Assembly (NCBI RefSeq): GCF_022899935.1
Contig: NZ_JALJCJ010000001.1
Coordinates: 1,014,053-1,078,052, forward strand
Origin: Shinella curvata
GTDB lineage: Bacteria > Pseudomonadota > Alphaproteobacteria > Rhizobiales > Rhizobiaceae
Length of the DNA: 64,000 nt
Direction: 5' to 3'
Shown here: piece by piece, positions 1-64,000 of the stretch
How positions within the stretch are numbered: the stretch's first letter is position 1
Layout: the number at the start of each line of letters is the position of its first letter
Notes under the pieces: generated by a model
Databases searched by the model: none
What the model was told of the DNA's origin: nothing
The model's input: only the letters and a program-made list of their open reading frames with translations
Position numbers and translations under genes: made by a program

Positions 1-79
1 ACGCCCCCATGGGAACAGTTGAATCAGCGACCGGGCGGGAAGCGAGCGCTCCCCGCCTCACAGACATATGGGGGATAGA

Positions 80-976
80 ATGGCGCTCGACTGGGACAAG
101 CTGCGGATTTTTCATGCCGCGGCCGAGGCCGGCTCCTTCACGCATGCGGCCGACAAGCTGCACCTGTCGCAATCGGCCATCAGCCGCCAGGTGAGCGCGC
201 TCGAGCAAGATGTCGGCATCAAGCTCTTCCACCGCCATGCCCGCGGCCTGATCCTGACCGAACAGGGCGAAATCCTCTATCGCACAGCCCACGACGTGCT
301 GATGAAGCTCGAAAGCGTGCGGGTACAGCTGACGGAAAACACCGAAAAGCCGAGCGGCAAGCTGCGCATCACCACCACGGTCGGTCTCGGCCAGGGTTGG
401 CTGACCGACAAGGTGCAGGAGTTTCTGGCGCTTTACCCGGATATGCAGGTGCAGCTCATCCTCGACAACGAGGAGCTCGACGTGAACATGCGCCATGCGG
501 ACTGCGCCATCCGTCTGCGCGAACCGCAGCAATCGGATCTCATCCAGCGCCGGCTGTTCACCGTGCACATGCACATCTATGCGGCCCCCTCCTATATCAA
601 CCGCTACGGCGAGCCGCAGTCGATCGACGATCTCGACAATCACAAGATCATCACCTTCGGCGAGCCGGCTCCGAACTATCTGCTGGATGTGAACTGGCTG
701 GAGATTGCCGGACGCGATTCCGACAATCCGCGCCCCTCGGTCCTGCAAATCAACAGCCAGACCTCGATCAAGCGCGCGGCCCTGCTCGGCATCGGTATCG
801 CGATGCTGCCGGACTATATTGTCGGTCGCGATCCGGGACTTATCCAGCTGCCTGTCAGCGCCGACATCCCGTCGTTCGATACCTATTTCTGCTATCCGAG
901 CGAGATGAAAAACTCCGCGAAACTGAAGGTTTTCAGAGACTTCATCGTGGCCAAGGCGCGCAACTGGAACTTCTGA
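80..976 (+). CDS. lsrB: LysR-type regulator LsrB/VtlR
   Basis: Cytoplasmic LysR-family transcription factor of the LsrB (Sinorhizobium) / VtlR (Brucella, Agrobacterium) group, which controls redox and envelope functions and activates AbcR sRNA genes. The winged helix-turn-helix covers about residues 1-62 (AADKLHLSQSAISRQV) and the effector-binding domain about 90-298. The near full-length likeness to LsrB is recognised from memory. I chose the ATG at 80 because GGGGGAT lies just upstream; an in-frame ATG at 68 would add MGDR and has no ribosome site. Only two cysteines are present (HADCAIRL and TYFCYPSE). The downstream tandem sRNA genes and ArsR gene match the Sinorhizobium gene order and support the call. 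Confidence 0.93.
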   Translation: MALDWDKLRIFHAAAEAGSFTHAADKLHLSQSAISRQVSALEQDVGIKLFHRHARGLILTEQGEILYRTAHDVLMKLESVRVQLTENTEKPSGKLRITTTVGLGQGWLTDKVQEFLALYPDMQVQLILDNEELDVNMRHADCAIRLREPQQSDLIQRRLFTVHMHIYAAPSYINRYGEPQSIDDLDNHKIITFGEPAPNYLLDVNWLEIAGRDSDNPRPSVLQINSQTSIKRAALLGIGIAMLPDYIVGRDPGLIQLPVSADIPSFDTYFCYPSEMKNSAKLKVFRDFIVAKARNWNF

Positions 977-1005
977 GACAGGCATTTCGGAAGGCCTGCG
1001 CCTTA

Positions 1006-1022
1006 TGCATGGCTGGCATGCA
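1006..1022. promoter_or_regulatory. Candidate LsrB/VtlR binding site
   Basis: Perfect inverted repeat TGCAT-N7-ATGCA, fitting the T-N11-A pattern of LysR-type sites. It is centred about 53 bp before the predicted start of the first sRNA, where a LysR activator normally binds. No equivalent lies before the second sRNA. Assignment to LsrB is inference from position and from the known VtlR-AbcR link. Confidence 0.5.
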
Positions 1023-1032
1023 CATTAAAAGA

Positions 1033-1061
1033 TTGATGTATGCCCAAAAAACCATCATATC
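1033..1061 (+). promoter_or_regulatory. Promoter of first AbcR-like sRNA
   Basis: TTGATG at 1033-1038 and CATATC at 1056-1061, 17 bp apart, resemble a sigma-70 promoter. The start would fall near 1067, exactly where the 5' stem of the RNA begins. The second sRNA has the same arrangement. Confidence 0.55.
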
Positions 1062-1066
1062 GCCCG

Positions 1067-1188
1067 CAGCTGATGCATTTCGGTGGCTTTTTCCTCCCAG
1101 TGCCACCGCACCAGCTGTTCCCCTCTGGAGGTTTTATTACCTTCAAAACTATAAAGGGCCCAAGTTGATCTTGCGGCCCTCTTTTTTT
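1067..1188 (+). ncRNA. abcR: AbcR-type trans-acting sRNA, copy 1
   Basis: Predicted small RNA of about 122 nt of the alphaproteobacterial AbcR (alpha-r15) family, Hfq-dependent RNAs that silence ABC-transporter and other mRNAs by pairing near the ribosome site. A long 5' hairpin forms from CAGCTG (1067-1072 with 1112-1117) and CGGTGGC (1081-1087) with GCCACCG (1102-1108), presenting a CCUCCCAG anti-Shine-Dalgarno loop. A second conserved block, GCTGTTCCCCTCTGGAGGTT (1114-1133), follows, then a GC hairpin and seven Ts. The blocks recur in copy 2 about 213 bp downstream. Location between lsrB and an ArsR gene matches the S. meliloti abcR locus as I recall it. Which copy corresponds to AbcR1 or AbcR2 cannot be told here. 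Confidence 0.85.
1155..1188 (+). terminator. Terminator of sRNA copy 1
   Basis: AGGGCC (1155-1160) pairs with GGCCCT (1175-1180), followed by C and seven Ts. This intrinsic terminator forms the 3' end of the sRNA and the usual Hfq-binding U tail. Confidence 0.85.
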
Positions 1189-1247
1189 GCCTTGGGACAG
1201 GCGAAACAGATTTTCAACCTTGCTACGAAAGTTGGCACGCGCTTCTC

Positions 1248-1276
1248 TTGAAGAAACGCAAGCCCTATCCCATATT
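1248..1276 (+). promoter_or_regulatory. Promoter of second AbcR-like sRNA
   Basis: TTGAAG at 1248-1253 and CATATT at 1271-1276 with a 17-bp spacer. The predicted start near 1282 coincides with the first base of the RNA's 5' stem. Having its own promoter means copy 2 can be transcribed independently of copy 1. Confidence 0.6.
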
Positions 1277-1281
1277 CAGTT

Positions 1282-1399
1282 CAGCCAATGCACATGCGGT
1301 CTTTCTCCTCCCAGTGCCGCGCGTTGGCTGTTCCCCTCTGGAGGTTCTAAAACCTTCAACCTTGCAGGGCCCAAGCTTCGCTTGTGGCCCTCTTTTTTT
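1282..1399 (+). ncRNA. abcR: AbcR-type trans-acting sRNA, copy 2
   Basis: Second tandem AbcR-family sRNA, about 118 nt. CAGCCAA (1282-1288) pairs with TTGGCTG (1324-1330) and GCGG (1296-1299) with CCGC (1317-1320), again leaving a CUCCUCCCAGU loop able to mask Shine-Dalgarno sequences. The block GCTGTTCCCCTCTGGAGGTT (1327-1346) is identical to copy 1, while the stems differ by compensating changes, which is good evidence that RNA structure is conserved. It ends in a GC hairpin and a run of seven Ts. Likely partly redundant with copy 1 but with its own promoter and no LysR dyad. Confidence 0.86.
1366..1399 (+). terminator. Terminator of sRNA copy 2
   Basis: AGGGCC and GGCCCT arms around a CAAGCTTCGCTTGT loop, followed by C and seven Ts. 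Same design as the copy 1 terminator. Confidence 0.85.
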
Positions 1400-1438
1400 G
1401 CCGATTTTTCTTTGCAAGATTTTTCGGCGCGCCTCTTG

Positions 1439-1500
1439 TATCGGCATAGCACGAACCCAATATCGGCATTATCCGATATACACATCGCCGAGCGCCGATA
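1439..1500. promoter_or_regulatory. ArsR operator array
   Basis: Four half-sites arranged with mirror symmetry: TATCGG at 1439 and 1461, CCGATA at 1473 and 1495. The central pair forms a perfect dyad ATATCGG-N6-CCGATAT (1460-1479). The outer half-sites lie exactly 22 bp, about two helical turns, from the inner ones. The array ends three bases before the arsR start codon, so it very probably mediates autorepression. Confidence 0.7.
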
Positions 1501-1503
1501 GAC

Positions 1504-1809
1504 ATGACCGAACCCGACACCGACGAAATCCTCAAGGCGCTCGCCCATCCGAAGCGACTGGAGATTCTGACCTGGCTGAAGGAACCGCAGGTCCATTTCG
1601 CCGGGCAGGAACATCCTCTCGAATTCGGCGTTTGCGCCGGACAGATCGAAAAGCGTTGCGACCTTTCGCAGTCCACCGTCTCCGCCCATCTCGCCACTTT
1701 GCAGCGTGCCGGCCTCGTGACGACGCGCAAGGTCGGCCAATGGGTGTTCTTCAAACGCGACGAAGACAAGATCGCGGCCTTTCTCCACCACATCAACAGC
1801 GCCTTGTAA
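1504..1809 (+). CDS. ArsR-family repressor
   Basis: Small winged-helix repressor (101 aa), DNA-binding and cytoplasmic. The recognition region is about residues 47-72 (QIEKRCDLSQSTVSAHL). Two cysteines, Cys44 and Cys52, flank the start of the helix-turn-helix, but the classical metal-binding ELCVCD motif is absent, so the signal may be an electrophile or oxidant rather than a metal. It sits 35 bp before an old-yellow-enzyme gene on the same strand and behind a symmetric operator, so the pair looks like an autoregulated unit. The inducing signal is inference. Confidence 0.88.
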   Translation: MTEPDTDEILKALAHPKRLEILTWLKEPQVHFAGQEHPLEFGVCAGQIEKRCDLSQSTVSAHLATLQRAGLVTTRKVGQWVFFKRDEDKIAAFLHHINSAL

Positions 1810-1844
1810 GCGCTCAACTCTCCCAGCCAGAAGAAGGACTTCCC

Positions 1845-2966
1845 ATGACCTCGCTCTTCGACCCCATCAAGATCGGCGATATCCAGCTTGCCAACCGCAT
1901 CGTCATGGCACCGCTGACGCGCAACCGTTCGCCGGGCGCCGTGCCGAACACGCTGAACGCCGCCTATTACGAACAGCGCGCCTCCGCCGGCCTGCTGATC
2001 ACGGAAGCCACCGCCATCTCCCACCAGGGCCAGGGCTATGCCGACGTGCCGGGCCTCTACAAGCCGGAAGCGCTCGAAGGCTGGAAGCAGGTGACGGATG
2101 CCGTGCACAAGGCCGGCGGCAAGATCGTCGTGCAGATGTGGCATGTCGGCCGCATCTCGCATGACACGCTGCAGCCCGACGGCGGCAAGCCGGTCGCCCC
2201 CTCGGCGATCCGCGCCAAGTCCAAGACCTACCTGATCAATGCCGACGGCACCGGAAGCTTCGCCGAAACCTCCGAGCCGCGCGCGCTTGAGAAGGACGAG
2301 TTTCCCGGAATCATCGAGGACTACCGCCGTGCCGCCCGCGCGGCCATCGATGCCGGCTTCGATGGCGTCGAGATCCACGCCGCCAACGGCTACCTGATCG
2401 ACCAGTTCCTTCGCTCGGGCAGCAACCAGCGTACCGACGAATACGGTGGCTCGATCGAAAACCGCGCCCGTCTGCTCTTCCAGGTCGCGGATGCCATCAC
2501 CACGGAGATCGGCGCAGGCCGCACGGCGATCCGCATCTCCCCGGTCACACCGGCCAACGATGCCTTCGATCCGAACCCGCAGCCGCTCTTCACCCACGTG
2601 GTCGAAGGTCTCGCGAAGTATGACCTCGCCTATGTGCACATCATCGAAGGCGCCACCGGCGGTTCGCGCGAGCACCAGCAGGGCGACACGCCCTTCGACT
2701 ATGCGGCGCTCCGCGCAGCCTACAAGGCCGCCGGCGGCAAGGCGGCCTGGATGGTCAACAACGGCTACAACCGGGAACTGGCCATCGACGCCGTGGAAGA
2801 CGGCAAGGCCGACCTCGTCGCCTTCGGCAAGCTCTTCATCGCCAACCCCGATCTCGTCGAGCGGCTGAAGAACGACACCGTTCTCAACGCCCCCGATCAG
2901 GCCACCTTCTACGGCGGCGGCGCCAAGGGCTACACGGACTACCCGGTGCTGGAAAACGTCGCCTGA
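1845..2966 (+). CDS. Old yellow enzyme / alkene reductase
   Basis: FMN-dependent NAD(P)H oxidoreductase of the NemA/OYE family (373 aa), reducing the C=C bond of alpha,beta-unsaturated carbonyls, maleimides or nitrate esters. The TIM barrel runs the whole length. Visible motifs are IVMAPLTRNRS near the N terminus, the substrate-binding HAANGYLIDQFLR (His, Asn, Tyr) and FGKLFIANPDL near the C terminus. ATG at 1845 follows AAGAAGGA. Longer upstream readings of this frame overlap arsR and the sRNAs and are not real. Placement behind an ArsR repressor suggests induction by reactive electrophiles. Confidence 0.93.
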   Translation: MTSLFDPIKIGDIQLANRIVMAPLTRNRSPGAVPNTLNAAYYEQRASAGLLITEATAISHQGQGYADVPGLYKPEALEGWKQVTDAVHKAGGKIVVQMWHVGRISHDTLQPDGGKPVAPSAIRAKSKTYLINADGTGSFAETSEPRALEKDEFPGIIEDYRRAARAAIDAGFDGVEIHAANGYLIDQFLRSGSNQRTDEYGGSIENRARLLFQVADAITTEIGAGRTAIRISPVTPANDAFDPNPQPLFTHVVEGLAKYDLAYVHIIEGATGGSREHQQGDTPFDYAALRAAYKAAGGKAAWMVNNGYNRELAIDAVEDGKADLVAFGKLFIANPDLVERLKNDTVLNAPDQATFYGGGAKGYTDYPVLENVA

Positions 2967-3050
2967 CGCTTTGGGCCTTCGCGGTGGCCGTAGCCCCTTC
3001 TGACAGGCTCGCCTCACGGGGGCCGATGGAAAGGCGCATGCACCACCGGA

Positions 3051-3087
3051 CGCCCGCGGAATCCTGCTCCGCGGGCGTTTTCTTTTT
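3051..3087 (+). terminator. Terminator after alkene reductase
   Basis: CGCCCGCGGA (3051-3060) pairs with TCCGCGGGCG (3068-3077), followed by TTTTCTTTTT. Separates the arsR-reductase unit from the antiporter gene. Confidence 0.85.
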
Positions 3088-3136
3088 GCTTGCCTCGTCT
3101 AAATCTAGAAGGAGATAGTCGAGGAGCCCGCCGCCC

Positions 3137-4231
3137 ATGCTCTCAAGCGCCCTGAAGGAACGTTTCCTGTTCGTCGGCCTCGCCGCCGCCATCTTCGCCT
3201 ACGCGACGGAGCACAGCCTGCTGGAGATGGGGCGCCTTCCGGTGCTGATCGCCGCTTTCGCGCTGGTCGTGGCCATCATCCTCGTTTCGACGCGCATTGC
3301 CCATCATGCGGAAATCCTCGCCTCGAAGGTCGGCGATCCCTATGGCACGATGATCCTGACGCTCTCGGCAGTGCTGGTAGAAGTCGTGGTGCTCGCGATC
3401 ATGATGCAGGGCGAGAGTTCGCCGACCCTGGTGCGCGACACGATCTATGCCGCCGTCATGCTCGACATCAACGGCATCCTCGGCCTCGCAGCGCTTCTCG
3501 GCGGCATTCGCCACGGAGAGCAGCCCTACAACGACGATTCGGGGAAGACCTATGGCGTGATGATCCTGACCGCCATGGGCATCTCCATGGTCGTGCCTGA
3601 ATTCGTGCCGCGCGAGAGCTGGCACGTCTATTCCGCCTTCACCATCGGCGCGATGATCGCGCTCTACGGCGTCTTCCTTCGCATGCAGGTCGGCGCACAC
3701 TCCTACTTCTTCAGCTATGCCTATCCCCGCGCCGAACGGAAGGAGGGTCTGCCGAGCAAGGCGCCGGACGAAAGCGAGCCCGCCACCTTCTCGATCGTCC
3801 TCATCCTCATCGGCGTGGTGCTGATCGGCGCGCTGGCGGAAGTCATGTCCGTGCTGCTGGGCGCCGGCCTCAAGGGGACGGGCGCACCGCCGGCGCTGAT
3901 GGCCGTCATCGTCGCCGCCATCTCCGCCGCGCCGGAAATCCTCACAGCCCTGCGGGCGGCCCTTGCCAACCGCATGCAGTCCGTCGTCAACATCGCCATG
4001 GGCGCATCACTGTCGACGGTCATCCTCACGGTTCCCGTCATGGAGGCGATCGCGCTCTATACCGGCCAGCCCTTCGTCATGGCCATGTCGCCGACCCAGA
4101 CGGTGATGGTCGCCATCACCCTGATCGCCGCCGCCATCAACCTCAACGACGGCGAGACCAACGCCATCGAAGGGATGACGCATTTCATCCTTTTCGCGAC
4201 CTTCATCATGCTGACGATAATCGGGCTCTAA
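3137..4231 (+). CDS. Calcium/proton antiporter, ChaA-like
   Basis: Inner-membrane cation/proton antiporter of the CaCA superfamily (364 aa), about 10-11 membrane segments in two homologous halves. The alpha repeats are visible: GDPYGTMILTLSAVLVEVV near residue 75 and ALAEVMSVLLGAGL plus AISAAPEILTALRAAL in the second half, with the acidic residues expected for Ca2+ or Na+ transport. It probably exports Ca2+ (or Na+/K+ at alkaline pH, as E. coli ChaA does). The ATG at 3137 is preceded only by a weak ribosome site (GAGGAGCCC). Monocistronic; it converges on aatA. Confidence 0.88.
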   Translation: MLSSALKERFLFVGLAAAIFAYATEHSLLEMGRLPVLIAAFALVVAIILVSTRIAHHAEILASKVGDPYGTMILTLSAVLVEVVVLAIMMQGESSPTLVRDTIYAAVMLDINGILGLAALLGGIRHGEQPYNDDSGKTYGVMILTAMGISMVVPEFVPRESWHVYSAFTIGAMIALYGVFLRMQVGAHSYFFSYAYPRAERKEGLPSKAPDESEPATFSIVLILIGVVLIGALAEVMSVLLGAGLKGTGAPPALMAVIVAAISAAPEILTALRAALANRMQSVVNIAMGASLSTVILTVPVMEAIALYTGQPFVMAMSPTQTVMVAITLIAAAINLNDGETNAIEGMTHFILFATFIMLTIIGL

Positions 4232-4232
4232 C

Positions 4233-4258
4233 AAAAAACCCGCCGTTTCCGGCGGGTT
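4233..4258 (-). terminator. Terminator of aatA
   Basis: AACCCGCCG (4237-4245) and CGGCGGGTT (4250-4258) form the stem; on the minus strand it is followed by six Us. On the plus strand it may also end the antiporter transcript. Confidence 0.85.
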
Positions 4259-4281
4259 CGTTATGTTGCTTGTCAGGCCGC

Positions 4282-5794
<1,513 letters not shown>

Positions 5795-6706
5795 ATGGTG
5801 CGCTGCATGAGCATCTTTTCCAATCTCGTCCGGCAGCCGGACGGCGCCTTCAGTGCTCTTTACGGGCCCTATCTTCTGCAATCGGCGCTTCAACCGATCT
5901 TCGCCGAATGGCCGGACGGGCGTTTACAGATCGCCGTGCTGAAGGGTCTCGTGCGCGCCAGCACCAATGGCGTGCCGTGCTCGCCGACCGACTTCTTCCA
6001 ATATGTACCGGAAGGCGAGCGTGCGGCGGTGGACGGCCTTTGCCGCAGCCTGCATATCCTGAACGCCGGCACGCTCGGTCGTCGCGATGTTGCCCTCATC
6101 GTCAATTTCAACGGCGGGCTCTACATGACGCCCCAGGCGATCCGTCAGGAGGTCGAACGTCTGCGGCTTTCGGCGCACGAGGCCGGAATGGCACCGGCAC
6201 GCATCGCCTGCGAGATCCGCGAACATCCCGAAGACGACCCCGACGTGCTCGCCCATTTCGCCTCGCGGCTGCATGAAGGCGGCTTTTCCATCGCCATCGA
6301 CGACTATACCGGCGAGGACCACGACCTCGCACGGCTCCAGAGCCTCCAGCCTCAGTTCGTAACCTTCGATACGGCCTGGCTGCAGGATTTTTCCGAAAAT
6401 TCCGCAGGCCTCGCACTGCTACGGGTTCTCATCGGCCAGTTCGCCCGCAAGAACATCCGTGCCATCGTCACCGGAATAGAAGAGCCCGAGATGGTCGCCC
6501 GCTGCCGTGACATGGGGGGGCCGTTGATGCAGGGCTATCTGCTCGCTCGTCCGGAAATCGCCCCGACGAGCTTCAACCTCGCCTTCCCCGAGCTTGAGGA
6601 CGAACCGCAACAGATTGTCGGCGAAGACCCTTTTGCAAGCCATCCGTCAATGCCAGAACCACGCGCCCTGCGGCCCGTCCGGCAGTTCGGCAAAAGGGGC
6701 GCCTAA
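5795..6706 (+). CDS. Degenerate EAL-domain protein
   Basis: Single EAL-type domain (about residues 28-262 of 303) without membrane segments. The fold landmarks are present: QPIF, VNFNGGLYMTP, EIREHPED, IAIDDYTGE and MQGYLLARP. Catalytic ones are missing: EAL reads KGL (residues 50-52), the (V/L)KID lysine reads FVTFD, and the loop AEGVE reads VTGIE. It should therefore not hydrolyse c-di-GMP; it may bind the nucleotide or a protein partner. The C-terminal 40 residues are polar and probably disordered. ATG at 5795 or 5810 is possible; neither has a strong ribosome site. Single gene, divergent from aatA. Confidence 0.85.
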   Translation: MVRCMSIFSNLVRQPDGAFSALYGPYLLQSALQPIFAEWPDGRLQIAVLKGLVRASTNGVPCSPTDFFQYVPEGERAAVDGLCRSLHILNAGTLGRRDVALIVNFNGGLYMTPQAIRQEVERLRLSAHEAGMAPARIACEIREHPEDDPDVLAHFASRLHEGGFSIAIDDYTGEDHDLARLQSLQPQFVTFDTAWLQDFSENSAGLALLRVLIGQFARKNIRAIVTGIEEPEMVARCRDMGGPLMQGYLLARPEIAPTSFNLAFPELEDEPQQIVGEDPFASHPSMPEPRALRPVRQFGKRGA

Positions 6707-6879
6707 AACGGGAAAGCAGGCCGTTCTATTCGCCGCAAGGAGCTGAAAATCCTGCCTTTGCGACCCGCCATCTTTTCGCCACAATAAATGTCGGCCCTTG
6801 CCGCAATTCGGTCCTTGTCACGCCGATTTCGACGGGCCTTTTCAGCACTGCGAAAAGCGAAACAGACTGGGGGACGACG

Positions 6880-7086
6880 ATGTTTCTGGATGATGAGAAG
6901 GCAGGCAGCCACCCGAAGGCGCGGGAATCGCGCGCACTGTTTCTGATCGCCATGACGGCGCTGGTCGCCTGCATTGTCATGGTCGTCGGCCTGATGTCGC
7001 CGCCGCCAGCCGCAATCGGCCTCGATGCCATCACCACGTCGGGCATCCCGGCGGCCGCTTCGCAGCTCGACCCCACGCAAAAGTGA
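6880..7086 (+). CDS. Small single-pass membrane protein
   Basis: Unrecognised protein of 68 residues with a charged N terminus, one hydrophobic segment (about residues 19-42, RALFLIAMTALVACIVMVVG) and a short Ala/Pro-rich tail. A strong ribosome site GGGGGA lies 4 nt before the ATG, which is the main support. Tail orientation is not predictable with confidence. It lies alone between the EAL-like gene and the sugar dehydrogenase gene. Confidence 0.6.
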   Translation: MFLDDEKAGSHPKARESRALFLIAMTALVACIVMVVGLMSPPPAAIGLDAITTSGIPAAASQLDPTQK

Positions 7087-7159
7087 CCCCGCCCGCCGGC
7101 ATCGCCCTTGAAAGCGCCCCGGCTCTAAGCCAGTTATCGGCAAAGGGCAGGAGAATGCG

Positions 7160-8326
7160 ATGCGTTGGCATGGACTGGATTTGAAGAGCATTTTTGCGGG
7201 CACGGTGATCCCCCTCCTCCTCGCAGCTTCCCTCGGCACCGCATACGCCGCCGACCCCGTCGAAATCCCCAGCAAGAAGGTTCCGCTCGTCGTCGAGACG
7301 TTGGCAACCGGTCTCAGGCAGCCCTGGTCCGTCGAGGCCCTGCCCGATGGCGGCTATGTCGTTTCGGAGAAACAGGGTACGCTGCGTCTCGTGAAGGATG
7401 GCAAGGTTTCTGCCCCCATCGCCGGCGTGCCGACCGTCGCGACCGAGGGCCAGGGCGGCTTGCTCGATATCGCACTCGCACCGGATTTTTCCTCCAGCCG
7501 CACACTCTATTTCACGTACAGCGCCCGCGGCGACGGTGGTGTCGGCACCGCCCTGTCCAGGGCACGGCTGTCGAACGATGGCACGCGGCTCGAAGACGAA
7601 ACCCGTCTCTTCCTGATGAACCGCCTCACCACCCGCGGCCAGCACTTCGGCTCGCGCATCGCCGTAGCCAAGGATGGCAGCCTGTTCTTCGGCATCGGTG
7701 ACCGCGGTGAGCAGATGCGCGCGCAGGATCTGCGCGACCACGCCGGCGCCATTCTGCATGTCAATCCGGACGGCACCCCGCACGGCGACAACCCCTTCCT
7801 CGGCACGGCCGATGGCCTGGCGGAAATCTGGTCCAAGGGCCATCGCAACCCACAGGGCCTGACAATCGACCCCAAGGACGGCACGCTGCTTTCCGCCGAG
7901 CACGGCGCACGCGGCGGCGACGAGGTGAACCTGCCGCAGCCCGGCCGCAACTACGGCTGGCCGCGTGTCTCCTATGGCCGGCACTATTCCGGTGCGGAAT
8001 TCGAGCTCGGCTCCGCCGCCGAAGGCTACGAGCCGCCGCTCTATTACTGGGACCCGTCCATCGCACCCGGCGCGATCGCCGTCTATCGCGGTGCGATGTT
8101 CCCGGAATGGGACGGCAACCTCCTGGTGGCGGCGCTGAAGTTCCAGTTGCTCGCCCGGCTGGAACGCGACGAAAGCGGCGCCGTGATCTCGGAAGAACGC
8201 CTGTTCGATGGCCAGTTCGGCCGCATCCGTGACGTCGTCGTCGCCCCTGATGGCGCGCTCCTGCTGCTGACCGACGACGCCGATGGCGCGTTGCTGCGCG
8301 TCTCGCGCGCCGTCGCGACAGAATAG
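7160..8326 (+). CDS. PQQ-type sugar dehydrogenase, exported
   Basis: Periplasmic soluble aldose dehydrogenase-like protein (388 aa) of the GSDH/YliI beta-propeller family. A signal peptide (about residues 1-30, ending GTAYA) precedes the propeller. Family motifs seen are LRQPWSVEALPDG, GQGGLLDIALAPDF, GIGDRGEQMRAQDL, SKGHRNPQGL and GGDEVNLPQPGRNYGWP, which includes the catalytic and PQQ-binding region around the HRNPQG segment. The protein oxidises a sugar with PQQ; the true substrate cannot be read from the sequence, and PQQ synthesis genes are not in this window. ATG at 7160 follows GGCAGGAG. Confidence 0.88.
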   Translation: MRWHGLDLKSIFAGTVIPLLLAASLGTAYAADPVEIPSKKVPLVVETLATGLRQPWSVEALPDGGYVVSEKQGTLRLVKDGKVSAPIAGVPTVATEGQGGLLDIALAPDFSSSRTLYFTYSARGDGGVGTALSRARLSNDGTRLEDETRLFLMNRLTTRGQHFGSRIAVAKDGSLFFGIGDRGEQMRAQDLRDHAGAILHVNPDGTPHGDNPFLGTADGLAEIWSKGHRNPQGLTIDPKDGTLLSAEHGARGGDEVNLPQPGRNYGWPRVSYGRHYSGAEFELGSAAEGYEPPLYYWDPSIAPGAIAVYRGAMFPEWDGNLLVAALKFQLLARLERDESGAVISEERLFDGQFGRIRDVVVAPDGALLLLTDDADGALLRVSRAVATE

Positions 8327-8882
8327 CCCTGCTCGACGGGAAACCGTACAGCTACGGTGGAGGCTGACGGCCCCTCCGGCCTTATGCCGTTTCGCCGCAA
8401 TGTCTGCCCTGGAACTCGAACCGGAGTTCTACACGGCCGCGGCAGCCGCCCGTCCCTCCAAGTATGATGCTGTTGGGGCGCCGCTGCATGTCCTTTGGCA
8501 CCGCAATATAAATCATACTAAAACGAGCAAAGCCTCGTAAAATCTGCGGTATTTTTCGGCAATCGCCCGGAAATTGGCCAAAGTGAGGCGTGCCCCGCGC
8601 ATGTTAAAACTTTTGCTTGCCAATTCAAGATAAACACATCAATCTTGCGCCGTTCGGGCAATTTGCGAACACGGGAAGACCTTGAATAAAAGCGCGCCGG
8701 AGACGCGAAATAATTCCGGGCAGCCAAGATCTGGATGATTCCTCTGGGATCATGCGGTTGGCTGGCTGCGGTGAAAACAGGACCCTTTCCTCAACCTCGA
8801 GAACTGCCTGCCTAACGCCCTTCGGGGCAAAACTAATGCTGCCCGCCGCCAATATACGGGCAGAGAGAAAAGGACCTGACGC
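8327..8882. other. Long leader region of the cold-shock gene
   Basis: 556 bp without a convincing gene. An ACCGTA-CAGC-TACGGT hairpin (8343-8358) lies just after the dehydrogenase. Nearer to the cold-shock gene, GCCC-TTCG-GGGC (8817-8828) makes a UUCG-capped hairpin about 54 bp before the start codon. A long structured 5' leader would be typical of cspA-type genes, but I cannot place the transcription start. A 46-codon reading at 8400-8540 has no ribosome site. Confidence 0.4.
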
Positions 8883-9098
8883 ATGGCCGAGACTGGCACT
8901 GTTAAATTCTTCAACACCGAAAAGGGCTTTGGCTTCATCAAGCCCGACAACGGTGGTGCGGATATCTTCGTACATATTTCCGCTGTACAGGCTTCCGGCC
9001 TGAACGGCCTTTCCGAAAACCAGAAGGTAAGCTTCGACACGGAACCCGATCGCCGCGGCAAAGGCCCGAAGGCGGTCAACCTGCAGATCGACGGTTGA
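8883..9098 (+). CDS. Cold-shock protein, CspA family
   Basis: 71-residue single cold-shock domain that binds single-stranded RNA/DNA and acts as an RNA chaperone. RNP1 (KGFGFIKP) and RNP2 (DIFVHISA) are intact with their aromatic residues. Ribosome site AAAAGGACC 6 nt before the ATG. Followed directly by a strong terminator, so monocistronic. Rhizobia carry several cspA paralogues, so no number is assigned. Confidence 0.95.
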
Positions 9099-9130
9099 GC
9101 CGGAACAATCTCAGGATTTTCAAGTTGAAG

Positions 9131-9155
9131 CCCGGCAGCGATGCCGGGTTTTTTT
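9131..9155 (+). terminator. Terminator of cold-shock gene
   Basis: CCCGGCA (9131-9137) and TGCCGGG (9142-9148) around GCGA, followed by eight Ts. Confidence 0.9.
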
Positions 9156-9235
9156 ATTCAGCCTCGGTTCAGCCTCACTCTTCTAGTTTGCTGCCTATCG
9201 AACCGGCAAAGGGCCGGATCAAAAGGATCGACGTC

Positions 9236-9700
9236 ATGAACAATGTCCTCAAAACAATCGTGCTTTCGCTTGCCGTTGCCGCAACGACGCTCACCGCAAC
9301 GGCCGGCGTCGTCGAAGCGCGCGATCGCAACCGGGATGGTTACTGGCGTGAAGGCGACAGCGGCTATCGCCACGACCGCCCGCGCCGTCATCACCGCAAC
9401 CATCGTGACCGCGATGCCCTTGTCGGCGGCGCACTCGGCCTTGCGACAGGCGTGATCATCGGCGGCGCGCTGGCTTCGCAGCCGCGCTATTCCGAACCCC
9501 GCTATGTCGAGCCGGATTACTATCCGGAGCCGGAACCCCGTGTGATCTATCGTCGACAGCCCGTCTATGATGCGCCGAGCTACGAGCCCTGGACCCAGTC
9601 CTGGTATGATTATTGCTCGCAGCGCTACCGCTCGTTCAACCCTCGCAGCGGCACCTTTATCGGCTATGACGGCCGCGAGCATTTCTGCACCGCCGGCTGA
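9236..9700 (+). CDS. BA14K-family exported protein
   Basis: 154-residue secreted or envelope protein with the BA14K (Brucella 14-kDa antigen) C-terminal signature SWYDYCSQRYRSFNPRSGTF and a final cysteine. An N-terminal signal peptide ends near GVVEA (about residue 27). A His/Arg/Asp-rich stretch is followed by a hydrophobic glycine-zipper segment (LVGGALGLATGVIIGGAL). In Brucella the antigen has been linked to immunoglobulin binding and LPS structure; the rhizobial role is unknown. Start ATG 9236 follows AAAAGGATC; readings starting at 9095 cross the upstream terminator and are rejected. Confidence 0.88.
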   Translation: MNNVLKTIVLSLAVAATTLTATAGVVEARDRNRDGYWREGDSGYRHDRPRRHHRNHRDRDALVGGALGLATGVIIGGALASQPRYSEPRYVEPDYYPEPEPRVIYRRQPVYDAPSYEPWTQSWYDYCSQRYRSFNPRSGTFIGYDGREHFCTAG

Positions 9701-9722
9701 TCCGGCCTGCAAGTCCATCGAA

Positions 9723-9752
9723 GGCGGGCGCCATGCGGCGCCCGCCTTTTTT
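9723..9752 (+). terminator. Terminator of BA14K gene
   Basis: Ten-base stem GGCGGGCGCC (9723-9732) with GGCGCCCGCC (9737-9746), loop ATGC, six Ts. Confidence 0.92.
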
Positions 9753-9769
9753 GTGTCCCGGCTTTTGCG

Positions 9770-10417
9770 TCAAAGCCCTTTCAGATAGGGGTTCGTCCGC
9801 CGCTCTTCGCCGATCCGGCCACCCGGCCCGTGGCCGCAGAGGAAGCCAACCTCGTCGCCCAGCGGGAAGACCTTGTCGCGGATGGAATCCAGCAATTGCT
9901 GGTGGTTGCCGCCAGGCAGGTCCGTGCGGCCGATGGAACCCTGAAAGAGTACATCGCCGAGATGGGCGAAACTCTGGTTGCGGTTGAAGTAGATGACATG
10001 ACCCGGCGCGTGGCCGGGCGTGTGGTAGACCTCGAATTCGTGCGCGCCGAACGAGACCGTGTCGCCGTCTTCCAGCCAGCGGTCCGGCACGACATTGCTG
10101 ACCTTCATAGGCACACCGAACATCGAGGCCTGCGCTTCCAGCCGCTGCAGCAGCGAGAGATCATCCTTGTGCGGGCCGATGATGTCGATGCCGAGCGCGT
10201 CCTTCAGTTCCTTGGCGCCACCGGCATGATCGATATGGCCATGTGTCAGCCAGATCGCCTTCAAGGTGATGCCATTCTGATTGATGGTGTCGAGGATCAC
10301 CTCGACGTCACCGCCGGGGTCGACGATCACGCCTTCCTTCGTCTCCGTATCGAAGAGAATGGTGCAGTTCTGCTGGAAGGGAGTGACGGGAATGATACCC
10401 GCCTGAAGCATGCCCAT
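9770..10417 (-). CDS. MBL-fold hydrolase, glyoxalase II-like
   Basis: Metallo-beta-lactamase fold hydrolase (215 aa) of the YcbL/GloB-like group, probably a thioester hydrolase. Zinc ligands are visible in THGHIDHAGG (HxHxDH), HTPGHAPGH and LGDVLF, with a final CGHGPGG motif. Cytoplasmic, no signal peptide. I start at the ATG at 10417 (MGMLQAGIIPVTPF) behind GCGAGGACCCC; the frame extends further upstream without a good start. It is too short for classical glyoxalase II, which carries an additional C-terminal domain. The substrate is not determined. Confidence 0.9.
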   Translation of the reverse strand: MGMLQAGIIPVTPFQQNCTILFDTETKEGVIVDPGGDVEVILDTINQNGITLKAIWLTHGHIDHAGGAKELKDALGIDIIGPHKDDLSLLQRLEAQASMFGVPMKVSNVVPDRWLEDGDTVSFGAHEFEVYHTPGHAPGHVIYFNRNQSFAHLGDVLFQGSIGRTDLPGGNHQQLLDSIRDKVFPLGDEVGFLCGHGPGGRIGEERRTNPYLKGL

Positions 10418-10484
10418 GGGGTCCTCGCTCGATTGCCGCGTTGCGACCGGTATAGCCGCTGCGCCGCACGAAGACCAAGATGAA

Positions 10485-10661
10485 TCAACGCAGGCTCGCC
10501 ATCTCCTGCGAACCGGCATGGGCCGGGACGGTTGCCAGCGTGGGCGAGACTGTCGAGATGAGCAGCGCGACGACGGCAAGGTTGATCGCGATGTAGACGA
10601 AAGCCACCGGGCGAAGGCTCGCGGCGACGGTATTCTGCGGTTTCATCGAATTGCGCTGCAT
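10485..10661 (-). CDS. Small membrane protein
   Basis: 58-residue protein with one hydrophobic segment (VAFVYIAINLAVVALLIST, about residues 19-37) and a short periplasmic-looking tail. Supported by an AGGGAA ribosome site about 9 nt before the ATG at 10661 and by its position in an otherwise empty gap, transcribed toward the MBL-fold gene 67 bp away. No family recognised. A start at 10646 (MKPQ) is possible. Confidence 0.5.
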   Translation of the reverse strand: MQRNSMKPQNTVAASLRPVAFVYIAINLAVVALLISTVSPTLATVPAHAGSQEMASLR

Positions 10662-10794
10662 TGGTCTGTTCCCTGAACCCTGCGTGGCGGCGATATGCGC
10701 CATCTGTTATCTGATGTTTACAACGGTTCAGGAGTCCGGACTGTTCCGGCAGGAACAGCTAATACAGGCGATTGTGGCATCAATGCCACAGTTT

Positions 10795-11253
10795 TCAGAG
10801 AGGCAGGGCCGTCGTCTCCTTCAGGGTATCGAGCACGATCGCCGTCTTCACATGCGAAACGGATTCATGCGGCAGCAGGACGTCATTGACGAAGGCCGAC
10901 AGCGCCTTGAGGTTCGGTACGACGACCTTGATGATGTAGTCCATCTCTCCCGTCAGCGAATAGGCCTCCAGCACCTCCGGCAGACTGGAGATTAACTTCC
11001 CGAACCGCACGGCGTTGTCGCGGTTGTGTGTGGCCAGCGTCACCGTAACGACGATGACGATGCCGAGATCGAGCTTTTCGCGGTCGAGCTCCGCCCGGTA
11101 GGCGCGGATGATGCCCTCCTCTTCCAGCCGGATGCGCCGGCGCGAACATTGCGAGGGCGAGAGATTGATGCGCTCGGAAAGCTCGTTGTTCGTCAGCCGA
11201 GCGTCCTCCTGCAGATGTGCGAGCAGTTTACGGTCGAAAGCATCAAGATGCAC
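10795..11253 (-). CDS. Lrp/AsnC-family regulator
   Basis: 152-residue feast/famine regulator. AsnC-type helix-turn-helix at about residues 4-60 (LTNNELSERINLSPSQCSRR) followed by a RAM ligand-binding domain (SLTGEMDYIIKVVVPNLKAL). Such proteins form octamers that sense amino acids. It is divergent from hppD across a 129-bp gap that contains a TGCA-type dyad, so it probably responds to tyrosine/phenylalanine or a derivative and controls hppD. The effector is inference from context. Confidence 0.92.
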   Translation of the reverse strand: MHLDAFDRKLLAHLQEDARLTNNELSERINLSPSQCSRRRIRLEEEGIIRAYRAELDREKLDLGIVIVVTVTLATHNRDNAVRFGKLISSLPEVLEAYSLTGEMDYIIKVVVPNLKALSAFVNDVLLPHESVSHVKTAIVLDTLKETTALPL

Positions 11254-11318
11254 GATTCTACCCCATATTCATCAATCCACGCATGAAGTTCGCATGGATT
11301 TGTAAAAGCGCAAGTACT

Positions 11319-11335
11319 ATGCACACACATTGCAT
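11319..11335. promoter_or_regulatory. Dyad between lrp and hppD
   Basis: Perfect inverted repeat ATGCA-N7-TGCAT in the divergent promoter region, about 48 bp upstream of the hppD start codon. A candidate site for the adjacent Lrp-type regulator, assigned by position only. Confidence 0.4.
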
Positions 11336-11382
11336 GGTAAACGCGCCATACTGCCCTTCATAGTTTTCGTGGAGGACGAACG

Positions 11383-12486
11383 ATGGGCCCTTTCCCGCAT
11401 GATGCACCGACGGCAGTGATCTCGGCCGACAACCCGGCCGGCACCGATGGCTTCGAGTTCGTCGAGTTCGCCCATCCCGAGCCGGAAAAGCTCGAAGAGC
11501 TGTTCTCCCGCATGGGCTACAGCAAAGTCGCCACGCACCGCTCCAAGGCGATCTCCGTCTGGCGCCAGGGCGACATCAACTACATCGTCAATGCCGAGCC
11601 CGGTTCGCATGCCATGACATTTGCGGGCGAACATGGCCCCTGCGCCGCCTCGATGGCCTGGCGCGTGGTCGATGCCAAGCATGCTTTCGAGCACGCCGTC
11701 TCCAAGGGCGCGACGCCCTATGAAGGCAACGACAAGGCGCTCGACGTTCCCGCCATCGTCGGCATCGGCGGCTCGCTGCTCTATTTCGTCGAGAAATATG
11801 GCGCCAAGGGCTCCGCCTATGACGCAGAGTTCGAATGGACGGGCGCACGCAACCCGAAGCCTGCCGGCGTCGGCTTCTATTTTCTCGATCACCTCACCCA
11901 CAATGTCTATCGCGGCAATATGGACAAGTGGTGGGATTTTTACCGCGAGCTCTTCGGCTTCAAGCAGATCCATTTCTTCGACATCGACGGCCGCATCACC
12001 GGCCTCGTGTCGCGCGCCATCACCTCGCCCTGCGGCAAGATCCGCATCCCCTTGAACGAATCCAAGGACGAGACGAGCCAGATCGTCGAGTATCTGAAGA
12101 AATACAAGGGCGAAGGCATCCAGCACATCGCCGTCGGCACGGACGCAATCTATGACGCTACAGACAGGCTCGCCGACAACGGCATGAAGTTCATGCCCGG
12201 ACCGCCGGACAATTATTACGAGCGCTCCTATGTCCGCGTTGTCGGCCATGAAGAGCCGGTCGAGCGTATGAAGAAGCATGGCATCCTCATCGACGGCGAG
12301 GGTGTTGTCGACGGCGGCATGACGAAAATCCTGTTGCAGATTTTCTCCAAGACCGTTATCGGGCCGATCTTCTTCGAATTCATCCAGCGCAAGGGGGACG
12401 AAGGATTTGGCGAGGGCAACTTCCGTGCGCTCTTCGAATCGATCGAGGAAGACCAGATTCGCCGGGGCGTCATCGCAGCAGAATAA
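11383..12486 (+). CDS. hppD: 4-hydroxyphenylpyruvate dioxygenase
   Basis: Non-haem iron dioxygenase (367 aa) that converts 4-hydroxyphenylpyruvate to homogentisate in tyrosine catabolism. Two vicinal-oxygen-chelate domains; iron ligands are expected at His170 (LDHLTHNV), His248 (IQHIAVGT) and Glu332 (FFEFIQRKG). The C-terminal helix segment GFGEGNFRALFESIE that closes the active site is present. ATG at 11383 behind GTGGAGGACGAACG. Homogentisate dioxygenase and fumarylacetoacetase genes are not adjacent. Single transcript ending at a clear terminator; likely controlled by the divergent Lrp-type gene. Confidence 0.96.
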   Translation: MGPFPHDAPTAVISADNPAGTDGFEFVEFAHPEPEKLEELFSRMGYSKVATHRSKAISVWRQGDINYIVNAEPGSHAMTFAGEHGPCAASMAWRVVDAKHAFEHAVSKGATPYEGNDKALDVPAIVGIGGSLLYFVEKYGAKGSAYDAEFEWTGARNPKPAGVGFYFLDHLTHNVYRGNMDKWWDFYRELFGFKQIHFFDIDGRITGLVSRAITSPCGKIRIPLNESKDETSQIVEYLKKYKGEGIQHIAVGTDAIYDATDRLADNGMKFMPGPPDNYYERSYVRVVGHEEPVERMKKHGILIDGEGVVDGGMTKILLQIFSKTVIGPIFFEFIQRKGDEGFGEGNFRALFESIEEDQIRRGVIAAE

Positions 12487-12519
12487 AAACCGCGGCAACC
12501 AAGCCATGCGGGGAAGGAA

Positions 12520-12548
12520 GAGGCGGCCGTCTTGCGGCCGCCTCTTTA
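12520..12548 (+). terminator. Terminator of hppD
   Basis: GAGGCGGCCG (12520-12529) and CGGCCGCCTC (12535-12544) with a short loop, followed by TTT. The stem is strong, the T tract short. Confidence 0.75.
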
Positions 12549-12738
12549 CATTCGCGACATCTGAAAAACCCGGTGTACTTCGCACACGGGCAAATTGACT
12601 TATCCCAAATTTATCCGCACGTTGAAGGTGCCGAATTTTTCGGCGACGGGTGCGCGGGCTCCAGATCGCGCTCCGGTAGCGAGGCAAGTGTCCGACCCGG
12701 CCACTCTTTTTCCGGGCGGACCTTTCGGAGGGGAAGTC

Positions 12739-13002
12739 ATGGAAGCATTGATGCCCATCATCACGCAGATCATCGCCGGCGCCGTTGGCGGCAACGTGGC
12801 GGGTGCCGCCCTGAAACAGGCGGCCGTCAGCGTGATCGTCCGCACCATCGTCGGCGCCATCGGCGGTATCGGCGGCGGTTTTCTTCTCCAGATGCTCGGC
12901 GGTGAAGCAGGCCTCTCCGGCCTCGTGGCCAACGGCATCGGCGGCCTCGTCGGCGGCGGCGTTCTGACCGGCATCGTCGGCGCGGTCCTCGGAAAGAAAT
13001 AA
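12739..13002 (+). CDS. Glycine-rich membrane protein
   Basis: 87 residues, almost entirely small and hydrophobic, with repeated GxxxG-like spacing (AGAVGGNVAG, GAIGGIGGG, GGLVGGGVLTGIVG), suggesting two or three tightly packed membrane helices. Strong ribosome site CGGAGGGGA before ATG 12739, and a terminator follows, so it is a genuine single gene. Readings from 12595 start without a ribosome site. No functional family recognised; proteins of this type are common in rhizobia. Confidence 0.75.
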   Translation: MEALMPIITQIIAGAVGGNVAGAALKQAAVSVIVRTIVGAIGGIGGGFLLQMLGGEAGLSGLVANGIGGLVGGGVLTGIVGAVLGKK

Positions 13003-13045
13003 CACCCTCCCCGGCGCGGCTCTCCCCGCGCCTGCCAATCCATAC

Positions 13046-13079
13046 AACGCCCGCCAGGCACGCCTGAGCGGGCGTTTTT
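13046..13079 (+). terminator. Terminator before tetR
   Basis: AACGCCCGC (13046-13054) pairs with GCGGGCGTT (13068-13076), with an inner CAGGC/GCCTG stem, then five Ts. Confidence 0.85.
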
Positions 13080-13084
13080 GCCGG

Positions 13085-13136
13085 CTTGACTCTATAGGTC
13101 AATTGTCCTAATTCTCGACTTAGGACAATCGACCTA
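13085..13136 (+). promoter_or_regulatory. TetR promoter and operator
   Basis: Large dyad: left arm 13095-13111 (TAGGTCAATTGTCCTAA) and right arm 13120-13136 differ at one position across an 8-bp spacer. It overlaps a likely promoter (TTGACT at 13085-13090, CTAATT at 13108-13113, 17 bp apart) directly before tetR. Binding would block transcription, so autorepression is expected. Confidence 0.75.
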
Positions 13137-13146
13137 GAGAGAAGTC

Positions 13147-13725
13147 ATGCCAGCGGAAAACACACGCCAGCATATCGTCGATGCGGCCGACCGGCTGTTT
13201 TACGAGCAGGGTTTCGAGGCGACGTCATTCGCTCACATCGCAAAGGCCGTCGGCCTGTCGCGCGGCAACTTCTACTATCACTTCAAGTCGAAGGACGAGA
13301 TCCTGACCGCCGTCATCGCTTTGCGTCTGGCAAAAACGCGGCAGATGCTCGAGACATGGGAAAAGGCCGAAGCGCCTGCCGACCGCATTCGCAGCTTCAT
13401 TCACATCCTGATTATGAACCGCGCGAAGATCATGAGTTACGGCTGCCCTGTCGGCACACTTTGCAGCGAACTCGCCAAGCTGGATCACGTCGCCAAGGAC
13501 GAGGCGACAAAACTCTTCACGCTCTTCCGGGAATGGCTCGCCGGGCAATTTGCGCTTCTCGGTCGCGCCGGGGATGCCGACCGACTGGCGCTCCATGTCC
13601 TCATGCGCAGCCAGGGTGCCGCGACGCTTGCCACGGCTTTCCGCGACGAGGGCTTCGTCGAACGCGAAGTCGCCGATATGACCGCCTGGCTGGACGCCCA
13701 GCATCCCCGCCCCCTGCACGCCTGA
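13147..13725 (+). CDS. TetR/AcrR-family repressor
   Basis: 192-residue regulator with an N-terminal TetR helix-turn-helix (about residues 8-54, FAHIAKAVGLSRGNFYYHFKSK) and a divergent ligand domain containing a cysteine pair (SYGCPVGTLCSEL) that is typical of a TetR subgroup with the same C-terminal domain. The upstream 34-bp core dyad points to autoregulation. It is followed 10 bp later by a YciI-like gene, so the two form one operon. Ligand unknown. Confidence 0.93.
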   Translation: MPAENTRQHIVDAADRLFYEQGFEATSFAHIAKAVGLSRGNFYYHFKSKDEILTAVIALRLAKTRQMLETWEKAEAPADRIRSFIHILIMNRAKIMSYGCPVGTLCSELAKLDHVAKDEATKLFTLFREWLAGQFALLGRAGDADRLALHVLMRSQGAATLATAFRDEGFVEREVADMTAWLDAQHPRPLHA

Positions 13726-13735
13726 AGGAGAAGAC

Positions 13736-14023
13736 ATGTTTCTCGTCACCTTGAGATTTTCCGCCAACAAAGCCAAGGCCGCCGCATTCATGGAAGGCCA
13801 TAATGCCTGGATCCAGCGCGGCTTCGACGACGGGATCTTCCTGCTGACCGGCAACCTCCAGCCCAGTGCCGGCGGCGCGGTGCTCGCCCACAATGTCTCA
13901 CGCGCCGACCTGGAGAGCCGGGTGAAGGACGACCCGTTCGTTGCGGAAGACGTCGTCAGTGCCGAGATCCTTGAGATCACGCCCGGGCGAACGGACGAGC
14001 GGCTGTCCTTCCTGAAAGGATGA
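13736..14023 (+). CDS. YciI-family protein
   Basis: 95-residue dimeric alpha/beta-barrel-type protein of the YciI/muconolactone-isomerase-like group. The fold is recognised from VTLRFSANKAKAAAFMEGHNAWI, GIFLLTGNLQP and the DPFVAEDVVSAEILEI segment. YciI proteins are small dimeric enzymes or binding proteins of largely unknown chemistry; a His (GHNAWI) and an Asp pair (KDDPF) are candidate active-site residues. Ribosome site GAAGGAGAAG before the ATG. Co-transcribed with the TetR gene, so it is probably the repressor's main target. Confidence 0.88.
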   Translation: MFLVTLRFSANKAKAAAFMEGHNAWIQRGFDDGIFLLTGNLQPSAGGAVLAHNVSRADLESRVKDDPFVAEDVVSAEILEITPGRTDERLSFLKG

Positions 14024-14033
14024 GACCCCAACG

Positions 14034-14062
14034 AAAAACGCCCGCGGCGGGGCCGCGGGCGT
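14034..14062 (-). terminator. Terminator of ilvE
   Basis: ACGCCCGCGGC (14038-14048) and GCCGCGGGCGT (14052-14062), loop GGG; five Us follow on the minus strand. Confidence 0.85.
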
Positions 14063-14086
14063 CTGTCATCTCAAGAGGGAGAAGAC

Positions 14087-14974
14087 TTATTCGGCAGCTG
14101 CAGCGACCGGATAGACTTCCTTCATGTAGTCGTTCATCAGGTTTTCCGAGATCGTGCCCGGCGTGAAGCGGTACGGGCCGACTTCCGAAACCGGCGTCAC
14201 TTCGGCGGCCGAGCCGGTCAGGAAGCATTCGGAGAAATCCGACAGTTCCTCGGGCAGGATCGCCCGCTCGACGACCTGATAGCCCCGGCGCTTGGCCAGC
14301 TCGATCACCGTGCGGCGGGTGATGCCGTCGAGGAAGCAATCCGGCACCGGCGTATGGATGACGCCGTCCTTTACGAAGAATACGTTGGCGCCGGTCGCTT
14401 CCGCCACCTGGCCGCGATAGTCGAGCATCAGCGCGTCCGCATAGCCCTTGGCTTCGGCGGCGTGCTTGGAGATCGTGCAGATCATGTAGAGGCCGGCGGC
14501 CTTCGACTTCGATGGCGCGGTCTTCGGGTCGGGGCGGCGGTACTCGGCGATATCGAGGCGGATGCCCTTCAGCTTCTCGGCCGGATTGAAGTAGCTGCCC
14601 CACTGCCAGATGGCGATGGCGACGTTGATGCGGTTGTTCTGCGCTGAAACGCCCATCATCTCCGAGCCGCGCCAGGCGATCGGCCGCGCATAGGCCTCAG
14701 AGAAACCCTGGCGCTTCAGAAGTTCGACAGTCGCCGCATCCAGCTCTTCAACGGAGTATGGAATTTTGAAGCCGAGGATTTCGGCCGACTTGTGCAGGCG
14801 CTGGTTATGCTCGGTGAGCTTGAAGATACGCCCGCCATAGGCGCGCTCGCCTTCGAACACCGCGCTCGCATAATGCAGGCCGTGCGTCAGCACATGAATC
14901 TTCGCGTCCTTCCAGTCGACGAATTCACCGTTGAACCAGATTTGCCCGTCCAGCTGATCGAAAGGAACTGCCAT
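14087..14974 (-). CDS. ilvE: Branched-chain amino acid aminotransferase
   Basis: Fold-type IV PLP aminotransferase (295 aa) for leucine, isoleucine and valine. Conserved regions seen are THGLHYASAVFEGERAY, the PLP lysine in SKSKAAGLYMI, EATGANVFFV, LDGITRRTVIELAK and FLTGSAAEVTPV. I start at ATG 14974 (MAVPFDQLDG) behind CCGGAGGATG; a longer reading adds eight residues. The sequence matches the short rhizobial IlvE type. Monocistronic with its own terminator. Confidence 0.94.
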   Translation of the reverse strand: MAVPFDQLDGQIWFNGEFVDWKDAKIHVLTHGLHYASAVFEGERAYGGRIFKLTEHNQRLHKSAEILGFKIPYSVEELDAATVELLKRQGFSEAYARPIAWRGSEMMGVSAQNNRINVAIAIWQWGSYFNPAEKLKGIRLDIAEYRRPDPKTAPSKSKAAGLYMICTISKHAAEAKGYADALMLDYRGQVAEATGANVFFVKDGVIHTPVPDCFLDGITRRTVIELAKRRGYQVVERAILPEELSDFSECFLTGSAAEVTPVSEVGPYRFTPGTISENLMNDYMKEVYPVAAAAE

Positions 14975-15049
14975 GGTGTCATCCTCCGGCGCTCGCACGC
15001 CATTCTTTCTGTTGATTGTTTCGCCAGTTGCGGTCTAACCAGAAACAGG

Positions 15050-15078
15050 CAGGATTACCTGAGTATAGGATAATCCTG
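15050..15078. promoter_or_regulatory. Dyad in ilvE-marR intergenic region
   Basis: CAGGATTA (15050-15057) and TAATCCTG (15071-15078) form a perfect inverted repeat with a 13-bp spacer, about 75 bp upstream of ilvE. The binding protein is unknown; an Lrp- or LysR-type factor is possible. Confidence 0.4.
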
Positions 15079-15151
15079 ATTGGCAGCCGGGAAAACATCT
15101 CACAACGGCGCCCGGAACCGCAATTTACGGTGCGGACCCTAACAACGGTGA

Positions 15152-15182
15152 AAAAATATGTCAATAATACTGACGTATTTTT
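15152..15182 (+). promoter_or_regulatory. Putative MarR-type operator
   Basis: AAAAATATGTCA (15152-15163) and TGACGTATTTTT (15171-15182) form a 12-bp inverted repeat with one mismatch and a 7-bp spacer, 27 bp upstream of the MarR start codon. Size and position suit autoregulation by that protein. Confidence 0.6.
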
Positions 15183-15209
15183 CCATAAATTACGCGGGGA
15201 CGGCAAGGC

Positions 15210-15716
15210 ATGAAAGGAAATGACAACGTGGCCCGACAGATGCCGGACAAACACGGCGCAGAGGAGCTGCACCATGACGTGATGACGGGTGACGGGCGTA
15301 TCGACTTCGAGATCATCGAGGGCCTGTTCTTCGCCTATCGCGATTTCATTTCCGATCCGGACGCCATTCTGGCAACGAGCGGCTTCGGCCGCGCGCATCA
15401 CCGGGTCGTGCATTTCGTCAACCGCGAGCCGGGCATGACGGTGGCGGACCTGCTCGACACGCTGAAGATCACCAAGCAGAGCCTGGCGCGTGTCTTGAAG
15501 GAGCTGATCGATTCCGGCTATATCCAGCAGGTGGCAGGCCCCGAGGATCGCCGCCAGCGCAAGCTCTACCCGACACGGACCGGGCGGGAACTTGCCCTTG
15601 CGCTCGCCGAGCCGCAATCCCGCCGCATCGCCCGTGCATTTGAAGACATGAATGCGGGCGACCGCCGAGCGGTGGTGAAATTCCTCGCCGGCATGCAGAA
15701 CGCCAAGAGCGATTGA
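15210..15716 (+). CDS. MarR-family regulator (LdtR-like?)
   Basis: 168-residue MarR-type winged-helix regulator. The DNA-binding domain covers about residues 60-125 (MTVADLLDTLKITKQSLARVLKEL and the wing GPEDRRQRKLYPT), flanked by dimerisation helices. The overall look, including AYRDFISDPDAILA and GFGRAHHRVVHFV, recalls LdtR of Liberibacter/Sinorhizobium, which responds to benzoate-like ligands and affects cell-wall and stress genes; that identity is from memory and not certain. A dyad lies directly upstream. A response regulator follows 23 bp later, so it heads an operon with a two-component pair. Confidence 0.88.
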   Translation: MKGNDNVARQMPDKHGAEELHHDVMTGDGRIDFEIIEGLFFAYRDFISDPDAILATSGFGRAHHRVVHFVNREPGMTVADLLDTLKITKQSLARVLKELIDSGYIQQVAGPEDRRQRKLYPTRTGRELALALAEPQSRRIARAFEDMNAGDRRAVVKFLAGMQNAKSD

Positions 15717-15739
15717 GAAACGGACAGGAGGAGAAGACG

Positions 15740-16447
15740 ATGACCGCTGCCGGCGCGCCCTCCGATGATGCATCCCACCTGCTGGTCGTCGACGACGATA
15801 CCCGCATCCGCGAACTCCTGAACCGTTACCTCAAGGAGCAGGGGTTTCGCGTGACCGTCGCGGGCGATGCGGACGAAGCCCGGCGAAAGCTGCGCGGTCT
15901 CGATTTCGATCTCATCATCATGGATGTGATGATGCCCGGCGAGAGCGGCCTTGCATTGACCAAGAGCCTGCGCGACATCCGCCCCGTGCCCATCCTCATG
16001 CTGACGGCGCTCGCCGAGTCGAACGCCCGCATCGAGGGGCTTGAGGCCGGCGCCGACGACTACCTTTCCAAACCCTTCGAACCGCGCGAACTGGTGCTGC
16101 GCATCAACAATATCCTCAAGCGCAACACGCCGCCGACCACGCCGAAGATCGAACAGGTCATGTTCGGGCCCTATACCTTCTCCATCGTGCGCAAGGAGCT
16201 GAAACGCGGCGGCGACGCCATCCGCCTTACCGACCGGGAGCAGGAGATCATGCTGCTCTTTTCGCTGCGTGCAGGCGAAACGATCCCGCGTCACGAGCTG
16301 ATCGGCGAAGAAACAGAAGTGGGTGAACGTACAATAGACGTGCAGATCAATCGCCTGAGGCGTAAGATCGAGGACGATCCATCCAACCCGGTGTGGCTGC
16401 AGACTGTGCGCGGCATCGGCTACCGATTGAGCGTAGAGCAGGGCTGA
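15740..16447 (+). CDS. OmpR-family response regulator
   Basis: 235-residue response regulator. The receiver domain (about residues 12-125) has the acidic pocket VVDDDTR, phosphoacceptor Asp62 (IIMDVMMPGESG), Thr of MLTALAE and Lys of YLSKPFEP. The C-terminal OmpR winged helix (about 140-232) shows RLTDREQEIMLLFS and VGERTIDVQINRLRRKIED. ATG 15740 has AGGAGGAGAAG upstream. It partners with the histidine kinase encoded 91 bp downstream. The target genes are unknown. Confidence 0.94.
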   Translation: MTAAGAPSDDASHLLVVDDDTRIRELLNRYLKEQGFRVTVAGDADEARRKLRGLDFDLIIMDVMMPGESGLALTKSLRDIRPVPILMLTALAESNARIEGLEAGADDYLSKPFEPRELVLRINNILKRNTPPTTPKIEQVMFGPYTFSIVRKELKRGGDAIRLTDREQEIMLLFSLRAGETIPRHELIGEETEVGERTIDVQINRLRRKIEDDPSNPVWLQTVRGIGYRLSVEQG

Positions 16448-16538
16448 ACGTGCGTAATTCCAGGCAATTCCAGGAACAGTGTGAAGCGTTTTTCCGTTTG
16501 GAATCGCCTCAACACGCGATTTTGGAAAAATCGGTCCG

Positions 16539-17921
16539 ATGACCACGTTCGAGACCTTCAAGCGCGATATCGAGCGCGCGCCCGCGGCCGGCTGGAAGCG
16601 TGTGGCACGCTGGCTGCGCCGGCAGTTGCCGACAGGGCTCTATGCGCGCTCGCTGCTCATCATCATCATACCGATGGTCCTGCTGCAGTCCGTCGTCGCC
16701 TTCGTGTTCATGGAGCGCCACTGGCAACTCGTCACGCAACGCCTTTCCATGGCCGTCACCCGCGACATTGCCAGCGTCATCGATCTCATCGAGACTTACC
16801 CGCAGGATGCCAACTATTCCGAGATCACGCGCATTGCACGCGAGCGGCTGGAGCTTATCATCTCCATCGAACCCGGCACGGAACTGCCGCCGCCGCGCTC
16901 CAAGCCGTTCTTCAATATCCTCGATGAAATCCTGAGCGAGGAAATCGTCCGCCAGATCCGTCGGCCGTTCTGGATCGATACTGTCGGCGAGAGCAATCTT
17001 GTCGAAATCCGTATCCAGCTCGACCAAAAGATCCTGCGTGTCTATGCGCGACGCAGCCAGACCTATGCCTCGAACACGCACATCTTCCTGCTCTGGATGG
17101 TCGGCACGTCGCTGGTACTGATCACCATCTCCATCCTCTTCCTGCGCGGCCAGATCCGGCCGATTCTCGCGCTGGCGCGGGCGGCCGAGAGCTTCGGCAA
17201 GGGCCAAAAGATGCCGGATGACTTCGCGCCGCGCGGCGCCGACGAGGTACGGCGCGCCGGCCTTGCCTTCATCCTGATGCGCGAGCGCATCGAGCGGCAG
17301 ATGGAGCAGCGCACGGCGATGCTGACCGGCGTCAGCCATGACCTGCGCACCATTCTCACCCGGTTCAAGCTGCAGCTGGCGCTCGCCGGCGACAATCCCG
17401 ACCTGCAGGGCCTCAACAAGGATGTCGAAGACATGCAGACCATGCTCGAGGGATACCTCGCCTTTGCCCGTGGCGACGTGGAGGAAGACGTCAGGGAGAT
17501 GCGTCTCTCGGACTTCTTCGACAAGCTGGCCATGGAAGCCGAATTGCACGAGCGCGCCTTTTCCAGCGACATCGACGGCGAGGACGAGGTCATGGTGCGG
17601 CCCAACGCCTTCAGCCGGCTTGTCGGCAACCTCGTTTCGAATGCGCTGCGCTATGCCAAGACCGTGCATGTCGAAGCGCGCCACCGCGCCAAATGGCTGA
17701 CGATCACCGTCGACGACGACGGACCGGGCATTCCGGAACGCTCGCGTGACGACGTGTTCAAGCCGTTCTTCCGTCTCGATGAGGCGCGCAATCTCGACGC
17801 TTCCGGCACCGGCCTCGGCCTTGCCATCGCGCGCGACATCGCCCGCAGCCACGGCGGCAACGTCACCCTGTCGGACAGCCCCATGGGCGGTCTGCGCGCC
17901 ACCATCCGCATTCCCGCCTGA
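16539..17921 (+). CDS. EnvZ-like sensor histidine kinase
   Basis: 460-residue inner-membrane kinase. Membrane segments lie at about residues 37-58 and 181-203, enclosing a periplasmic sensor of about 120 residues, followed by HAMP and DHp with the phosphorylated His267 (GVSHDLRTILTRFKLQL). The catalytic domain has N box NLVSNALRYA, G1 DDDGPGIPE and G2 GTGLGLAIARDIARSHGG. The architecture and PRRxW-type DHp neighbourhood are EnvZ-like. It is cognate to the adjacent regulator. The periplasmic signal is unknown; coupling to a MarR gene suggests envelope or solute stress. Confidence 0.94.
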   Translation: MTTFETFKRDIERAPAAGWKRVARWLRRQLPTGLYARSLLIIIIPMVLLQSVVAFVFMERHWQLVTQRLSMAVTRDIASVIDLIETYPQDANYSEITRIARERLELIISIEPGTELPPPRSKPFFNILDEILSEEIVRQIRRPFWIDTVGESNLVEIRIQLDQKILRVYARRSQTYASNTHIFLLWMVGTSLVLITISILFLRGQIRPILALARAAESFGKGQKMPDDFAPRGADEVRRAGLAFILMRERIERQMEQRTAMLTGVSHDLRTILTRFKLQLALAGDNPDLQGLNKDVEDMQTMLEGYLAFARGDVEEDVREMRLSDFFDKLAMEAELHERAFSSDIDGEDEVMVRPNAFSRLVGNLVSNALRYAKTVHVEARHRAKWLTITVDDDGPGIPERSRDDVFKPFFRLDEARNLDASGTGLGLAIARDIARSHGGNVTLSDSPMGGLRATIRIPA

Positions 17922-17932
17922 CGGATTTCCCC

Positions 17933-18517
17933 ATGAGCAGCTTCGATCCCGACAACCTGACATGGCTCAACCCGCCACGCGACTGCGAGCTGCGCGACGG
18001 ACATCTGCATGTTTACACCACTCTCAAAAGCGACTTCTGGCAACGCACCTACTATGGCTTCACACCCGACACTGGTCATTTCCTGCATCGCGGTTGGGCG
18101 GGTGATTTCACGCTGGAGACCACGTTTCGCGGCGCTTACGGCATGCTCTACGATCAGGCTGGCCTGATGGTCCGCAAGGATGAAAACTGCTGGATGAAAT
18201 GCGGCATCGAATTCACCGACGGCGCAAAACACTTCAGCGTCGTCGTGACGCGCGGCCATTCCGACTGGTCCGCCTTCCGCATCGAGCACGACTTCGATCT
18301 TATTTCGGTGCGCGTGACACGCAACGGCGATGCGTTGTTCATCCAATACCGGACAGATGCGATGACGGAATGGCGTATGGCGCGCCTCGCCTATTTCCCG
18401 CCGGAGTTTCCGGATGTGTCGGTCGGCATCATGGCCTGTTCGCCGCAGCGCGAAGGCTTTCTGGCGGAGTTTACGGATTTCCGCCTCGGGCCGCCGCTAT
18501 CGCGCGATATTCACTAG
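17933..18517 (+). CDS. DUF1349 protein, concanavalin-like
   Basis: 194-residue cytoplasmic beta-sandwich protein of the DUF1349 (YesU-like) family with a concanavalin A-like fold. Typical segments are YDQAGLMVRKDENCWMKCGIEF, HFSVVVTRGHSDWS and VGIMACSPQREGFLAEFTDF. Family members are suspected carbohydrate binders; no enzyme activity is established. It starts 11 bp after the histidine kinase gene and probably belongs to the same operon, though a regulatory link is not proven. Confidence 0.88.
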   Translation: MSSFDPDNLTWLNPPRDCELRDGHLHVYTTLKSDFWQRTYYGFTPDTGHFLHRGWAGDFTLETTFRGAYGMLYDQAGLMVRKDENCWMKCGIEFTDGAKHFSVVVTRGHSDWSAFRIEHDFDLISVRVTRNGDALFIQYRTDAMTEWRMARLAYFPPEFPDVSVGIMACSPQREGFLAEFTDFRLGPPLSRDIH

Positions 18518-18553
18518 GCAGCCCGGCACACCTTTGCAGCGGCTCTGCGCAGA

Positions 18554-18895
18554 TCAGCACATCTTCTTGCCGTTCGGCACCGCTTGGCCAACACCGGCCA
18601 GCACGATGGCGCCGGTCTCGTCTTCGAAACCGAGCGTCAGAACCTCCGAACGCACCGGCCCGATCTGGCGGGGCGGGAAATTGACGACGGCAAGCACCTG
18701 GCGACCGACGAGCTCTTCCAGCGTGTAATGCACGGTGATCTGCGCCGACGACTTCTTCGTGCCGATCTCAGGACCGAAGTCGATCGTCAGCTTGTAGGCG
18801 GGTTTGCGCGCCTCCGGAAACGGCAGCGCCTCGATGATCGTGCCGACGCGAATATCGACCCGCTCGAAATCGGGATAGGTAATAGTCTCGGACAT
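18554..18895 (-). CDS. csaA: tRNA-binding protein CsaA
   Basis: 113-residue OB-fold protein with the tRNA-binding domain also found at the end of methionyl-tRNA synthetase and in Arc1p/EMAP-II. Motifs include RVDIRVGTIIEALPFPEARKP, SSAQITVHYTLEELVGRQVLAVVNF and LGFEDETGAIVL. CsaA has been described as an export-related chaperone in Bacillus and as a tRNA-binding dimer. It lies 23 bp downstream of proC on the same strand and may be co-transcribed. Confidence 0.93.
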   Translation of the reverse strand: MSETITYPDFERVDIRVGTIIEALPFPEARKPAYKLTIDFGPEIGTKKSSAQITVHYTLEELVGRQVLAVVNFPPRQIGPVRSEVLTLGFEDETGAIVLAGVGQAVPNGKKMC

Positions 18896-18918
18896 GGAAG
18901 CTTCCTAGAAGAGCCGGC

Positions 18919-19737
18919 TCAGCCCGCCAGCTCCTCGGCACGCGTGCGTGCGGCCGCGATGGCCTTGTCGAAGAGAGGCTGCATGCCATCCTCGGCCATG
19001 AGAATGGAAAGGGCGGCGGCCGTGGTGCCGCCGGGTGACGTCACGTTCTGGCGCAGGCGGCTGGCGTCGTCGGGGGACTGGTGAAGCAATTCACCAGCCC
19101 CCGCGACGGTTTCCCGTGCGAGACGCATGGCGAGGTCCGCCGGCAGGCCCGCTTTGCGGCCTGCCTCCGCCATGCACTCTACGAGATAAAAGACATAAGC
19201 CGGGCCGCTGCCCGAGACTGCCGTGACGGCGTCGATATCGCCCTCGGTCGCGACCCATTCGACGGGGCCGCTGACCTTGAGCAGGGAATGCACGACATCG
19301 CGCTGCGCTGCGGTGACGCGCGCATTGGCGAAGGCACCGGTGACGCCACGGCCGATCATGGCCGGCGTGTTGGGCATAGCGCGCACGGTGGCGGCCTCGC
19401 CGAGATGGCTTTCGAGATTGGCAATGGTCTTGCCGGCGGCAACCGAGACGACGACCGTCTCCGGCCCGACGAGACCCTTCAGCGGCGGCAACACCTGATC
19501 GATGACCTGCGGCTTGACCGCAACGAAGATCACCCCGGCCTTTACCCCCTCGGGCGCGGAGGTCTCGTGGCGCGCACCGTTATCGGCAATCAGCTTGGCC
19601 ATGGCCGGCGACGGGCCGGGATCGATGACCAGAACGGAAGAGCCGGCAATGCCGCTCTTCAGCCAGCCCGCCAGCATGGCACCACCCATATTGCCGGCGC
19701 CGATGAGAACGATGGGACCCGAAATCGCAACAGACAT
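18919..19737 (-). CDS. proC: Pyrroline-5-carboxylate reductase
   Basis: 272-residue NAD(P)H-dependent enzyme making proline from pyrroline-5-carboxylate. N-terminal Rossmann motif VLIGAGNMGGAMLAGWL, catalytic-region motifs VRAMPNTPAMIGRG and TAVSGSGPAYVFYLVECM, and the C-terminal signature VTSPGGTTAAALSIL. ATG 19737 lies 2 bp after the upstream gene's stop, so I reject the much longer upstream reading. Co-transcribed with the YbjN-domain gene and probably csaA. Confidence 0.95.
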   Translation of the reverse strand: MSVAISGPIVLIGAGNMGGAMLAGWLKSGIAGSSVLVIDPGPSPAMAKLIADNGARHETSAPEGVKAGVIFVAVKPQVIDQVLPPLKGLVGPETVVVSVAAGKTIANLESHLGEAATVRAMPNTPAMIGRGVTGAFANARVTAAQRDVVHSLLKVSGPVEWVATEGDIDAVTAVSGSGPAYVFYLVECMAEAGRKAGLPADLAMRLARETVAGAGELLHQSPDDASRLRQNVTSPGGTTAAALSILMAEDGMQPLFDKAIAAARTRAEELAG

Positions 19738-19739
19738 TC

Positions 19740-20240
19740 TCAGGCTTCTCCAACCGTCTCGAAGAGCACCGCATCGACGGCGGACTGGGCGTCCATGCCG
19801 GACCAGACGACGAACTGGAAGGCCTGGAAATAGGCCTCGCAGGATTCCAGCGCGCTGGACAACAGCACTTCGACCTGACGGTTGGTGGGCTCGGCCCCCC
19901 CGGCCAAAAGCAGCGACTGGCGGAAGATCACGACATCCTCGCGGCGCCACAGGTCGAAATGCCCCATGAGCACCTGACCGTTCACATGCGAGAGCAGGCA
20001 ATGCACTTCGTTGACGCGGCTTTCGGGAACCTTGATGTCGAAGGCGCAGGCCAGATGCAGCGCCTCGAATTCCTCCATCCAGGAGAAGGAGACGTGGTAG
20101 TCCGTCCACTTGCCCTCGACGGTCATGGCGATCTCGTCTTCGCCCGAACGTTCGAACGACCAGTCATTGTTGGCCGCGACGAACTCGATCATGTCGACCG
20201 GGTTGGACTGGCGTCCGATATCCAATTCCATAAGGCTCAT
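19740..20240 (-). CDS. YbjN-domain protein
   Basis: 166-residue cytoplasmic protein of the YbjN family, related in fold to type III secretion chaperones. Family-like segments are NNDWSFERSGEDEIAMTVEGKWTD, EEFEALHLACAFD and VNGQVLMGHFDLW. E. coli YbjN is linked to motility and stress phenotypes; the molecular role is unknown. Here it is translationally close to proC (2-bp gap), an arrangement I recall as common in Rhizobiales. ATG at 20240 is taken; a second ATG three codons in is possible. Confidence 0.88.
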   Translation of the reverse strand: MSLMELDIGRQSNPVDMIEFVAANNDWSFERSGEDEIAMTVEGKWTDYHVSFSWMEEFEALHLACAFDIKVPESRVNEVHCLLSHVNGQVLMGHFDLWRREDVVIFRQSLLLAGGAEPTNRQVEVLLSSALESCEAYFQAFQFVVWSGMDAQSAVDAVLFETVGEA

Positions 20241-20562
20241 GCATCACCTTCAAGGCCGGCAGGCATGCGACATCGTGCTCACACACACGACGCGGGCAAA
20301 CCATACTCCGGATACAACACTGAATGATTGGCTCGGCACTCTGCGCAATCTGGACGACTTACCCTGCCCGAAGCTTGCGTTGCCTGTCTCGAATCATCAT
20401 TTAAAATCAGTGTATAACGGCGGAGTCACGACGCCAGCCCCTGGCTTGCCATTTTCTCCGCCCGGTTGTGGACAGAGCCTGCCAAAAAGATTCAGGACGG
20501 GAGCTTAAGGGACTCTGTCGAAAGAGCTTTTCGGGAGTGTCCACAGGGGTAAAATTTTTATT
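20241..20562. other. Gene-free region with dyads
   Basis: No convincing ORF. TTGCCT (20380-20385) and TAAAAT (20402-20407) could form a plus-strand promoter with a 16-bp spacer. TGTGGACA (20467-20474) and TGTCCACA (20538-20545) form a perfect inverted repeat enclosing smaller hairpins, followed by an AT-rich stretch. Each arm matches 7 of 9 positions of a DnaA box on its strand. It could be an sRNA or a protein-binding region; evidence is weak. Confidence 0.35.
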
Positions 20563-20600
20563 AAAAAAATCGGTTGGCGCGAGGTGAATCACGCCAACCG
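20563..20600 (-). terminator. Terminator of ubiK
   Basis: CGGTTGGCG (20571-20579) pairs with CGCCAACCG (20592-20600); on the minus strand A and seven Us follow. Confidence 0.88.
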
Positions 20601-20633
20601 AGTCTCGATAGATAAAAGCTGTCCTGAAACGGT

Positions 20634-20891
20634 TCAGGCGCTCGCGTTGAGGCGCGCTTCCAGCGCTTCGATGCGCTTGAGGAGCGCGTCGTTTTCATCA
20701 CGCGCCTTGATGGCCATTTCGCGCACTGCTTCAAACTCCTCGCGCTTGACGAGGTCCATGCCGTTGATGAAACGCTCGGCCTGCGCACGGAACACGGTCT
20801 CGGCCTCCTTGCGCACGCCCTGCGCGGCACCCGCAGCGTCGGTCATCAGCTTGGCGAAGTCGTCGAGAATGCGGTTCGCACCTGTCGTCAT
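20634..20891 (-). CDS. ubiK: Ubiquinone biosynthesis accessory factor UbiK
   Basis: 85-residue protein of the UbiK/YqiC (BMFP) family. The N-terminal amphipathic region ([26 protein letters not shown]) binds membranes and the C-terminal [14 protein letters not shown]...[12 protein letters not shown] coiled coil drives trimerisation. In enterobacteria UbiK supports aerobic ubiquinone synthesis with UbiJ. I start at ATG 20891 (MTTGANRIL) behind AGAGGG; upstream reading runs into lgt's leader. Divergent from lgt, single gene with a strong terminator. Confidence 0.85.
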
Positions 20892-21097
20892 GGTCAGCCC
20901 TCTCTTCAGGGATCGGTGGTCCTGCGGGCCATCAGCGCCCGCGCTCTGTCCCTGAGGTAGGGTCTGACGGAGCGCCTTGCAAGCGGATTCCGGTGGATCG
21001 CCGCCGGTTCCGGCCCGTCGCGGCCCGTGCATCACGATTTATCGCCTTGACCCTGCCATGTCCGGTCGCCATCTTCCCCCGCGAAAACCGGAAGACA

Positions 21098-21946
21098 GTG
21101 ACCTTGACGACTATCGCAAATCTCTTCGCCATCATGCCCTACCCGGAGATCGATCCGATCGCCTTCTCGATCGGCCCGGTTGCCGTGCACTGGTACGGCA
21201 TCGCCTATGTCGTCGGCATCATGCTCGGCTGGTTCTATGCCCGCCGGCTCATCGAGACGCCTGGACTGTGGACAGGCGAAGCACCGGCAACGCGGGTTCA
21301 GCTCGACGACTTCCTCGTCTGGGCCGCTGTCGGCATCATTCTCGGCGGCCGCATCGGCTACATCCTGTTCTATGACTTCGCCAATGTCGCGGCCGATCCG
21401 TTACGGGCCGTCCAGGTGTGGAACGGCGGCATGTCCTTCCACGGCGGCCTTGCCGGCACCACGCTCGCCATGATCCTGTTTGCCCGCCGCAATGGCATCC
21501 CGGTCTGGAGCCTGTTCGACATCGTCGCCGCCGTCGTGCCGATCGGCCTGTTCTTCGGCCGTATCGCCAATTTCGTCAACGGCGAGCTCTGGGGCCGCCT
21601 GTCGGACGCACCCTGGGCGGTGATCTTCCCGGAAGCCGGCCCTTTCGCCCGCCATCCGAGCCAGCTCTATGAAGCCGGCCTCGAAGGTATCGTACTGCTC
21701 GCGGTGCTTGCCATCGCGGTCTATCGCTTCGGTGCGCTGAAACGCCCCGGCCTCATCACCGGCCTGTTCGTCGCCGGCTATGCGCTGTCGCGCATCACCG
21801 TGGAATTCTTCCGCGAGCCGGACCCGCAGCTTGGTTACCTTTTGGGTGGCTGGCTGACCATGGGCATGCTGCTCTCGCTGCCGATGCTCGCCGTCGGCCT
21901 CTGGGCGATCGTCCGCGCCCGTGCCGCCCATCCGGCCAGCGCCTGA
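21098..21946 (+). CDS. lgt: Prolipoprotein diacylglyceryl transferase
   Basis: Essential inner-membrane enzyme transferring diacylglycerol from phosphatidylglycerol to the lipobox cysteine of prolipoproteins. About seven membrane segments. Family motifs are [34 protein letters not shown], the Lgt signature [14 protein letters not shown], and [14 protein letters not shown]. The start is uncertain: GTG 21098, TTG 21104 (GGAAG 9 nt upstream) or ATG 21134 (MPYPEIDP) give 282, 280 or 270 residues, all within family size. First gene of a close run with the MidA-like methyltransferase 12 bp downstream. The window encodes at least two likely Lgt substrates (252-aa and Kazal lipoproteins). Confidence 0.94.
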
Positions 21947-21958
21947 GCGAACGCCGTC

Positions 21959-23059
21959 ATGACCACGCCCCTCGCCCGCAAGATCAAGGCACTGATCCGC
22001 ACCAACGGCCCGATCAGCGTCACGGACTATTTCGCGCTGTGCCTCGCCGACCCTGAGCATGGCTATTATCGCACACGCGACCCCTTCGGCCGCGCCGGCG
22101 ATTTCGTCACCGCGCCGGAGGTCAGCCAGCTGTTCGGCGAAATGCTCGGCATCTTCCTGATCCACGCCTGGCAGAAACATGGCGGGCCTGAGGAGGTGCG
22201 CATCGCCGAAATCGGCCCCGGCCGCGGCACGATGATGGCCGACATGCTGCGGGTCGTACACAAGCTCGCCCCGCAGCTCTATGACAGTGCTACCTTTCAC
22301 CTGATCGAGACCAGCCCGAAGCTGCGCGCCATCCAGCACGAAACGCTCGGCACTCATGCCGCACGCGTCAATTGGCACGACAGCTTCGAGGAGCTGCCCG
22401 AGGGTTTCGTACTGCTTGCCGCCAACGAACTGTTCGACGCCATCCCGATCCGCCAGTTCGTCAAGACTTCGTCCGGTTTTCGGGAGCGACTGGTCGGCCT
22501 CGATGCCGAGGACGAGCTGACCTTCGCGGCCGGCGTCGCGACCCTGGATCCGGCCGCCTTGCCGGAACACCACAAGAGCATGCCGAACGGCACGATCTTC
22601 GAGATCGCGCCGGCGCGCGAAGCGGTCATGGCGACGATCGGCGAACGCATCGCCCGTTTCGGCGGCTCGGCCGTGATCATCGACTACGGCCACTTCGTCA
22701 CCGGCTTCGGCGATACGCTGCAGGCGGTGCTGAAACATGATTTCGACGCACCGCTCGCCCATCCCGGCGAAGCCGATCTGACCAGCCATGTGGATTTCGA
22801 GCGCCTGGCGGGCGCGGCCGCAGGCGCCGGCCTGCATGTGCACGGTATGCTGCACCAGGGTGATTTTCTCGTCGGCCTGGGTATCGGCGAGCGCGCGTCC
22901 GCGCTCGGGCGCAACCGCGACGCTGAGACGCAGCAATCCATCCTTGCCGATGTCGACCGGCTCGCCGGCTCGGGCGCCGGGAAAATGGGCGATCTTTTCA
23001 AGGTTCTGGCCGTCGGCAGCGCACCGCTCTCGCTCTTCCCCTTCCGCCAGCCGGATTGA
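21959..23059 (+). CDS. MidA/NDUFAF7-like methyltransferase
   Basis: 366-residue SAM-dependent methyltransferase of the MidA/NDUFAF7 (DUF185) family. The SAM-binding motif is IAEIGPGRGTMMADMLR (about residues 82-98), followed by ATFHLIETSPKLRAIQ and the NELFDAIPIRQF segment characteristic of the family. NDUFAF7 symmetrically dimethylates an arginine of complex I subunit NDUFS2 in mitochondria; a similar role toward bacterial NuoD/NuoC is plausible but unproven. Starts 12 bp after lgt, ATG 21959. Confidence 0.92.
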   Translation: MTTPLARKIKALIRTNGPISVTDYFALCLADPEHGYYRTRDPFGRAGDFVTAPEVSQLFGEMLGIFLIHAWQKHGGPEEVRIAEIGPGRGTMMADMLRVVHKLAPQLYDSATFHLIETSPKLRAIQHETLGTHAARVNWHDSFEELPEGFVLLAANELFDAIPIRQFVKTSSGFRERLVGLDAEDELTFAAGVATLDPAALPEHHKSMPNGTIFEIAPAREAVMATIGERIARFGGSAVIIDYGHFVTGFGDTLQAVLKHDFDAPLAHPGEADLTSHVDFERLAGAAAGAGLHVHGMLHQGDFLVGLGIGERASALGRNRDAETQQSILADVDRLAGSGAGKMGDLFKVLAVGSAPLSLFPFRQPD

Positions 23060-23158
23060 CATGCCGGAAAAGGCCGGACAACATCCGGCCCGATTTGCAC
23101 CCCGCATGCCCGGTCGCGTTCCTGCCTGGCGGCCCCTCCGAAGCCCAGCCGAGAGACC

Positions 23159-23962
23159 ATGAAGGACCAGACGCTTCCCGCCCCGATCGAAAGCCCGCTT
23201 CTGGCCGAACGCGCCGGAAAAGCCGCACAGCACGGCTTCTTCACGCGCACCGGCGGCGTTTCCGGCGGCATCTATCGCGGCCTGAATGTCGGCCTCGGCT
23301 CGCAGGACGAGCGCGAGAACGTGCATGAGAATCGCGCGCGCGTCGCCCGCTGGTTTTCCGCAGCGCCCGAAAAGCTCGCGACCGTGCACCAGATCCATTC
23401 GCCCGACGTGGTCGTGGTCGATGACACCTACGATGGCGCGCGGCCGCAGGCCGATGCGCTGGTCAGCGCGACGCCGGGCGTCGTCATCGGCGTGCTGGCA
23501 GCTGATTGCGGCCCGATCCTGTTCTGCGATCCCGACGCCCGCATCGTCGGGGCCGCCCATGCCGGCTGGAAGGGTGCGCTCTACGGCGTGCTGGAAAACA
23601 CCATCGCCGCGATGGAAAAACTCGGCGCGAAACGCAAAAACATCCTGGCCAGCCTCGGCCCTTCGATCAGCCGGCGGAACTACGAGGTCGGCCCGGAATT
23701 CGTCGCGCGCTTCCTGGCCGTCGACAAGAGCTATGAGCGCTATTTCACGCCTTCCGGCAACGAAGACCACGCGATGTTCGACCTGCCGGGCCTGACGACG
23801 CAACGCCTCTCCGATGCCGGCGTTACCGCGGAAAATCTCGACATCTGCACCTATCCTGACGAAGATCGCTTTTTCTCCTACCGGCGCACCACGCACCGGC
23901 AGGAACCGGACTACGGCCGCCAGATTTCGGCGATCATGGTCAGGGCCGACGGCCAGCCATAA
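23159..23962 (+). CDS. pgeF: Peptidoglycan editing factor PgeF
   Basis: 267-residue YfiH/laccase-domain protein (COG1496). Metal-site residues are in HQIHSPDVVVVD, VLAADCGPILFCD and AAHAGWKGALYGV, with the C-terminal FSYRRTTHRQEPDYGRQISAIM. The family was first called polyphenol oxidase or purine nucleoside phosphorylase; E. coli YfiH was later shown to remove incorrectly incorporated residues from peptidoglycan precursors. Follows the MidA-like gene by 99 bp. Cytoplasmic. Confidence 0.92.
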   Translation: MKDQTLPAPIESPLLAERAGKAAQHGFFTRTGGVSGGIYRGLNVGLGSQDERENVHENRARVARWFSAAPEKLATVHQIHSPDVVVVDDTYDGARPQADALVSATPGVVIGVLAADCGPILFCDPDARIVGAAHAGWKGALYGVLENTIAAMEKLGAKRKNILASLGPSISRRNYEVGPEFVARFLAVDKSYERYFTPSGNEDHAMFDLPGLTTQRLSDAGVTAENLDICTYPDEDRFFSYRRTTHRQEPDYGRQISAIMVRADGQP

Positions 23963-24002
23963 CAAGACGCCCACCCAAAACAAACGGACGAGGGAAACAC
24001 CC

Positions 24003-25154
24003 ATGGCACTTCACTTCGACCGCGAGGAATACGCCAACCGGCTTCAACGCCTCACCTCCCGGATGCGGGAGGAGAAGCTCGACGCCATGCTGCTCTTCGC
24101 GCAGGAGAGCATGTACTGGCTGACCGGCTACGACACGTTCGGCTACTGCTTCTTCCAGACGCTCGTGGTGAAGGCGACGGGCGAGATGGTGCTGCTGACC
24201 CGTTCGGCGGATCTGCGCCAGGCGCGCCGCACCTCGACCATCGAGAAGATCGAGGTCTGGATCGACCGCGTCAACGCGGATCCGACAATGGACCTGAAAA
24301 ACCTGCTGTCCGATCTCGACCTCCTCGGCTGCCGCATCGGCGTGGAGTATGACACGCATGGCCTGACGGGTCGCAATGCGCGCCTCATAGACAACCAGCT
24401 CCAGAGCTTCGGGGAGCTTGTCGATGCCTCGACGATCATCAGCCGCCTCCGGCTCATCAAGAGCCCGGCCGAGATCGCCTATGTCGAACGCGCAGCCGCC
24501 CTCTCCGACGAAGCGCTGGATGCGGCGCTGCCGCTCATCAAGGCCGGCGGCGACGAGGCGGCGATCCTCGCCGCCCTGCAAAACGCCGTGCTCTCGGGCG
24601 GAGGCGACTATGCGGCCAACGAGTTCGTCATCGGCTCGGGCGACGATGCGCTGCTGGTGCGCTCGAAATCCGGCCGTCGTCGGCTGGAGGCGCAGGATCA
24701 GCTCAGCCTGCAATGGGCGGGCGTCAGCGCACGCTACCATGCGCCGATGATGCGCACGGCCGTGATCGGCACCCCGACCCCGCGCCACCGCGAACTCTAC
24801 AGCGCCTGCCGCGAGACCATCCAGGCGATGGAAATGGTGCTGCGGCCCGGAAACACCTTCGGCACGGTCTTCGAGACCCATGCCCGCATCCTCGACGAGC
24901 GCGGCCTCGCCCGCCACCGGCTGAATTCCTGCGGCTATTCCGTCGGCGCGCGCTTTGCGCCCTCATGGATGGAGCACCAGCTGTTCCTTTCGGGCAATCC
25001 GCAGGAAATCGAACCGAACATGTCGGTCTTCGTGCACACGATCCTGCTCGATTCCGACAGCGGCACCGCCATGACCCTCGGCCAGACCTACCTCACGACG
25101 ACGGACACGCCAAAGCCGCTTTCCCGTTACGGACTCGATTTCATCGAGGTTTGA
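24003..25154 (+). CDS. Creatinase-like M24 protein, metal site lost
   Basis: 383-residue pita-bread protein of the M24 (Xaa-Pro peptidase/creatinase) superfamily with an N-terminal creatinase domain (about 1-140) and a C-terminal catalytic fold. The usual metal ligands appear absent: the SDxTRT aspartate region reads HAPMMRT, the GHGxG histidine region reads NSCGYSVGARF, and the EPG motif reads IEPNM. This pattern resembles creatinase and ectoine hydrolase (DoeA), which act without metal, so a C-N hydrolase role on a small molecule is more likely than a peptidase role. ATG 24003 behind GAGGGAAA. Confidence 0.85.
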   Translation: MALHFDREEYANRLQRLTSRMREEKLDAMLLFAQESMYWLTGYDTFGYCFFQTLVVKATGEMVLLTRSADLRQARRTSTIEKIEVWIDRVNADPTMDLKNLLSDLDLLGCRIGVEYDTHGLTGRNARLIDNQLQSFGELVDASTIISRLRLIKSPAEIAYVERAAALSDEALDAALPLIKAGGDEAAILAALQNAVLSGGGDYAANEFVIGSGDDALLVRSKSGRRRLEAQDQLSLQWAGVSARYHAPMMRTAVIGTPTPRHRELYSACRETIQAMEMVLRPGNTFGTVFETHARILDERGLARHRLNSCGYSVGARFAPSWMEHQLFLSGNPQEIEPNMSVFVHTILLDSDSGTAMTLGQTYLTTTDTPKPLSRYGLDFIEV

Positions 25155-25268
25155 TCGGGTTATCCCAGGCACGCGAGATCCTGTAATTGACAGGGCCTGG
25201 AGGCCCACCCATAAATCGTTGCGGGGAACAGACGGGCAAAAACGCTCCAAAGGAGACGGACGACAAGG

Positions 25269-26027
25269 ATGCACGAGCTGATGAAGCGGCTGGCACTGAT
25301 CGGCCTCATCGCAACCCTTTCCGCGTGCAACAGCACGGATGCGCTGACGCCGCAGGTCGATGTCGGCGGCGGTTTCAACTCGCCCCCCGTCACGCAGCGC
25401 GATCTGGACCAGATGAGCGCCCAGACCACACCGGTCACCACGACGACCCAGCAGTCCGCCTTCACCACCCCAGCCGAAACGGGCACGACGACCGGCGCTG
25501 AAACGGCCGGCACGCTGCAGGGCCAGGCCGAAGCGCTGACGCGCAACAGCACGCGGACCACGACCGACACCGCGCTCGCCCGTGAAACCGCCCAGCGTTC
25601 GCTGGCGGCCGAAACCTCCGGCGGCGCTGAAGAAGTCGCCGTCGTGTCGCCCGCAAAATCCGCCGAGACAATCCGCTTCCTCCCGATCATCGGCGCGCCG
25701 GTCGAGGCCGTGACGCCGCTTTCCAAGCGCCTCGGTGCGGAAGCCCGTTCCAATGGCCTGACGATCCGCAGCGCCTCGGACAATTCCAGCAAGTACATTC
25801 TGAAGGGCTATTTCTCGGCCATGAATGACAGCGGCAAGACGACCGTCGTCTATGTCTGGGACGTGCTTGATGGTCAGGGCGCCAGGCTGCATCGCATCCA
25901 GGGGCAGGAGAGCGTTTCGGATACGGCCTCCGATCCCTGGTCGGCGGTCCCCGCCAGCACGATGGAAGGCATCGCGCAAAAAACGATCCGTGCCTATCTC
26001 GACTGGCGCGGTTCGGTGCCCGGTTAA
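25269..26027 (+). CDS. Lipoprotein of unknown function
   Basis: 252-residue exported lipoprotein. A short signal sequence ends in the lipobox LSAC (Cys24 if translation starts at 25269). A Thr/Gln/Ala-rich, probably disordered linker (about 30-125) is followed by a folded domain (about 130-250) with FLPIIGAPVEAVTPLSKRL, YILKGYFSAMNDSG and VVYVWDVLDGQGARLHRIQG. I recognise the general rhizobial family but no function. In-frame ATG 25281 is an alternative start. Lies between the creatinase-like gene and prs. Confidence 0.85.
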   Translation: MHELMKRLALIGLIATLSACNSTDALTPQVDVGGGFNSPPVTQRDLDQMSAQTTPVTTTTQQSAFTTPAETGTTTGAETAGTLQGQAEALTRNSTRTTTDTALARETAQRSLAAETSGGAEEVAVVSPAKSAETIRFLPIIGAPVEAVTPLSKRLGAEARSNGLTIRSASDNSSKYILKGYFSAMNDSGKTTVVYVWDVLDGQGARLHRIQGQESVSDTASDPWSAVPASTMEGIAQKTIRAYLDWRGSVPG

Positions 26028-26153
26028 CAGCCGCGAAACATTAAATCACAGCGAAATGCGGAGATTCGCTTTCTGAAGGTGGCAAGGGCCTTGCATTCGC
26101 GGGGTTAGCCCCTTAAACGCCCCCCCATCAGCAGAATAACAGGCGGACCATAG

Positions 26154-27086
26154 ATGAAGGTTTTCGCGGGCAATTCGAACCGGCTTCTGGCCGAAGCGAT
26201 CTGCAATTATCTGAATGTTCCGCTCGGCCGTGCCACGGTCAGGCGCTTCGCAGACCAGGAGATCTTCGTCGAAATCCAGGAAAACGTGCGTGGCGAGGAC
26301 ATTTTCGTCGTCCAGTCGACCTCGTTCCCGACCAACGATCACCTGATGGAAATGCTGATCATGATCGATGCCATGCGCCGCTCCTCGGCGCGCCGCATCA
26401 CGGCCGTGATCCCCTATTTCGGCTATGCCCGGCAGGACCGCAAACCCGGCCCGCGCACGCCGATCTCCGCCAAGCTCGTTGCAAACCTCATCACCGAGGC
26501 GGGCGCTGACCGTGTCCTGACGCTCGACCTGCATGCTGGCCAGATCCAGGGTTTCTTCGACATTCCGACCGACAACCTCTACGCCGTGCCGATCCTGGCG
26601 CGTGACGTGAAGGAAAACTACAATCTCGAAAACGTCATGGTCGTCTCGCCTGACGTCGGCGGCGTGGTGCGTGCCCGTGCGCTCGCCAAGCGCCTCGATT
26701 GCCAGCTGGCGATCGTCGACAAGCGCCGCGAGCGCGCCGGCGAATCCGAGGTCATGAACGTCATCGGCGATGTCACCGGCAAGGACTGTCTGCTGATCGA
26801 CGACATCGTCGATTCGGGCGGGACGCTCTGCAACGCCGCCGAAGCGCTTCTGAAGAACGGCGCGACCAGCGTCACCGCCTATATCACCCATGGCGTTCTC
26901 TCCGGCGGAGCCGTGGCCCGTGTGACCTCGTCGAAGCTCAAGGAGCTCGTGATCACCGACTCGATCCAGCCGACCACGGCCGTGCAGTCGGCGCACAATA
27001 TCCGCGTCATCTCGACGGCCAATCTGCTCGGCGAAGCCATCAACCGCACGAGCGCCGAAGAGTCCGTATCGAGCCTCTTCGACTGA
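26154..27086 (+). CDS. prs: Ribose-phosphate pyrophosphokinase
   Basis: 310-residue PRPP synthetase, joining ribose 5-phosphate and ATP for purine, pyrimidine, histidine and tryptophan synthesis. Clear motifs: [11 protein letters not shown] near the N terminus, [49 protein letters not shown] and the PRPP loop [16 protein letters not shown]. Full class I length. ATG 26154 has a poor ribosome site but matches the conserved N terminus MKVFAGNSN. Ends at a strong terminator. Confidence 0.97.
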
Positions 27087-27112
27087 GGAAATCCCAGTTT
27101 CTACCGCTTTCA

Positions 27113-27147
27113 AGCCTGCGCGCCCGCCTCGGTTGCGCAGGCTTTTT
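27113..27147 (+). terminator. Terminator of prs
   Basis: AGCCTGCGC (27113-27121) pairs with GCGCAGGCT (27135-27143), followed by Ts. Confidence 0.88.
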
Positions 27148-27242
27148 CATGCCGCAACCACCCCATGCTTTTTTGTTCACGGCCGATATCGGGCCGATCA
27201 AATTTGCGTTAGGGTCGGCTCAGATTCGCGAGGAGGAAACCC

Positions 27243-27887
27243 ATGATATCAGTATCTTTCTTTAGCCGCCTGACGGCACGGGCAGCCATCCTTCTTGCTG
27301 CGGGCACGCTTGCGGCCTGCCAGGTCGAAGTCGATGAGGGCCGCCCGGATTATCGCCCCCGCCCGCAGGTCTGCACCATGGAATACATGCCCGTCTGCGG
27401 CACGCGCCGCGGCGAAATGCAGACCTTTGCAAACGCCTGTGAAGCGCGCTCGAACGGCTACCGCATCGTCGGCCGCGGCGAATGCCGCTTTGACGGTCGG
27501 CCCGATCCGCGGCCGGACGAAGGGCGCGCCTGCACACGGGAATATGCGCCGGTCTGCGGCTCGCGCGGCCGTGACCGCCAAACCTTTGCGAACGCCTGCG
27601 AGGCACGTTCGAGCGGCTATGACGTGATCGGTCGCGGCGAATGCCAGTTCCGCCGCCCGGATACCGGTTGGGAAGACCAGACGCGCGACGACCGCTCGAG
27701 CCGGGAACGCAGAAGGGACCGGGATCGCGAGCGCAGCGACAACAGACGCCAGGATGCCGATATCAGGCTCGGCCTCGATGACAGCGGCACGCGGGCTGAT
27801 CGCAGCGGACGCGAAGATCGCGAACAGGATTTGCGCTGCGCGGACAAGCGTCGGGCAAAACGCGACCCGGCTTGCGCTGCAAACTGA
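27243..27887 (+). CDS. Lipoprotein with two Kazal domains
   Basis: 214-residue predicted lipoprotein: signal peptide with lipobox LAAC (Cys26), then two Kazal-type serine-protease-inhibitor-like modules with the spacing C-EYxPVCG-TFANACEARSxGY-GRGEC (about residues 44-82 and 97-134). Each module has four cysteines rather than the six of animal Kazal domains, so one disulfide is missing. The C-terminal third is Arg/Asp/Glu-rich, likely disordered, with a final CADKRRAKRDPAC pair. It may inhibit serine proteases at the cell surface or be a structural module; function is unproven. Ribosome site GAGGAGGAAA before ATG 27243. Monocistronic. Confidence 0.88.
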   Translation: MISVSFFSRLTARAAILLAAGTLAACQVEVDEGRPDYRPRPQVCTMEYMPVCGTRRGEMQTFANACEARSNGYRIVGRGECRFDGRPDPRPDEGRACTREYAPVCGSRGRDRQTFANACEARSSGYDVIGRGECQFRRPDTGWEDQTRDDRSSRERRRDRDRERSDNRRQDADIRLGLDDSGTRADRSGREDREQDLRCADKRRAKRDPACAAN

Positions 27888-27908
27888 GGCAGCCGCCACC
27901 TGAACGAA

Positions 27909-27938
27909 AAGCCCGCCATGCAAATGGCGGGCTTTTTC
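27909..27938. terminator. Bidirectional terminator
   Basis: AAGCCCGCCA (27909-27918) and TGGCGGGCTT (27925-27934) with Ts on the plus side and As before it, so it can end both the Kazal lipoprotein transcript and the convergent DUF779 transcript. Confidence 0.88.
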
Positions 27939-27951
27939 GTGGGAAGCGGGC

Positions 27952-28326
27952 TTAGCGGCTTGGCAGCGGACAGACCTCGCCGCCGCCGAAGAGACGCGAA
28001 CGCGTGAGGAAACGCTTCTCCCGGCCGTTGTCGAGCGAGAACATGCCACCACGTCCGGGCACGACATCGATGATCAGCTGCGTGTGCCTCCAGACGGCGT
28101 ATTGGCTCTCGCTGATATAGACGGGCACGCCGCCGATCTCGCCGAGCTTCACGTCACGGTCGCCGACGATGTAGTCGTGCGCCGGGTAGCACATGGGCGA
28201 GGAACCGTCGCAGCAACCGCCCGACTGATGGAACAGGATTTCGGGATACTCGGCCTGGATTTCCCGGATAAGGGCAAGCGCCGCATCGGTCGCCACCACG
28301 CGGGGCTCGGTCAGGATGTCGGACAT
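27952..28326 (-). CDS. DUF779 protein
   Basis: 124-residue DUF779 protein. Conserved cysteine-containing core HQSGGCCDGSSPMCYP and QYAVWRHTQLIIDVVPGRGGMFSLDNGREKRFLTRSRLF. The family nearly always sits beside an aldehyde dehydrogenase of the acetaldehyde/ExaC type, as here, and may be an accessory or metal-binding partner. Biochemical role not established. Start ATG 28326 behind AAGGAGAGCCGCG. Last gene of the aldehyde dehydrogenase operon. Confidence 0.9.
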   Translation of the reverse strand: MSDILTEPRVVATDAALALIREIQAEYPEILFHQSGGCCDGSSPMCYPAHDYIVGDRDVKLGEIGGVPVYISESQYAVWRHTQLIIDVVPGRGGMFSLDNGREKRFLTRSRLFGGGEVCPLPSR

Positions 28327-28350
28327 CGCGGCTCTCCTTGAAACTGGCTT

Positions 28351-28440
28351 CCCCCTCCCCGGGCAGGGGGAGAGGGAACGGGCAGAAGCCATGATGGAGA
28401 GCTCCTGCCCTGTGATCGCCTCCTCCGCCGGGGAGCGGGA
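28351..28440. repeat. Palindromic G/C-rich repeat remnant
   Basis: CCCCCT (28351-28356) and AGGGGG (28365-28370) form a hairpin, and a second similar block, CTCCGCCGGGGAG-like, lies at about 28422-28434. The sequence style resembles dispersed rhizobial intergenic palindromes, and its position between two co-directional genes fits. No other copy was seen in this window, so the repeat claim is tentative. Confidence 0.4.
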
Positions 28441-28455
28441 GAAAGCGGCGGTCGC

Positions 28456-29964
<1,509 letters not shown>

Positions 29965-30062
29965 GTCATTCCTCCCAAAAGAGACCCGCATGGGCCGTGA
30001 GGAGAATGGTGCTGCGCTTCGCCGGATTGCGGTAGAGCCTGCGCGGCGATGGTTGCGACGAC

Positions 30063-30080
30063 TGTTTCAGATTTGAGACA
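30063..30080. promoter_or_regulatory. Candidate GAF-Fis regulator site
   Basis: TGTTTCA-N4-TGAGACA, an inverted repeat with one mismatch, in the 149-bp gap between the regulator gene and the aldehyde dehydrogenase. Its size suits a Fis-type helix-turn-helix dimer. No sigma-54 GG-N10-GC element was found next to it. Confidence 0.5.
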
Positions 30081-30113
30081 GGTCGGCGGCGCAGGCTGTG
30101 CTGCGCCGCAACA

Positions 30114-31073
30114 TCAGTTGATCGAGAGCTTCTTCATCTTGCGATAGAGCGTCGCGCGGCTGATGCCGAGCAGGTCCGCCGCCTGGCTGATGTTTCCGCC
30201 GACCCGCGTAAGAACGCGGCGAAGCGCTGCGCGCTCGGCGTCATCGAGGTCACGCCCCTCCTCCGCCCGGTCCTCCTGAAGAAGATCCGAAGCCGCAACA
30301 CCACCCGCGATGCGCCGGTCATCGAGGCCGAGCACCTGCCGTGCCGCGCGCGTGGCGCCGAGCACGAGATCGTCACGGTCGACGGCAAGCAACGCCGGTG
30401 CCGCGCGACCATCGACGGGCACCAGCAGGATCCGGGCAGAGGAGAAGGCGCGACGGAAAAGCCCGGCCTCGATACGCGCCGCGGCGTCGCGGATCGCCTG
30501 AGAGAGGATCGCCATCGTCATCTCGTTGGCATCGTCACGGCAGGTGGAAATGTCGATGGCCGCGGCAATGCGGCCGGTATGGTCGCGGATCGTTGCGGTG
30601 GTGCAGGAAAGACCGGTATTCTGCGACAGGAAATGCTGGTCCCGCAGGATCACCACCGGCCGCTCGTCTGCGAGCGCCGTGCCGATGCCGTTGGTGCCGA
30701 CGCTCGCCTCGCTCCAGACCGTGCCGGACCAGAGGCCCACGCCACGAAACTCCCGGTCGTCGCCGGCCGCCCCGCGCCGCTCGAGCGCAATGCCGTTCTC
30801 ATCCGTCAGCAGCAGGCAGCAGCCCGCCTTGCCGACCGTCGCAAAAAGCCGATCGAGTTCGCCCGAGGCCTCCTCGACGAGAACGCTGGAGCGGGTACGG
30901 GCCTGGCGGAATTCGCCGTCGGTCAATCGCCAGGGCGCGCGGGCTTCTTCCGGCGACAGACCATGCAGAGTGAGGCAGCGACGCCAGGAAGCGGCAACGG
31001 GCGAACTGGCGGCAGCCGACGCGTGGCCTGCCACGGTGTGCACATGATCCGCGTGGTGGACACGCAATGACAT
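30114..31073 (-). CDS. GAF-Fis regulator, AcoR-like without AAA+
   Basis: 319-residue regulator similar to AcoR-type activators in its N-terminal sensor (VAASWRRCLTLHGLSPEEARAPW, then a GAF domain with VGTNGIGTALADERPVVI and ISTCRDDANEMT) and its C-terminal Fis-type helix-turn-helix (GGNISQAADLLGISRATLYRKMKKL). The central AAA+ sigma-54-interacting domain with its GAFTGA loop and Walker motifs is absent; about 60 residues join sensor and Fis domain. It should therefore act without sigma-54. Start at 31073 behind GGGGAGGAGAGCGG. It precedes and probably controls the aldehyde dehydrogenase/DUF779 operon. Confidence 0.88.
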   Translation of the reverse strand: MSLRVHHADHVHTVAGHASAAASSPVAASWRRCLTLHGLSPEEARAPWRLTDGEFRQARTRSSVLVEEASGELDRLFATVGKAGCCLLLTDENGIALERRGAAGDDREFRGVGLWSGTVWSEASVGTNGIGTALADERPVVILRDQHFLSQNTGLSCTTATIRDHTGRIAAAIDISTCRDDANEMTMAILSQAIRDAAARIEAGLFRRAFSSARILLVPVDGRAAPALLAVDRDDLVLGATRAARQVLGLDDRRIAGGVAASDLLQEDRAEEGRDLDDAERAALRRVLTRVGGNISQAADLLGISRATLYRKMKKLSIN

Positions 31074-31279
31074 CCGCTCTCCTCCCCGAAAGCTTCCGAC
31101 CGTTCGTCGCGTCAAAATATAACGCCGCTCACTATAGCCCCGTTTTGGGCGCAAGGTCCAGCGAGACCAAGGTCCTAGGGCGACGACAGAGCGCGACGCC
31201 CCGACTGCCGCACAACCCTGTTTCCAACCCCTGCGCCGCCTGTTACGACTGCACATTCCTTTCCTTAGTCGATCTCGCC

Positions 31280-32464
31280 ATGCTTCGTGATTTTTCCGCT
31301 CAAGCCCTGTTCATGGGCCTGCTCACCGCCTTCGTCGGTTTCGCCAGTTCCTTCGCCGTCGTGCTGCATGGCCTCACCGGCGTCGGCGCCACCGAGGCGC
31401 AGGCCGCATCCGGTCTGATGGCGCTTTCGGTGTCGATGGGCGTTTGCGCCATCGTGCTCAGTGTTGCGACACGCCTGCCTGTTTCCATCGCCTGGTCGAC
31501 GCCGGGGGCCGCCCTGCTCGCGAGTTCCGGCGCGGTCGAAGGCGGCTTTGCGACCGCTGTCGGCGGGTTCATCATCTGTGCGGTGCTGATCATCATCGCA
31601 GGCCTCTGGAAGCCGCTCGGTCGCATGGTCGCCGCCATTCCCGCAGCTCTGGCCAACGCCATGCTGGCGGGTGTGCTGATCGGTCTCTGCTTTGCGCCGG
31701 TAAAGGCCATTGCCTTCAATCCCGTGCTCGGCTTGCCGATCGTGCTGGCCTGGGTGATCGTCGGCAGCATCAACAGGCTCTATGCGGTGCCGGCGGCACT
31801 GGCCGCCTTCGTCGCCGTTCTCGCCTTCGGCATCGATATTCCGGACGGCGCCTTTGCCGGGCTTGCCGAAGCCCTGCTGCCGAAGCCCGAAATCGTCACG
31901 CCCGTCTTCACCTTTGCCGGCCTCGTCAGCATCGCGCTGCCGCTCTTCATCGTCACCATGGCCTCGCAGAACATTCCCGGCATCGCGGTTCTGAAGGTCA
32001 ACCACTACGAGCCCAGTCCCGGCCCACTGTTTGCGACGACGGGCCTGTTCTCGCTGCTCTCGGCGCCATTCGGTGGCCATGCGGTAAACCTTGCCGCCAT
32101 CACCGCCGCCATGTGCGCAGGCAGCGACGCCCATCCCGATCCCGCAAAACGCTACTGGGCGGCGATCAATGCCGGTGTCTTCTACGTGATCTTCGGCCTC
32201 GCCGCGGGCGCGGTCACCGCCTTCGTCAGCCTCGCACCGCCCGTCCTCATCCAGGCCGTCGCCGGGCTGGCGCTGATCAGCGCCTTCGCCAATTCGGCTC
32301 TCAACGCCTTCAAGGAGGTGGACGGCCGCGAGGCGGCGGCTGTGACGTTCCTCGTCACCGCTTCAGGCGTCTCCTTTGCGGGCATTTCAGGTGCTTTCTG
32401 GGGTCTGCTCGCGGGCGGCCTGATGTTGGCGCTGTCGCGTTTCACCGCGAGGCGCCGCACCTAG
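31280..32464 (+). CDS. BenE-family benzoate/H+ symporter
   Basis: 394-residue inner-membrane transporter of the BenE (YdcO) family, about 12 membrane segments. Family sequence seen in VVLHGLTGVGATEAQAASGLMALSVSMG, SIAWSTPGAALLASSG, and PLFIVTMASQNIPGIAVLKVN. BenE members move benzoate with protons; here no benzoate catabolic genes are adjacent, so the substrate is uncertain. ATG 31280 is weak in ribosome site; longer upstream readings overlap the divergent regulator's promoter. Divergent from the GAF-Fis gene. Confidence 0.88.
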   Translation: MLRDFSAQALFMGLLTAFVGFASSFAVVLHGLTGVGATEAQAASGLMALSVSMGVCAIVLSVATRLPVSIAWSTPGAALLASSGAVEGGFATAVGGFIICAVLIIIAGLWKPLGRMVAAIPAALANAMLAGVLIGLCFAPVKAIAFNPVLGLPIVLAWVIVGSINRLYAVPAALAAFVAVLAFGIDIPDGAFAGLAEALLPKPEIVTPVFTFAGLVSIALPLFIVTMASQNIPGIAVLKVNHYEPSPGPLFATTGLFSLLSAPFGGHAVNLAAITAAMCAGSDAHPDPAKRYWAAINAGVFYVIFGLAAGAVTAFVSLAPPVLIQAVAGLALISAFANSALNAFKEVDGREAAAVTFLVTASGVSFAGISGAFWGLLAGGLMLALSRFTARRRT

Positions 32465-32467
32465 AGT

Positions 32468-33913
32468 TCACTGCTGGAAGGGCAACGGCTGGCCGTTGAT
32501 CAGCACCTTGCCGTCCTCACCGACCGTCAGGTCCCAGATCTGCGCCCCTCCTTCACCCTTGCGGGCAAGGCCCTTCATCATCAGGAGGCCGAAGGAGACC
32601 TGTCCGAACTGCGGCACCTTTCCTGCATTTCGCTGCAGATAGGTGATCGTCTTGTCGAAGTCGCGCATGGTAACGGTCACATCGGCGCTGTGGCGATCCT
32701 TCTGCTCGGGATACACCATCATCTTGCCGGAAACCTCCAGGTCGTAGATCGGCGAGACGGCGGAAACATCCTCGAACTCGACGGTCATCGCGCCGTTCGG
32801 CAGAATGATCCGGCCGATCTCCCTGTTCTGCTCTTCCGTCAAGGGCTCAGGTTTGGTGAAATCCGCGTGGTCGATGAGATAGGTCACCGCACCGGCCAGA
32901 TCGAGATTGGTCACAGCCGCCTTGAAGTTCGCCCGCTCCGGGAGCGCCTCGGCAAACTCTGCCGGCAAGATGCCGGCCGGTGGCTTGGGATGTTCCACAC
33001 CAAAACCGAAACCGACACGCGTCGAATGGCCGATGCCGTTCATATCGATATTGTACGTGACCGCGTCGGCGCCGAAGATGCCCTTGTCGGTGCCGACGGT
33101 GACATTCGAGGCCTTGATCGTTTCGGTCAGATTGTCGAAGACCGGCAAGGACGCACGCAGCAGATCCTTCAGCCGGGCCGCATCCACCGCTTCAAGCTTG
33201 TCTTTATGCATGTTGTCGAGCACGAAGAAGACAAGGTCCTGGAAGACCTTGTAGCGCGCTCCGTCCAAGCTGACGTCGATGTCGAGCGTATCGGCACCGA
33301 TATCGACCCGGCCGGAGGGGCCGCCGGTGATCGTTTCACTGAACGCCTTCATGACGCCGGTGCTGGAAATATCGATGGTACCGGGCGCCTTCTTCTCCGA
33401 GGTGATGCGCATGGCTGATTCGCCGAAGCTTGCACTCACGCTTTCCTGCTGCGTTGTGCTGGAGAAGGCGATGCGCTTCACCGACCAGTCCGCCGATGTG
33501 AAGTAAAGAATCTCCGGGTCGTAGATCCCGTCGGTCTTCATCGTATCGATGAAATAGGTAAACGAACCCTGGCCCGGCATCGTGCCCTTGATATCGAAAC
33601 TGTTATTGGCCTCGACGCGGTAGGTCCCCTCGGGCTGCGGTCTGAGATAGGCCATCACAGGCTTCAGGCCTTCTACCTGAACCTTCCCCTTCTTGGCCTG
33701 CTCCATCAAAACCGTCGGGTCGAAACGCAGCTCATAGAAGGAAGACGCCGCCTTCACCGTGACGAGACCGGCATCGACGATGTCTTTCGGCAGGTAGTGC
33801 GTCAGGCGCTGCTGGAGAGCTTCTGCACCGGCAGGCGAAATCTCCTGGGCGGCAGCGGGGCTTGCCGAAACAAGCGCAAAGGCGGCCGAGGCCATCAGGA
33901 TCTGTCGTCTCAT
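32468..33913 (-). CDS. Exported protein of unknown function
   Basis: 481-residue predicted periplasmic protein with a cleavable signal peptide (MRRQILMASAAFALV ... ASPAAAQ, about 1-23). The mature part alternates beta-rich segments and contains no recognised catalytic motif; possible distant relation to DUF2125 proteins. Start at 33913 behind AAGGAGAACGAC. It converges on the benE gene with a 3-bp gap. Not otherwise recognised. Confidence 0.8.
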   Translation of the reverse strand: MRRQILMASAAFALVSASPAAAQEISPAGAEALQQRLTHYLPKDIVDAGLVTVKAASSFYELRFDPTVLMEQAKKGKVQVEGLKPVMAYLRPQPEGTYRVEANNSFDIKGTMPGQGSFTYFIDTMKTDGIYDPEILYFTSADWSVKRIAFSSTTQQESVSASFGESAMRITSEKKAPGTIDISSTGVMKAFSETITGGPSGRVDIGADTLDIDVSLDGARYKVFQDLVFFVLDNMHKDKLEAVDAARLKDLLRASLPVFDNLTETIKASNVTVGTDKGIFGADAVTYNIDMNGIGHSTRVGFGFGVEHPKPPAGILPAEFAEALPERANFKAAVTNLDLAGAVTYLIDHADFTKPEPLTEEQNREIGRIILPNGAMTVEFEDVSAVSPIYDLEVSGKMMVYPEQKDRHSADVTVTMRDFDKTITYLQRNAGKVPQFGQVSFGLLMMKGLARKGEGGAQIWDLTVGEDGKVLINGQPLPFQQ

Positions 33914-34157
33914 GTCGTTCTCCTTCAGCGAAGCTTTCGCCACCGAACATCCAATCGCGGCGGCAGCATGTCAATCCGGGCTCAAGCCGGCCTCGGCCCT
34001 TGCATTTCCGGGCATTCTTGTTTAAGGAGCCCCCATCCGCGTAGACACCCTTGGAGGCAACGTGGATGAGGCTTTCACGAAATCCTCAAGCCTTTTGCAT
34101 CGCCGGGCGCTGCCCGCTGCGCGAAAGGCTCTCCAGTAACACACGAAAGGTAAAGCC

Positions 34158-34766
34158 ATGAGCCACGAAACTTACGAGCTCAAGGCCGAGACGCGCGAAC
34201 GGGTTGGTAAGGGGTCCTCCCGTGAACTTCGCCGCAACGGCCTTATTCCTGCAGTAATCTACGGCGACAAGCAGGCCCCTGTCTCTATCGCCCTCTCGAC
34301 CAAGGAAGTTACCCAGCGTATTCACGCCGGCGGCTTCAAGACGACGGTCGCCACGATCGATGTCAACGGCGAGAAGATCAAGGTTCTGCCGAAGGACTAC
34401 CAGCTGGATCCGGTCCGCGACTTCACCATGCATGTCGACTTCCTGCGCGTTTCGGGTAACACCCACGTCGTCGTCGAAGTGCCGGTTCACTTCGTCAACG
34501 AAGAGAAGTCCCCGGGCATCAAGGTCGGCGGCGTCCTGAACATCGTTCGCCACGCGGTCGAGCTGCACGCTCTGGCCGGCGACATTCCGGAATTCCTGAC
34601 GGCTGACCTCTCCGGCCTCAAGGTCGGCGACGGTATCCACATCTCGCACATCAAGCTGCCGAAGGGCACGAGCCCGGTCATTACCGACCGTGACTTCACG
34701 ATCGCGACGATCGCTGCTCCGGCAGCCGGCGTAAAGTCGGACGAAGCCGAAGGCTCCGCAGAATAA
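34158..34766 (+). CDS. rplY: 50S ribosomal protein L25/Ctc
   Basis: 202-residue long-form L25 (TL5/Ctc). The N-terminal 5S rRNA-binding domain (about 1-95, [28 protein letters not shown]) is followed by the C-terminal TL5 beta domain with [22 protein letters not shown] and [17 protein letters not shown] 34158 behind CGAAAGGTAAAGCC. Followed by a strong terminator. The rplY-pth-ychF neighbourhood is conserved in many alphaproteobacteria, here interrupted by the GGDEF-EAL and binding-protein genes. Confidence 0.96.
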
Positions 34767-34790
34767 TCCCGTTCCAGGGATCTTTCTCGA

Positions 34791-34823
34791 ACCCCGCGCC
34801 TTTCCCGAGGCGCGGGGTTTTTC
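34791..34823 (+). terminator. Terminator of rplY
   Basis: ACCCCGCGCC (34791-34800) and GGCGCGGGGT (34809-34818) followed by Ts. Confidence 0.9.
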
Positions 34824-35000
34824 TTTGCCCGCAAAACACCACACTACCGTTGCGGGAAGTTTGAATCATCAGCACTTTTACGAACGGCCATTTCAGCAAC
34901 ATTTAAGACTTTGATGAAAGTCTAGACCCCGGGGAACTTGGCAAAAGCCAAAGAGGGGTATCATGAACTGGCTTTGCAACGTGGCGCAGGAACGACCGGC

Positions 35001-37388
35001 ATGAAAATGCATTCGGTTGAAAGCCGCTTCATCGCAATCGTGATCGGTGCCCTGCTCGTCTTCGTCGCCCCGCTCTTCGTGCTTTTCCTGATCCTTTCCT
35101 CCGACCGCGTCGCACGCGAGCGCCTGCAGAACACCGAAGTCCTGCTTGAGGCCAATGTCCAGGCACTCGGCAAGCCGCTTTGGGATTTCGACAAGGACAG
35201 CATCGACCAGATCGTCGCTGCCCTGCAGGCCGACACCGATATCAGCTATGTGCATGTGCGCGATACGTCCGATGTCATCGACATCAGCAGGCCCGCCGTC
35301 TCGCCCGACCCGGACGACGCCCGCTCGATCGTCAAGACCGATATCCTCTACAAAGCAGCCGACGGCATCAAGAAAGTCGGCACGGCGGAAATCTGGATCC
35401 GCAAGGCGGGCCTCTTCTCGCGCTTCTCCAAGGATGAGGTCAGCATCTTCGCGATCTTCTTCTTTGCCGTCGCAACGCTCTTCACCGCCGCGATCATCGG
35501 CAACCGCATCACCATCATCCGCCCCCTTATGCGCCTGACCGCAGCCATAGAGGCGACGCGTCGGCTCGGGTCGCGCCATCATGTCGACTGGACCTCGAAC
35601 GACGAGATGGGTGCGCTTGCCCATAACTTCAACGAGATGCAGAGCAAGCTGGAGCGTGAGGAAAACGAGCTGAAGCTGGCCCATGCCCGCGCCACCGATA
35701 TCTACAACCTCACCCCAGCCATGCTGTTTTCCATCGATGCGGAAAACCGCATCACGGCCGTCAGCGATTACTGGCTGACGGCAACAGGCTACCGCCGCGA
35801 ACAGGTAATCGGCCAAAGCTTCACCGACTTCGTCGAAGAGGACTCGCGCGCGGCCTACCGCAAGCGCCATGAAACGTCCGATAGCGGCATCTGCGAGGTC
35901 ACGGTGCGCTTCCGCTGCGCCGACACCAGCGTGATCGACGTGCTGATCCTCGAAACAGGCGCGGCAGCGAGCAGCAGCCGGCAAGCGCTGTCGCTCTCGG
36001 TCATGACCGACGTCACCGATCTCAAGGAAGCCGAGACCCGCAACCACCGCCAGGCGATCACCGACCACCTGACGGGCCTGCTCAACCGGCAGGGCTTCGA
36101 GACCGTGCTGGACGAGCTGATCGGCGATGTCGATGCGCTCGGCCAGCAGCTCGCCTGCCTCTTCGTCGATCTCGATCGTTTCAAGTGGATCAACGACAAT
36201 CTCGGCCATGCCAGCGGCGACGACGTGCTTTGCCAGGTCGCCATGCGCCTGCGTCGGCAACTGCGCACCAATGATGTGATCGCCCGTCTTGGCGGCGACG
36301 AATTCGCCATCCTGCTTTCGGCCCCGAATGCCCGTCAGCTCGCCATGGACGTCAGCGACCGCCTGGTCGCGAGCCTGCGCGCGCCACTCATCGTCAACGG
36401 CGCGGAGCTCAATGTCAGCGCCAGCATCGGCATCGCGGTCTATCCCGATCACGCCGCCACCGCCGCCTGCCTGCTTCAAAAATCCGACATGGCCATGTAT
36501 GCGCGCAAGCGCAGCGGCAAGAACGGCGTCCAGCTCTTCGACAACAACATGGTCGACATCGCCCGCAAGCGGCTCGAAACAGAACAGTTCATCGACCAGG
36601 GCCTCCGCGACGACTGGTTCACCGCCCATCTCCAGCCGATCGTGAGCCTTGCCAACGGCCGCGTCGCCGGTTTCGAGGCGCTGATGCGCCTTCACCACCC
36701 CGAGCACGGCATCCTGCCGCCGGCCGAAATCATCGGCATTGCGGAGGAGAATGGTTCCATCGGTCGCATCGGCGACTGCATCCTGTCGAAATCCATCGCC
36801 AGCCTCGCCGTCATCTCGAAGCTCTACGGCCTTGGCGACACGTATCTCGCCGTCAATTTCTCGCCGCTGCAGTTCGAGCCCGCCCTGCCCGCCCGCATCG
36901 CGACGCTTCTCCTCGAAAACGGCATCACGCCCGCGCGCATCGTCGTCGAGATCACCGAGGCAGTTCTGATGCTCGACAATCCCGTCGTCCGCGACGTTCT
37001 CGATGCGCTCTCCGATCTCGGCTGCCGCATCGCGCTCGACGACTTCGGTACGGGATACTCGTCGCTGAGCTACCTCAACCGCTTCCCCGTCGACATCGTA
37101 AAGATCGATCAGTCCTTCACCCGCTCGCTGTCCTCCGACCAGCCGGACGTGCGCCGCAAGAGCCGTATGCTTGTCGAGGGTATCCGCACCATCTCGCACC
37201 AGATGGGCTGTGCGGTGGTTGCGGAAGGCATCGAGACGATGGAACAGTGGGATATCCTGCAGGGCATGAAGATAGAATTCGGCCAAGGCTATCTGCTGAG
37301 CAAACCCTTGCCGCTTGACGCGCTGCTGGAAAAGCTCGACGAATTTGCAATACCCGACGGGCCCGAGCACCGGGCCATGGCCTCCTGA
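35001..37388 (+). CDS. Membrane PAS-GGDEF-EAL protein
   Basis: 795-residue inner-membrane c-di-GMP enzyme. Two membrane segments (about 9-31 and 148-172) flank a periplasmic sensor, then HAMP (about 173-225), PAS (about 235-350), GGDEF with intact LGGDEF (about 431-435) and EAL with intact EALMR (559-563), EITE, DDFGTGYSS, VDIVKID and VAEGIET. Both diguanylate cyclase and phosphodiesterase activities are possible; an RxxD inhibitory site is not obvious. Start ATG 35001 behind GCAGGAACG; the reading from 34938 adds residues without a ribosome site. A periplasmic binding-protein gene follows 19 bp later, probably in the same operon. Confidence 0.93.
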   Translation: MKMHSVESRFIAIVIGALLVFVAPLFVLFLILSSDRVARERLQNTEVLLEANVQALGKPLWDFDKDSIDQIVAALQADTDISYVHVRDTSDVIDISRPAVSPDPDDARSIVKTDILYKAADGIKKVGTAEIWIRKAGLFSRFSKDEVSIFAIFFFAVATLFTAAIIGNRITIIRPLMRLTAAIEATRRLGSRHHVDWTSNDEMGALAHNFNEMQSKLEREENELKLAHARATDIYNLTPAMLFSIDAENRITAVSDYWLTATGYRREQVIGQSFTDFVEEDSRAAYRKRHETSDSGICEVTVRFRCADTSVIDVLILETGAAASSSRQALSLSVMTDVTDLKEAETRNHRQAITDHLTGLLNRQGFETVLDELIGDVDALGQQLACLFVDLDRFKWINDNLGHASGDDVLCQVAMRLRRQLRTNDVIARLGGDEFAILLSAPNARQLAMDVSDRLVASLRAPLIVNGAELNVSASIGIAVYPDHAATAACLLQKSDMAMYARKRSGKNGVQLFDNNMVDIARKRLETEQFIDQGLRDDWFTAHLQPIVSLANGRVAGFEALMRLHHPEHGILPPAEIIGIAEENGSIGRIGDCILSKSIASLAVISKLYGLGDTYLAVNFSPLQFEPALPARIATLLLENGITPARIVVEITEAVLMLDNPVVRDVLDALSDLGCRIALDDFGTGYSSLSYLNRFPVDIVKIDQSFTRSLSSDQPDVRRKSRMLVEGIRTISHQMGCAVVAEGIETMEQWDILQGMKIEFGQGYLLSKPLPLDALLEKLDEFAIPDGPEHRAMAS

Positions 37389-37407
37389 CGGTTTGAGGGA
37401 CGAGACG

Positions 37408-38157
37408 ATGAAGACACTGCTTTTTGCGCTTTGCCTGTCCCTCGCCCCGCTGTCTCACGCCGTCGCCGACACGCTCCACTTCGTGACGGAGGAATATGCG
37501 CCCTTCAACTACATCAAGGATGGCAAGATCACCGGCATCGCGGTCGACCAGGTGGAGAAAATCGCCAAGGCTGCCGGCATCGACTACACGCTGGAGATCA
37601 TGCCCTGGGCCCGCGCCTTCGCTATGGCGGAGAAACAGCCGAACACTTGCGTCTTCACGACGGGCTACAACCGCGAGCGCGCCGAACGCTTCGTCTGGGT
37701 CAACCCGCTTCTGAAGGACCAGATGGTGCTTCTCAAGCGCAAGGGGGACGCGCATGACGACCTTACGATCGTCAAGGCGCGTGAACTGAAGGTCGGCTCG
37801 CAGCGCGGCGACTTCGCCGTGGAGGCGCTTGAACTGATCGGGTTCAAGGACATCGACCTCGCCTCCGATATCGACATCACCCTGCGCAAATTGATTTCCG
37901 GCCGCATCGACCTGATGCCCACCTCCGTCAAGACCTACAAGAAGCTGGTCAAGGACGGATATCCCGTCGAAAAGGCCATGCTGATGGCCGGCCAAATCTA
38001 CGGGCTCGCCTGCAACAAGCAGACGCCGCAGGGCCTGATCAAGGGGCTGCAGGCCGAGCTGGACAAGCTGATCCTGAGCGGCGAACAGGACCGGATCTTC
38101 ACCGCCTACGGCCTGCCGCCGGACACGCGCACCGCCGACAACGGCACGAAGAATTGA
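37408..38157 (+). CDS. Periplasmic solute-binding protein, SBP_bac_3-like
   Basis: 249-residue periplasmic protein with a signal peptide (about 1-20, LSHAVA) and a type 3 solute-binding fold: FVTEEYAPFNYIKDGKITGIAVDQVEKIAKAAGI at the start of the mature domain, then GYNRERAERFVWVNPLLKDQMVLL and LISGRIDLMPTSVKTYKKL. No ABC permease or ATPase is nearby. Its 19-bp distance from the GGDEF-EAL gene suggests it could bind a ligand and signal to that protein rather than feed a transporter. ATG 37408 behind GAGGGACGAGACG. Confidence 0.88.
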   Translation: MKTLLFALCLSLAPLSHAVADTLHFVTEEYAPFNYIKDGKITGIAVDQVEKIAKAAGIDYTLEIMPWARAFAMAEKQPNTCVFTTGYNRERAERFVWVNPLLKDQMVLLKRKGDAHDDLTIVKARELKVGSQRGDFAVEALELIGFKDIDLASDIDITLRKLISGRIDLMPTSVKTYKKLVKDGYPVEKAMLMAGQIYGLACNKQTPQGLIKGLQAELDKLILSGEQDRIFTAYGLPPDTRTADNGTKN

Positions 38158-38228
38158 CCCGGGGCGGTTGACTTCCGTCCGCTTTCGCGGTGGTGAAGAC
38201 ATAACACCTCCACTTGCGGACCACTTCC

Positions 38229-38945
38229 ATGCAGATCATCGTGGGCCTCGGCAATCCGGGCGCAAAATATGCGGGCAACCGCCACAATATCGGCTTCATG
38301 GCGCTGGATGCGATCCATCGCAAGAACCCATTCTCGCCCTGGTCGAAGAAGTTCAAGGCCGAAATCGCCGAAGGCGAGATCGCCGGCGAGAAGGTTCTGC
38401 TCGTCAAGCCGCAGACCTTCATGAACCTTTCCGGCGAATCCGTCGGGGATGCGATGCGCTTCTACAAGCTCGCTCCCAAGGACATCGTCGCGATCTATGA
38501 CGAACTCGATCTCGCGCCCGGCAAGGTGCGCATCAAGATCGGCGGCGGCCATGGCGGGCACAACGGCATCAAGTCGATCGACGCGCATTGCGGCAAAGAC
38601 TACCGGCGCATGCGCCTCGGCATCGGCCATCCCGGCGCCAAGGAACTGGTGACCAACCACGTGCTCGGTGATTTCGCCAAGGTCGACCACACATGGCTCG
38701 ACCCGCTGCTCGACGAACTGGCGCTCAACACCGACATGCTGGTACGGGGCGAAGATTCACAGCTGATGAACAGGCTGGCGCTCGCGACCGGCGGCAAGCC
38801 GGAGGAAAAGGCCGCCCCCGAAAAGAAGCCCGCCGGCCAGTCCCATATCCGCCAGGCGCGCAACCACAATCAGCCGAAAATCCTGCCGACCACAGGCCCT
38901 ATGGCGGAGATGCTGAAGAAGCTGCTCGGCAACAAGGGCGAGTGA
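38229..38945 (+). CDS. pth: Peptidyl-tRNA hydrolase
   Basis: 238-residue Pth releasing peptides from drop-off peptidyl-tRNA. Catalytic His19 in [28 protein letters not shown] with the conserved Asn, Asp of [14 protein letters not shown] and [13 protein letters not shown]. The final 45 residues are an extra charged tail ([22 protein letters not shown]) beyond the 190-residue E. coli enzyme, usual in alphaproteobacteria. ATG 38229 matches the conserved [11 protein letters not shown]. Confidence 0.96.
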
Positions 38946-38948
38946 TCG

Positions 38949-39332
38949 CTACAGCGACCGCACCGCCTGCAGGCGATAAAGCAACAGATCCCACAGCCAG
39001 GCGAAACCGGTATCGATGCCATACGCGACCATACCAGATGCACGATCGGACAGCAGCATGATCGCAATGCCGGCGACCCCGCAGCCGAGGGCGGCGTTGC
39101 GGAAGTTCCGCCAGGAATCGAGCCGGTAGTAACCCGCATCGTCATATTCGGTGCGAAGCAGATGGTCGTTCATGTCATAGCCGTCGCTGATCAGGAGATC
39201 GAGCATCGGTTTGTCCGACAGTCGGTCCGGCAGACTGTTGAAGACCGCGCGGCAAATATGCCCGAACGCCCCGAGAATGAGGAAAAGCACGAAGGCAACG
39301 GCGTAATGCCAGGTAGAGGCTTCTTCGAACAT
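38949..39332 (-). CDS. Membrane protein of unknown function
   Basis: 127-residue protein with two or three hydrophobic segments: about 9-27 (AVAFVLFLILGAFGHICRAVF), 80-97 and a C-terminal amphipathic segment with WLWDLLLYRL. No family recognised. It does not overlap other genes, converges on pth with a 3-bp gap, and lies 40 bp downstream of clpS on the same strand. The coding frame is free of stops over its whole length and ends neatly beside pth, supporting it as real. Confidence 0.65.
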   Translation of the reverse strand: MFEEASTWHYAVAFVLFLILGAFGHICRAVFNSLPDRLSDKPMLDLLISDGYDMNDHLLRTEYDDAGYYRLDSWRNFRNAALGCGVAGIAIMLLSDRASGMVAYGIDTGFAWLWDLLLYRLQAVRSL

Positions 39333-39372
39333 GGTCGCACGTTAGAAAGAAACCACTAATATTGAATGAACC

Positions 39373-39684
39373 CTACTCTTCCGGCTCCGTCTGGAACATC
39401 AAAGGAAAGCCTGCCTCCTTGGCAAGGTCCGTCGCCTCCTTCGCCTTGGTCTCGGCGATATCGCGGGCGCAGATGACGACGACGCAGGTGCCCATCTTGT
39501 GAGCGGTCATCATGACCCGCTGGCTCGTCTCCTCGGCCATGCGGAACACGGCCTTCAGCACCAGCACAACGAATTCGCGCGGCGTATAGTCGTCGTTGAC
39601 GAGCAGGACCTTGTAGAGCCTCGGCCGTTCGAGCTTCGGCTTGGTTGAGGTCTTCGGGGTTAGGGTCGTGTCACCATTGCTCAT
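39373..39684 (-). CDS. clpS: Clp protease adaptor ClpS
   Basis: 103-residue adaptor that delivers N-degron substrates to ClpA/ClpP. The core shows RLYKVLLVNDDYTPREFVVLVLKAVFRM (substrate pocket with the NDDYTP Asp pair), the AHKMGTCVVVICARDIAETKA helix and a long flexible N terminus. Rhizobia usually have two clpS genes; this looks like the one unlinked to clpA here. ATG 39684 behind GAGGAGCTTCCC-type sequence. Confidence 0.95.
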   Translation of the reverse strand: MSNGDTTLTPKTSTKPKLERPRLYKVLLVNDDYTPREFVVLVLKAVFRMAEETSQRVMMTAHKMGTCVVVICARDIAETKAKEATDLAKEAGFPLMFQTEPEE

Positions 39685-39842
39685 GGGAAGCTCCTCATGA
39701 CGTTGGCTTCGAGCGATGTCGGGCCATTGTGCACCGCAAGAGGCGTGAGTTCAAGGCCCCACGGCAGCCTAGGCCTTGACCCTGCCCCCCGCATCCCCCA
39801 TAGCGAGGGCAACGATTTTCTTACGACGAATGGACCATCTCC

Positions 39843-40946
39843 ATGGGCTTCAAATGCGGTATCGTCGGTCTGCCGAATGTCGGCAAATCGACCCTCTTCA
39901 ACGCGCTGACCAAGACGGCGGCTGCCCAGGCGGCGAACTATCCCTTCTGCACCATCGAGCCGAATACCGGCGAAGTGGCGGTTCCCGATCCGCGCATGAA
40001 GGCGCTCGCCACCATCGCGGGCTCCAAGGAAATCATCCCGACGCGCATCTCCTTCGTCGACATTGCCGGCCTCGTGCGCGGCGCATCGAAGGGTGAAGGC
40101 CTCGGCAACAAGTTCCTCGCCAATATCCGCGAAGTCGACGCCGTCGTGCATGTGCTGCGCTGCTTCGAGGATGACGACATCACCCATGTCGAGGGACGCA
40201 TCAATCCAGTGGGTGACGCCGACACGATCGAGACCGAGCTGATGCTCGCCGACCTCGAGAGCCTGGAGCGCCGCGTCGAGCAGACCCGCAAGCGCGCCGC
40301 CAGCAAGGACAAGGATTCGCTCGCCCAGCTGCCGATCATGGAAGCCGTGGTGAAGCTCCTGAACGAGGGCAAGCCGGCCCGCCTGCTCCTCAAGACGCTG
40401 GCCCCGGAAGAGATCGAGGTCCTGAAGGGCCTGAATCTCCTGACCTCGCATCCGGTTCTCTATGTCTGCAACGTCGCGGAAGCCGACGCCTCGACGGGCA
40501 ACGAGCACACCGCCGCCGTCGCCGCTATGGCCAAGGAACAGGGCGCGGAATGCGTCATCATCTCGGCTGCAATCGAATCCGAAGTCGCGCAGCTGCCGGA
40601 AGAGGAGGCCGAAGAATTCCTCTCGGCGCTCGGCCTCACGGAAGCCGGTCTCGACCGCCTCATCCGCGCCGGCTACCATCTGCTCGACCTCATCACCTAT
40701 TTCACCGTCGGCCCCAAGGAAACGCGCGCCTGGACCATCGTGCGAGGCACCAAGGCCCCGCAGGCCGCCGGCGTCATCCACACGGATTTCGAACGCGGCT
40801 TCATCCGCGCCTTCACCATCGCCTATGACGACTACATCGCCTACAAGGGCGAAGTTGGCGCCAAGGAAGCCGGCAAGGGCCGCGACGAAGGCAAGGAATA
40901 CGTCGTCAACGACGGCGACGTCATCCACTTCCGCTTCAACACGTAA
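39843..40946 (+). CDS. ychF: Ribosome-associated GTPase/ATPase YchF
   Basis: 367-residue Obg-family protein that hydrolyses ATP as well as GTP and associates with ribosomes. P-loop GLPNVGKSTLFNAL (about residues 8-21), DIAGLVRGASKGEGLGNKFL (switch II), a helical domain with coiled coil (about 130-200), a NVAEADA-type segment in place of NKxD, and a C-terminal TGS domain (FTVGPKETRAWTIVRG). ATG 39843 fits MGFKCGIVGLPN. Monocistronic with a terminator. Confidence 0.96.
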   Translation: MGFKCGIVGLPNVGKSTLFNALTKTAAAQAANYPFCTIEPNTGEVAVPDPRMKALATIAGSKEIIPTRISFVDIAGLVRGASKGEGLGNKFLANIREVDAVVHVLRCFEDDDITHVEGRINPVGDADTIETELMLADLESLERRVEQTRKRAASKDKDSLAQLPIMEAVVKLLNEGKPARLLLKTLAPEEIEVLKGLNLLTSHPVLYVCNVAEADASTGNEHTAAVAAMAKEQGAECVIISAAIESEVAQLPEEEAEEFLSALGLTEAGLDRLIRAGYHLLDLITYFTVGPKETRAWTIVRGTKAPQAAGVIHTDFERGFIRAFTIAYDDYIAYKGEVGAKEAGKGRDEGKEYVVNDGDVIHFRFNT

Positions 40947-40970
40947 GCGGCAAATGTTCCCAACGTTTCG

Positions 40971-41007
40971 AACTGCCGTCCCTCACCGGAGGGGCGGCAG
41001 TTTTTCT
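40971..41007 (+). terminator. Terminator of ychF
   Basis: AACTGCCG and CGGCAGTT arms with an inner CCTC/GAGG pairing, followed by TTTCTTT. It overlaps the end of the convergent membrane protein gene. Confidence 0.82.
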
Positions 41008-42101
41008 TTGAGCGCCAGAGGCAGCGGCGTCACCGTCCAGCGCCGGAAATGCGGCCAGCCGATGCCGATGGTCAGAACGACGATGCCAACGATCAACAGT
41101 GTCAGGAAGACGTAACTTTCCGGTGCTGCCGCCGTGCGCTGGAGCAGGCTTGCTGTGGCGAGGCCGAGCGAGAGCAGCCCCGAGGTCACGAAGGCGCGCC
41201 GGTCGATGGCAAGGCCGATCCCCATCAGCACGACGACGATCGCGACAATGATGAGCGCCTCCGGCAGGCCCTTGTCGCTGCTGAACAGCGTGTCATTCGC
41301 GAAATCGCCGAGGAAGACGAAGCAGAGCGTCGAATAGAGCAGCGCCGGCGCCGTCACCAGATGCAGCCAGAAGGCAATGTCGGAGCGGCGCGAGACGCGG
41401 AAGCGATCCGAAAGATCGTAGGCCATCGCGACGCAGAACAGCACGAGAGCTGCCGCAAGAAAGATGCCTGCGGACAACATCGGGCGATCGGCAATGACAT
41501 CGGCGCTGCCTGTTAGCCGTGTCAACGCCAGGAAGACGAGGCCGAGCGCCACGGCCGCCAGCGACAGGAACCACAGGCTGAGCGACAGCGGAATGCGGTA
41601 ACGCCAGTAGAAGGGCGGCAAAAGCAGCGCGAAGGGCAGCATGGCCAGGAGAAAGCCGAGATAGGGGCTCTTCTCCGCACCCAGAGTATCCTCCAGCAGC
41701 AGGATCGTCGTGATGCCGATCCAGTGCGCATAGAGAAGGGTCAGCAACACGGCCGGCAGAGCGAGACGTTGCCGCTTCACCAGGATTTCCGCGAGGATGA
41801 CGATGGCCGGCAGCGCGGCGAGGAAGGCGCCGATGCCCCAGACGCCCGCCATGACGATGGCAACGCCGATGGTGATCAGCACATCGTGGAAGCCGCGGAT
41901 GAAGCGCGGCGCTTCCGTGTCCTCGACGGGCGCGATGGCACGGTCTTCGGCAGGGCCGGCGATATCGAGCGCGCGCGCTTCAGGTGGCGTACCAAGGACC
42001 ACGCCGCGCGCTTCCATATAGGGCAACAGCGTGCTCGCCTGGTCGGCGGAGAGGATCCCCTCGCCTGCCGCACCGTCGAGCACGGATTTCAAACTCTGCA
42101 T
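40983..42101 (-). CDS. Multi-pass membrane protein, DUF2157-like
   Basis: 372-residue membrane protein. A soluble N-terminal segment (about 1-70, LKSVLDGAAGEGILSADQASTLLPYMEARG) resembles the DUF2157 start, followed by about 10 membrane helices (for example VLITIGVAIVMAGVWGIGAFLAALPAIVIL and AAVALGLVFLALT). Function unknown. I start at ATG 42101 behind AGGAGAAGACAGG; the longer reading overlaps the divergent MaoC promoter. Convergent with ychF. Confidence 0.8.
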   Translation of the reverse strand: MQSLKSVLDGAAGEGILSADQASTLLPYMEARGVVLGTPPEARALDIAGPAEDRAIAPVEDTEAPRFIRGFHDVLITIGVAIVMAGVWGIGAFLAALPAIVILAEILVKRQRLALPAVLLTLLYAHWIGITTILLLEDTLGAEKSPYLGFLLAMLPFALLLPPFYWRYRIPLSLSLWFLSLAAVALGLVFLALTRLTGSADVIADRPMLSAGIFLAAALVLFCVAMAYDLSDRFRVSRRSDIAFWLHLVTAPALLYSTLCFVFLGDFANDTLFSSDKGLPEALIIVAIVVVLMGIGLAIDRRAFVTSGLLSLGLATASLLQRTAAAPESYVFLTLLIVGIVVLTIGIGWPHFRRWTVTPLPLALKEKLPPLR

Positions 42102-42208
42102 ATCCTGTCTTCTCCTTGCGCGGCGTCGGCCGCACCTTAACCGTCGCGAGCCCGCTGACAAGAGCTTGCAAAACGGAACCCTGCTCGCCATTGTCGGCCC
42201 GAAACAGG

Positions 42209-42691
42209 ATGGACGAGACGGTGCCCAACTATACGTTTGAAGATTTTACGCCGGGCCGGCGCTTCGACTTTTCGAAGCGCACGATGACGGCGGACGAGAT
42301 CATTGCCTTCGCTCGGGAATTCGATCCGCAGCCGATGCATATGGACGAGGCTGCCGGCCGCGCCAGCATTCTCGGTGGCCTTGCGGCCTCCGGCTGGCAC
42401 TCGAGCGCCGTGATGATGCGCATGCTCTTCGAGGCCTATATCGACGGCTCCACTTCCGAGGGATCACCCGGCGTCGATCTCATGGAATGGAAGCGTCCCG
42501 TGTTGGCGGGCGACACGCTCGGCGGTCATTGCGAGGTGCTGGACGCCCGTGTCTCCCGTTCGCGACCGGAGATCGGCATCGTGCGCATGCGCGCCGAGGT
42601 GACCAACCAGCGTGGCGAGCTGGTCGCGGTGTCGGAATATATCAACATGATGCGCGTTGCTGCGAAGGGAGCCGACCATGCGGATGGCTGA
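42209..42691 (+). CDS. MaoC-like hydratase, first of a pair
   Basis: 160-residue single hot-dog domain of the MaoC/(R)-enoyl-CoA hydratase type. The hydratase motif is AREFDPQPMHMDE (catalytic Asp and His), followed by GGLAASGWHSSAVMMR. It overlaps the next MaoC gene by 14 bp, so the two are translationally coupled and probably form a heterodimer. ATG 42209 (MDETVPNYTFEDF) after GAAACAGG. Substrate is presumably a trans-2-enoyl-CoA or branched-chain intermediate; not established. Confidence 0.92.
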   Translation: MDETVPNYTFEDFTPGRRFDFSKRTMTADEIIAFAREFDPQPMHMDEAAGRASILGGLAASGWHSSAVMMRMLFEAYIDGSTSEGSPGVDLMEWKRPVLAGDTLGGHCEVLDARVSRSRPEIGIVRMRAEVTNQRGELVAVSEYINMMRVAAKGADHADG

Positions 42692-43145
42692 GCTCTACCC
42701 GTTCGGCGAGGCCGTCGAGATCGGAAGCAACACCTTCAGTGCCGAAGACATCATCCGCTTCGCCAGAAATTTCGATCCGCAGCCGTTCCATCTCGATGAG
42801 GAGCTGGCCAGGCACGCTCTCTTCGGCGGCCTCTGCGCCTCGGGCTGGCATACCAGCGCCGGCTGGATGAAGTGCTTCGTGCCGTTCTGGCTCGGCGAGT
42901 GCAAGCGCCTCGCCACCGACGGCATCGTGCCCCCGAACCTCGGCCCCTCGCCGGGCTTCACCAAGCTCGCCTGGCTGAAACCGGTCTTTGCCGGCGACAC
43001 CATCACCTATTCGGTGACGCTGCTCGCCTCCCGCGAACTGGCCACGCGCAAAGACCGGCGGATCAACTCGATCCTCTGCGCTGGCCGCAATCAGAACGGC
43101 GAGCCGGTCATCCGGTTCGAGAGCACAGTTCTAGAATTCGTCTGA
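42678..43145 (+). CDS. MaoC-like hydratase, second of a pair
   Basis: 155-residue MaoC-domain protein paralogous to the preceding one, with RNFDPQPFHLDEELA and GGLCASGWHTSAGWMK. Both copies retain Asp and His, so both subunits could be catalytic. ATG 42678 lies inside the end of the first gene behind AAGGGAGCC, giving a 14-bp overlap. Domain pairing like this resembles the fused or paired hydratases of (R)-specific enoyl-CoA metabolism. Confidence 0.92.
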   Translation: MRMAELYPFGEAVEIGSNTFSAEDIIRFARNFDPQPFHLDEELARHALFGGLCASGWHTSAGWMKCFVPFWLGECKRLATDGIVPPNLGPSPGFTKLAWLKPVFAGDTITYSVTLLASRELATRKDRRINSILCAGRNQNGEPVIRFESTVLEFV

Positions 43146-43160
43146 GGCGAGGCGACGGAC

Positions 43161-43703
43161 TCAATGCCCGTCGAAGGCCACGAGCGTGCGCACTTCCACG
43201 CCGAGCGCTTCCAGCTTCTTGCGGCCGCCGATCTCCGGCAGGTCGATGACGAAACAGGCGGCGACGATGTCGGCGCCCATCTGGCGCAGGAGTTTCACGG
43301 CCGCTTCCGCCGTGCCGCCGGTCGCGATGAGGTCGTCGACGAGGATGACCTTCTCCCCCGGCGTGATGGCGTCCTTGTGCATTTCCATCTCGTCCACGCC
43401 ATATTCCAGGCTGTAGGCGATACGCACGGTCTCGTGCGGCAGCTTGCCCTTCTTGCGGATCGGTACGAAACCCGTCGAAAGCTGGTGCGCCATGGCGCCG
43501 CCGAGAATGAAGCCGCGCGCCTCGATGCCGGCAACCTTGGCGATGCCGATACCCGCATAGGGGTGAACCAGCTCGTCAACGGCGCGGCGGAACGCGCGCG
43601 GATTGCCGAGCATGGTGGTGATGTCGCGGAAGATGATACCCGGCTTGGGATAGTCCGGGATATTGCGGATCGCGGCGACGAGTTCTTGTTCAACGGTAGG
43701 CAT
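43161..43703 (-). CDS. apt: Adenine phosphoribosyltransferase
   Basis: 180-residue purine-salvage enzyme making AMP from adenine and PRPP. PRPP loop [21 protein letters not shown], adenine-site region [14 protein letters not shown] and the [19 protein letters not shown] segment. ATG 43703 (MPTVEQELV) gives the standard family length; a further 19 residues upstream lack a ribosome site. It follows petC by 108 bp beyond a terminator, so it has its own transcript. Confidence 0.96.
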
Positions 43704-43763
43704 GGGATTTCCCGACTGCGGAAGGATTGTCCGGTTATTGCAGGTGCGGCACCGCCCCACAAC

Positions 43764-43791
43764 AAAAAAGGCGACCCGGAGGCCGCCTTTT
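43764..43791 (-). terminator. Terminator of petABC
   Basis: On the minus strand AAGGCGGCC and GGTCGCCTT form a stem followed by Us. It closes the petABC transcript before apt. Confidence 0.85.
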
Positions 43792-43811
43792 GAACCGGGC
43801 GATCAGATCGC

Positions 43812-44696
43812 TCAGTGTTCCTTGTTCGCGTAGACCGACTTCTTCGTCAGGTAGATCAGGCCGGTGAAAATCACCAGGAAGACCATGACCATGAAGCCGG
43901 TGCGCTTGCGTGCTTCGAGATGCGGCTCGGCGGCCCACATCAGGAAGGCGGAGATGTCGCGTGCGTACTGGTCGACCGTCTGCGGCGAACCGTCGTCGTA
44001 AGTGACCTGGTCGTCGGAGATCGGCTTTGCCATGGCTAGCGCCGCGGCATTGGCGAAATACGGGTTGAAGTGCGTGCCTTCGGCGACTTCGAGATGCGCC
44101 GGCACCTCCTCGTCGTAGCCCGTCAGCAGCGAGTAGATGTAGTCAGGGCCACCTTCCTGGTACTGCGTGAAGATGTCGAAGACGAACTGCGGGAAGCCGC
44201 GCGTGATGCCGCGCGCCTTGGCGATCAGCGAGAAGTCCGGCGGGGCTGCACCGTTGTTCGAGGCCGCGGCCGCCTGCTGGTTCGGGAAGGGCGACGGGAA
44301 GTGGTCGGACGGAACGGCCTTGCGGGTGAACATTTCACCATCGCTGTTCGGGCCGTCCTGCACTTCGTAGTTCGCCGCGAAAGCCTTTACCTGCGCTTCC
44401 GAATACCCCAGGCCTTCCAGCGTGCGGAAGGCGACGAGGTTCATCGAATGACAGGCCGCACAGACTTCGGTGTAGACCTTCAGGCCGCGCTGCAGCTGGC
44501 CCTTGTCGTACTTGCCGAACGGGCCGGCAAAGGTCCAGTCCTGCTGCCTGGGCTTATGCATCGGATAATGTGGCGTGGCGTGTTCCGCCTCGGCACCGGC
44601 GGCGGGGGCTGCCTCTTCCGCTACGGCGAAGGAGACGCCGAGACCGGCGACGAGTGCGAGCGACAGAATGCCTGCAACAAGCTTTTTCATTGTCAT
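43812..44696 (-). CDS. petC: Cytochrome c1 of the bc1 complex
   Basis: 294-residue membrane-anchored cytochrome c1. Signal peptide (about 1-26, FAVAEE), haem-binding CAACH at residues 79-83, a family insertion rich in Ala/Asn, a putative axial Met in AAALAMAKPI, and a C-terminal anchor helix (GFMVMVFLVIFTGLIYLTK). It hands electrons from the Rieske protein to soluble or membrane cytochromes. Here b and c1 are separate genes, not fused as in Bradyrhizobium FbcH. ATG 44696 or 44690, both behind AAAGGAACC. Confidence 0.96.
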   Translation of the reverse strand: MTMKKLVAGILSLALVAGLGVSFAVAEEAAPAAGAEAEHATPHYPMHKPRQQDWTFAGPFGKYDKGQLQRGLKVYTEVCAACHSMNLVAFRTLEGLGYSEAQVKAFAANYEVQDGPNSDGEMFTRKAVPSDHFPSPFPNQQAAAASNNGAAPPDFSLIAKARGITRGFPQFVFDIFTQYQEGGPDYIYSLLTGYDEEVPAHLEVAEGTHFNPYFANAAALAMAKPISDDQVTYDDGSPQTVDQYARDISAFLMWAAEPHLEARKRTGFMVMVFLVIFTGLIYLTKKSVYANKEH

Positions 44697-44714
44697 GGTT
44701 CCTTTCGCTCGCTC

Positions 44715-45983
44715 TCAGGCCTTGGCCAACTTGGCGTTCTTCTTTTCCAGAACCGCTTCCGTGATCGAATTCGGAATGCGCTTCGGGGTCTCGATCAGGC
44801 CGAGCACCGGCATGATGACGAGGAAGAAACCGAAGTAATAGAGCGTGCCGAGCTGCGAGAGGACGACGTAGATGCCTTCAGCGGGCATCGCGCCGAGCCA
44901 GCCGAGCAGGATGGCATTGACCACGAACAGCCAGAAGAACAGCTTGTACCACGGGCGGTAGACGGCCGAACGGACCTTCGACGTGTCGAGCCAGGGCAGG
45001 AAGAACAGCACGATGATCGCGCCGAACATCACGAGGACGCCGCCGAGCTTGGAGTCGATCGGGCCGACGTTGAAGGTGATGGCGCGCAGCATCGCGTAGA
45101 ACGGCAGGTAGTACCATTCCGGAACGATGTGAGCCGGGGTCTTCAACGGGTCGGCCGGGATGTAGTTGTCCGGGTGGCCAAGATAGTTGGGCATGTAGAA
45201 GACGAACCAGGCAAACGCGATCAGGAAGACCGAGACGCCGAGCGCATCCTTGAGCGTCGCATAGGGCGTGAAGGGGACCGTGTCGGTCTTGGACTTCACT
45301 TCGACGCCGGTCGGGTTGGTCTGGCCGGTGACGTGCAGCGCCCAGATGTGCAGGACCACGACGCCGGCGATCATGAAGGGCAGCAGGTAGTGCAACGCGA
45401 AGAAACGGTTCAGCGTGGGCTGGTCGACCGCAAAACCGCCGAGCAGGAACTGCTGGATCCACTCGCCGACCCATGGGAAGGCCGAGAAGAAGCCGGTGAT
45501 AACGGTCGCGCCCCAGAAGGACATCTGACCCCAGGGCAGAACGTAGCCCATGAAGCCGGTCGCCATCATCAAGAGGTAGATGACCACGCCGAGGATCCAG
45601 AGGATTTCGCGCGGCGCCTTGTAGGAGCCGTAGTAGAGGCCGCGGGCGATATGCAGATAGACCGCGATGAAGAAGAAGGACGCGCCGTTGGCGTGCATGT
45701 AGCGCAGCAGCCAGCCGTGGTTCACGTCACGCATGATCTTCTCGACCGAGACGAAGGCCTCGTTGACGCTGGCGACATAGTGCATGGCCAGGACGATGCC
45801 GGTCAGGATCTGCACGATCAGCATCACCGAAAGCATGGCGCCGAAGGTGTAAGCATAGTTCAGGTTGCGCGGGACCGGGTAGGAGACGAAGCTGTCATGG
45901 ATCATGCGCGGCAGAGGCAGGCGCGAATCGACCCACTTCTCGATGCCAGTCGTCGGCTGGTAGGTGGAATGTTCAGCACTCAT
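44715..45983 (-). CDS. petB: Cytochrome b of the bc1 complex
   Basis: 422-residue integral membrane cytochrome b carrying haems bL and bH and both quinone sites. Haem-binding histidines occur in the [12 protein letters not shown] and [12 protein letters not shown] helices and in [20 protein letters not shown]. The Qo-site PEWYY motif is intact ([15 protein letters not shown]). Eight membrane helices plus a terminal helix. Start ATG 45983 (MSAEHSTYQ), 14 bp after petA. Longer upstream reading overlaps petA. Confidence 0.97.
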
Positions 45984-45997
45984 TATCAGGTGTCCCC

Positions 45998-46576
45998 TCA
46001 ACCGATCTTGATGACTGTGTCGGATACGAACGAGAAGGTCGGCACAGCGAGGTTCTCCGGGGCCGGACCCTTGCGGATACGTCCAGCGGTATCGTAGTGC
46101 GAACCGTGACAGGGACAGAACCATCCGCCGAAATCGCCGGCCTGGCCGAGCGGAACACAGCCCAGATGCGTACAGGAACCGATCATGACGATCCAGTTCT
46201 CCTTGCCCTCGCCGGCGGAGCGCTCGAGGTCCGTCGCTTCCGCGTCGGCAGCAACGTTGGCGTTACGGGCAACCGGGTCCTTGAGATCGGAAAGCGCAAC
46301 GGCCTTGGCCTCTTCGACTTCCTTGTCCGTGCGGTTGCGGATGAAGATCGGCTTGCCGCGCCACTTGGCCGTCAGGGACATGCCCGGCGTCAGGCTGGAG
46401 ACGTCGACCTCGATGGAGGCGAGCGCCAGCGTGGACGCATCCGGACGCATCTGATCGATGAACGGCCATGCGACCGCCACGCCGCCCACGACGCCCGCCA
46501 TACCGGTGGTCAGGTAAAGGAAATCGCGGCGAGTGGGCTCGCCATGGGGTTCGCTTGTTGTCTCGTGTTCGCTCAC
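45998..46576 (-). CDS. petA: Rieske iron-sulfur protein
   Basis: 192-residue Rieske subunit of cytochrome bc1. Twin-arginine motif TRRDFLYL and membrane anchor (about 15-40), flexible hinge, then the [2Fe-2S] ligands in SCTHLGC and CPCHGSHYD. First gene of petABC; the 260-bp region upstream holds its promoter and lies back-to-back with the end of the ABC exporter gene, so it is a separate unit. Periplasmic head domain, inner-membrane anchor. Confidence 0.97.
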
Positions 46577-46838
46577 GGCTAAACCATCCTCTCACGCAAT
46601 GTCTGCGGAAACCGCAACGCCCCTTTGGAAACCGGCAATTCCGGACACAATACGGCCATAGATTCCCCGTCAATCCGGCGCGTTCTATGCTTGATCGCAA
46701 ATTATGTCCAGCCTTGGCAAGGGGAGGTGGGCACATTGTCGCGGGAAAAACGGAGCATCTTGACAAGGCGCATGCATCGCCTTGAACCTTCAGCGCTTCC
46801 CGGCTCAAACGACAAGCGCGAAACGACGCTTTGCGGCC

Positions 46839-48707
46839 CTATTGCGCCGCTTCCTCATGGCCGAGAAACCCGCCAGACTGACGCGACCAGAGATCCGCAT
46901 AGAGCCCGCCTCTGGCGACGAGCTCGGCATGGCTCCCCTCCTCCACGATATGACCGCGGTCCATGACGATCAGGCGGTCGAGCGCGGCGATGGTGGAGAG
47001 CCGGTGGGCGATGGCGAGCACGGTCTTGCCGCGCATCAGACGTTCGAGGTTCGACTGGATCGCCGCCTCCACTTCGCTGTCGAGCGCCGAGGTCGCCTCA
47101 TCGAGCACCAGGATCGGCGCATCCTTCAGCATGACGCGGGCAATCGCGATGCGCTGACGCTGGCCGCCGGACAGCTTCACCCCACGCTCGCCGACATGAG
47201 CATCATAGCCGGTGCGGCCGCGCTGGTCCTCCAGCGACAGGATGAAATCATGCGCCTCGGCCTTTTTCGCCGCCTCGATCATCTGTGCTTCGCTGGCATC
47301 GGGATTGCCGAAGAGAATGTTGTCGCGGATCGAGCGATGCAGCAGGGCCGTATCCTGACTGACCATGCCGATAGCGGCGCGCAGGCTTTCCTGCGTGACC
47401 GTGGCAATATCCTGTCCGCCGACAAGGATGCGCCCGCCTTCCAGATCGTAGAAGCGCAGCAGCAGATTGACGAGCGTCGACTTTCCGGCCCCCGAGCGGC
47501 CAACGATACCGACCTTCTCGCCGGGCCGGATCGAAAGCGTCAGGTCATCGATGACGCCGGACGCGCGACCATAGTGGAAACGCACATGGTCGAAGCGGAT
47601 TTCCGGATGCGCCACCGTCATGACCGCCGCATCCGGCCGGTCGACAAGGCCGATCGGCTGGGAAATCAGGTCGGCGGAATTCTGGATCGTGCCGATATTG
47701 CGCATGATGCTGTTGAGCTGCGTCATCAGGCGGTTGAGCAGGAAGTTCAGCCGCAGCACCAGCGCCATGGTGAACGCCACGGCGCCCGAGCTGATGATGC
47801 CGGTCAGCCAGAGATGGACGCACAACACCGCCATGCCGGCGATCATCAGGCCGGACAGAAAGGCAAGCGAGGCGCGCAGCGACGTGAGCAGCCGCGTGAA
47901 ATTCAGGATCGTCGTCTGGAAGATGTCGAAACCGTCGCGCATGTAGCGGTCGTTCGCATCGTCCCGGCCGAACAGTTTCAGGGTCTGGATGTTCGAATAG
48001 GCATCGACCATGCGGCCGCTGATCATCGATCCCGCTTCGGCCGACTGCCGCGCATGCTCGCGGATGCGCGGCACGAAATAGCGCGCGAGCACCGCGAAGA
48101 CCGACAGCCAGACGAGCAGCACCACCGCCAGCCGCCAGTCGAGCTGGCCGAGCAGCACGAGTGTCGAGACCGTATAGATCGAGACGAACCAGATGCTCTC
48201 CATGAAGGACGTGATGACATCCCCCGTCGCCTGCCCCGCCGACCAGACCTTGGTGACGATCCGCCCGGAGAAATCGTTCTGGAAGAAGGAGAGCGACTGG
48301 CGCGCGACATGCACATAGGACTGCCACCGCACCAGATTATAGAAGCCCGGCGTGATGACCTGCTGGTCGATCAGTGCGGTCAGGAACGCCACGACGAAGC
48401 GCACGACACCGATCAGCCCGAGCATGACAAGCAGCTCCGGCCCATGCGCCGAAAGCAGCCCGCCCCACCCCTCGCCCGGCGTCACCGTCGCTAGCATATC
48501 GACCAATCGCCCAACGAACCAGAAGGTCGCCGCCTCGATGCCCGCCGTGATGCCGCCAAGCACCAGCAAAGCCGCAAAAGGCGCCTTGGCCTGCCCGACA
48601 TAGAACCAGACGAACGCCATCAACCCCTGCGGCGGCCGCAGATCATCACGCCGTGCGAAGGGCTGGATCCAGGTCTCGGAGAAGGAGAAAAGCGGGCGGA
48701 AGATCAT
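46839..48707 (-). CDS. ABC exporter, fused permease-ATPase (copy 2)
   Basis: 622-residue half-transporter: six-helix type I exporter domain (about 25-340) and ATPase domain (about 365-600) with Walker A GRSGAGKST, signature LSGGQRQR, Walker B ILVLDEATSALD and H-loop AIAHRLST. Start ATG 48707 (MIFRPLFSF). It is clearly paralogous to the next gene upstream and the two may form a heterodimer. Both ATPase sites appear consensus. A terminator lies between them. Multidrug or lipid export likely; substrate unknown. Confidence 0.94.
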   Translation of the reverse strand: MIFRPLFSFSETWIQPFARRDDLRPPQGLMAFVWFYVGQAKAPFAALLVLGGITAGIEAATFWFVGRLVDMLATVTPGEGWGGLLSAHGPELLVMLGLIGVVRFVVAFLTALIDQQVITPGFYNLVRWQSYVHVARQSLSFFQNDFSGRIVTKVWSAGQATGDVITSFMESIWFVSIYTVSTLVLLGQLDWRLAVVLLVWLSVFAVLARYFVPRIREHARQSAEAGSMISGRMVDAYSNIQTLKLFGRDDANDRYMRDGFDIFQTTILNFTRLLTSLRASLAFLSGLMIAGMAVLCVHLWLTGIISSGAVAFTMALVLRLNFLLNRLMTQLNSIMRNIGTIQNSADLISQPIGLVDRPDAAVMTVAHPEIRFDHVRFHYGRASGVIDDLTLSIRPGEKVGIVGRSGAGKSTLVNLLLRFYDLEGGRILVGGQDIATVTQESLRAAIGMVSQDTALLHRSIRDNILFGNPDASEAQMIEAAKKAEAHDFILSLEDQRGRTGYDAHVGERGVKLSGGQRQRIAIARVMLKDAPILVLDEATSALDSEVEAAIQSNLERLMRGKTVLAIAHRLSTIAALDRLIVMDRGHIVEEGSHAELVARGGLYADLWSRQSGGFLGHEEAAQ

Positions 48708-48756
48708 GCCTTCGATATAGGCTGTTTTGGACAGGGGGCAACTTAAAGATCGGAAA

Positions 48757-48790
48757 GAAAAAAGCCGATCCCTCATCGGGATCGGCCTCT
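48757..48790 (-). terminator. Terminator between the two ABC exporters
   Basis: GCCGATCCC (48764-48772) and GGGATCGGC (48778-48786); on the minus strand six Us follow. It separates, or attenuates between, the two exporter genes. Confidence 0.82.
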
Positions 48791-48797
48791 CTTTTTG

Positions 48798-50654
48798 TTA
48801 CTCCGCCGCCGCTTCCGCCTCGGCCGCGTCATCCGCGATGAACCCGCCGGACTGGCGTGTCCAGAGGTCGGCATAGATGCCGCCTTTGGCGACGAGTTCG
48901 GCATGCGTGCCGGTCTCGTGCAAGCGACCCTTGTCGAGCACGACGATGCGATCCATCTCGGTCAGCGTCGACAGGCGGTGGGCGATGGCGATCACCGTCT
49001 TGCCCTGCATGAGGGCAAAGAGGTTGTCCTGGATCGCCGCCTCGACTTCCGAATCGAGCGCCGAGGTCGCCTCGTCCAGCACCAGGATCGGTGCGTCCTT
49101 CAGGAAGACGCGGGCGATCGCGATGCGCTGACGCTGGCCGCCCGAGAGCTTCACACCACGCTCGCCGACCTGGGCATCGAGACCGGTGCGGCCCTGCTGG
49201 TCGGTGAGGCTTTCAATGAAGTCCCAGGCATTCGCCCGTCTTGCCGCCTCGATGATTTCCGCGTCCGTCGCCTCCGGCTTGCCATAGGCGATGTTGTCGC
49301 GGATCGAGCGGTGCAGGAGCGACGTGTCCTGCGTCACCACGCCGATCTGCGAGCGCAGGCTGTCCTGCGTCACCGTCGCGACATCCTTGCCGTCGATGGT
49401 GATCTTGCCCGACTCCAGATCGTAGAAGCGCAGGAGCACGTTCATCAGCGTCGTCTTGCCCGCCCCCGAGCGGCCGACAAGACCGACCTTCTCGCCGGCA
49501 CCGATGGTGAGCGACAGGTCTTCGATCACGCCCTTGTTCTTGCCGTAGTGGAAGCGGACGTGATCGAAGGCGATGGCGCCCTTCGCGTCCGGCAAAGCAG
49601 GCGCTTCAGGCTTGTCCTGGATGTCGTGCGGCTTGGTCATCATGCCCATGCCGTCATAGACGGTGCCGATATTCTCGAACAGCGCAGTCACTTCCCACAT
49701 CACCCACTGCGACATGCCGTTGATGCGCATGACGAGGCCCATGGCCACCGCCACCGCACCGACCGAGACATCGCCGTTCATCCAGAAATAGATGCCGATC
49801 GCCGCGGTAAAGAACATTGCCAGCACGTTGTTGATGTCGATCGCGATGTTGAACAGCGTGATCTTACGCATCTGCGCGTGCACGGTCTGGAGGAACTCAT
49901 CCATGCCGTCGCGAGCATAGGTTTCCTCCCGGCCGGCATGTGAGAACAGTTTTACCGTCGCGATATTGGTGTAGCTGTCGACGATCCGGCCCGTCATCAT
50001 CGAGCGCGCATCCGCCTGCTCGCGCGAAATCCGCATGAGCTTGGGCACGAAATAGCGCAGGATCGAGACATAGACGACGAACCACACGAGCAGCGGCACG
50101 ACGAGACGCAGGTCCGCCGCGGCGATGATTGCAATCATCGAGATGAAATAGCTCACCACATAGATGAAGACGTCGATGATCTTCATCACCGTTTCGCGCA
50201 CGGCAAGCGCCGTCTGCATCACCTTCGTCGAGACGCGGCCGGCGAACTCGTTGGAGAAGAAGGTCATGCTCTGGCGGATGAGGTAGCGGTGCATCTGCCA
50301 GCGGGCGATCATCGGGAAATTGCCCGCGAGCGCCTGATGCATGGTCATCGTATGCAGCGCGCCAAAACCCGGAATGACGACGAGCAGCAGCACGGCCATC
50401 CAGACCAGCGTTCCGCCCTCGCGGGCCAGAAACGTGTGGGGATCACCAGCCGAAAGCCAGTCGACAATGTTGCCGAGAAACTGGAACAGCAGCACTTCGG
50501 CGATGCCCAGCGTCATGGAGCAGAAACCGAGCACGAACAGCCAGGGGGCCGCCGGCTTGGTATAGTGCCACAGGAAGGCGAACAGGCCCTTCGGCGGAAG
50601 CGACGGGGCCTCGGAAGGGTAAGGATTCAAGCGTCTTTCGAACCAGCCGAACAT
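48798..50654 (-). CDS. ABC exporter, fused permease-ATPase (copy 1)
   Basis: 618-residue half-transporter, paralogue of the following gene: membrane domain about 25-330, ATPase with GRSGAGKTT, LSGGQRQR, ILVLDEATSALDSEVEAAI and AIAHRLST. Ala/Glu-rich tail. ATG 50654 (MFGWFERRLNPYP) behind ACGGAGATAGCC. A 19-codon ORF with a strong ribosome site lies 156 bp upstream in the leader and could influence expression. Confidence 0.94.
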   Translation of the reverse strand: MFGWFERRLNPYPSEAPSLPPKGLFAFLWHYTKPAAPWLFVLGFCSMTLGIAEVLLFQFLGNIVDWLSAGDPHTFLAREGGTLVWMAVLLLVVIPGFGALHTMTMHQALAGNFPMIARWQMHRYLIRQSMTFFSNEFAGRVSTKVMQTALAVRETVMKIIDVFIYVVSYFISMIAIIAAADLRLVVPLLVWFVVYVSILRYFVPKLMRISREQADARSMMTGRIVDSYTNIATVKLFSHAGREETYARDGMDEFLQTVHAQMRKITLFNIAIDINNVLAMFFTAAIGIYFWMNGDVSVGAVAVAMGLVMRINGMSQWVMWEVTALFENIGTVYDGMGMMTKPHDIQDKPEAPALPDAKGAIAFDHVRFHYGKNKGVIEDLSLTIGAGEKVGLVGRSGAGKTTLMNVLLRFYDLESGKITIDGKDVATVTQDSLRSQIGVVTQDTSLLHRSIRDNIAYGKPEATDAEIIEAARRANAWDFIESLTDQQGRTGLDAQVGERGVKLSGGQRQRIAIARVFLKDAPILVLDEATSALDSEVEAAIQDNLFALMQGKTVIAIAHRLSTLTEMDRIVVLDKGRLHETGTHAELVAKGGIYADLWTRQSGGFIADDAAEAEAAAE

Positions 50655-50809
50655 GGCTATCTCCGTAATATCAAATGACGGAACCGGGCGGTCGGCGCAA
50701 AACGGGCGCTATCGGGAACGGGGTTCCGGTAGGATGACCGCGGGGCGACGAATGGCGTCACACGGCGAATTGAAATGGGTCTGCGAAGGGAGTTTTGGCG
50801 GCGAGGTGC

Positions 50810-50869
50810 CTACGCGAGAAGTGGCGTGATTCCAGCCGGGAGGCGCTGTCGACGTGTGATATCCATCAT
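50810..50869 (-). CDS. Possible 19-codon leader peptide
   Basis: Short ORF (MMDITRRQRLPAGITPLLA) with an excellent ribosome site, GGGAGGATC, before tandem ATGs, in the leader of the ABC exporter gene. Between it and the exporter, CGGAACC and GGTTCCG can pair. This resembles translation-dependent control by antibiotics or nutrients, but no codon run points to a particular signal. No homologue recognised. Confidence 0.4.
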   Translation of the reverse strand: MMDITRRQRLPAGITPLLA

Positions 50870-51004
50870 GATCCTCCCTGTTCTCGCGTTGAAGATGCTG
50901 CTTGGGTAACCCGAAACGGCGCAATTTGCCAGCCACTTCGTCGCACATTCGCATCTGAGGCCAATTCTGTTGCCTTCCAGCCACATCCCGGCTACCCCCG
51001 AACC

Positions 51005-51466
51005 ATGTCCCAACTCCGCATCGCCCTCTACCAGCCCGATATTGCCGGCAATACCGGCACGATCCTGCGTTTCGCCGCCTGCCTTGGGCTCGCCGTCGAC
51101 ATCATAGAGCCGGCCGGCTTCGACCTGTCCGACCGCAACCTGAAGCGCGCCGGCATGGACTATCTCGCCGCCGTGACGCTGACGCGACATGTCAGCTGGG
51201 ACCGGTTCGAGGACTGGCGACAGACGACCGGCCGCCGCCTCGTGCTCGCCTCCACCAAGGCCGCCGGGCTCTACGCCGACTTTGCCTACCGGCCGGATGA
51301 CATCCTGCTCTTCGGCCGTGAAAGCGCCGGCGTGCCGGACCGGGTCCACGATCTCGCCGACGGCCGCGTGCTCATCCCCATGGTCGAGGGGCAGCGCTCG
51401 ATCAATGTCGCGCTCTCCGCCGCGATGATCTGCGGCGAGGCGCTGCGCCAGACCGGGTTTGCCTGA
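51005..51466 (+). CDS. trmL: tRNA 2'-O-methyltransferase TrmL
   Basis: 153-residue SPOUT methyltransferase that 2'-O-methylates the wobble nucleotide of tRNA-Leu. Motifs: YQPDIAGNTGTILRFAACLGL at the N terminus, LLFGRESAGVPDRVHD and the knot segment IPMVEGQRSINVALSAAMICGEALRQ. ATG 51005 matches the conserved MSQLRIALYQPDIAGN; longer readings are not supported. Converges on the MFS gene with a 1-bp gap. Confidence 0.95.
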   Translation: MSQLRIALYQPDIAGNTGTILRFAACLGLAVDIIEPAGFDLSDRNLKRAGMDYLAAVTLTRHVSWDRFEDWRQTTGRRLVLASTKAAGLYADFAYRPDDILLFGRESAGVPDRVHDLADGRVLIPMVEGQRSINVALSAAMICGEALRQTGFA

Positions 51467-51467
51467 C

Positions 51468-52676
51468 TTAGCCATCACCCCACCGTAAAAGCCGCGCGAT
51501 CAAGGCCACGATGCCGAGCACCAGCACGACCGTCCCGACCACGGCGTAAGCCATGCCATAGCCGGATGCGATGATCAGCGGCTGCGAGACGATCGGCGAC
51601 AGGAATTGCCCGGCGAAGATGCTGGAAACCAGAAGCCCTGAAATCCGGCCGCGCAGGGCGGGCGGCGCGAGCAGCATGGCGCTGGCCGCGAAGTTCGGCA
51701 TGATCGTGCCCATGCAGATGCCGGAGACGGCCATGGCGGCCAGAACGCTGCCATAGCTTTCCGCGCTCGATAGCAGCAGGAAGGACAGACCTGACGAGAT
51801 GAAGCCGAGGGCGAACACGCCCATCAGGCCGATCCGCCGGCGGACCGGTGCGAAGACCAGCGAACTGACGACACCGACCAGCTGCCCCGCCCCGATCGCC
51901 GCCCCGGCAAGGCTGGGTGCCGCAAACCCGAGATGCTCCAGATAGAACGGCAGCTGCGTCGGGATCATGTAGAAAGCGATCATGTTGATCGCGGCCGCGA
52001 CGAACAGCACACCGAGCAGCACGATCCTGCGCCCGTCGAACCCACTCTCGCCTGCCACAGCAGCGGCGGAACGAACCCGGCGCGGTTCCGGCAGGAACGC
52101 GATAGCGGCGGGCAGAAGCAGGATCGCCACCATGTAGATGAAGAACGGACCGCGCCAGTGGATTTCGGCAAGGAAGCCGCCGCCCGTCAGGAAGAGCGTG
52201 CCGCCGATACCGACGAAAGCCTGCTGCAAGCCCATGTATCGATCGCGCGCCGGCCCCTGGAAGAAGTCACCGACCAGCGCCGTCGTCGCCGTCATGATGC
52301 CGCCGACGGCAAGGCCGAGCACGGCACGACCGACAAGCAGGCCGGGCAGCGTATCGAGCACCAGACCGGAGGCGCCCGCGACGGCAAAGAGCGCAAGCGA
52401 GGCCAGCAGCAGCGGCTTGCGGCCAAAGCGATCCACCAGAAAACCGGCCGCGGGTGAAAACAGCGCGATGAACACGGCCGGCAGCGTCAAAACCAGCCGG
52501 CTGAGCAGCGCGACATTTTCCACTTCGGAAAACCGGGCGGCAATACCCGGCAGGGAGGCGGAGATCGTCGCACCCGACATGATGGTCAGCGTGCTGACAA
52601 AGAGCAGCGTCGCATTGCGCCAGCGTTCCTGCGGCGAGCGGGCGATTTCCGCCACGGCATAGTGCTCCGGTTTCAT
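51468..52676 (-). CDS. MFS efflux transporter (SoxR-linked)
   Basis: 402-residue major-facilitator permease of the drug/H+ antiporter type, 12 membrane segments; motif A-like GFLVDRFGRKPLLL after helix 2 and the motif C-like GIGGTLFLTGGGFLAE region. It overlaps the flavin reductase gene by 4 bp (ATGA), so the pair is translationally coupled. The promoter upstream of the pair carries a SoxR site, predicting export of redox-cycling compounds. Substrate not established. Confidence 0.93.
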   Translation of the reverse strand: MKPEHYAVAEIARSPQERWRNATLLFVSTLTIMSGATISASLPGIAARFSEVENVALLSRLVLTLPAVFIALFSPAAGFLVDRFGRKPLLLASLALFAVAGASGLVLDTLPGLLVGRAVLGLAVGGIMTATTALVGDFFQGPARDRYMGLQQAFVGIGGTLFLTGGGFLAEIHWRGPFFIYMVAILLLPAAIAFLPEPRRVRSAAAVAGESGFDGRRIVLLGVLFVAAAINMIAFYMIPTQLPFYLEHLGFAAPSLAGAAIGAGQLVGVVSSLVFAPVRRRIGLMGVFALGFISSGLSFLLLSSAESYGSVLAAMAVSGICMGTIMPNFAASAMLLAPPALRGRISGLLVSSIFAGQFLSPIVSQPLIIASGYGMAYAVVGTVVLVLGIVALIARLLRWGDG

Positions 52677-53245
52677 GCCGCTGCCTCGTCGTAGCGCGTC
52701 GCGATGCGCGCCGCCTTCAGCGCATTCGCCCACCAGGTCAGGCGCCTCATCAACACGGCAAGCTGGCCGTTGAGATGGCCGGGACGAAAGGGGTTGCCGG
52801 CGGGATCGAACTGCGTCCAGGCATGGGCGAGGCTGACGGTCTCGCGGATTGCAACGGCATGCAACTCGGCAAAGACCAGCCGCAGCTGCTCCACGGCGCG
52901 AAGACCGCCCGAGACGCCACCATAGGAGATGAAGGCGATCGGCTTGGCATGCCAAGGGCGGAAGCAGCTGTCGATGATGGCTTTCAAGGCGGCCGGATAG
53001 GCATGGTTGTATTCCGGCACGACGATGAGGAAGGCATCCGCCTGCGAAATCCTGCTTTCGACGCTCTCCGTCGAATCCATATCGAGACCGCCGGGCGTGA
53101 AAATCAGTTCCGCCGGATCGATGCGGATGATGTCGTATTGATGGAAACCCGCGAGTTCCGGCTCCAGCCATCCCGCAATCGTATCGGCAAAGCGTCCCTC
53201 GCGGCCGCTGCCATAGATGAGGGCGATGGTCAGTCTGTCTGTCAT
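52673..53245 (-). CDS. NADPH-dependent FMN reductase
   Basis: 190-residue flavodoxin-fold NAD(P)H:FMN/quinone reductase. FMN phosphate loop GSGREGRFADTIAGWL, and the VPEYNHAYPAALKAIIDSC and SYGGVSGGLRAVEQLR segments. Directly downstream of a SoxR-type promoter and coupled to an efflux gene, so it probably detoxifies quinones or similar redox-cyclers. ATG 53245 behind GGAGCCCAGACGC. Confidence 0.93.
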   Translation of the reverse strand: MTDRLTIALIYGSGREGRFADTIAGWLEPELAGFHQYDIIRIDPAELIFTPGGLDMDSTESVESRISQADAFLIVVPEYNHAYPAALKAIIDSCFRPWHAKPIAFISYGGVSGGLRAVEQLRLVFAELHAVAIRETVSLAHAWTQFDPAGNPFRPGHLNGQLAVLMRRLTWWANALKAARIATRYDEAAA

Positions 53246-53279
53246 GCGTCTGGGCTCCGTTTGAAATCAGGGAGCCCGC

Positions 53280-53310
53280 GGTATAAAACCTCAAGCAAAG
53301 TTGAGGTCAA
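53280..53310 (-). promoter_or_regulatory. SoxR box and SoxR-type promoter
   Basis: CCTCAA-N6-TTGAGG (53289-53306) matches the SoxR consensus. It sits between TTGACC (-35, 53310-53305) and TATACC (-10, 53285-53280) with a 19-bp spacer on the minus strand, the over-long spacer typical of MerR-family-activated promoters. It faces the flavin reductase and also lies 10 bp before soxR, so it may repress soxR too. Confidence 0.88.
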
Positions 53311-53315
53311 CAGCC

Positions 53316-53795
53316 ATGATGGAAAATTGTCCAAACAGCAAAATGCCGCGGGAACTCAGCGTCGGCGAGGTCGCGGAGCGCAGCGGTGTGGCGGTCTCCA
53401 CCCTGCATTTTTACGAGACGAAAGGACTGATCCGCAGCCAGCGCAACCGCGGCAACCAGCGGCGTTATCCGCGCAGCATCCTGCGCCGCGTCGCGGTCAT
53501 CAAGGTCGCACAGCGCACCGGCATTCCGCTGTCGGAGATCGCGGACGCGCTGTCCGTGCTGCCGCATGACCGGCCCGTAACGGCCGAGGATTGGCGGACG
53601 CTGTCAAAAACCTGGCGCCGCCAGCTGGACGACCGCATCGCGCGGCTCACCAAGCTGCGCAACCAGATCGACGGCTGCATCGGCTGCGGATGTCTTTCGA
53701 TGCAGGAATGCCCGCTGCGCAATCCGCTGGATACGCTTGGCGCGGAAGGCCCGGGCCCGAGATTGCTCGAGCCCGATCCGTCGGAGAGAGCTTAG
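53316..53795 (+). CDS. soxR: Redox-sensing regulator SoxR
   Basis: 159-residue MerR-family activator with N-terminal winged helix (about 14-60, [21 protein letters not shown]), dimerisation helix and the [2Fe-2S] motif [12 protein letters not shown] (Cys121, 124, 126 and 132). Oxidation of the cluster by redox-cycling compounds activates the target promoter. Divergent from the FMN reductase/MFS pair with the SoxR box in between, and no soxS is present. Tandem ATGs at 53316/53319; ATG 53346 is an alternative. Its end overlaps the convergent CNNM gene by 4 bp. Confidence 0.96.
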
Positions 53796-55075
53796 GGATC
53801 CAGGCGCGTCGCCAGAAGCTTGTCGACGCGACGACCATCCATGTCGACAACCTCGAAACGCCAGCCCTGGGTTTCGGTGATCTCGCCGGTCTTCGGCAGC
53901 TTCTGCAGCGATTCGATGACGAGGCCGGCAGCCGTCTGGTAGCTGCGGCGGCCCGGCAGTTGCAGGCCGAGGCGGTCGGCCATCTCGTCGATCGGCATGG
54001 AACCGGAGATCAGCCAGGAGCCGTCCTCGCGCTGCACTGCGTGCTCGTCGTCGCCCTCTTCGATATCGGCGCGGAACACGCCGGCAATCGCCTCCAGCAC
54101 GTCGGCCGGCGTGATGACGCCTTCGAAGTGGCCGTATTCGTCGTGGATGAGCAGGATCGGCACTTCGGAACTGCGCAGCGATTCGAGCACACGCATCGCA
54201 TCCATCGTGTCGGGCACGATCGGCGCAGGGCGGATGAAGGCGCGGATATCGAGCGGCTGGCCGGTCAGCATGGCCGACAGCAGTTCGCGCTTCTGCACGA
54301 TGCCAACGATCGTCTCCGGCCCGCCATCGGCGACCGGCAGGCGAGAATGCTGGCTCTCGATGAGTTGCTGGTGGATTTCCTCGACGGTATCGCCGAGATC
54401 GATCCAGTCGACGTCGTTGCGCGGGGTCATCAGGCCGCGCGCCTCGCGGTCGGAAAAGCGCATGACGCCGGCGATCATCAGCTTCTCGCCGCCCTCGATG
54501 ACGCCGGCGGCTTCTGCCTCGGCGACGATGGTCTTGATCTCCTCGTCGGTGACGATGCTTTCGGAAACCTCATGCTGGCCGAGCAGGCGGAAGATCAGAC
54601 GTGTCGAGGCATCGAGGATCCAGACCGCCGGTGCGCCGATCTTCGACAGCAACGACATGGCAGGCGCCACGAGCGTGGCAAACCGTTCCGGGTTCTTCAG
54701 CGCGATCTGCTTGGGCACCAGCTCGCCGACGACAACGGACAGGAAGGTGATGACGAAGATGACGATACCGTAGCCGAGCGGATCGGCCAGCCAGTCCGGC
54801 ACGCCCTCGGCAAAGAGGATGTCACGCAGGCGGCCACCGAGTGCGGCACCGGAAAACGCACCGGCGAGAATGCCGATGAGCGTGATGCCGATCTGGACGG
54901 TGGAAAGGAATTTACCGGGATTTTCCGCCAGTTTCAGCGCCGAAGCGGCACCGCGCGAGCCTTGCGCCGCCATGGTCTTGAGGCGGGGCTTTCTTGCGGA
55001 AACGATGGAAAGTTCGGAAAGAGCAAAGACCCCGTTGAGGAGGATCAGGAAGACGGCAATCGCGAGTTCGAACAA
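53792..55075 (-). CDS. CNNM/CBS-domain membrane protein
   Basis: 427-residue inner-membrane protein of the CNNM/CorC (TlyC, HlyC/CorC) family: DUF21 membrane domain (about 1-190, four helices, [16 protein letters not shown]), two CBS domains (about 205-335, [14 protein letters not shown] and [26 protein letters not shown]) and a C-terminal CorC/HlyC domain. Family members transport or regulate Mg2+ and other divalent cations. Hemolysin is an old name. Starts at ATG 55075. Single gene. Confidence 0.93.
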
Positions 55076-55176
55076 GGACTGTGAGCCGTGCTTCAGAACC
55101 GCAACGGCGCCTTTCTATTGATGACGATGGCCGCAAGATAAGGGCGCAACAGCCCGCCGTCAATCGAACTTGCAGA

Positions 55177-55410
55177 TCACACGCACGTCAGGCGGGCATG
55201 ATGAGCAATTCCGTGTGCCGTGACGTGCCAGTATCCTTCGACGATCGGCACTTCAGGATCACGCCAGAAATTGCGCCGCAGTTCACGGCAGATCGTCGAT
55301 CGGTCACGGCGAAGGGCACGTGCGATCTCGGCCTGGTTGATCTTCTTCTCTCGCACCCGAGCAATGATGCGGCGTTCACCCAAACTCAACTGCACAAAAG
55401 AGCGGGCCAT
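55177..55410 (-). pseudogene. Truncated IS30-family transposase remnant
   Basis: 77-codon ORF matching only the N-terminal helix-turn-helix of IS30-type transposases: LSLGERRIIARVREKKINQAEIARALRRDRSTICRELRRNF. IS30 transposases have roughly 320-390 residues with a DDE domain, all missing here. No terminal inverted repeats or target duplication were recognised. It lies between the CNNM gene and an MFS gene, probably an old insertion scar. Confidence 0.8.
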
Positions 55411-55519
55411 TCCATCTTCCTGAAACCATGGCCTTCATTGTCTTCGTTGCATTTGAAAATGGAATCTGCCCGGACACACGCAGGAAAACCGGCGGATCGC
55501 CGCTGCGGCGCAGACCCGT

Positions 55520-56695
55520 TCAACCGGCGCGTGAAGGATCGCGAAAGCGCGCCAAGAGGACAAGGCTTGTCAGCGTGCCGAGCGAGCACGCCACGGCCAG
55601 CCCCAGAGCGCTCGCATTGCCGTAGTCGCTGAGGACACGGCTGAAGACGGGCGGGGCGGCGGCAAAGGCGAGGTTGAGCGGAAGACCGAGACGGGAAAGA
55701 ACGCTGGCATAGACCTGCCGCTCGAAAAACACCAGCGGAAGGGTGGCGCGCGCCACCGACATCGCCCCGCTCGACAGCCCGTAAAAAAGGATGAAAGCGA
55801 CAATGCTCCATTCGGCGCCATGTCCGACGCCGAGCGCAAGCAGGGCGACCGGCATCAAGATGCCGGCGGCTAGGCTCGTGACGAAACCGTCCCATCGGTT
55901 GCCCCCGATGAAATCTATGAGCCGCGCCGACATCTGGACGACACCGATCGCCGCGGCCATGCCGATCGCAATCCCGTCCGCAACGGCGTAGCTGCGCATG
56001 ATATCGATGACGACAAGCTGGAAGCCCCAGGTCACGAAGCCGTTCAGGGCAATGGCAAGCGTCATCAGCACAATGATCGTGCGGGTCCGGCCGTCGCCAC
56101 GCGATCCGCTCAGGCGCGCCTTGCTGGCAGGCGTGGCGGGCGCGGTATCCGGTTCCAGCGCAAAGCGCAGCAACGGCAGCACGACCACGAGCATGACGAG
56201 GGCGAAGACGAGATAGGTGTGCCGCCAGCCGAGCCAGCCGGACAGGAGCGAGGTCGCCGGCCAGGCGATGGTCGGTGCCAGCGCCATGGCCAGCATCTGC
56301 GCACCGATGGCCTGCCTGGCCCGCACGCCCGCCTTGGCGGCGAGGTAGATATGGGCGGAGTTCGTCAGCACCCCAGCTCCGGCCATGCCGAGGATCGTCC
56401 AGCCGGTATAGTAACCGAGAGGACCATCACACCATGCAAGCACGAGAAAACCGGGCACGGTCGCGATCGTTCCGGCGGACATCACGAAACGCGCGCCACG
56501 CGATCGATAAAGCGGCGCCATCAGGGGCGACATCACAGCCATCGCCACCAGCATGACGGAGGGGCCGAGATAGACGAGCGCCGGCGTCAGGCCCAGCGTT
56601 TGGCCAAGCGGACCGCCCAGCACGGAAATTGCCATGAACATCGTGCCCCAGCCAATGATCTGGGTCAGGGAAAGGATGACGATATCGGCAAACAT
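55520..56695 (-). CDS. MFS transporter
   Basis: 391-residue permease with about 12 membrane segments (VILSLTQIIGWGTMFMAISVLGGPLGQTLGL at the start). Likely of the monocarboxylate or drug type, but no substrate-defining motif is seen. No Rossmann or regulatory domain. ATG 56695 is used; the frame runs on upstream but overlaps the neighbouring gene's coding region on the same strand. It ends near the IS30 remnant. Confidence 0.88.
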   Translation of the reverse strand: MFADIVILSLTQIIGWGTMFMAISVLGGPLGQTLGLTPALVYLGPSVMLVAMAVMSPLMAPLYRSRGARFVMSAGTIATVPGFLVLAWCDGPLGYYTGWTILGMAGAGVLTNSAHIYLAAKAGVRARQAIGAQMLAMALAPTIAWPATSLLSGWLGWRHTYLVFALVMLVVVLPLLRFALEPDTAPATPASKARLSGSRGDGRTRTIIVLMTLAIALNGFVTWGFQLVVIDIMRSYAVADGIAIGMAAAIGVVQMSARLIDFIGGNRWDGFVTSLAAGILMPVALLALGVGHGAEWSIVAFILFYGLSSGAMSVARATLPLVFFERQVYASVLSRLGLPLNLAFAAAPPVFSRVLSDYGNASALGLAVACSLGTLTSLVLLARFRDPSRAG

Positions 56696-56762
56696 GCAAA
56701 CCCGGCAGGATCGAAAACGATGCCGCTGTCCTATCGCCCTCGGCGTGTGGGGGGAAGAGCTG

Positions 56763-57020
56763 TCAGTCGGCGCTCGGCAGACGGCGCATGGTAAACTCGA
56801 TGCGGTCGCCGTCGAGCATCCGCCAGCTTTCCACTTCGGTCCAGTAGGCGGCCTTCGGCCAATGGTCGAACCATTCGCGCGCCTTGTCGCGCGCCGCCTG
56901 CCGCTCCATGCAGAAGGTCTCGCGCACGAAATGACTTTCCCGCGCCGGCTTCTCGCGCCGATGGCGCTCGATCTGGCGGCGGAGCCCGTCGAGGGGCGGC
57001 GGTCCGGGAACACGCGCCAT
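56763..57020 (-). CDS. Small conserved-looking protein
   Basis: 85-residue basic, soluble protein without recognised domain: N-terminal Pro/Arg-rich segment, then ETFCMERQAARDKAREWFDHWPKAAYWTEVESWRM. Very good ribosome site AGGAGAAACGAT before ATG 57020. Downstream of it on the same strand lies the MFS gene. It is divergent from hemF. Function unknown. Confidence 0.7.
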   Translation of the reverse strand: MARVPGPPPLDGLRRQIERHRREKPARESHFVRETFCMERQAARDKAREWFDHWPKAAYWTEVESWRMLDGDRIEFTMRRLPSAD

Positions 57021-57203
57021 ATCGTTTCTCCTGGCAGCACATTCAACAGGGCAAACATAGGCCGCCGCCGCGCATTTTGCGAGTCCGGCCATCCCCAGCG
57101 AAAAATCCGTTTTTGTTGCCAAATGGCCCAAAGTTAACGAGTGTGACCGAAATGCGATTCGGCGACCTTGCCGCCGGCGGGAAACACCCCAGCGAGACAT
57201 ATC

Positions 57204-58115
57204 ATGGAACGACCAGACCTGCCGAAAGGCCTTCCCGACGACATCGAGGAAAAGAAGGACGCCGCCCGCGCATGGTTCGAGCACCTGCGCGATGCGATCT
57301 GCTCCAGCTTCGAGGCGCTCGAGGACGAGCTGGCCGGCCCGCTCTCCGATCTGCCCGCCGGCCGTTTCGTCGCCAAAGACTGGCAGCGCGACGGTGGTGA
57401 GGGCGGCGGCGGCCGCATGTCGATGATGGAAGGCCGCGTCTTCGAGAAGGTCGGGGTGCACACCTCCACCGTCCATGGCGAGTTCTCGCCGGAATTCCGC
57501 GGCCAGATTCCCGGTGCCAGCGAAGACCCGCGCTTCTGGGCCTCAGGCATCTCGCTGATCGCCCATCTGGTGAACCCCAATGTGCCGGCCGTGCATATGA
57601 ACACCCGCATGGTCGTCACCACCAGCCGCTGGTTCGGCGGCGGTGCGGACCTGACGCCGGTGCTCGACCGCCGCCGCACGATGGACGATCCCGATACGCA
57701 GCTCTTCCACAAGGCGATGGAAATCACCTGCAATCGCCATCCGGTCGCCGATCACCAGAAATTCAAGGCGTGGTGCGACGACTACTTCTTCCTGAAGCAC
57801 CGCAACGAAGCGCGCGGCACCGGCGGCATCTTCTATGACTGGCTGCATTCCTCGGAAGAGCTAGGCGGATGGGAGGCGGATTTCGCCTTCACGCAGGATG
57901 TCGGCCGCGCCTTCGCCATGGTCTATCCGCGCATCGTGCGCAACAACTTCAACAATGGTTGGACGGAAGAGGACCGCGACGAGCAGCTCGTGCGCCGTGG
58001 CCGCTATGTCGAATTCAACCTGCTCTACGACCGCGGCACGATCTTCGGCCTGAAGACGGGCGGCAATGTCGATTCCATCCTCTCGTCGCTGCCGCCGGTG
58101 GTGCGCTGGCCGTAG
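57204..58115 (+). CDS. hemF: Coproporphyrinogen III oxidase, aerobic
   Basis: 303-residue oxygen-dependent enzyme of haem synthesis, converting coproporphyrinogen III to protoporphyrinogen IX. Conserved: [63 protein letters not shown] and [25 protein letters not shown] 57204; another ATG 36 bp upstream is possible. The nearby petABC genes also depend on haem. The anaerobic hemN is not here. Confidence 0.96.
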
Positions 58116-58183
58116 CAGATATTCAACATGGCACAGACGGTCACTGCAAACATGACCGGCTGTCGGCAAGGAAAGGTTGAGCG

Positions 58184-58381
58184 ATGGGCCATGTGATCGT
58201 TGTTCTCATTCCGATCTTGCTGCTCGCGCCCGGCACCGCTCTCATGATTTACACATTCCTGTCCCAAAACCTGAGCTTCGGCTGGCGGGTGCTCGCCTTT
58301 GTTCTCGCATCGGCCATGCTCATTCCCGGGCTGTGGGTCCTCTGGTTCTATGCGTCTCTTTCAGGTGGCCGTATGGGGTGA
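58184..58381 (+). CDS. Small two-helix membrane protein
   Basis: 65-residue hydrophobic protein with two membrane segments (about 3-24, VIVVLIPILLLAPGTALMIY, and 33-56, WRVLAFVLASAMLIPGLWVL). GGAAAGG ribosome site before ATG 58184. No family recognised. It follows hemF by 68 bp on the same strand and could share its transcript. Confidence 0.6.
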   Translation: MGHVIVVLIPILLLAPGTALMIYTFLSQNLSFGWRVLAFVLASAMLIPGLWVLWFYASLSGGRMG

Positions 58382-58541
58382 CGTCTGGACGGGCGCGACG
58401 GCATACCGTCAGCTTGTCTCTGGAACTTCCAGTGCTCTGCCCCGTTTCCAAGGACGGTTTGCGAACCGCGGGTTCATCCAGTTTGGCCACACTGGCCGCA
58501 TCTGCTACACTGGTTCCCGTTGAAACGACAGGAGATAGGTC

Positions 58542-58733
58542 ATGAGACTTTTTGAATGCGGTTCACTCGTCCCCGGATGCGAATGGCATACGCGGGCCAG
58601 CGACGATGCCGAAGTCGTGCGCCGCGCCGTCGAGCACATGCGCTCGGCTCACGGCGAGACCATGATCCGTGAAAGCATGGTCGATCACATCAAGGAACGC
58701 ATCGTCGACGAGAAGGCGGCCGACGCCGCCTGA
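58542..58733 (+). CDS. DUF1059 family protein
   Basis: 63-residue protein of the DUF1059 type: FECGSLVPGCEWHTRASDDAEVVRRAVEHMRSAHG, with the conserved Cys-x7-Cys and HMRSAHG. Small, cytoplasmic, possibly a metal- or nucleic-acid-binding fragment; role unknown. ATG 58542 behind AGGAGATAGGTC. It converges on the CCA-enzyme gene with a 6-bp gap. Confidence 0.85.
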   Translation: MRLFECGSLVPGCEWHTRASDDAEVVRRAVEHMRSAHGETMIRESMVDHIKERIVDEKAADAA

Positions 58734-58739
58734 CGCCAG

Positions 58740-59999
58740 TCAGCCCTCTTTTGCGAGAGCTTCCAGCCGGGCAAGCAGCTTTGCCCGGCCGTCATGAAAA
58801 TTGCCCGCCACCCATTCATCCTCGATGACGCCCAGAAGCGAACCGACTTTCGGCCCCGCCGGAATGCCGGACGCCAGCACATCCGCGCCATTGAGCGGGA
58901 AGGACGGCTTTTGCCATTTCTGCGCCCGCGCGAGCAACCGCTGGCAAAGGCCGGCGAAGGCAAGCGCCTCGGGATCGCCGAGCCCCCGCGCCCGTGCGGA
59001 AGCCAGCGCCAGCTTCACCCGCATGGTGAGACCCTGCTGGCCATGGCGATAAAGCAGCCGATCGAACGCCGTTTCGGCAAGTTTGGGTGCGATTTCGGGG
59101 GCGGACGCGCAATAGTCCATCGTCGCGGCCTCGGCCTTTGACAGCCGCAGGCGCTCGGCCATGGCCTTCAGCCGCTCCCGGTCCGCCGGCACCATGGCGG
59201 CAAGCCGCAGCAGCGCATCGGGCGTCCAGCCGAAAGCCTTTTCTGCCTCGATCAGGCCGGGAATGGCATCGATGCCCCACTTTTCCGTCTCGGGCAGGAT
59301 TTCCGTGAGCACGCCGGCCTGGCGCATCCAGAGCAGCGCGCGCCCCGGATCGGGCGCGGCGAGCAGCTTCTTCGTTTCCGACCAGACCCGCTCGGCCGAG
59401 AGCTTGCCGAGGCTGCCCTTGGCCCGCGCGCAGGCCCGCAATCCATCGGCATCCGGCCGGCCGCTGCCATAGAGCGCGAAGAAACGGAAGAAGCGCAGGA
59501 TGCGCAAGTGATCTTCCGCAATGCGCGTCGCCGCATCGCCGATAAAGCGCACCGTGCGGCTTTCGATATCCGGCAGGCCATTCACGAGGTCGATGACCGT
59601 GCCGTCGGCAGTCGCATAGAGCGCGTTGATGGTGAGATCGCGCCGCTCGGCATCCGTCTGCCAGTCCGTGCCGAAGGCGACGTCCGCATGGCGGCCGTCG
59701 GTCGAAACGTCGCGGCGCAGGGTCGTCACCTCGAAGGGCTTTCCGTCGATGACCAACGTCACCGTGCCGTGCTCGATGCCGGTCGGCACCGCCTTGATGC
59801 CGGCCGCCTTCGCGCGCTCGACCACCACGTCGGGCCTCAGCGTCGTGGCAATATCCACATCGGCGACCGGCAGGCCCATCAGGCTGTTGCGCACGGCACC
59901 GCCCGCAACACGCCCCTCGCCGCCGTCGCTGTTGAGCAGCGCCAGCACAGAACGGAGCGCCGGATCGGCAAACCACGCCTCACCCGAAACAGACGTCAT
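58740..59999 (-). CDS. cca: CCA tRNA nucleotidyltransferase
   Basis: 419-residue class II polymerase-beta-like nucleotidyltransferase adding CCA to tRNA 3' ends, or a closely related poly(A) polymerase. Catalytic domain with GGAVRNSLMGLPVADVDIATT (GG and DxD carboxylates), then GTVTLVIDGKPFEVTTLRRD, DLTINALYA and DHLRILRFFRFFALYG. Final gene of a three-gene operon; its ATG overlaps the upstream NUDIX stop (ATGA). Confidence 0.92.
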   Translation of the reverse strand: MTSVSGEAWFADPALRSVLALLNSDGGEGRVAGGAVRNSLMGLPVADVDIATTLRPDVVVERAKAAGIKAVPTGIEHGTVTLVIDGKPFEVTTLRRDVSTDGRHADVAFGTDWQTDAERRDLTINALYATADGTVIDLVNGLPDIESRTVRFIGDAATRIAEDHLRILRFFRFFALYGSGRPDADGLRACARAKGSLGKLSAERVWSETKKLLAAPDPGRALLWMRQAGVLTEILPETEKWGIDAIPGLIEAEKAFGWTPDALLRLAAMVPADRERLKAMAERLRLSKAEAATMDYCASAPEIAPKLAETAFDRLLYRHGQQGLTMRVKLALASARARGLGDPEALAFAGLCQRLLARAQKWQKPSFPLNGADVLASGIPAGPKVGSLLGVIEDEWVAGNFHDGRAKLLARLEALAKEG

Positions 60000-60628
60000 G
60001 CATAAAGCCTTTCATAGATCACCCGCACGATGCCGGCGGTGATGCCCCAGATGTTATGCCCCTCATAGGGCATGCGATAATAGTGCCGCTCGGACCCGAG
60101 CCAGACGCCGCTGCCCCGTTCGTGATTGCGCGGATCCATCAGGAAGGAGAGCGGCACGTCGAAGACCGTCTCGACCTCCGCCGGGTTCGGGATGAGCTCG
60201 AAACCGGGCTGCACCACGGCGAGAACCGGCGTGATCGAAAACCCCGAGAGCGCCTTGTAGTGCGGCAACCGTCCGACCGGCTCGACGAAGCGACGGTCGA
60301 GGCTGATCTCCTCCTCCGCCTCGCGCATCGCCGCCGTCTCGACATCCGCGTCCTCCTCGTCCACGCCACCGCCCGGAAAGGCGATCTGGCCGGAATGTTT
60401 CCTCAGCGTCGCCGTCCGCTGGGTGAAGATGACGCGCGCATCATCGCCGTCGTCCACAACCGGAATCAACACCGCCGCATCGCGCAGCTTCATGCCCTCG
60501 ATATGTTCGATGACGCCGGGATTGAGCAGGCTGTCGCCATGGTCGCGCCAGCTCTCGTCGCCGAGCGTCAGCGTCTGCTTCTCCGCGCGACGGCGGAATT
60601 CTGCGGCACTATAGGGGGCAAAGCTCAT
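59996..60628 (-). CDS. NUDIX CoA pyrophosphatase-like hydrolase
   Basis: 210-residue NUDIX hydrolase of the CoA/acyl-CoA pyrophosphatase (NudL, COG0494) group. NUDIX box spans GGGVDEEDADVETAAMREAEEEISLD, with the NudL-type RTATLRKHSGQIAFPGG just before. It overlaps both neighbours by 4 bp, so the operon DUF1285-NUDIX-cca is translationally coupled. Likely hydrolyses CoA derivatives; specificity not shown. Confidence 0.93.
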   Translation of the reverse strand: MSFAPYSAAEFRRRAEKQTLTLGDESWRDHGDSLLNPGVIEHIEGMKLRDAAVLIPVVDDGDDARVIFTQRTATLRKHSGQIAFPGGGVDEEDADVETAAMREAEEEISLDRRFVEPVGRLPHYKALSGFSITPVLAVVQPGFELIPNPAEVETVFDVPLSFLMDPRNHERGSGVWLGSERHYYRMPYEGHNIWGITAGIVRVIYERLYA

Positions 60629-61242
60629 CGCGACAGTGCATCCAGTTCGGCCGCCGGCATGACCGGAAAGACCACGCCGCCGGAGCGCACCGCAAACATC
60701 TCCACACCATCGATTTCAAGGACTTCGCCCAGTTCGACGAGATCATACATGACCGCGCGCGAAACCAGCGCTTCCAGCCGGCCCCGCACGAGAAGATAGG
60801 GCTTCAACTCGTTGTTTTCGCCCGAGATCACAAAGCGCAGCGGATGCTCCGCCCCGGCCTCGACGACATCGCCGACATTCGTGCGGAAGGTGAGCTTGCG
60901 ATCCGCCCCCTCTCCGCTGACATTCATCTCGACGGCCAGGAACGGCGCGTCGACGATGCGGATACCGACCTTCTCGACCGGCGTCACCAGATAGGTCTTG
61001 CCGTCCTCGTCCTTGCGCAGCACCGTGGAAAAAAGCCGCACCAGCGGCGCGCGGCCGATCGGCGTGCCCAGATAGAACCAAGTGCCGTCGGCGCGGATTT
61101 CCATGTCGATATCGCCGCAGAACGGCGGGTTCCAGCGCTCGACCGGCGGCAGACCGCGCCCGCCGGTTTCCGCGGATGCCCGCGATATCAGCGCGGCCAG
61201 TCCCGCCGCGTCGCTGCTGCCTTGAATTTCGCCCGTTGCCAT
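60625..61242 (-). CDS. DUF1285 protein
   Basis: 205-residue DUF1285 protein, core RWNPPFCGDIDMEIRADGTWFYLGTPIGRAPLVRLFSTVLRKD. Family structure is a beta-rich fold without known activity. ATG 61242 (MATGEIQGS) is preferred over 61293 because of GGGACGGAAC upstream. First gene of the coupled operon, divergent from moxR; the constant association with NUDIX and cca genes in rhizobia suggests a related RNA or nucleotide role, but this is inference. Confidence 0.88.
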   Translation of the reverse strand: MATGEIQGSSDAAGLAALISRASAETGGRGLPPVERWNPPFCGDIDMEIRADGTWFYLGTPIGRAPLVRLFSTVLRKDEDGKTYLVTPVEKVGIRIVDAPFLAVEMNVSGEGADRKLTFRTNVGDVVEAGAEHPLRFVISGENNELKPYLLVRGRLEALVSRAVMYDLVELGEVLEIDGVEMFAVRSGGVVFPVMPAAELDALSR

Positions 61243-61423
61243 TGTTCCGTCCCGGTTCAACCCTATCTCCGCGAGAGGAAAAGGTGGATACATCCTTTTT
61301 CACGAGATAGTCATTTCGTGGCCGCTTGTCAGCCACGGGTGAGCTAATAAGCTTTCTATGTAGGACGCGAACGCGGCAAGGCCACGATTCGCCGTGCGTT
61401 TGGAACCGGTACTGGAGATAAAG

Positions 61424-62437
<1,014 letters not shown>

Positions 62438-62450
62438 TTAAGGAAAGCGC

Positions 62451-63371
62451 ATGGCATCCGTCGGCCAGATCGTCGCGCCAACCCCGACCCGCGAGGTGCT
62501 TTCGCGGGCGCAGGCGCGTGCGGCCCTCATTCCCGATTGCATGGTCGAAGCCCAGCGCCTCGCCAACACCGTGATTGCCGGTTGGCACGGCCGCCGCAAG
62601 CGCGGCATCGGCGAGAATTTCTGGCAGTTCCGCCCCTATGTCGACGGCGAAAGCCTGTCGCGCATCGACTGGCGCCGTTCGGCGCGCGACGACCATACCT
62701 ATGTCCGCGACCGCGAATGGGAAGCCGCCCACACCGTCTGGATCTGGGCCGATCTCTCGCCGTCGATGATGTACAAATCCACGCTCGGCAGCGTCTCGAA
62801 GGAAAGCCGCGCGCTGGTGCTAATGCTGGCGCTTGCCGAAATCCTCGCCCGCTCGGGCGAGCGCATCGGCTGCCCCGGCATCATGGAGCCGATCGCCGCG
62901 CGCAACGCCGCCGAGCGGCTCGCCACCGCGCTGATGCACAACGGCACGACCGGCGGCCTGCCGGAGACCGGCATGATCCGCGGCAACAGCGATATCGTGC
63001 TGATCGGCGATTTCCTCGATCCCGTCGAGGACGTCATGAACCGTCTCGGTCCGCTTGCCCGCCGCGGCCTGCGCGGCCATGTCGTGGAGATCGCAGATCC
63101 GGCAGAGGAAACCTTCCCCTATGCCGGCCGCACCGAATTCACCGATCCCGAAAGCGGCCGGAAGCTGACCGCCGGCCGCGCCGAGACGCTGAAGGACGAC
63201 TATGCCCGCGCCTATACAGCGCGCCGCGAAACGCTCGCGGATAACCTTCGCCATCTCGGCTGGAGCTTCGTGCCGCATCGCACCGATCGGCTTGCCTCCG
63301 AGGCGCTGGTCGCCGTGCACATGTATCTCTCCGGCATGCCGGCGATGAAAACGGAGGGCCGCGGCCGATGA
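62451..63371 (+). CDS. DUF58 protein
   Basis: 306-residue DUF58 protein, a vWA-related fold. Family-typical segment GENFWQFRPYVDGESLSRIDWRRSARDDHTYVRDREWE followed by WIWADLSPSMMYKS (MIDAS-like DxSxS). It sits between moxR and a BatA/vWA-like gene and overlaps the latter by 4 bp, so a three-protein complex is likely. Subcellular location probably cytoplasmic; function in surface or cell-envelope processes is inferred. Confidence 0.93.
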   Translation: MASVGQIVAPTPTREVLSRAQARAALIPDCMVEAQRLANTVIAGWHGRRKRGIGENFWQFRPYVDGESLSRIDWRRSARDDHTYVRDREWEAAHTVWIWADLSPSMMYKSTLGSVSKESRALVLMLALAEILARSGERIGCPGIMEPIAARNAAERLATALMHNGTTGGLPETGMIRGNSDIVLIGDFLDPVEDVMNRLGPLARRGLRGHVVEIADPAEETFPYAGRTEFTDPESGRKLTAGRAETLKDDYARAYTARRETLADNLRHLGWSFVPHRTDRLASEALVAVHMYLSGMPAMKTEGRGR

Positions 63372-64000
63372 GCGCCTTTGCCTTCGCCTTCCCCGCAGTG
63401 CTGACGACGCTGGTGCTTCTGCCCGTCATCTGGTGGCTGCTGCGCCTCACGCCGCCGAAGCCGCTCGTCGAAGTCTTCCCGCCCTTCGCCATCCTTGCCT
63501 CCATCCTGAAGCGCGAGGAGACGCCGGCGCAAAGCCCCTGGTGGCTGACGCTGCTGCGCATGCTGATGGCCGCCGCCGTCATCTTCGCCATCGCCGATCC
63601 GGTCTTCAACCCGCGCACCAACACGCTGGCCTCCAGCGGCCCGCTCGTCCTCGTCGTCGACAACACCTGGGCATCGGCCACCGACTGGCCGCGCCGCGTC
63701 GAGACCGCCACCGCACTGATCGACGACGCCGAAAGCCGCGATGTGCCGATTGCGCTGGTCCTCACCGCCGATCGCCAGCATGACGCCGTGCCCGTCGACG
63801 CCATCACCGCCCGCAACCGCCTCGCCGCCGCCGAACCGCGCCCGCTGCCGGCAGACCGCAACGCGGCCGTCGCGTCGCTGCGCACCGCACTCGACGGCAC
63901 CGCGCCCGGCACGATCGCCTTCATCAGCGACGGCATGGCGAACGGCGGAACGGACGAGACGGTTACGGCTCTCAAGGCGTTGTCTCCCGCCGAATTCCGC
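63368..64000 (+). CDS. BatA/vWA-type membrane protein (partial, runs off end)
   Basis: First 211 codons visible; no stop before the window ends. N-terminal BatA-like segment with a membrane helix (FAFPAVLTTLVLLPVIWWLLRL) and a second (LLRMLMAAAVIFAIADPVF), then a vWA-like domain beginning GPLVLVVDNTWASATDWP with a MIDAS-like Asp. The family with this start (often DUF4159) usually runs to about 900 residues. ATG overlaps the DUF58 stop (ATGA). Confidence 0.9.
   Translation, partial: MSAFAFAFPAVLTTLVLLPVIWWLLRLTPPKPLVEVFPPFAILASILKREETPAQSPWWLTLLRMLMAAAVIFAIADPVFNPRTNTLASSGPLVLVVDNTWASATDWPRRVETATALIDDAESRDVPIALVLTADRQHDAVPVDAITARNRLAAAEPRPLPADRNAAVASLRTALDGTAPGTIAFISDGMANGGTDETVTALKALSPAEFR

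Follow-up and report, generated by a model that had tools for sequence, protein, structure and literature searches.

Tandem AbcR-type small RNA genes beside lsrB in Shinella curvata and the LsrB-type and RpoH-type promoters of their family

The 64,000-nucleotide stretch of DNA from the soil bacterium Shinella curvata analysed here, which we call the window, carries a tandem pair of AbcR1/AbcR2-type small RNA (sRNA) genes of the ar15 family next to lsrB, both on the + strand. Unit 1, the abcR1-type gene (predicted ends 1068..1188), matches the Rfam model RF02345 (ar15) at 1068-1185 with 101.9 bits (E 2.9e-20). Unit 2, the abcR2-type gene (predicted ends 1283..1399), matches the same model at 1283-1396 with 92.0 bits (E 9e-18). 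Each match covers the full model, positions 1-112, and the curated threshold of RF02345 is 40 bits. The Rfam scan, whose output omits two overlapping same-clan matches of lower score, listed no other match above threshold in the 64-kb window. The sequence-only reading of this region had proposed two tandem AbcR-type sRNA genes with transcripts starting near 1067 and 1282 and had suggested a covariance-model search as a check; both units score above the family threshold, and the starts predicted here, 1068 and 1283, each differ from its values by one base. The shared blocks, GC terminator and U tail that it described are likewise found where it placed them. Common to the two units, which are identical at 94 of 121 aligned columns, are the blocks CCTCCCAGTGCC and GCTGTTCCCCTCTGGAGGTT together with a GC-rich hairpin and a T run.

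Both RNAs have the ar15 architecture of three hairpins, the third being a terminator with a T run. In unit 1 the CCTCCC loop lies at 1093-1098, TTCCCCTCT at 1118-1126, the terminator hairpin at about 1155-1180 and the T run at 1182-1188. The corresponding elements of unit 2 are at 1307-1312, 1331-1339, about 1366-1391 and 1393-1399. The folds of unit 1 (z -4.65) and unit 2 (z -5.04) each beat 200 of 200 shuffles, and CCUCCC and UUCCCCUCU are unpaired in the predicted folds of both RNAs. UUCCCCUCU is a second anti-Shine-Dalgarno stretch, absent from the sequence-only reading. A profile built from the four ar15 copies of this genome gave 163 matches in 83 sources, and the best 150 of them, comprising 128 distinct sequences, formed the covariation alignment. 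Paired cells amounted to 97.7% in this alignment, which was fitted to the model and so favours pairing; with the partners slid by one to three columns, pairing was only 34-68%. Two-sided changes occurred at 15 of 30 pairs, in 180 cells as compared with 35.6 after shuffling, a number reached in none of 500 shuffles. The claim that the 5' stem is kept by compensating changes was borne out, as helix 1 has two-sided changes at 5 of 8 pairs with 99.8% of cells paired and helix 2 at 4 of 5 pairs with 99.5% paired, that is, 9 of 13 pairs for both 5' helices together. The terminator has such changes at 6 of 10 pairs. No two-sided change was found at any of the 7 pairs of the middle hairpin among the 128 distinct sequences.

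The place of the pair is conserved. The gene upstream, lsrB/vtlR (80..976, + strand; the ORF finder starts it at 68), encodes a LysR-type regulator with Pfam domains HTH_1 and LysR_substrate, and its nearest named relatives are Shinella proteins of 95-99% identity. An ArsR-type regulator gene (1504..1809, + strand; HTH_20 and HTH_5) closes the syntenic block downstream. The order lsrB - sRNA - sRNA - ArsR-type gene is that published for Agrobacterium tumefaciens (PMC7486931) and Sinorhizobium meliloti (PMC8844928), in agreement with the proposed location beside lsrB as in Rhizobiaceae. Numbered from the start at 80, the two cysteines of the window LsrB are 142 and 271, which correspond to the pair called conserved in PMC11975290. 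A third cysteine, present in LsrB of S. meliloti and of S. kummerowiae (L008), is absent from it. In the conservation sample, the 80 top-ranked of the 577 lsrB loci found, all from named genomes, we counted the core TGTTCCCCTCTGGAGG 3' of lsrB with at most two mismatches, nearly all copies being exact. Exactly two cores were present in 76 of the 80 loci, one in 3 and four in 1. In Ferirhizobium litorale (L079:4012-4740) four tandem ar15 genes follow lsrB, and LsrB boxes stand at the first, third and fourth. About 800 bases separate the two genes in locus L024, and in L062 the pair is displaced by about 1.6 kb from lsrB, which suggests insertions.

Each unit has a promoter of its own, as had been claimed, but the two are not of a single kind. 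Unit 1 has a predicted LsrB-binding box, GCATGGCTGGCAT, at -61 (1007..1019, + strand), which is an exact match to the published LsrB/VtlR consensus GCAT-N3-TG-N3-T (PMC8844928); in its extended form, GCATGGCTGGCATGCA, the box runs to 1022. It is followed by a weak sigma-70-like core, ATTGAT-N17-TCATAT (1032..1060, + strand), read against the S. meliloti consensus CTTGAC-N17-CTATAT (PMC8844928), to which it conforms at 4 of 6 positions in each hexamer. Unit 2, on the other hand, is preceded by an RpoH-type promoter, CTTGAA-N16-CCCATAT (1247..1275, + strand), which agrees with the S. meliloti RpoH1 consensus from the same source at 12 of 13 positions; its RpoH type went unnoticed in the sequence-only reading. 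An E. coli-style scan of 900-1500 returned no promoter and no terminator. We infer that this null result marks the limit of an E. coli-style consensus, and the terminators were presumably missed because their stems are bulged.

The division of promoter types extends to other lsrB loci. Promoters were scored with the published motifs, one mismatch being allowed in the LsrB box. The box was present in all 81 unit-1 promoters (42 exact) as compared with 0.9% of shuffles, and the RpoH-type core in 70 of 78 unit-2 promoters as compared with about 0.1% of shuffles; this loose RpoH test was also passed by 7 of the 81 unit-1 promoters. An LsrB-like box within one mismatch was found in 8 of the 78 unit-2 promoters, at -61 and without an RpoH core in 5 and together with an RpoH core in 3, and 3 of the 78 have neither element. 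In L078, L080, L082, L085 and L086, from Rhizobium and relatives, an LsrB box stands at -61 of both tandem genes, and no RpoH core precedes unit 2. In S. meliloti, AbcR1 requires LsrB and AbcR2 requires RpoH1 (PMC8844928); the account of S. meliloti in PMC7486931 was counted as against this. The split of LsrB versus RpoH promoters across 81 lsrB loci is an addition to what is known of the pair.

The genome has four ar15 genes. The extra two, which the sequence-only reading did not include, lie on contigs C1 (105.8 bits) and C14 (105.3 bits), and both carry LsrB boxes. Each of 21 genomes of the genus, this one included, has 3 to 6 ar15 genes. Among 41 genomes spread over the order, searched with stricter filters, two genomes gave a match above threshold, both from the same family as Shinella, and three more gave weak matches. 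The LsrB box was present in all 21 other genomic copies (18 exact), a set that includes C14 and some plasmid contigs, L092 being apparently the same record as the plasmid locus L118. Among 20 other extra-copy loci of the genus, similarity to the C14 copy reaches well into both flanks in only 4 (L094, L095, L102 and L108), so the location of this copy varies. The C1 copy is on a 116-kb contig and adjoins a DUF1419 ORF, with ParB_N and DUF3991/Toprim ORFs nearby; 451 plasmid records match the surrounding 14 kb, none of them over more than 80% of the stretch. In a tree built from 123 sRNA rows, of which 122 differ (the lsrB rows were thinned and Labrenzia L279 was left out), a starred group of 41 rows unites 20 of 26 plasmid-type rows, C1 among them, with 20 of the 21 extra copies from Shinella and a single unit-2 row on a long branch; 64 of the 119 inner branches are open, and we base no claim on the tree.

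The C1 copy itself is matched at 389 places in 373 plasmid records, 267 of them typed conjugative. Of these records 27 were sampled: 9 were hand-picked among the 60 best-ranked rows, and 18 came from a set of 60 rows taken from all along the ranking. If one mismatch is allowed, 26 of the 27 copies have the LsrB box (21 exact), and the RpoH core is absent from all 27. The exception to the box is a Labrenzia plasmid (L279:383-488; ar15, 81.4 bits), in which CCCATAT stands just 5' of the start. Plasmid-borne ar15 genes are not new in themselves, since 'p' names appear in a supplementary figure legend of PMC3712013 for members of the same family as the C1 copy; we noticed no account of their promoters there. 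Our literature search, with most subscription papers and the supplementary promoter alignment of PMC8844928 outside its scope, found no treatment of plasmid ar15 promoters, and we take this as no more than a weak sign that none exists. That nearly every extra or plasmid copy in our samples has an LsrB box adds to the known picture.

The box was also looked for across the whole genome. The extended box GCATRGSTGNNNTGCA occurs exactly at four sites in 6.07 Mb, three at ar15 genes and one at an ar14/NfeR1-type gene; the pattern was written from the three ar15 promoters, and the ar14-type site, on C12, played no part in it. Allowing one mismatch raises the number of sites to 42, but the reversed pattern then has 22, so little can be read from the weaker ones. 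The ar14/NfeR1-type RNA (L404:1501-1719, contig C12 from 165982) scores 103.6 bits against a threshold of 58.8. Its exact LsrB box is followed 61 bases on by the first of four hairpins, and the gene has four CCUCCUCCC motifs. A solute-binding-protein gene lies downstream of it. LsrB activates NfeR1, the ar14 sRNA of S. meliloti (PMC10746234).

Three other explanations of these genes have to be weighed. Unit 2 might be a decayed or redundant duplicate without a function of its own, or be made only by read-through from unit 1. Its lower model score would fit such decay, and AbcR2 of A. tumefaciens is described as having no robust activity, perhaps because motif M1 is missing (PMC7486931). We nevertheless consider this improbable, for unit 2 retains both loops, the stem and its own RpoH-type promoter, a terminator with a T run stands between the units, unit-2 genes are present in 77 of the 80 named loci (the best 80 of 577), and CCTCCC is kept in 77 of 78 unit-2 genes. 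That the region is instead coding, with a long reading frame across the pair as the real gene, has next to no probability. Open frames do span it (for example, TTG 397-1251 and TTG 1248-2966), and a hypothetical protein is annotated over the ar15 gene in some plasmid records; the long frames, however, overlap the real genes lsrB and a flavin oxidoreductase gene in other frames, and the RNA structure is conserved through two-sided changes, invariant loops and terminators. The plasmid matches with a hypothetical protein annotated under the ar15 match include H17, H21, H57, H74, H78 and H79, and these proteins are probably false ORFs.

The extra plasmid and chromosomal copies could also be passengers irrelevant to the cell, their LsrB boxes being leftovers of a recent duplication. 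We think this unlikely, while granting it real weight. A DEAD/DEAH helicase gene directly adjoins the ar15 gene in 8 of 27 plasmid loci and other plasmid genes do so elsewhere, so that the sRNA gene may simply travel along. Against this, CCTCCC is kept in 27 of 27 copies and TTCCCCTCT in 25 of 27 (26 plasmid copies, Labrenzia left out, plus C1). Over these 27 copies the median pairwise identity is 0.79 in the box region as compared with 0.27 at -130 to -76, although the conservation that starts at the box extends through the core promoter and so does not single the box out. A further reading is that transferable rhizobial plasmids, Ti plasmids and a pSymA included, carry an AbcR-type sRNA of their own that belongs to the LsrB branch and not to the RpoH branch. 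On entering a host, such a plasmid would plug into the chromosomal redox regulator LsrB and turn down the host's nutrient-uptake genes, and LsrB would act chiefly as a switch for anti-Shine-Dalgarno sRNAs of chromosome and plasmids alike. We put this reading forward tentatively, at somewhat less than even confidence.

What the RNAs may act on was addressed by a pairing test in this genome, in which the start regions of 60 solute-binding-protein genes were compared with those of 60 controls (short-chain dehydrogenases and LysR regulators). Each family contributed 30 loci, out of 30, 42, 78 and 65 matches; start codons were guessed from a rule, the window lsrB was among the controls, and the binding-protein loci L300 and L311 are neighbouring partial matches. 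Binding-protein genes paired better than the two control families with both motifs (M1, p 0.0015; M2, p 0.0004), and scrambled oligos equalled the difference in 8 of 200 cases for M1 and 1 of 200 for M2. These genes also have a stronger Shine-Dalgarno sequence (p 0.0013), and once it was subtracted the p values were 0.061 (M1) and 0.15 (M2). The proposal that the exposed loop pairs with ribosome sites thus has only moderate support: pairing is better than in the controls, but in part by way of the stronger Shine-Dalgarno sequences.

Searches with exact seeds gave no separation from the control seeds. The M1 seed CTGGGAGG before ATG gave 40 matches, 39 loci being used after one nested duplicate was left out, with 38 distinct starts and 17 ORFs of at least 100 aa; Pfam analysis of all 17 identified three solute-binding proteins and one ABC ATPase. 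The control seed GTCGGAGG gave 53 matches, 51 of them distinct, and 14 ORFs of at least 100 aa, of which 13 were scanned (L214 left out) and yielded one ABC ATPase and one ORF with a TOBE domain. Between the exact M1 seed and this control there was no clear difference in transport genes in this genome. One of the M1-seed matches falls on the C1 sRNA gene itself, on its antisense strand. The M2 seed AGAGGGGA gave 17 matches and 9 ORFs (6 scanned), and the control GAAGGGGA gave 35 matches, 30 loci examined, 28 of them distinct, and 14 ORFs, of which 4 were scanned, picked for their transport-like appearance. This comparison was discarded because GAAGGGGA retains the M2 complement and itself matched binding proteins. 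A suggestive case of a target is a pair of genes on C11 with complements of M1 and M2 at their starts, one for a glycine-betaine-type binding protein (seed C11:601347) and, about 1.2 kb on, one for a permease (C11:602591). With these p values after subtraction and the unseparated seed searches, the target step leans mainly on the literature, in which AbcR1/2 silence transport mRNAs through two anti-Shine-Dalgarno motifs acting independently (PMC8844928).

Taken together, we propose with high confidence a scheme in which an LsrB-driven abcR1 and an RpoH-driven abcR2 silence uptake mRNAs and extra copies act on the LsrB branch. The neighbouring LsrB would switch on abcR1 (1068-1188) through the box at -61, and abcR2 (1283-1399) would be transcribed separately from its RpoH-type promoter in stress and stationary phase. 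Each RNA would expose CCUCCC in the loop of its 5' hairpin and, between hairpins 1 and 2, UUCCCCUCU; both are anti-Shine-Dalgarno stretches and could pair with the ribosome-binding sites of ABC-transporter binding-protein and other uptake mRNAs, blocking translation and lowering uptake, probably with the assistance of Hfq. The C1 (plasmid-like) and C14 copies, with their LsrB boxes, should join the LsrB branch. By analogy with relatives we expect the genes to be transcribed under the control of LsrB and RpoH, and their RNAs to bind Hfq and silence targets. Should the plasmid copies function in the way that their promoters suggest, mobile plasmids would affect host nutrient uptake by RNA under the host's own regulator, an arrangement that is directly testable and bears on the fit of large plasmids to their hosts.

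Relatives are already known to have this pair in this place, with these regulators and with targets of this kind. The finding is correct and mostly ordinary. AbcR1 and AbcR2 of S. meliloti (SmelC412/SmelC411), also ar15, likewise stand in tandem between lsrB and an ArsR-type gene (PMC8844928, PMC7143759), with an LsrB box in PabcR1, an RpoH1-type PabcR2 and two anti-Shine-Dalgarno motifs, as here (PMC8844928); the sequences differ, and the Shinella wiring is a prediction from motifs. A. tumefaciens has the same order, vtlR - abcR1 - abcR2 - arsR, and its VtlR binds and activates abcR1 (PMC7486931). Its AbcR2 is reportedly without motif M1, whereas Shinella unit 2 retains CCTCCCAG. NfeR1 of S. 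meliloti, of the ar14 family, is also an anti-Shine-Dalgarno loop sRNA under LsrB (PMC10746234), and the Shinella member on C12 has an exact box at -61. It differs from ar15 in family and structure, with CCUCCUCCC loops, and the C12 gene has four predicted loops whereas the ar14 model covers three. Beside these systems the window pair is a clean Shinella example of a well-studied sRNA pair, and most of the 81 lsrB loci examined share its two-input wiring by LsrB and RpoH.
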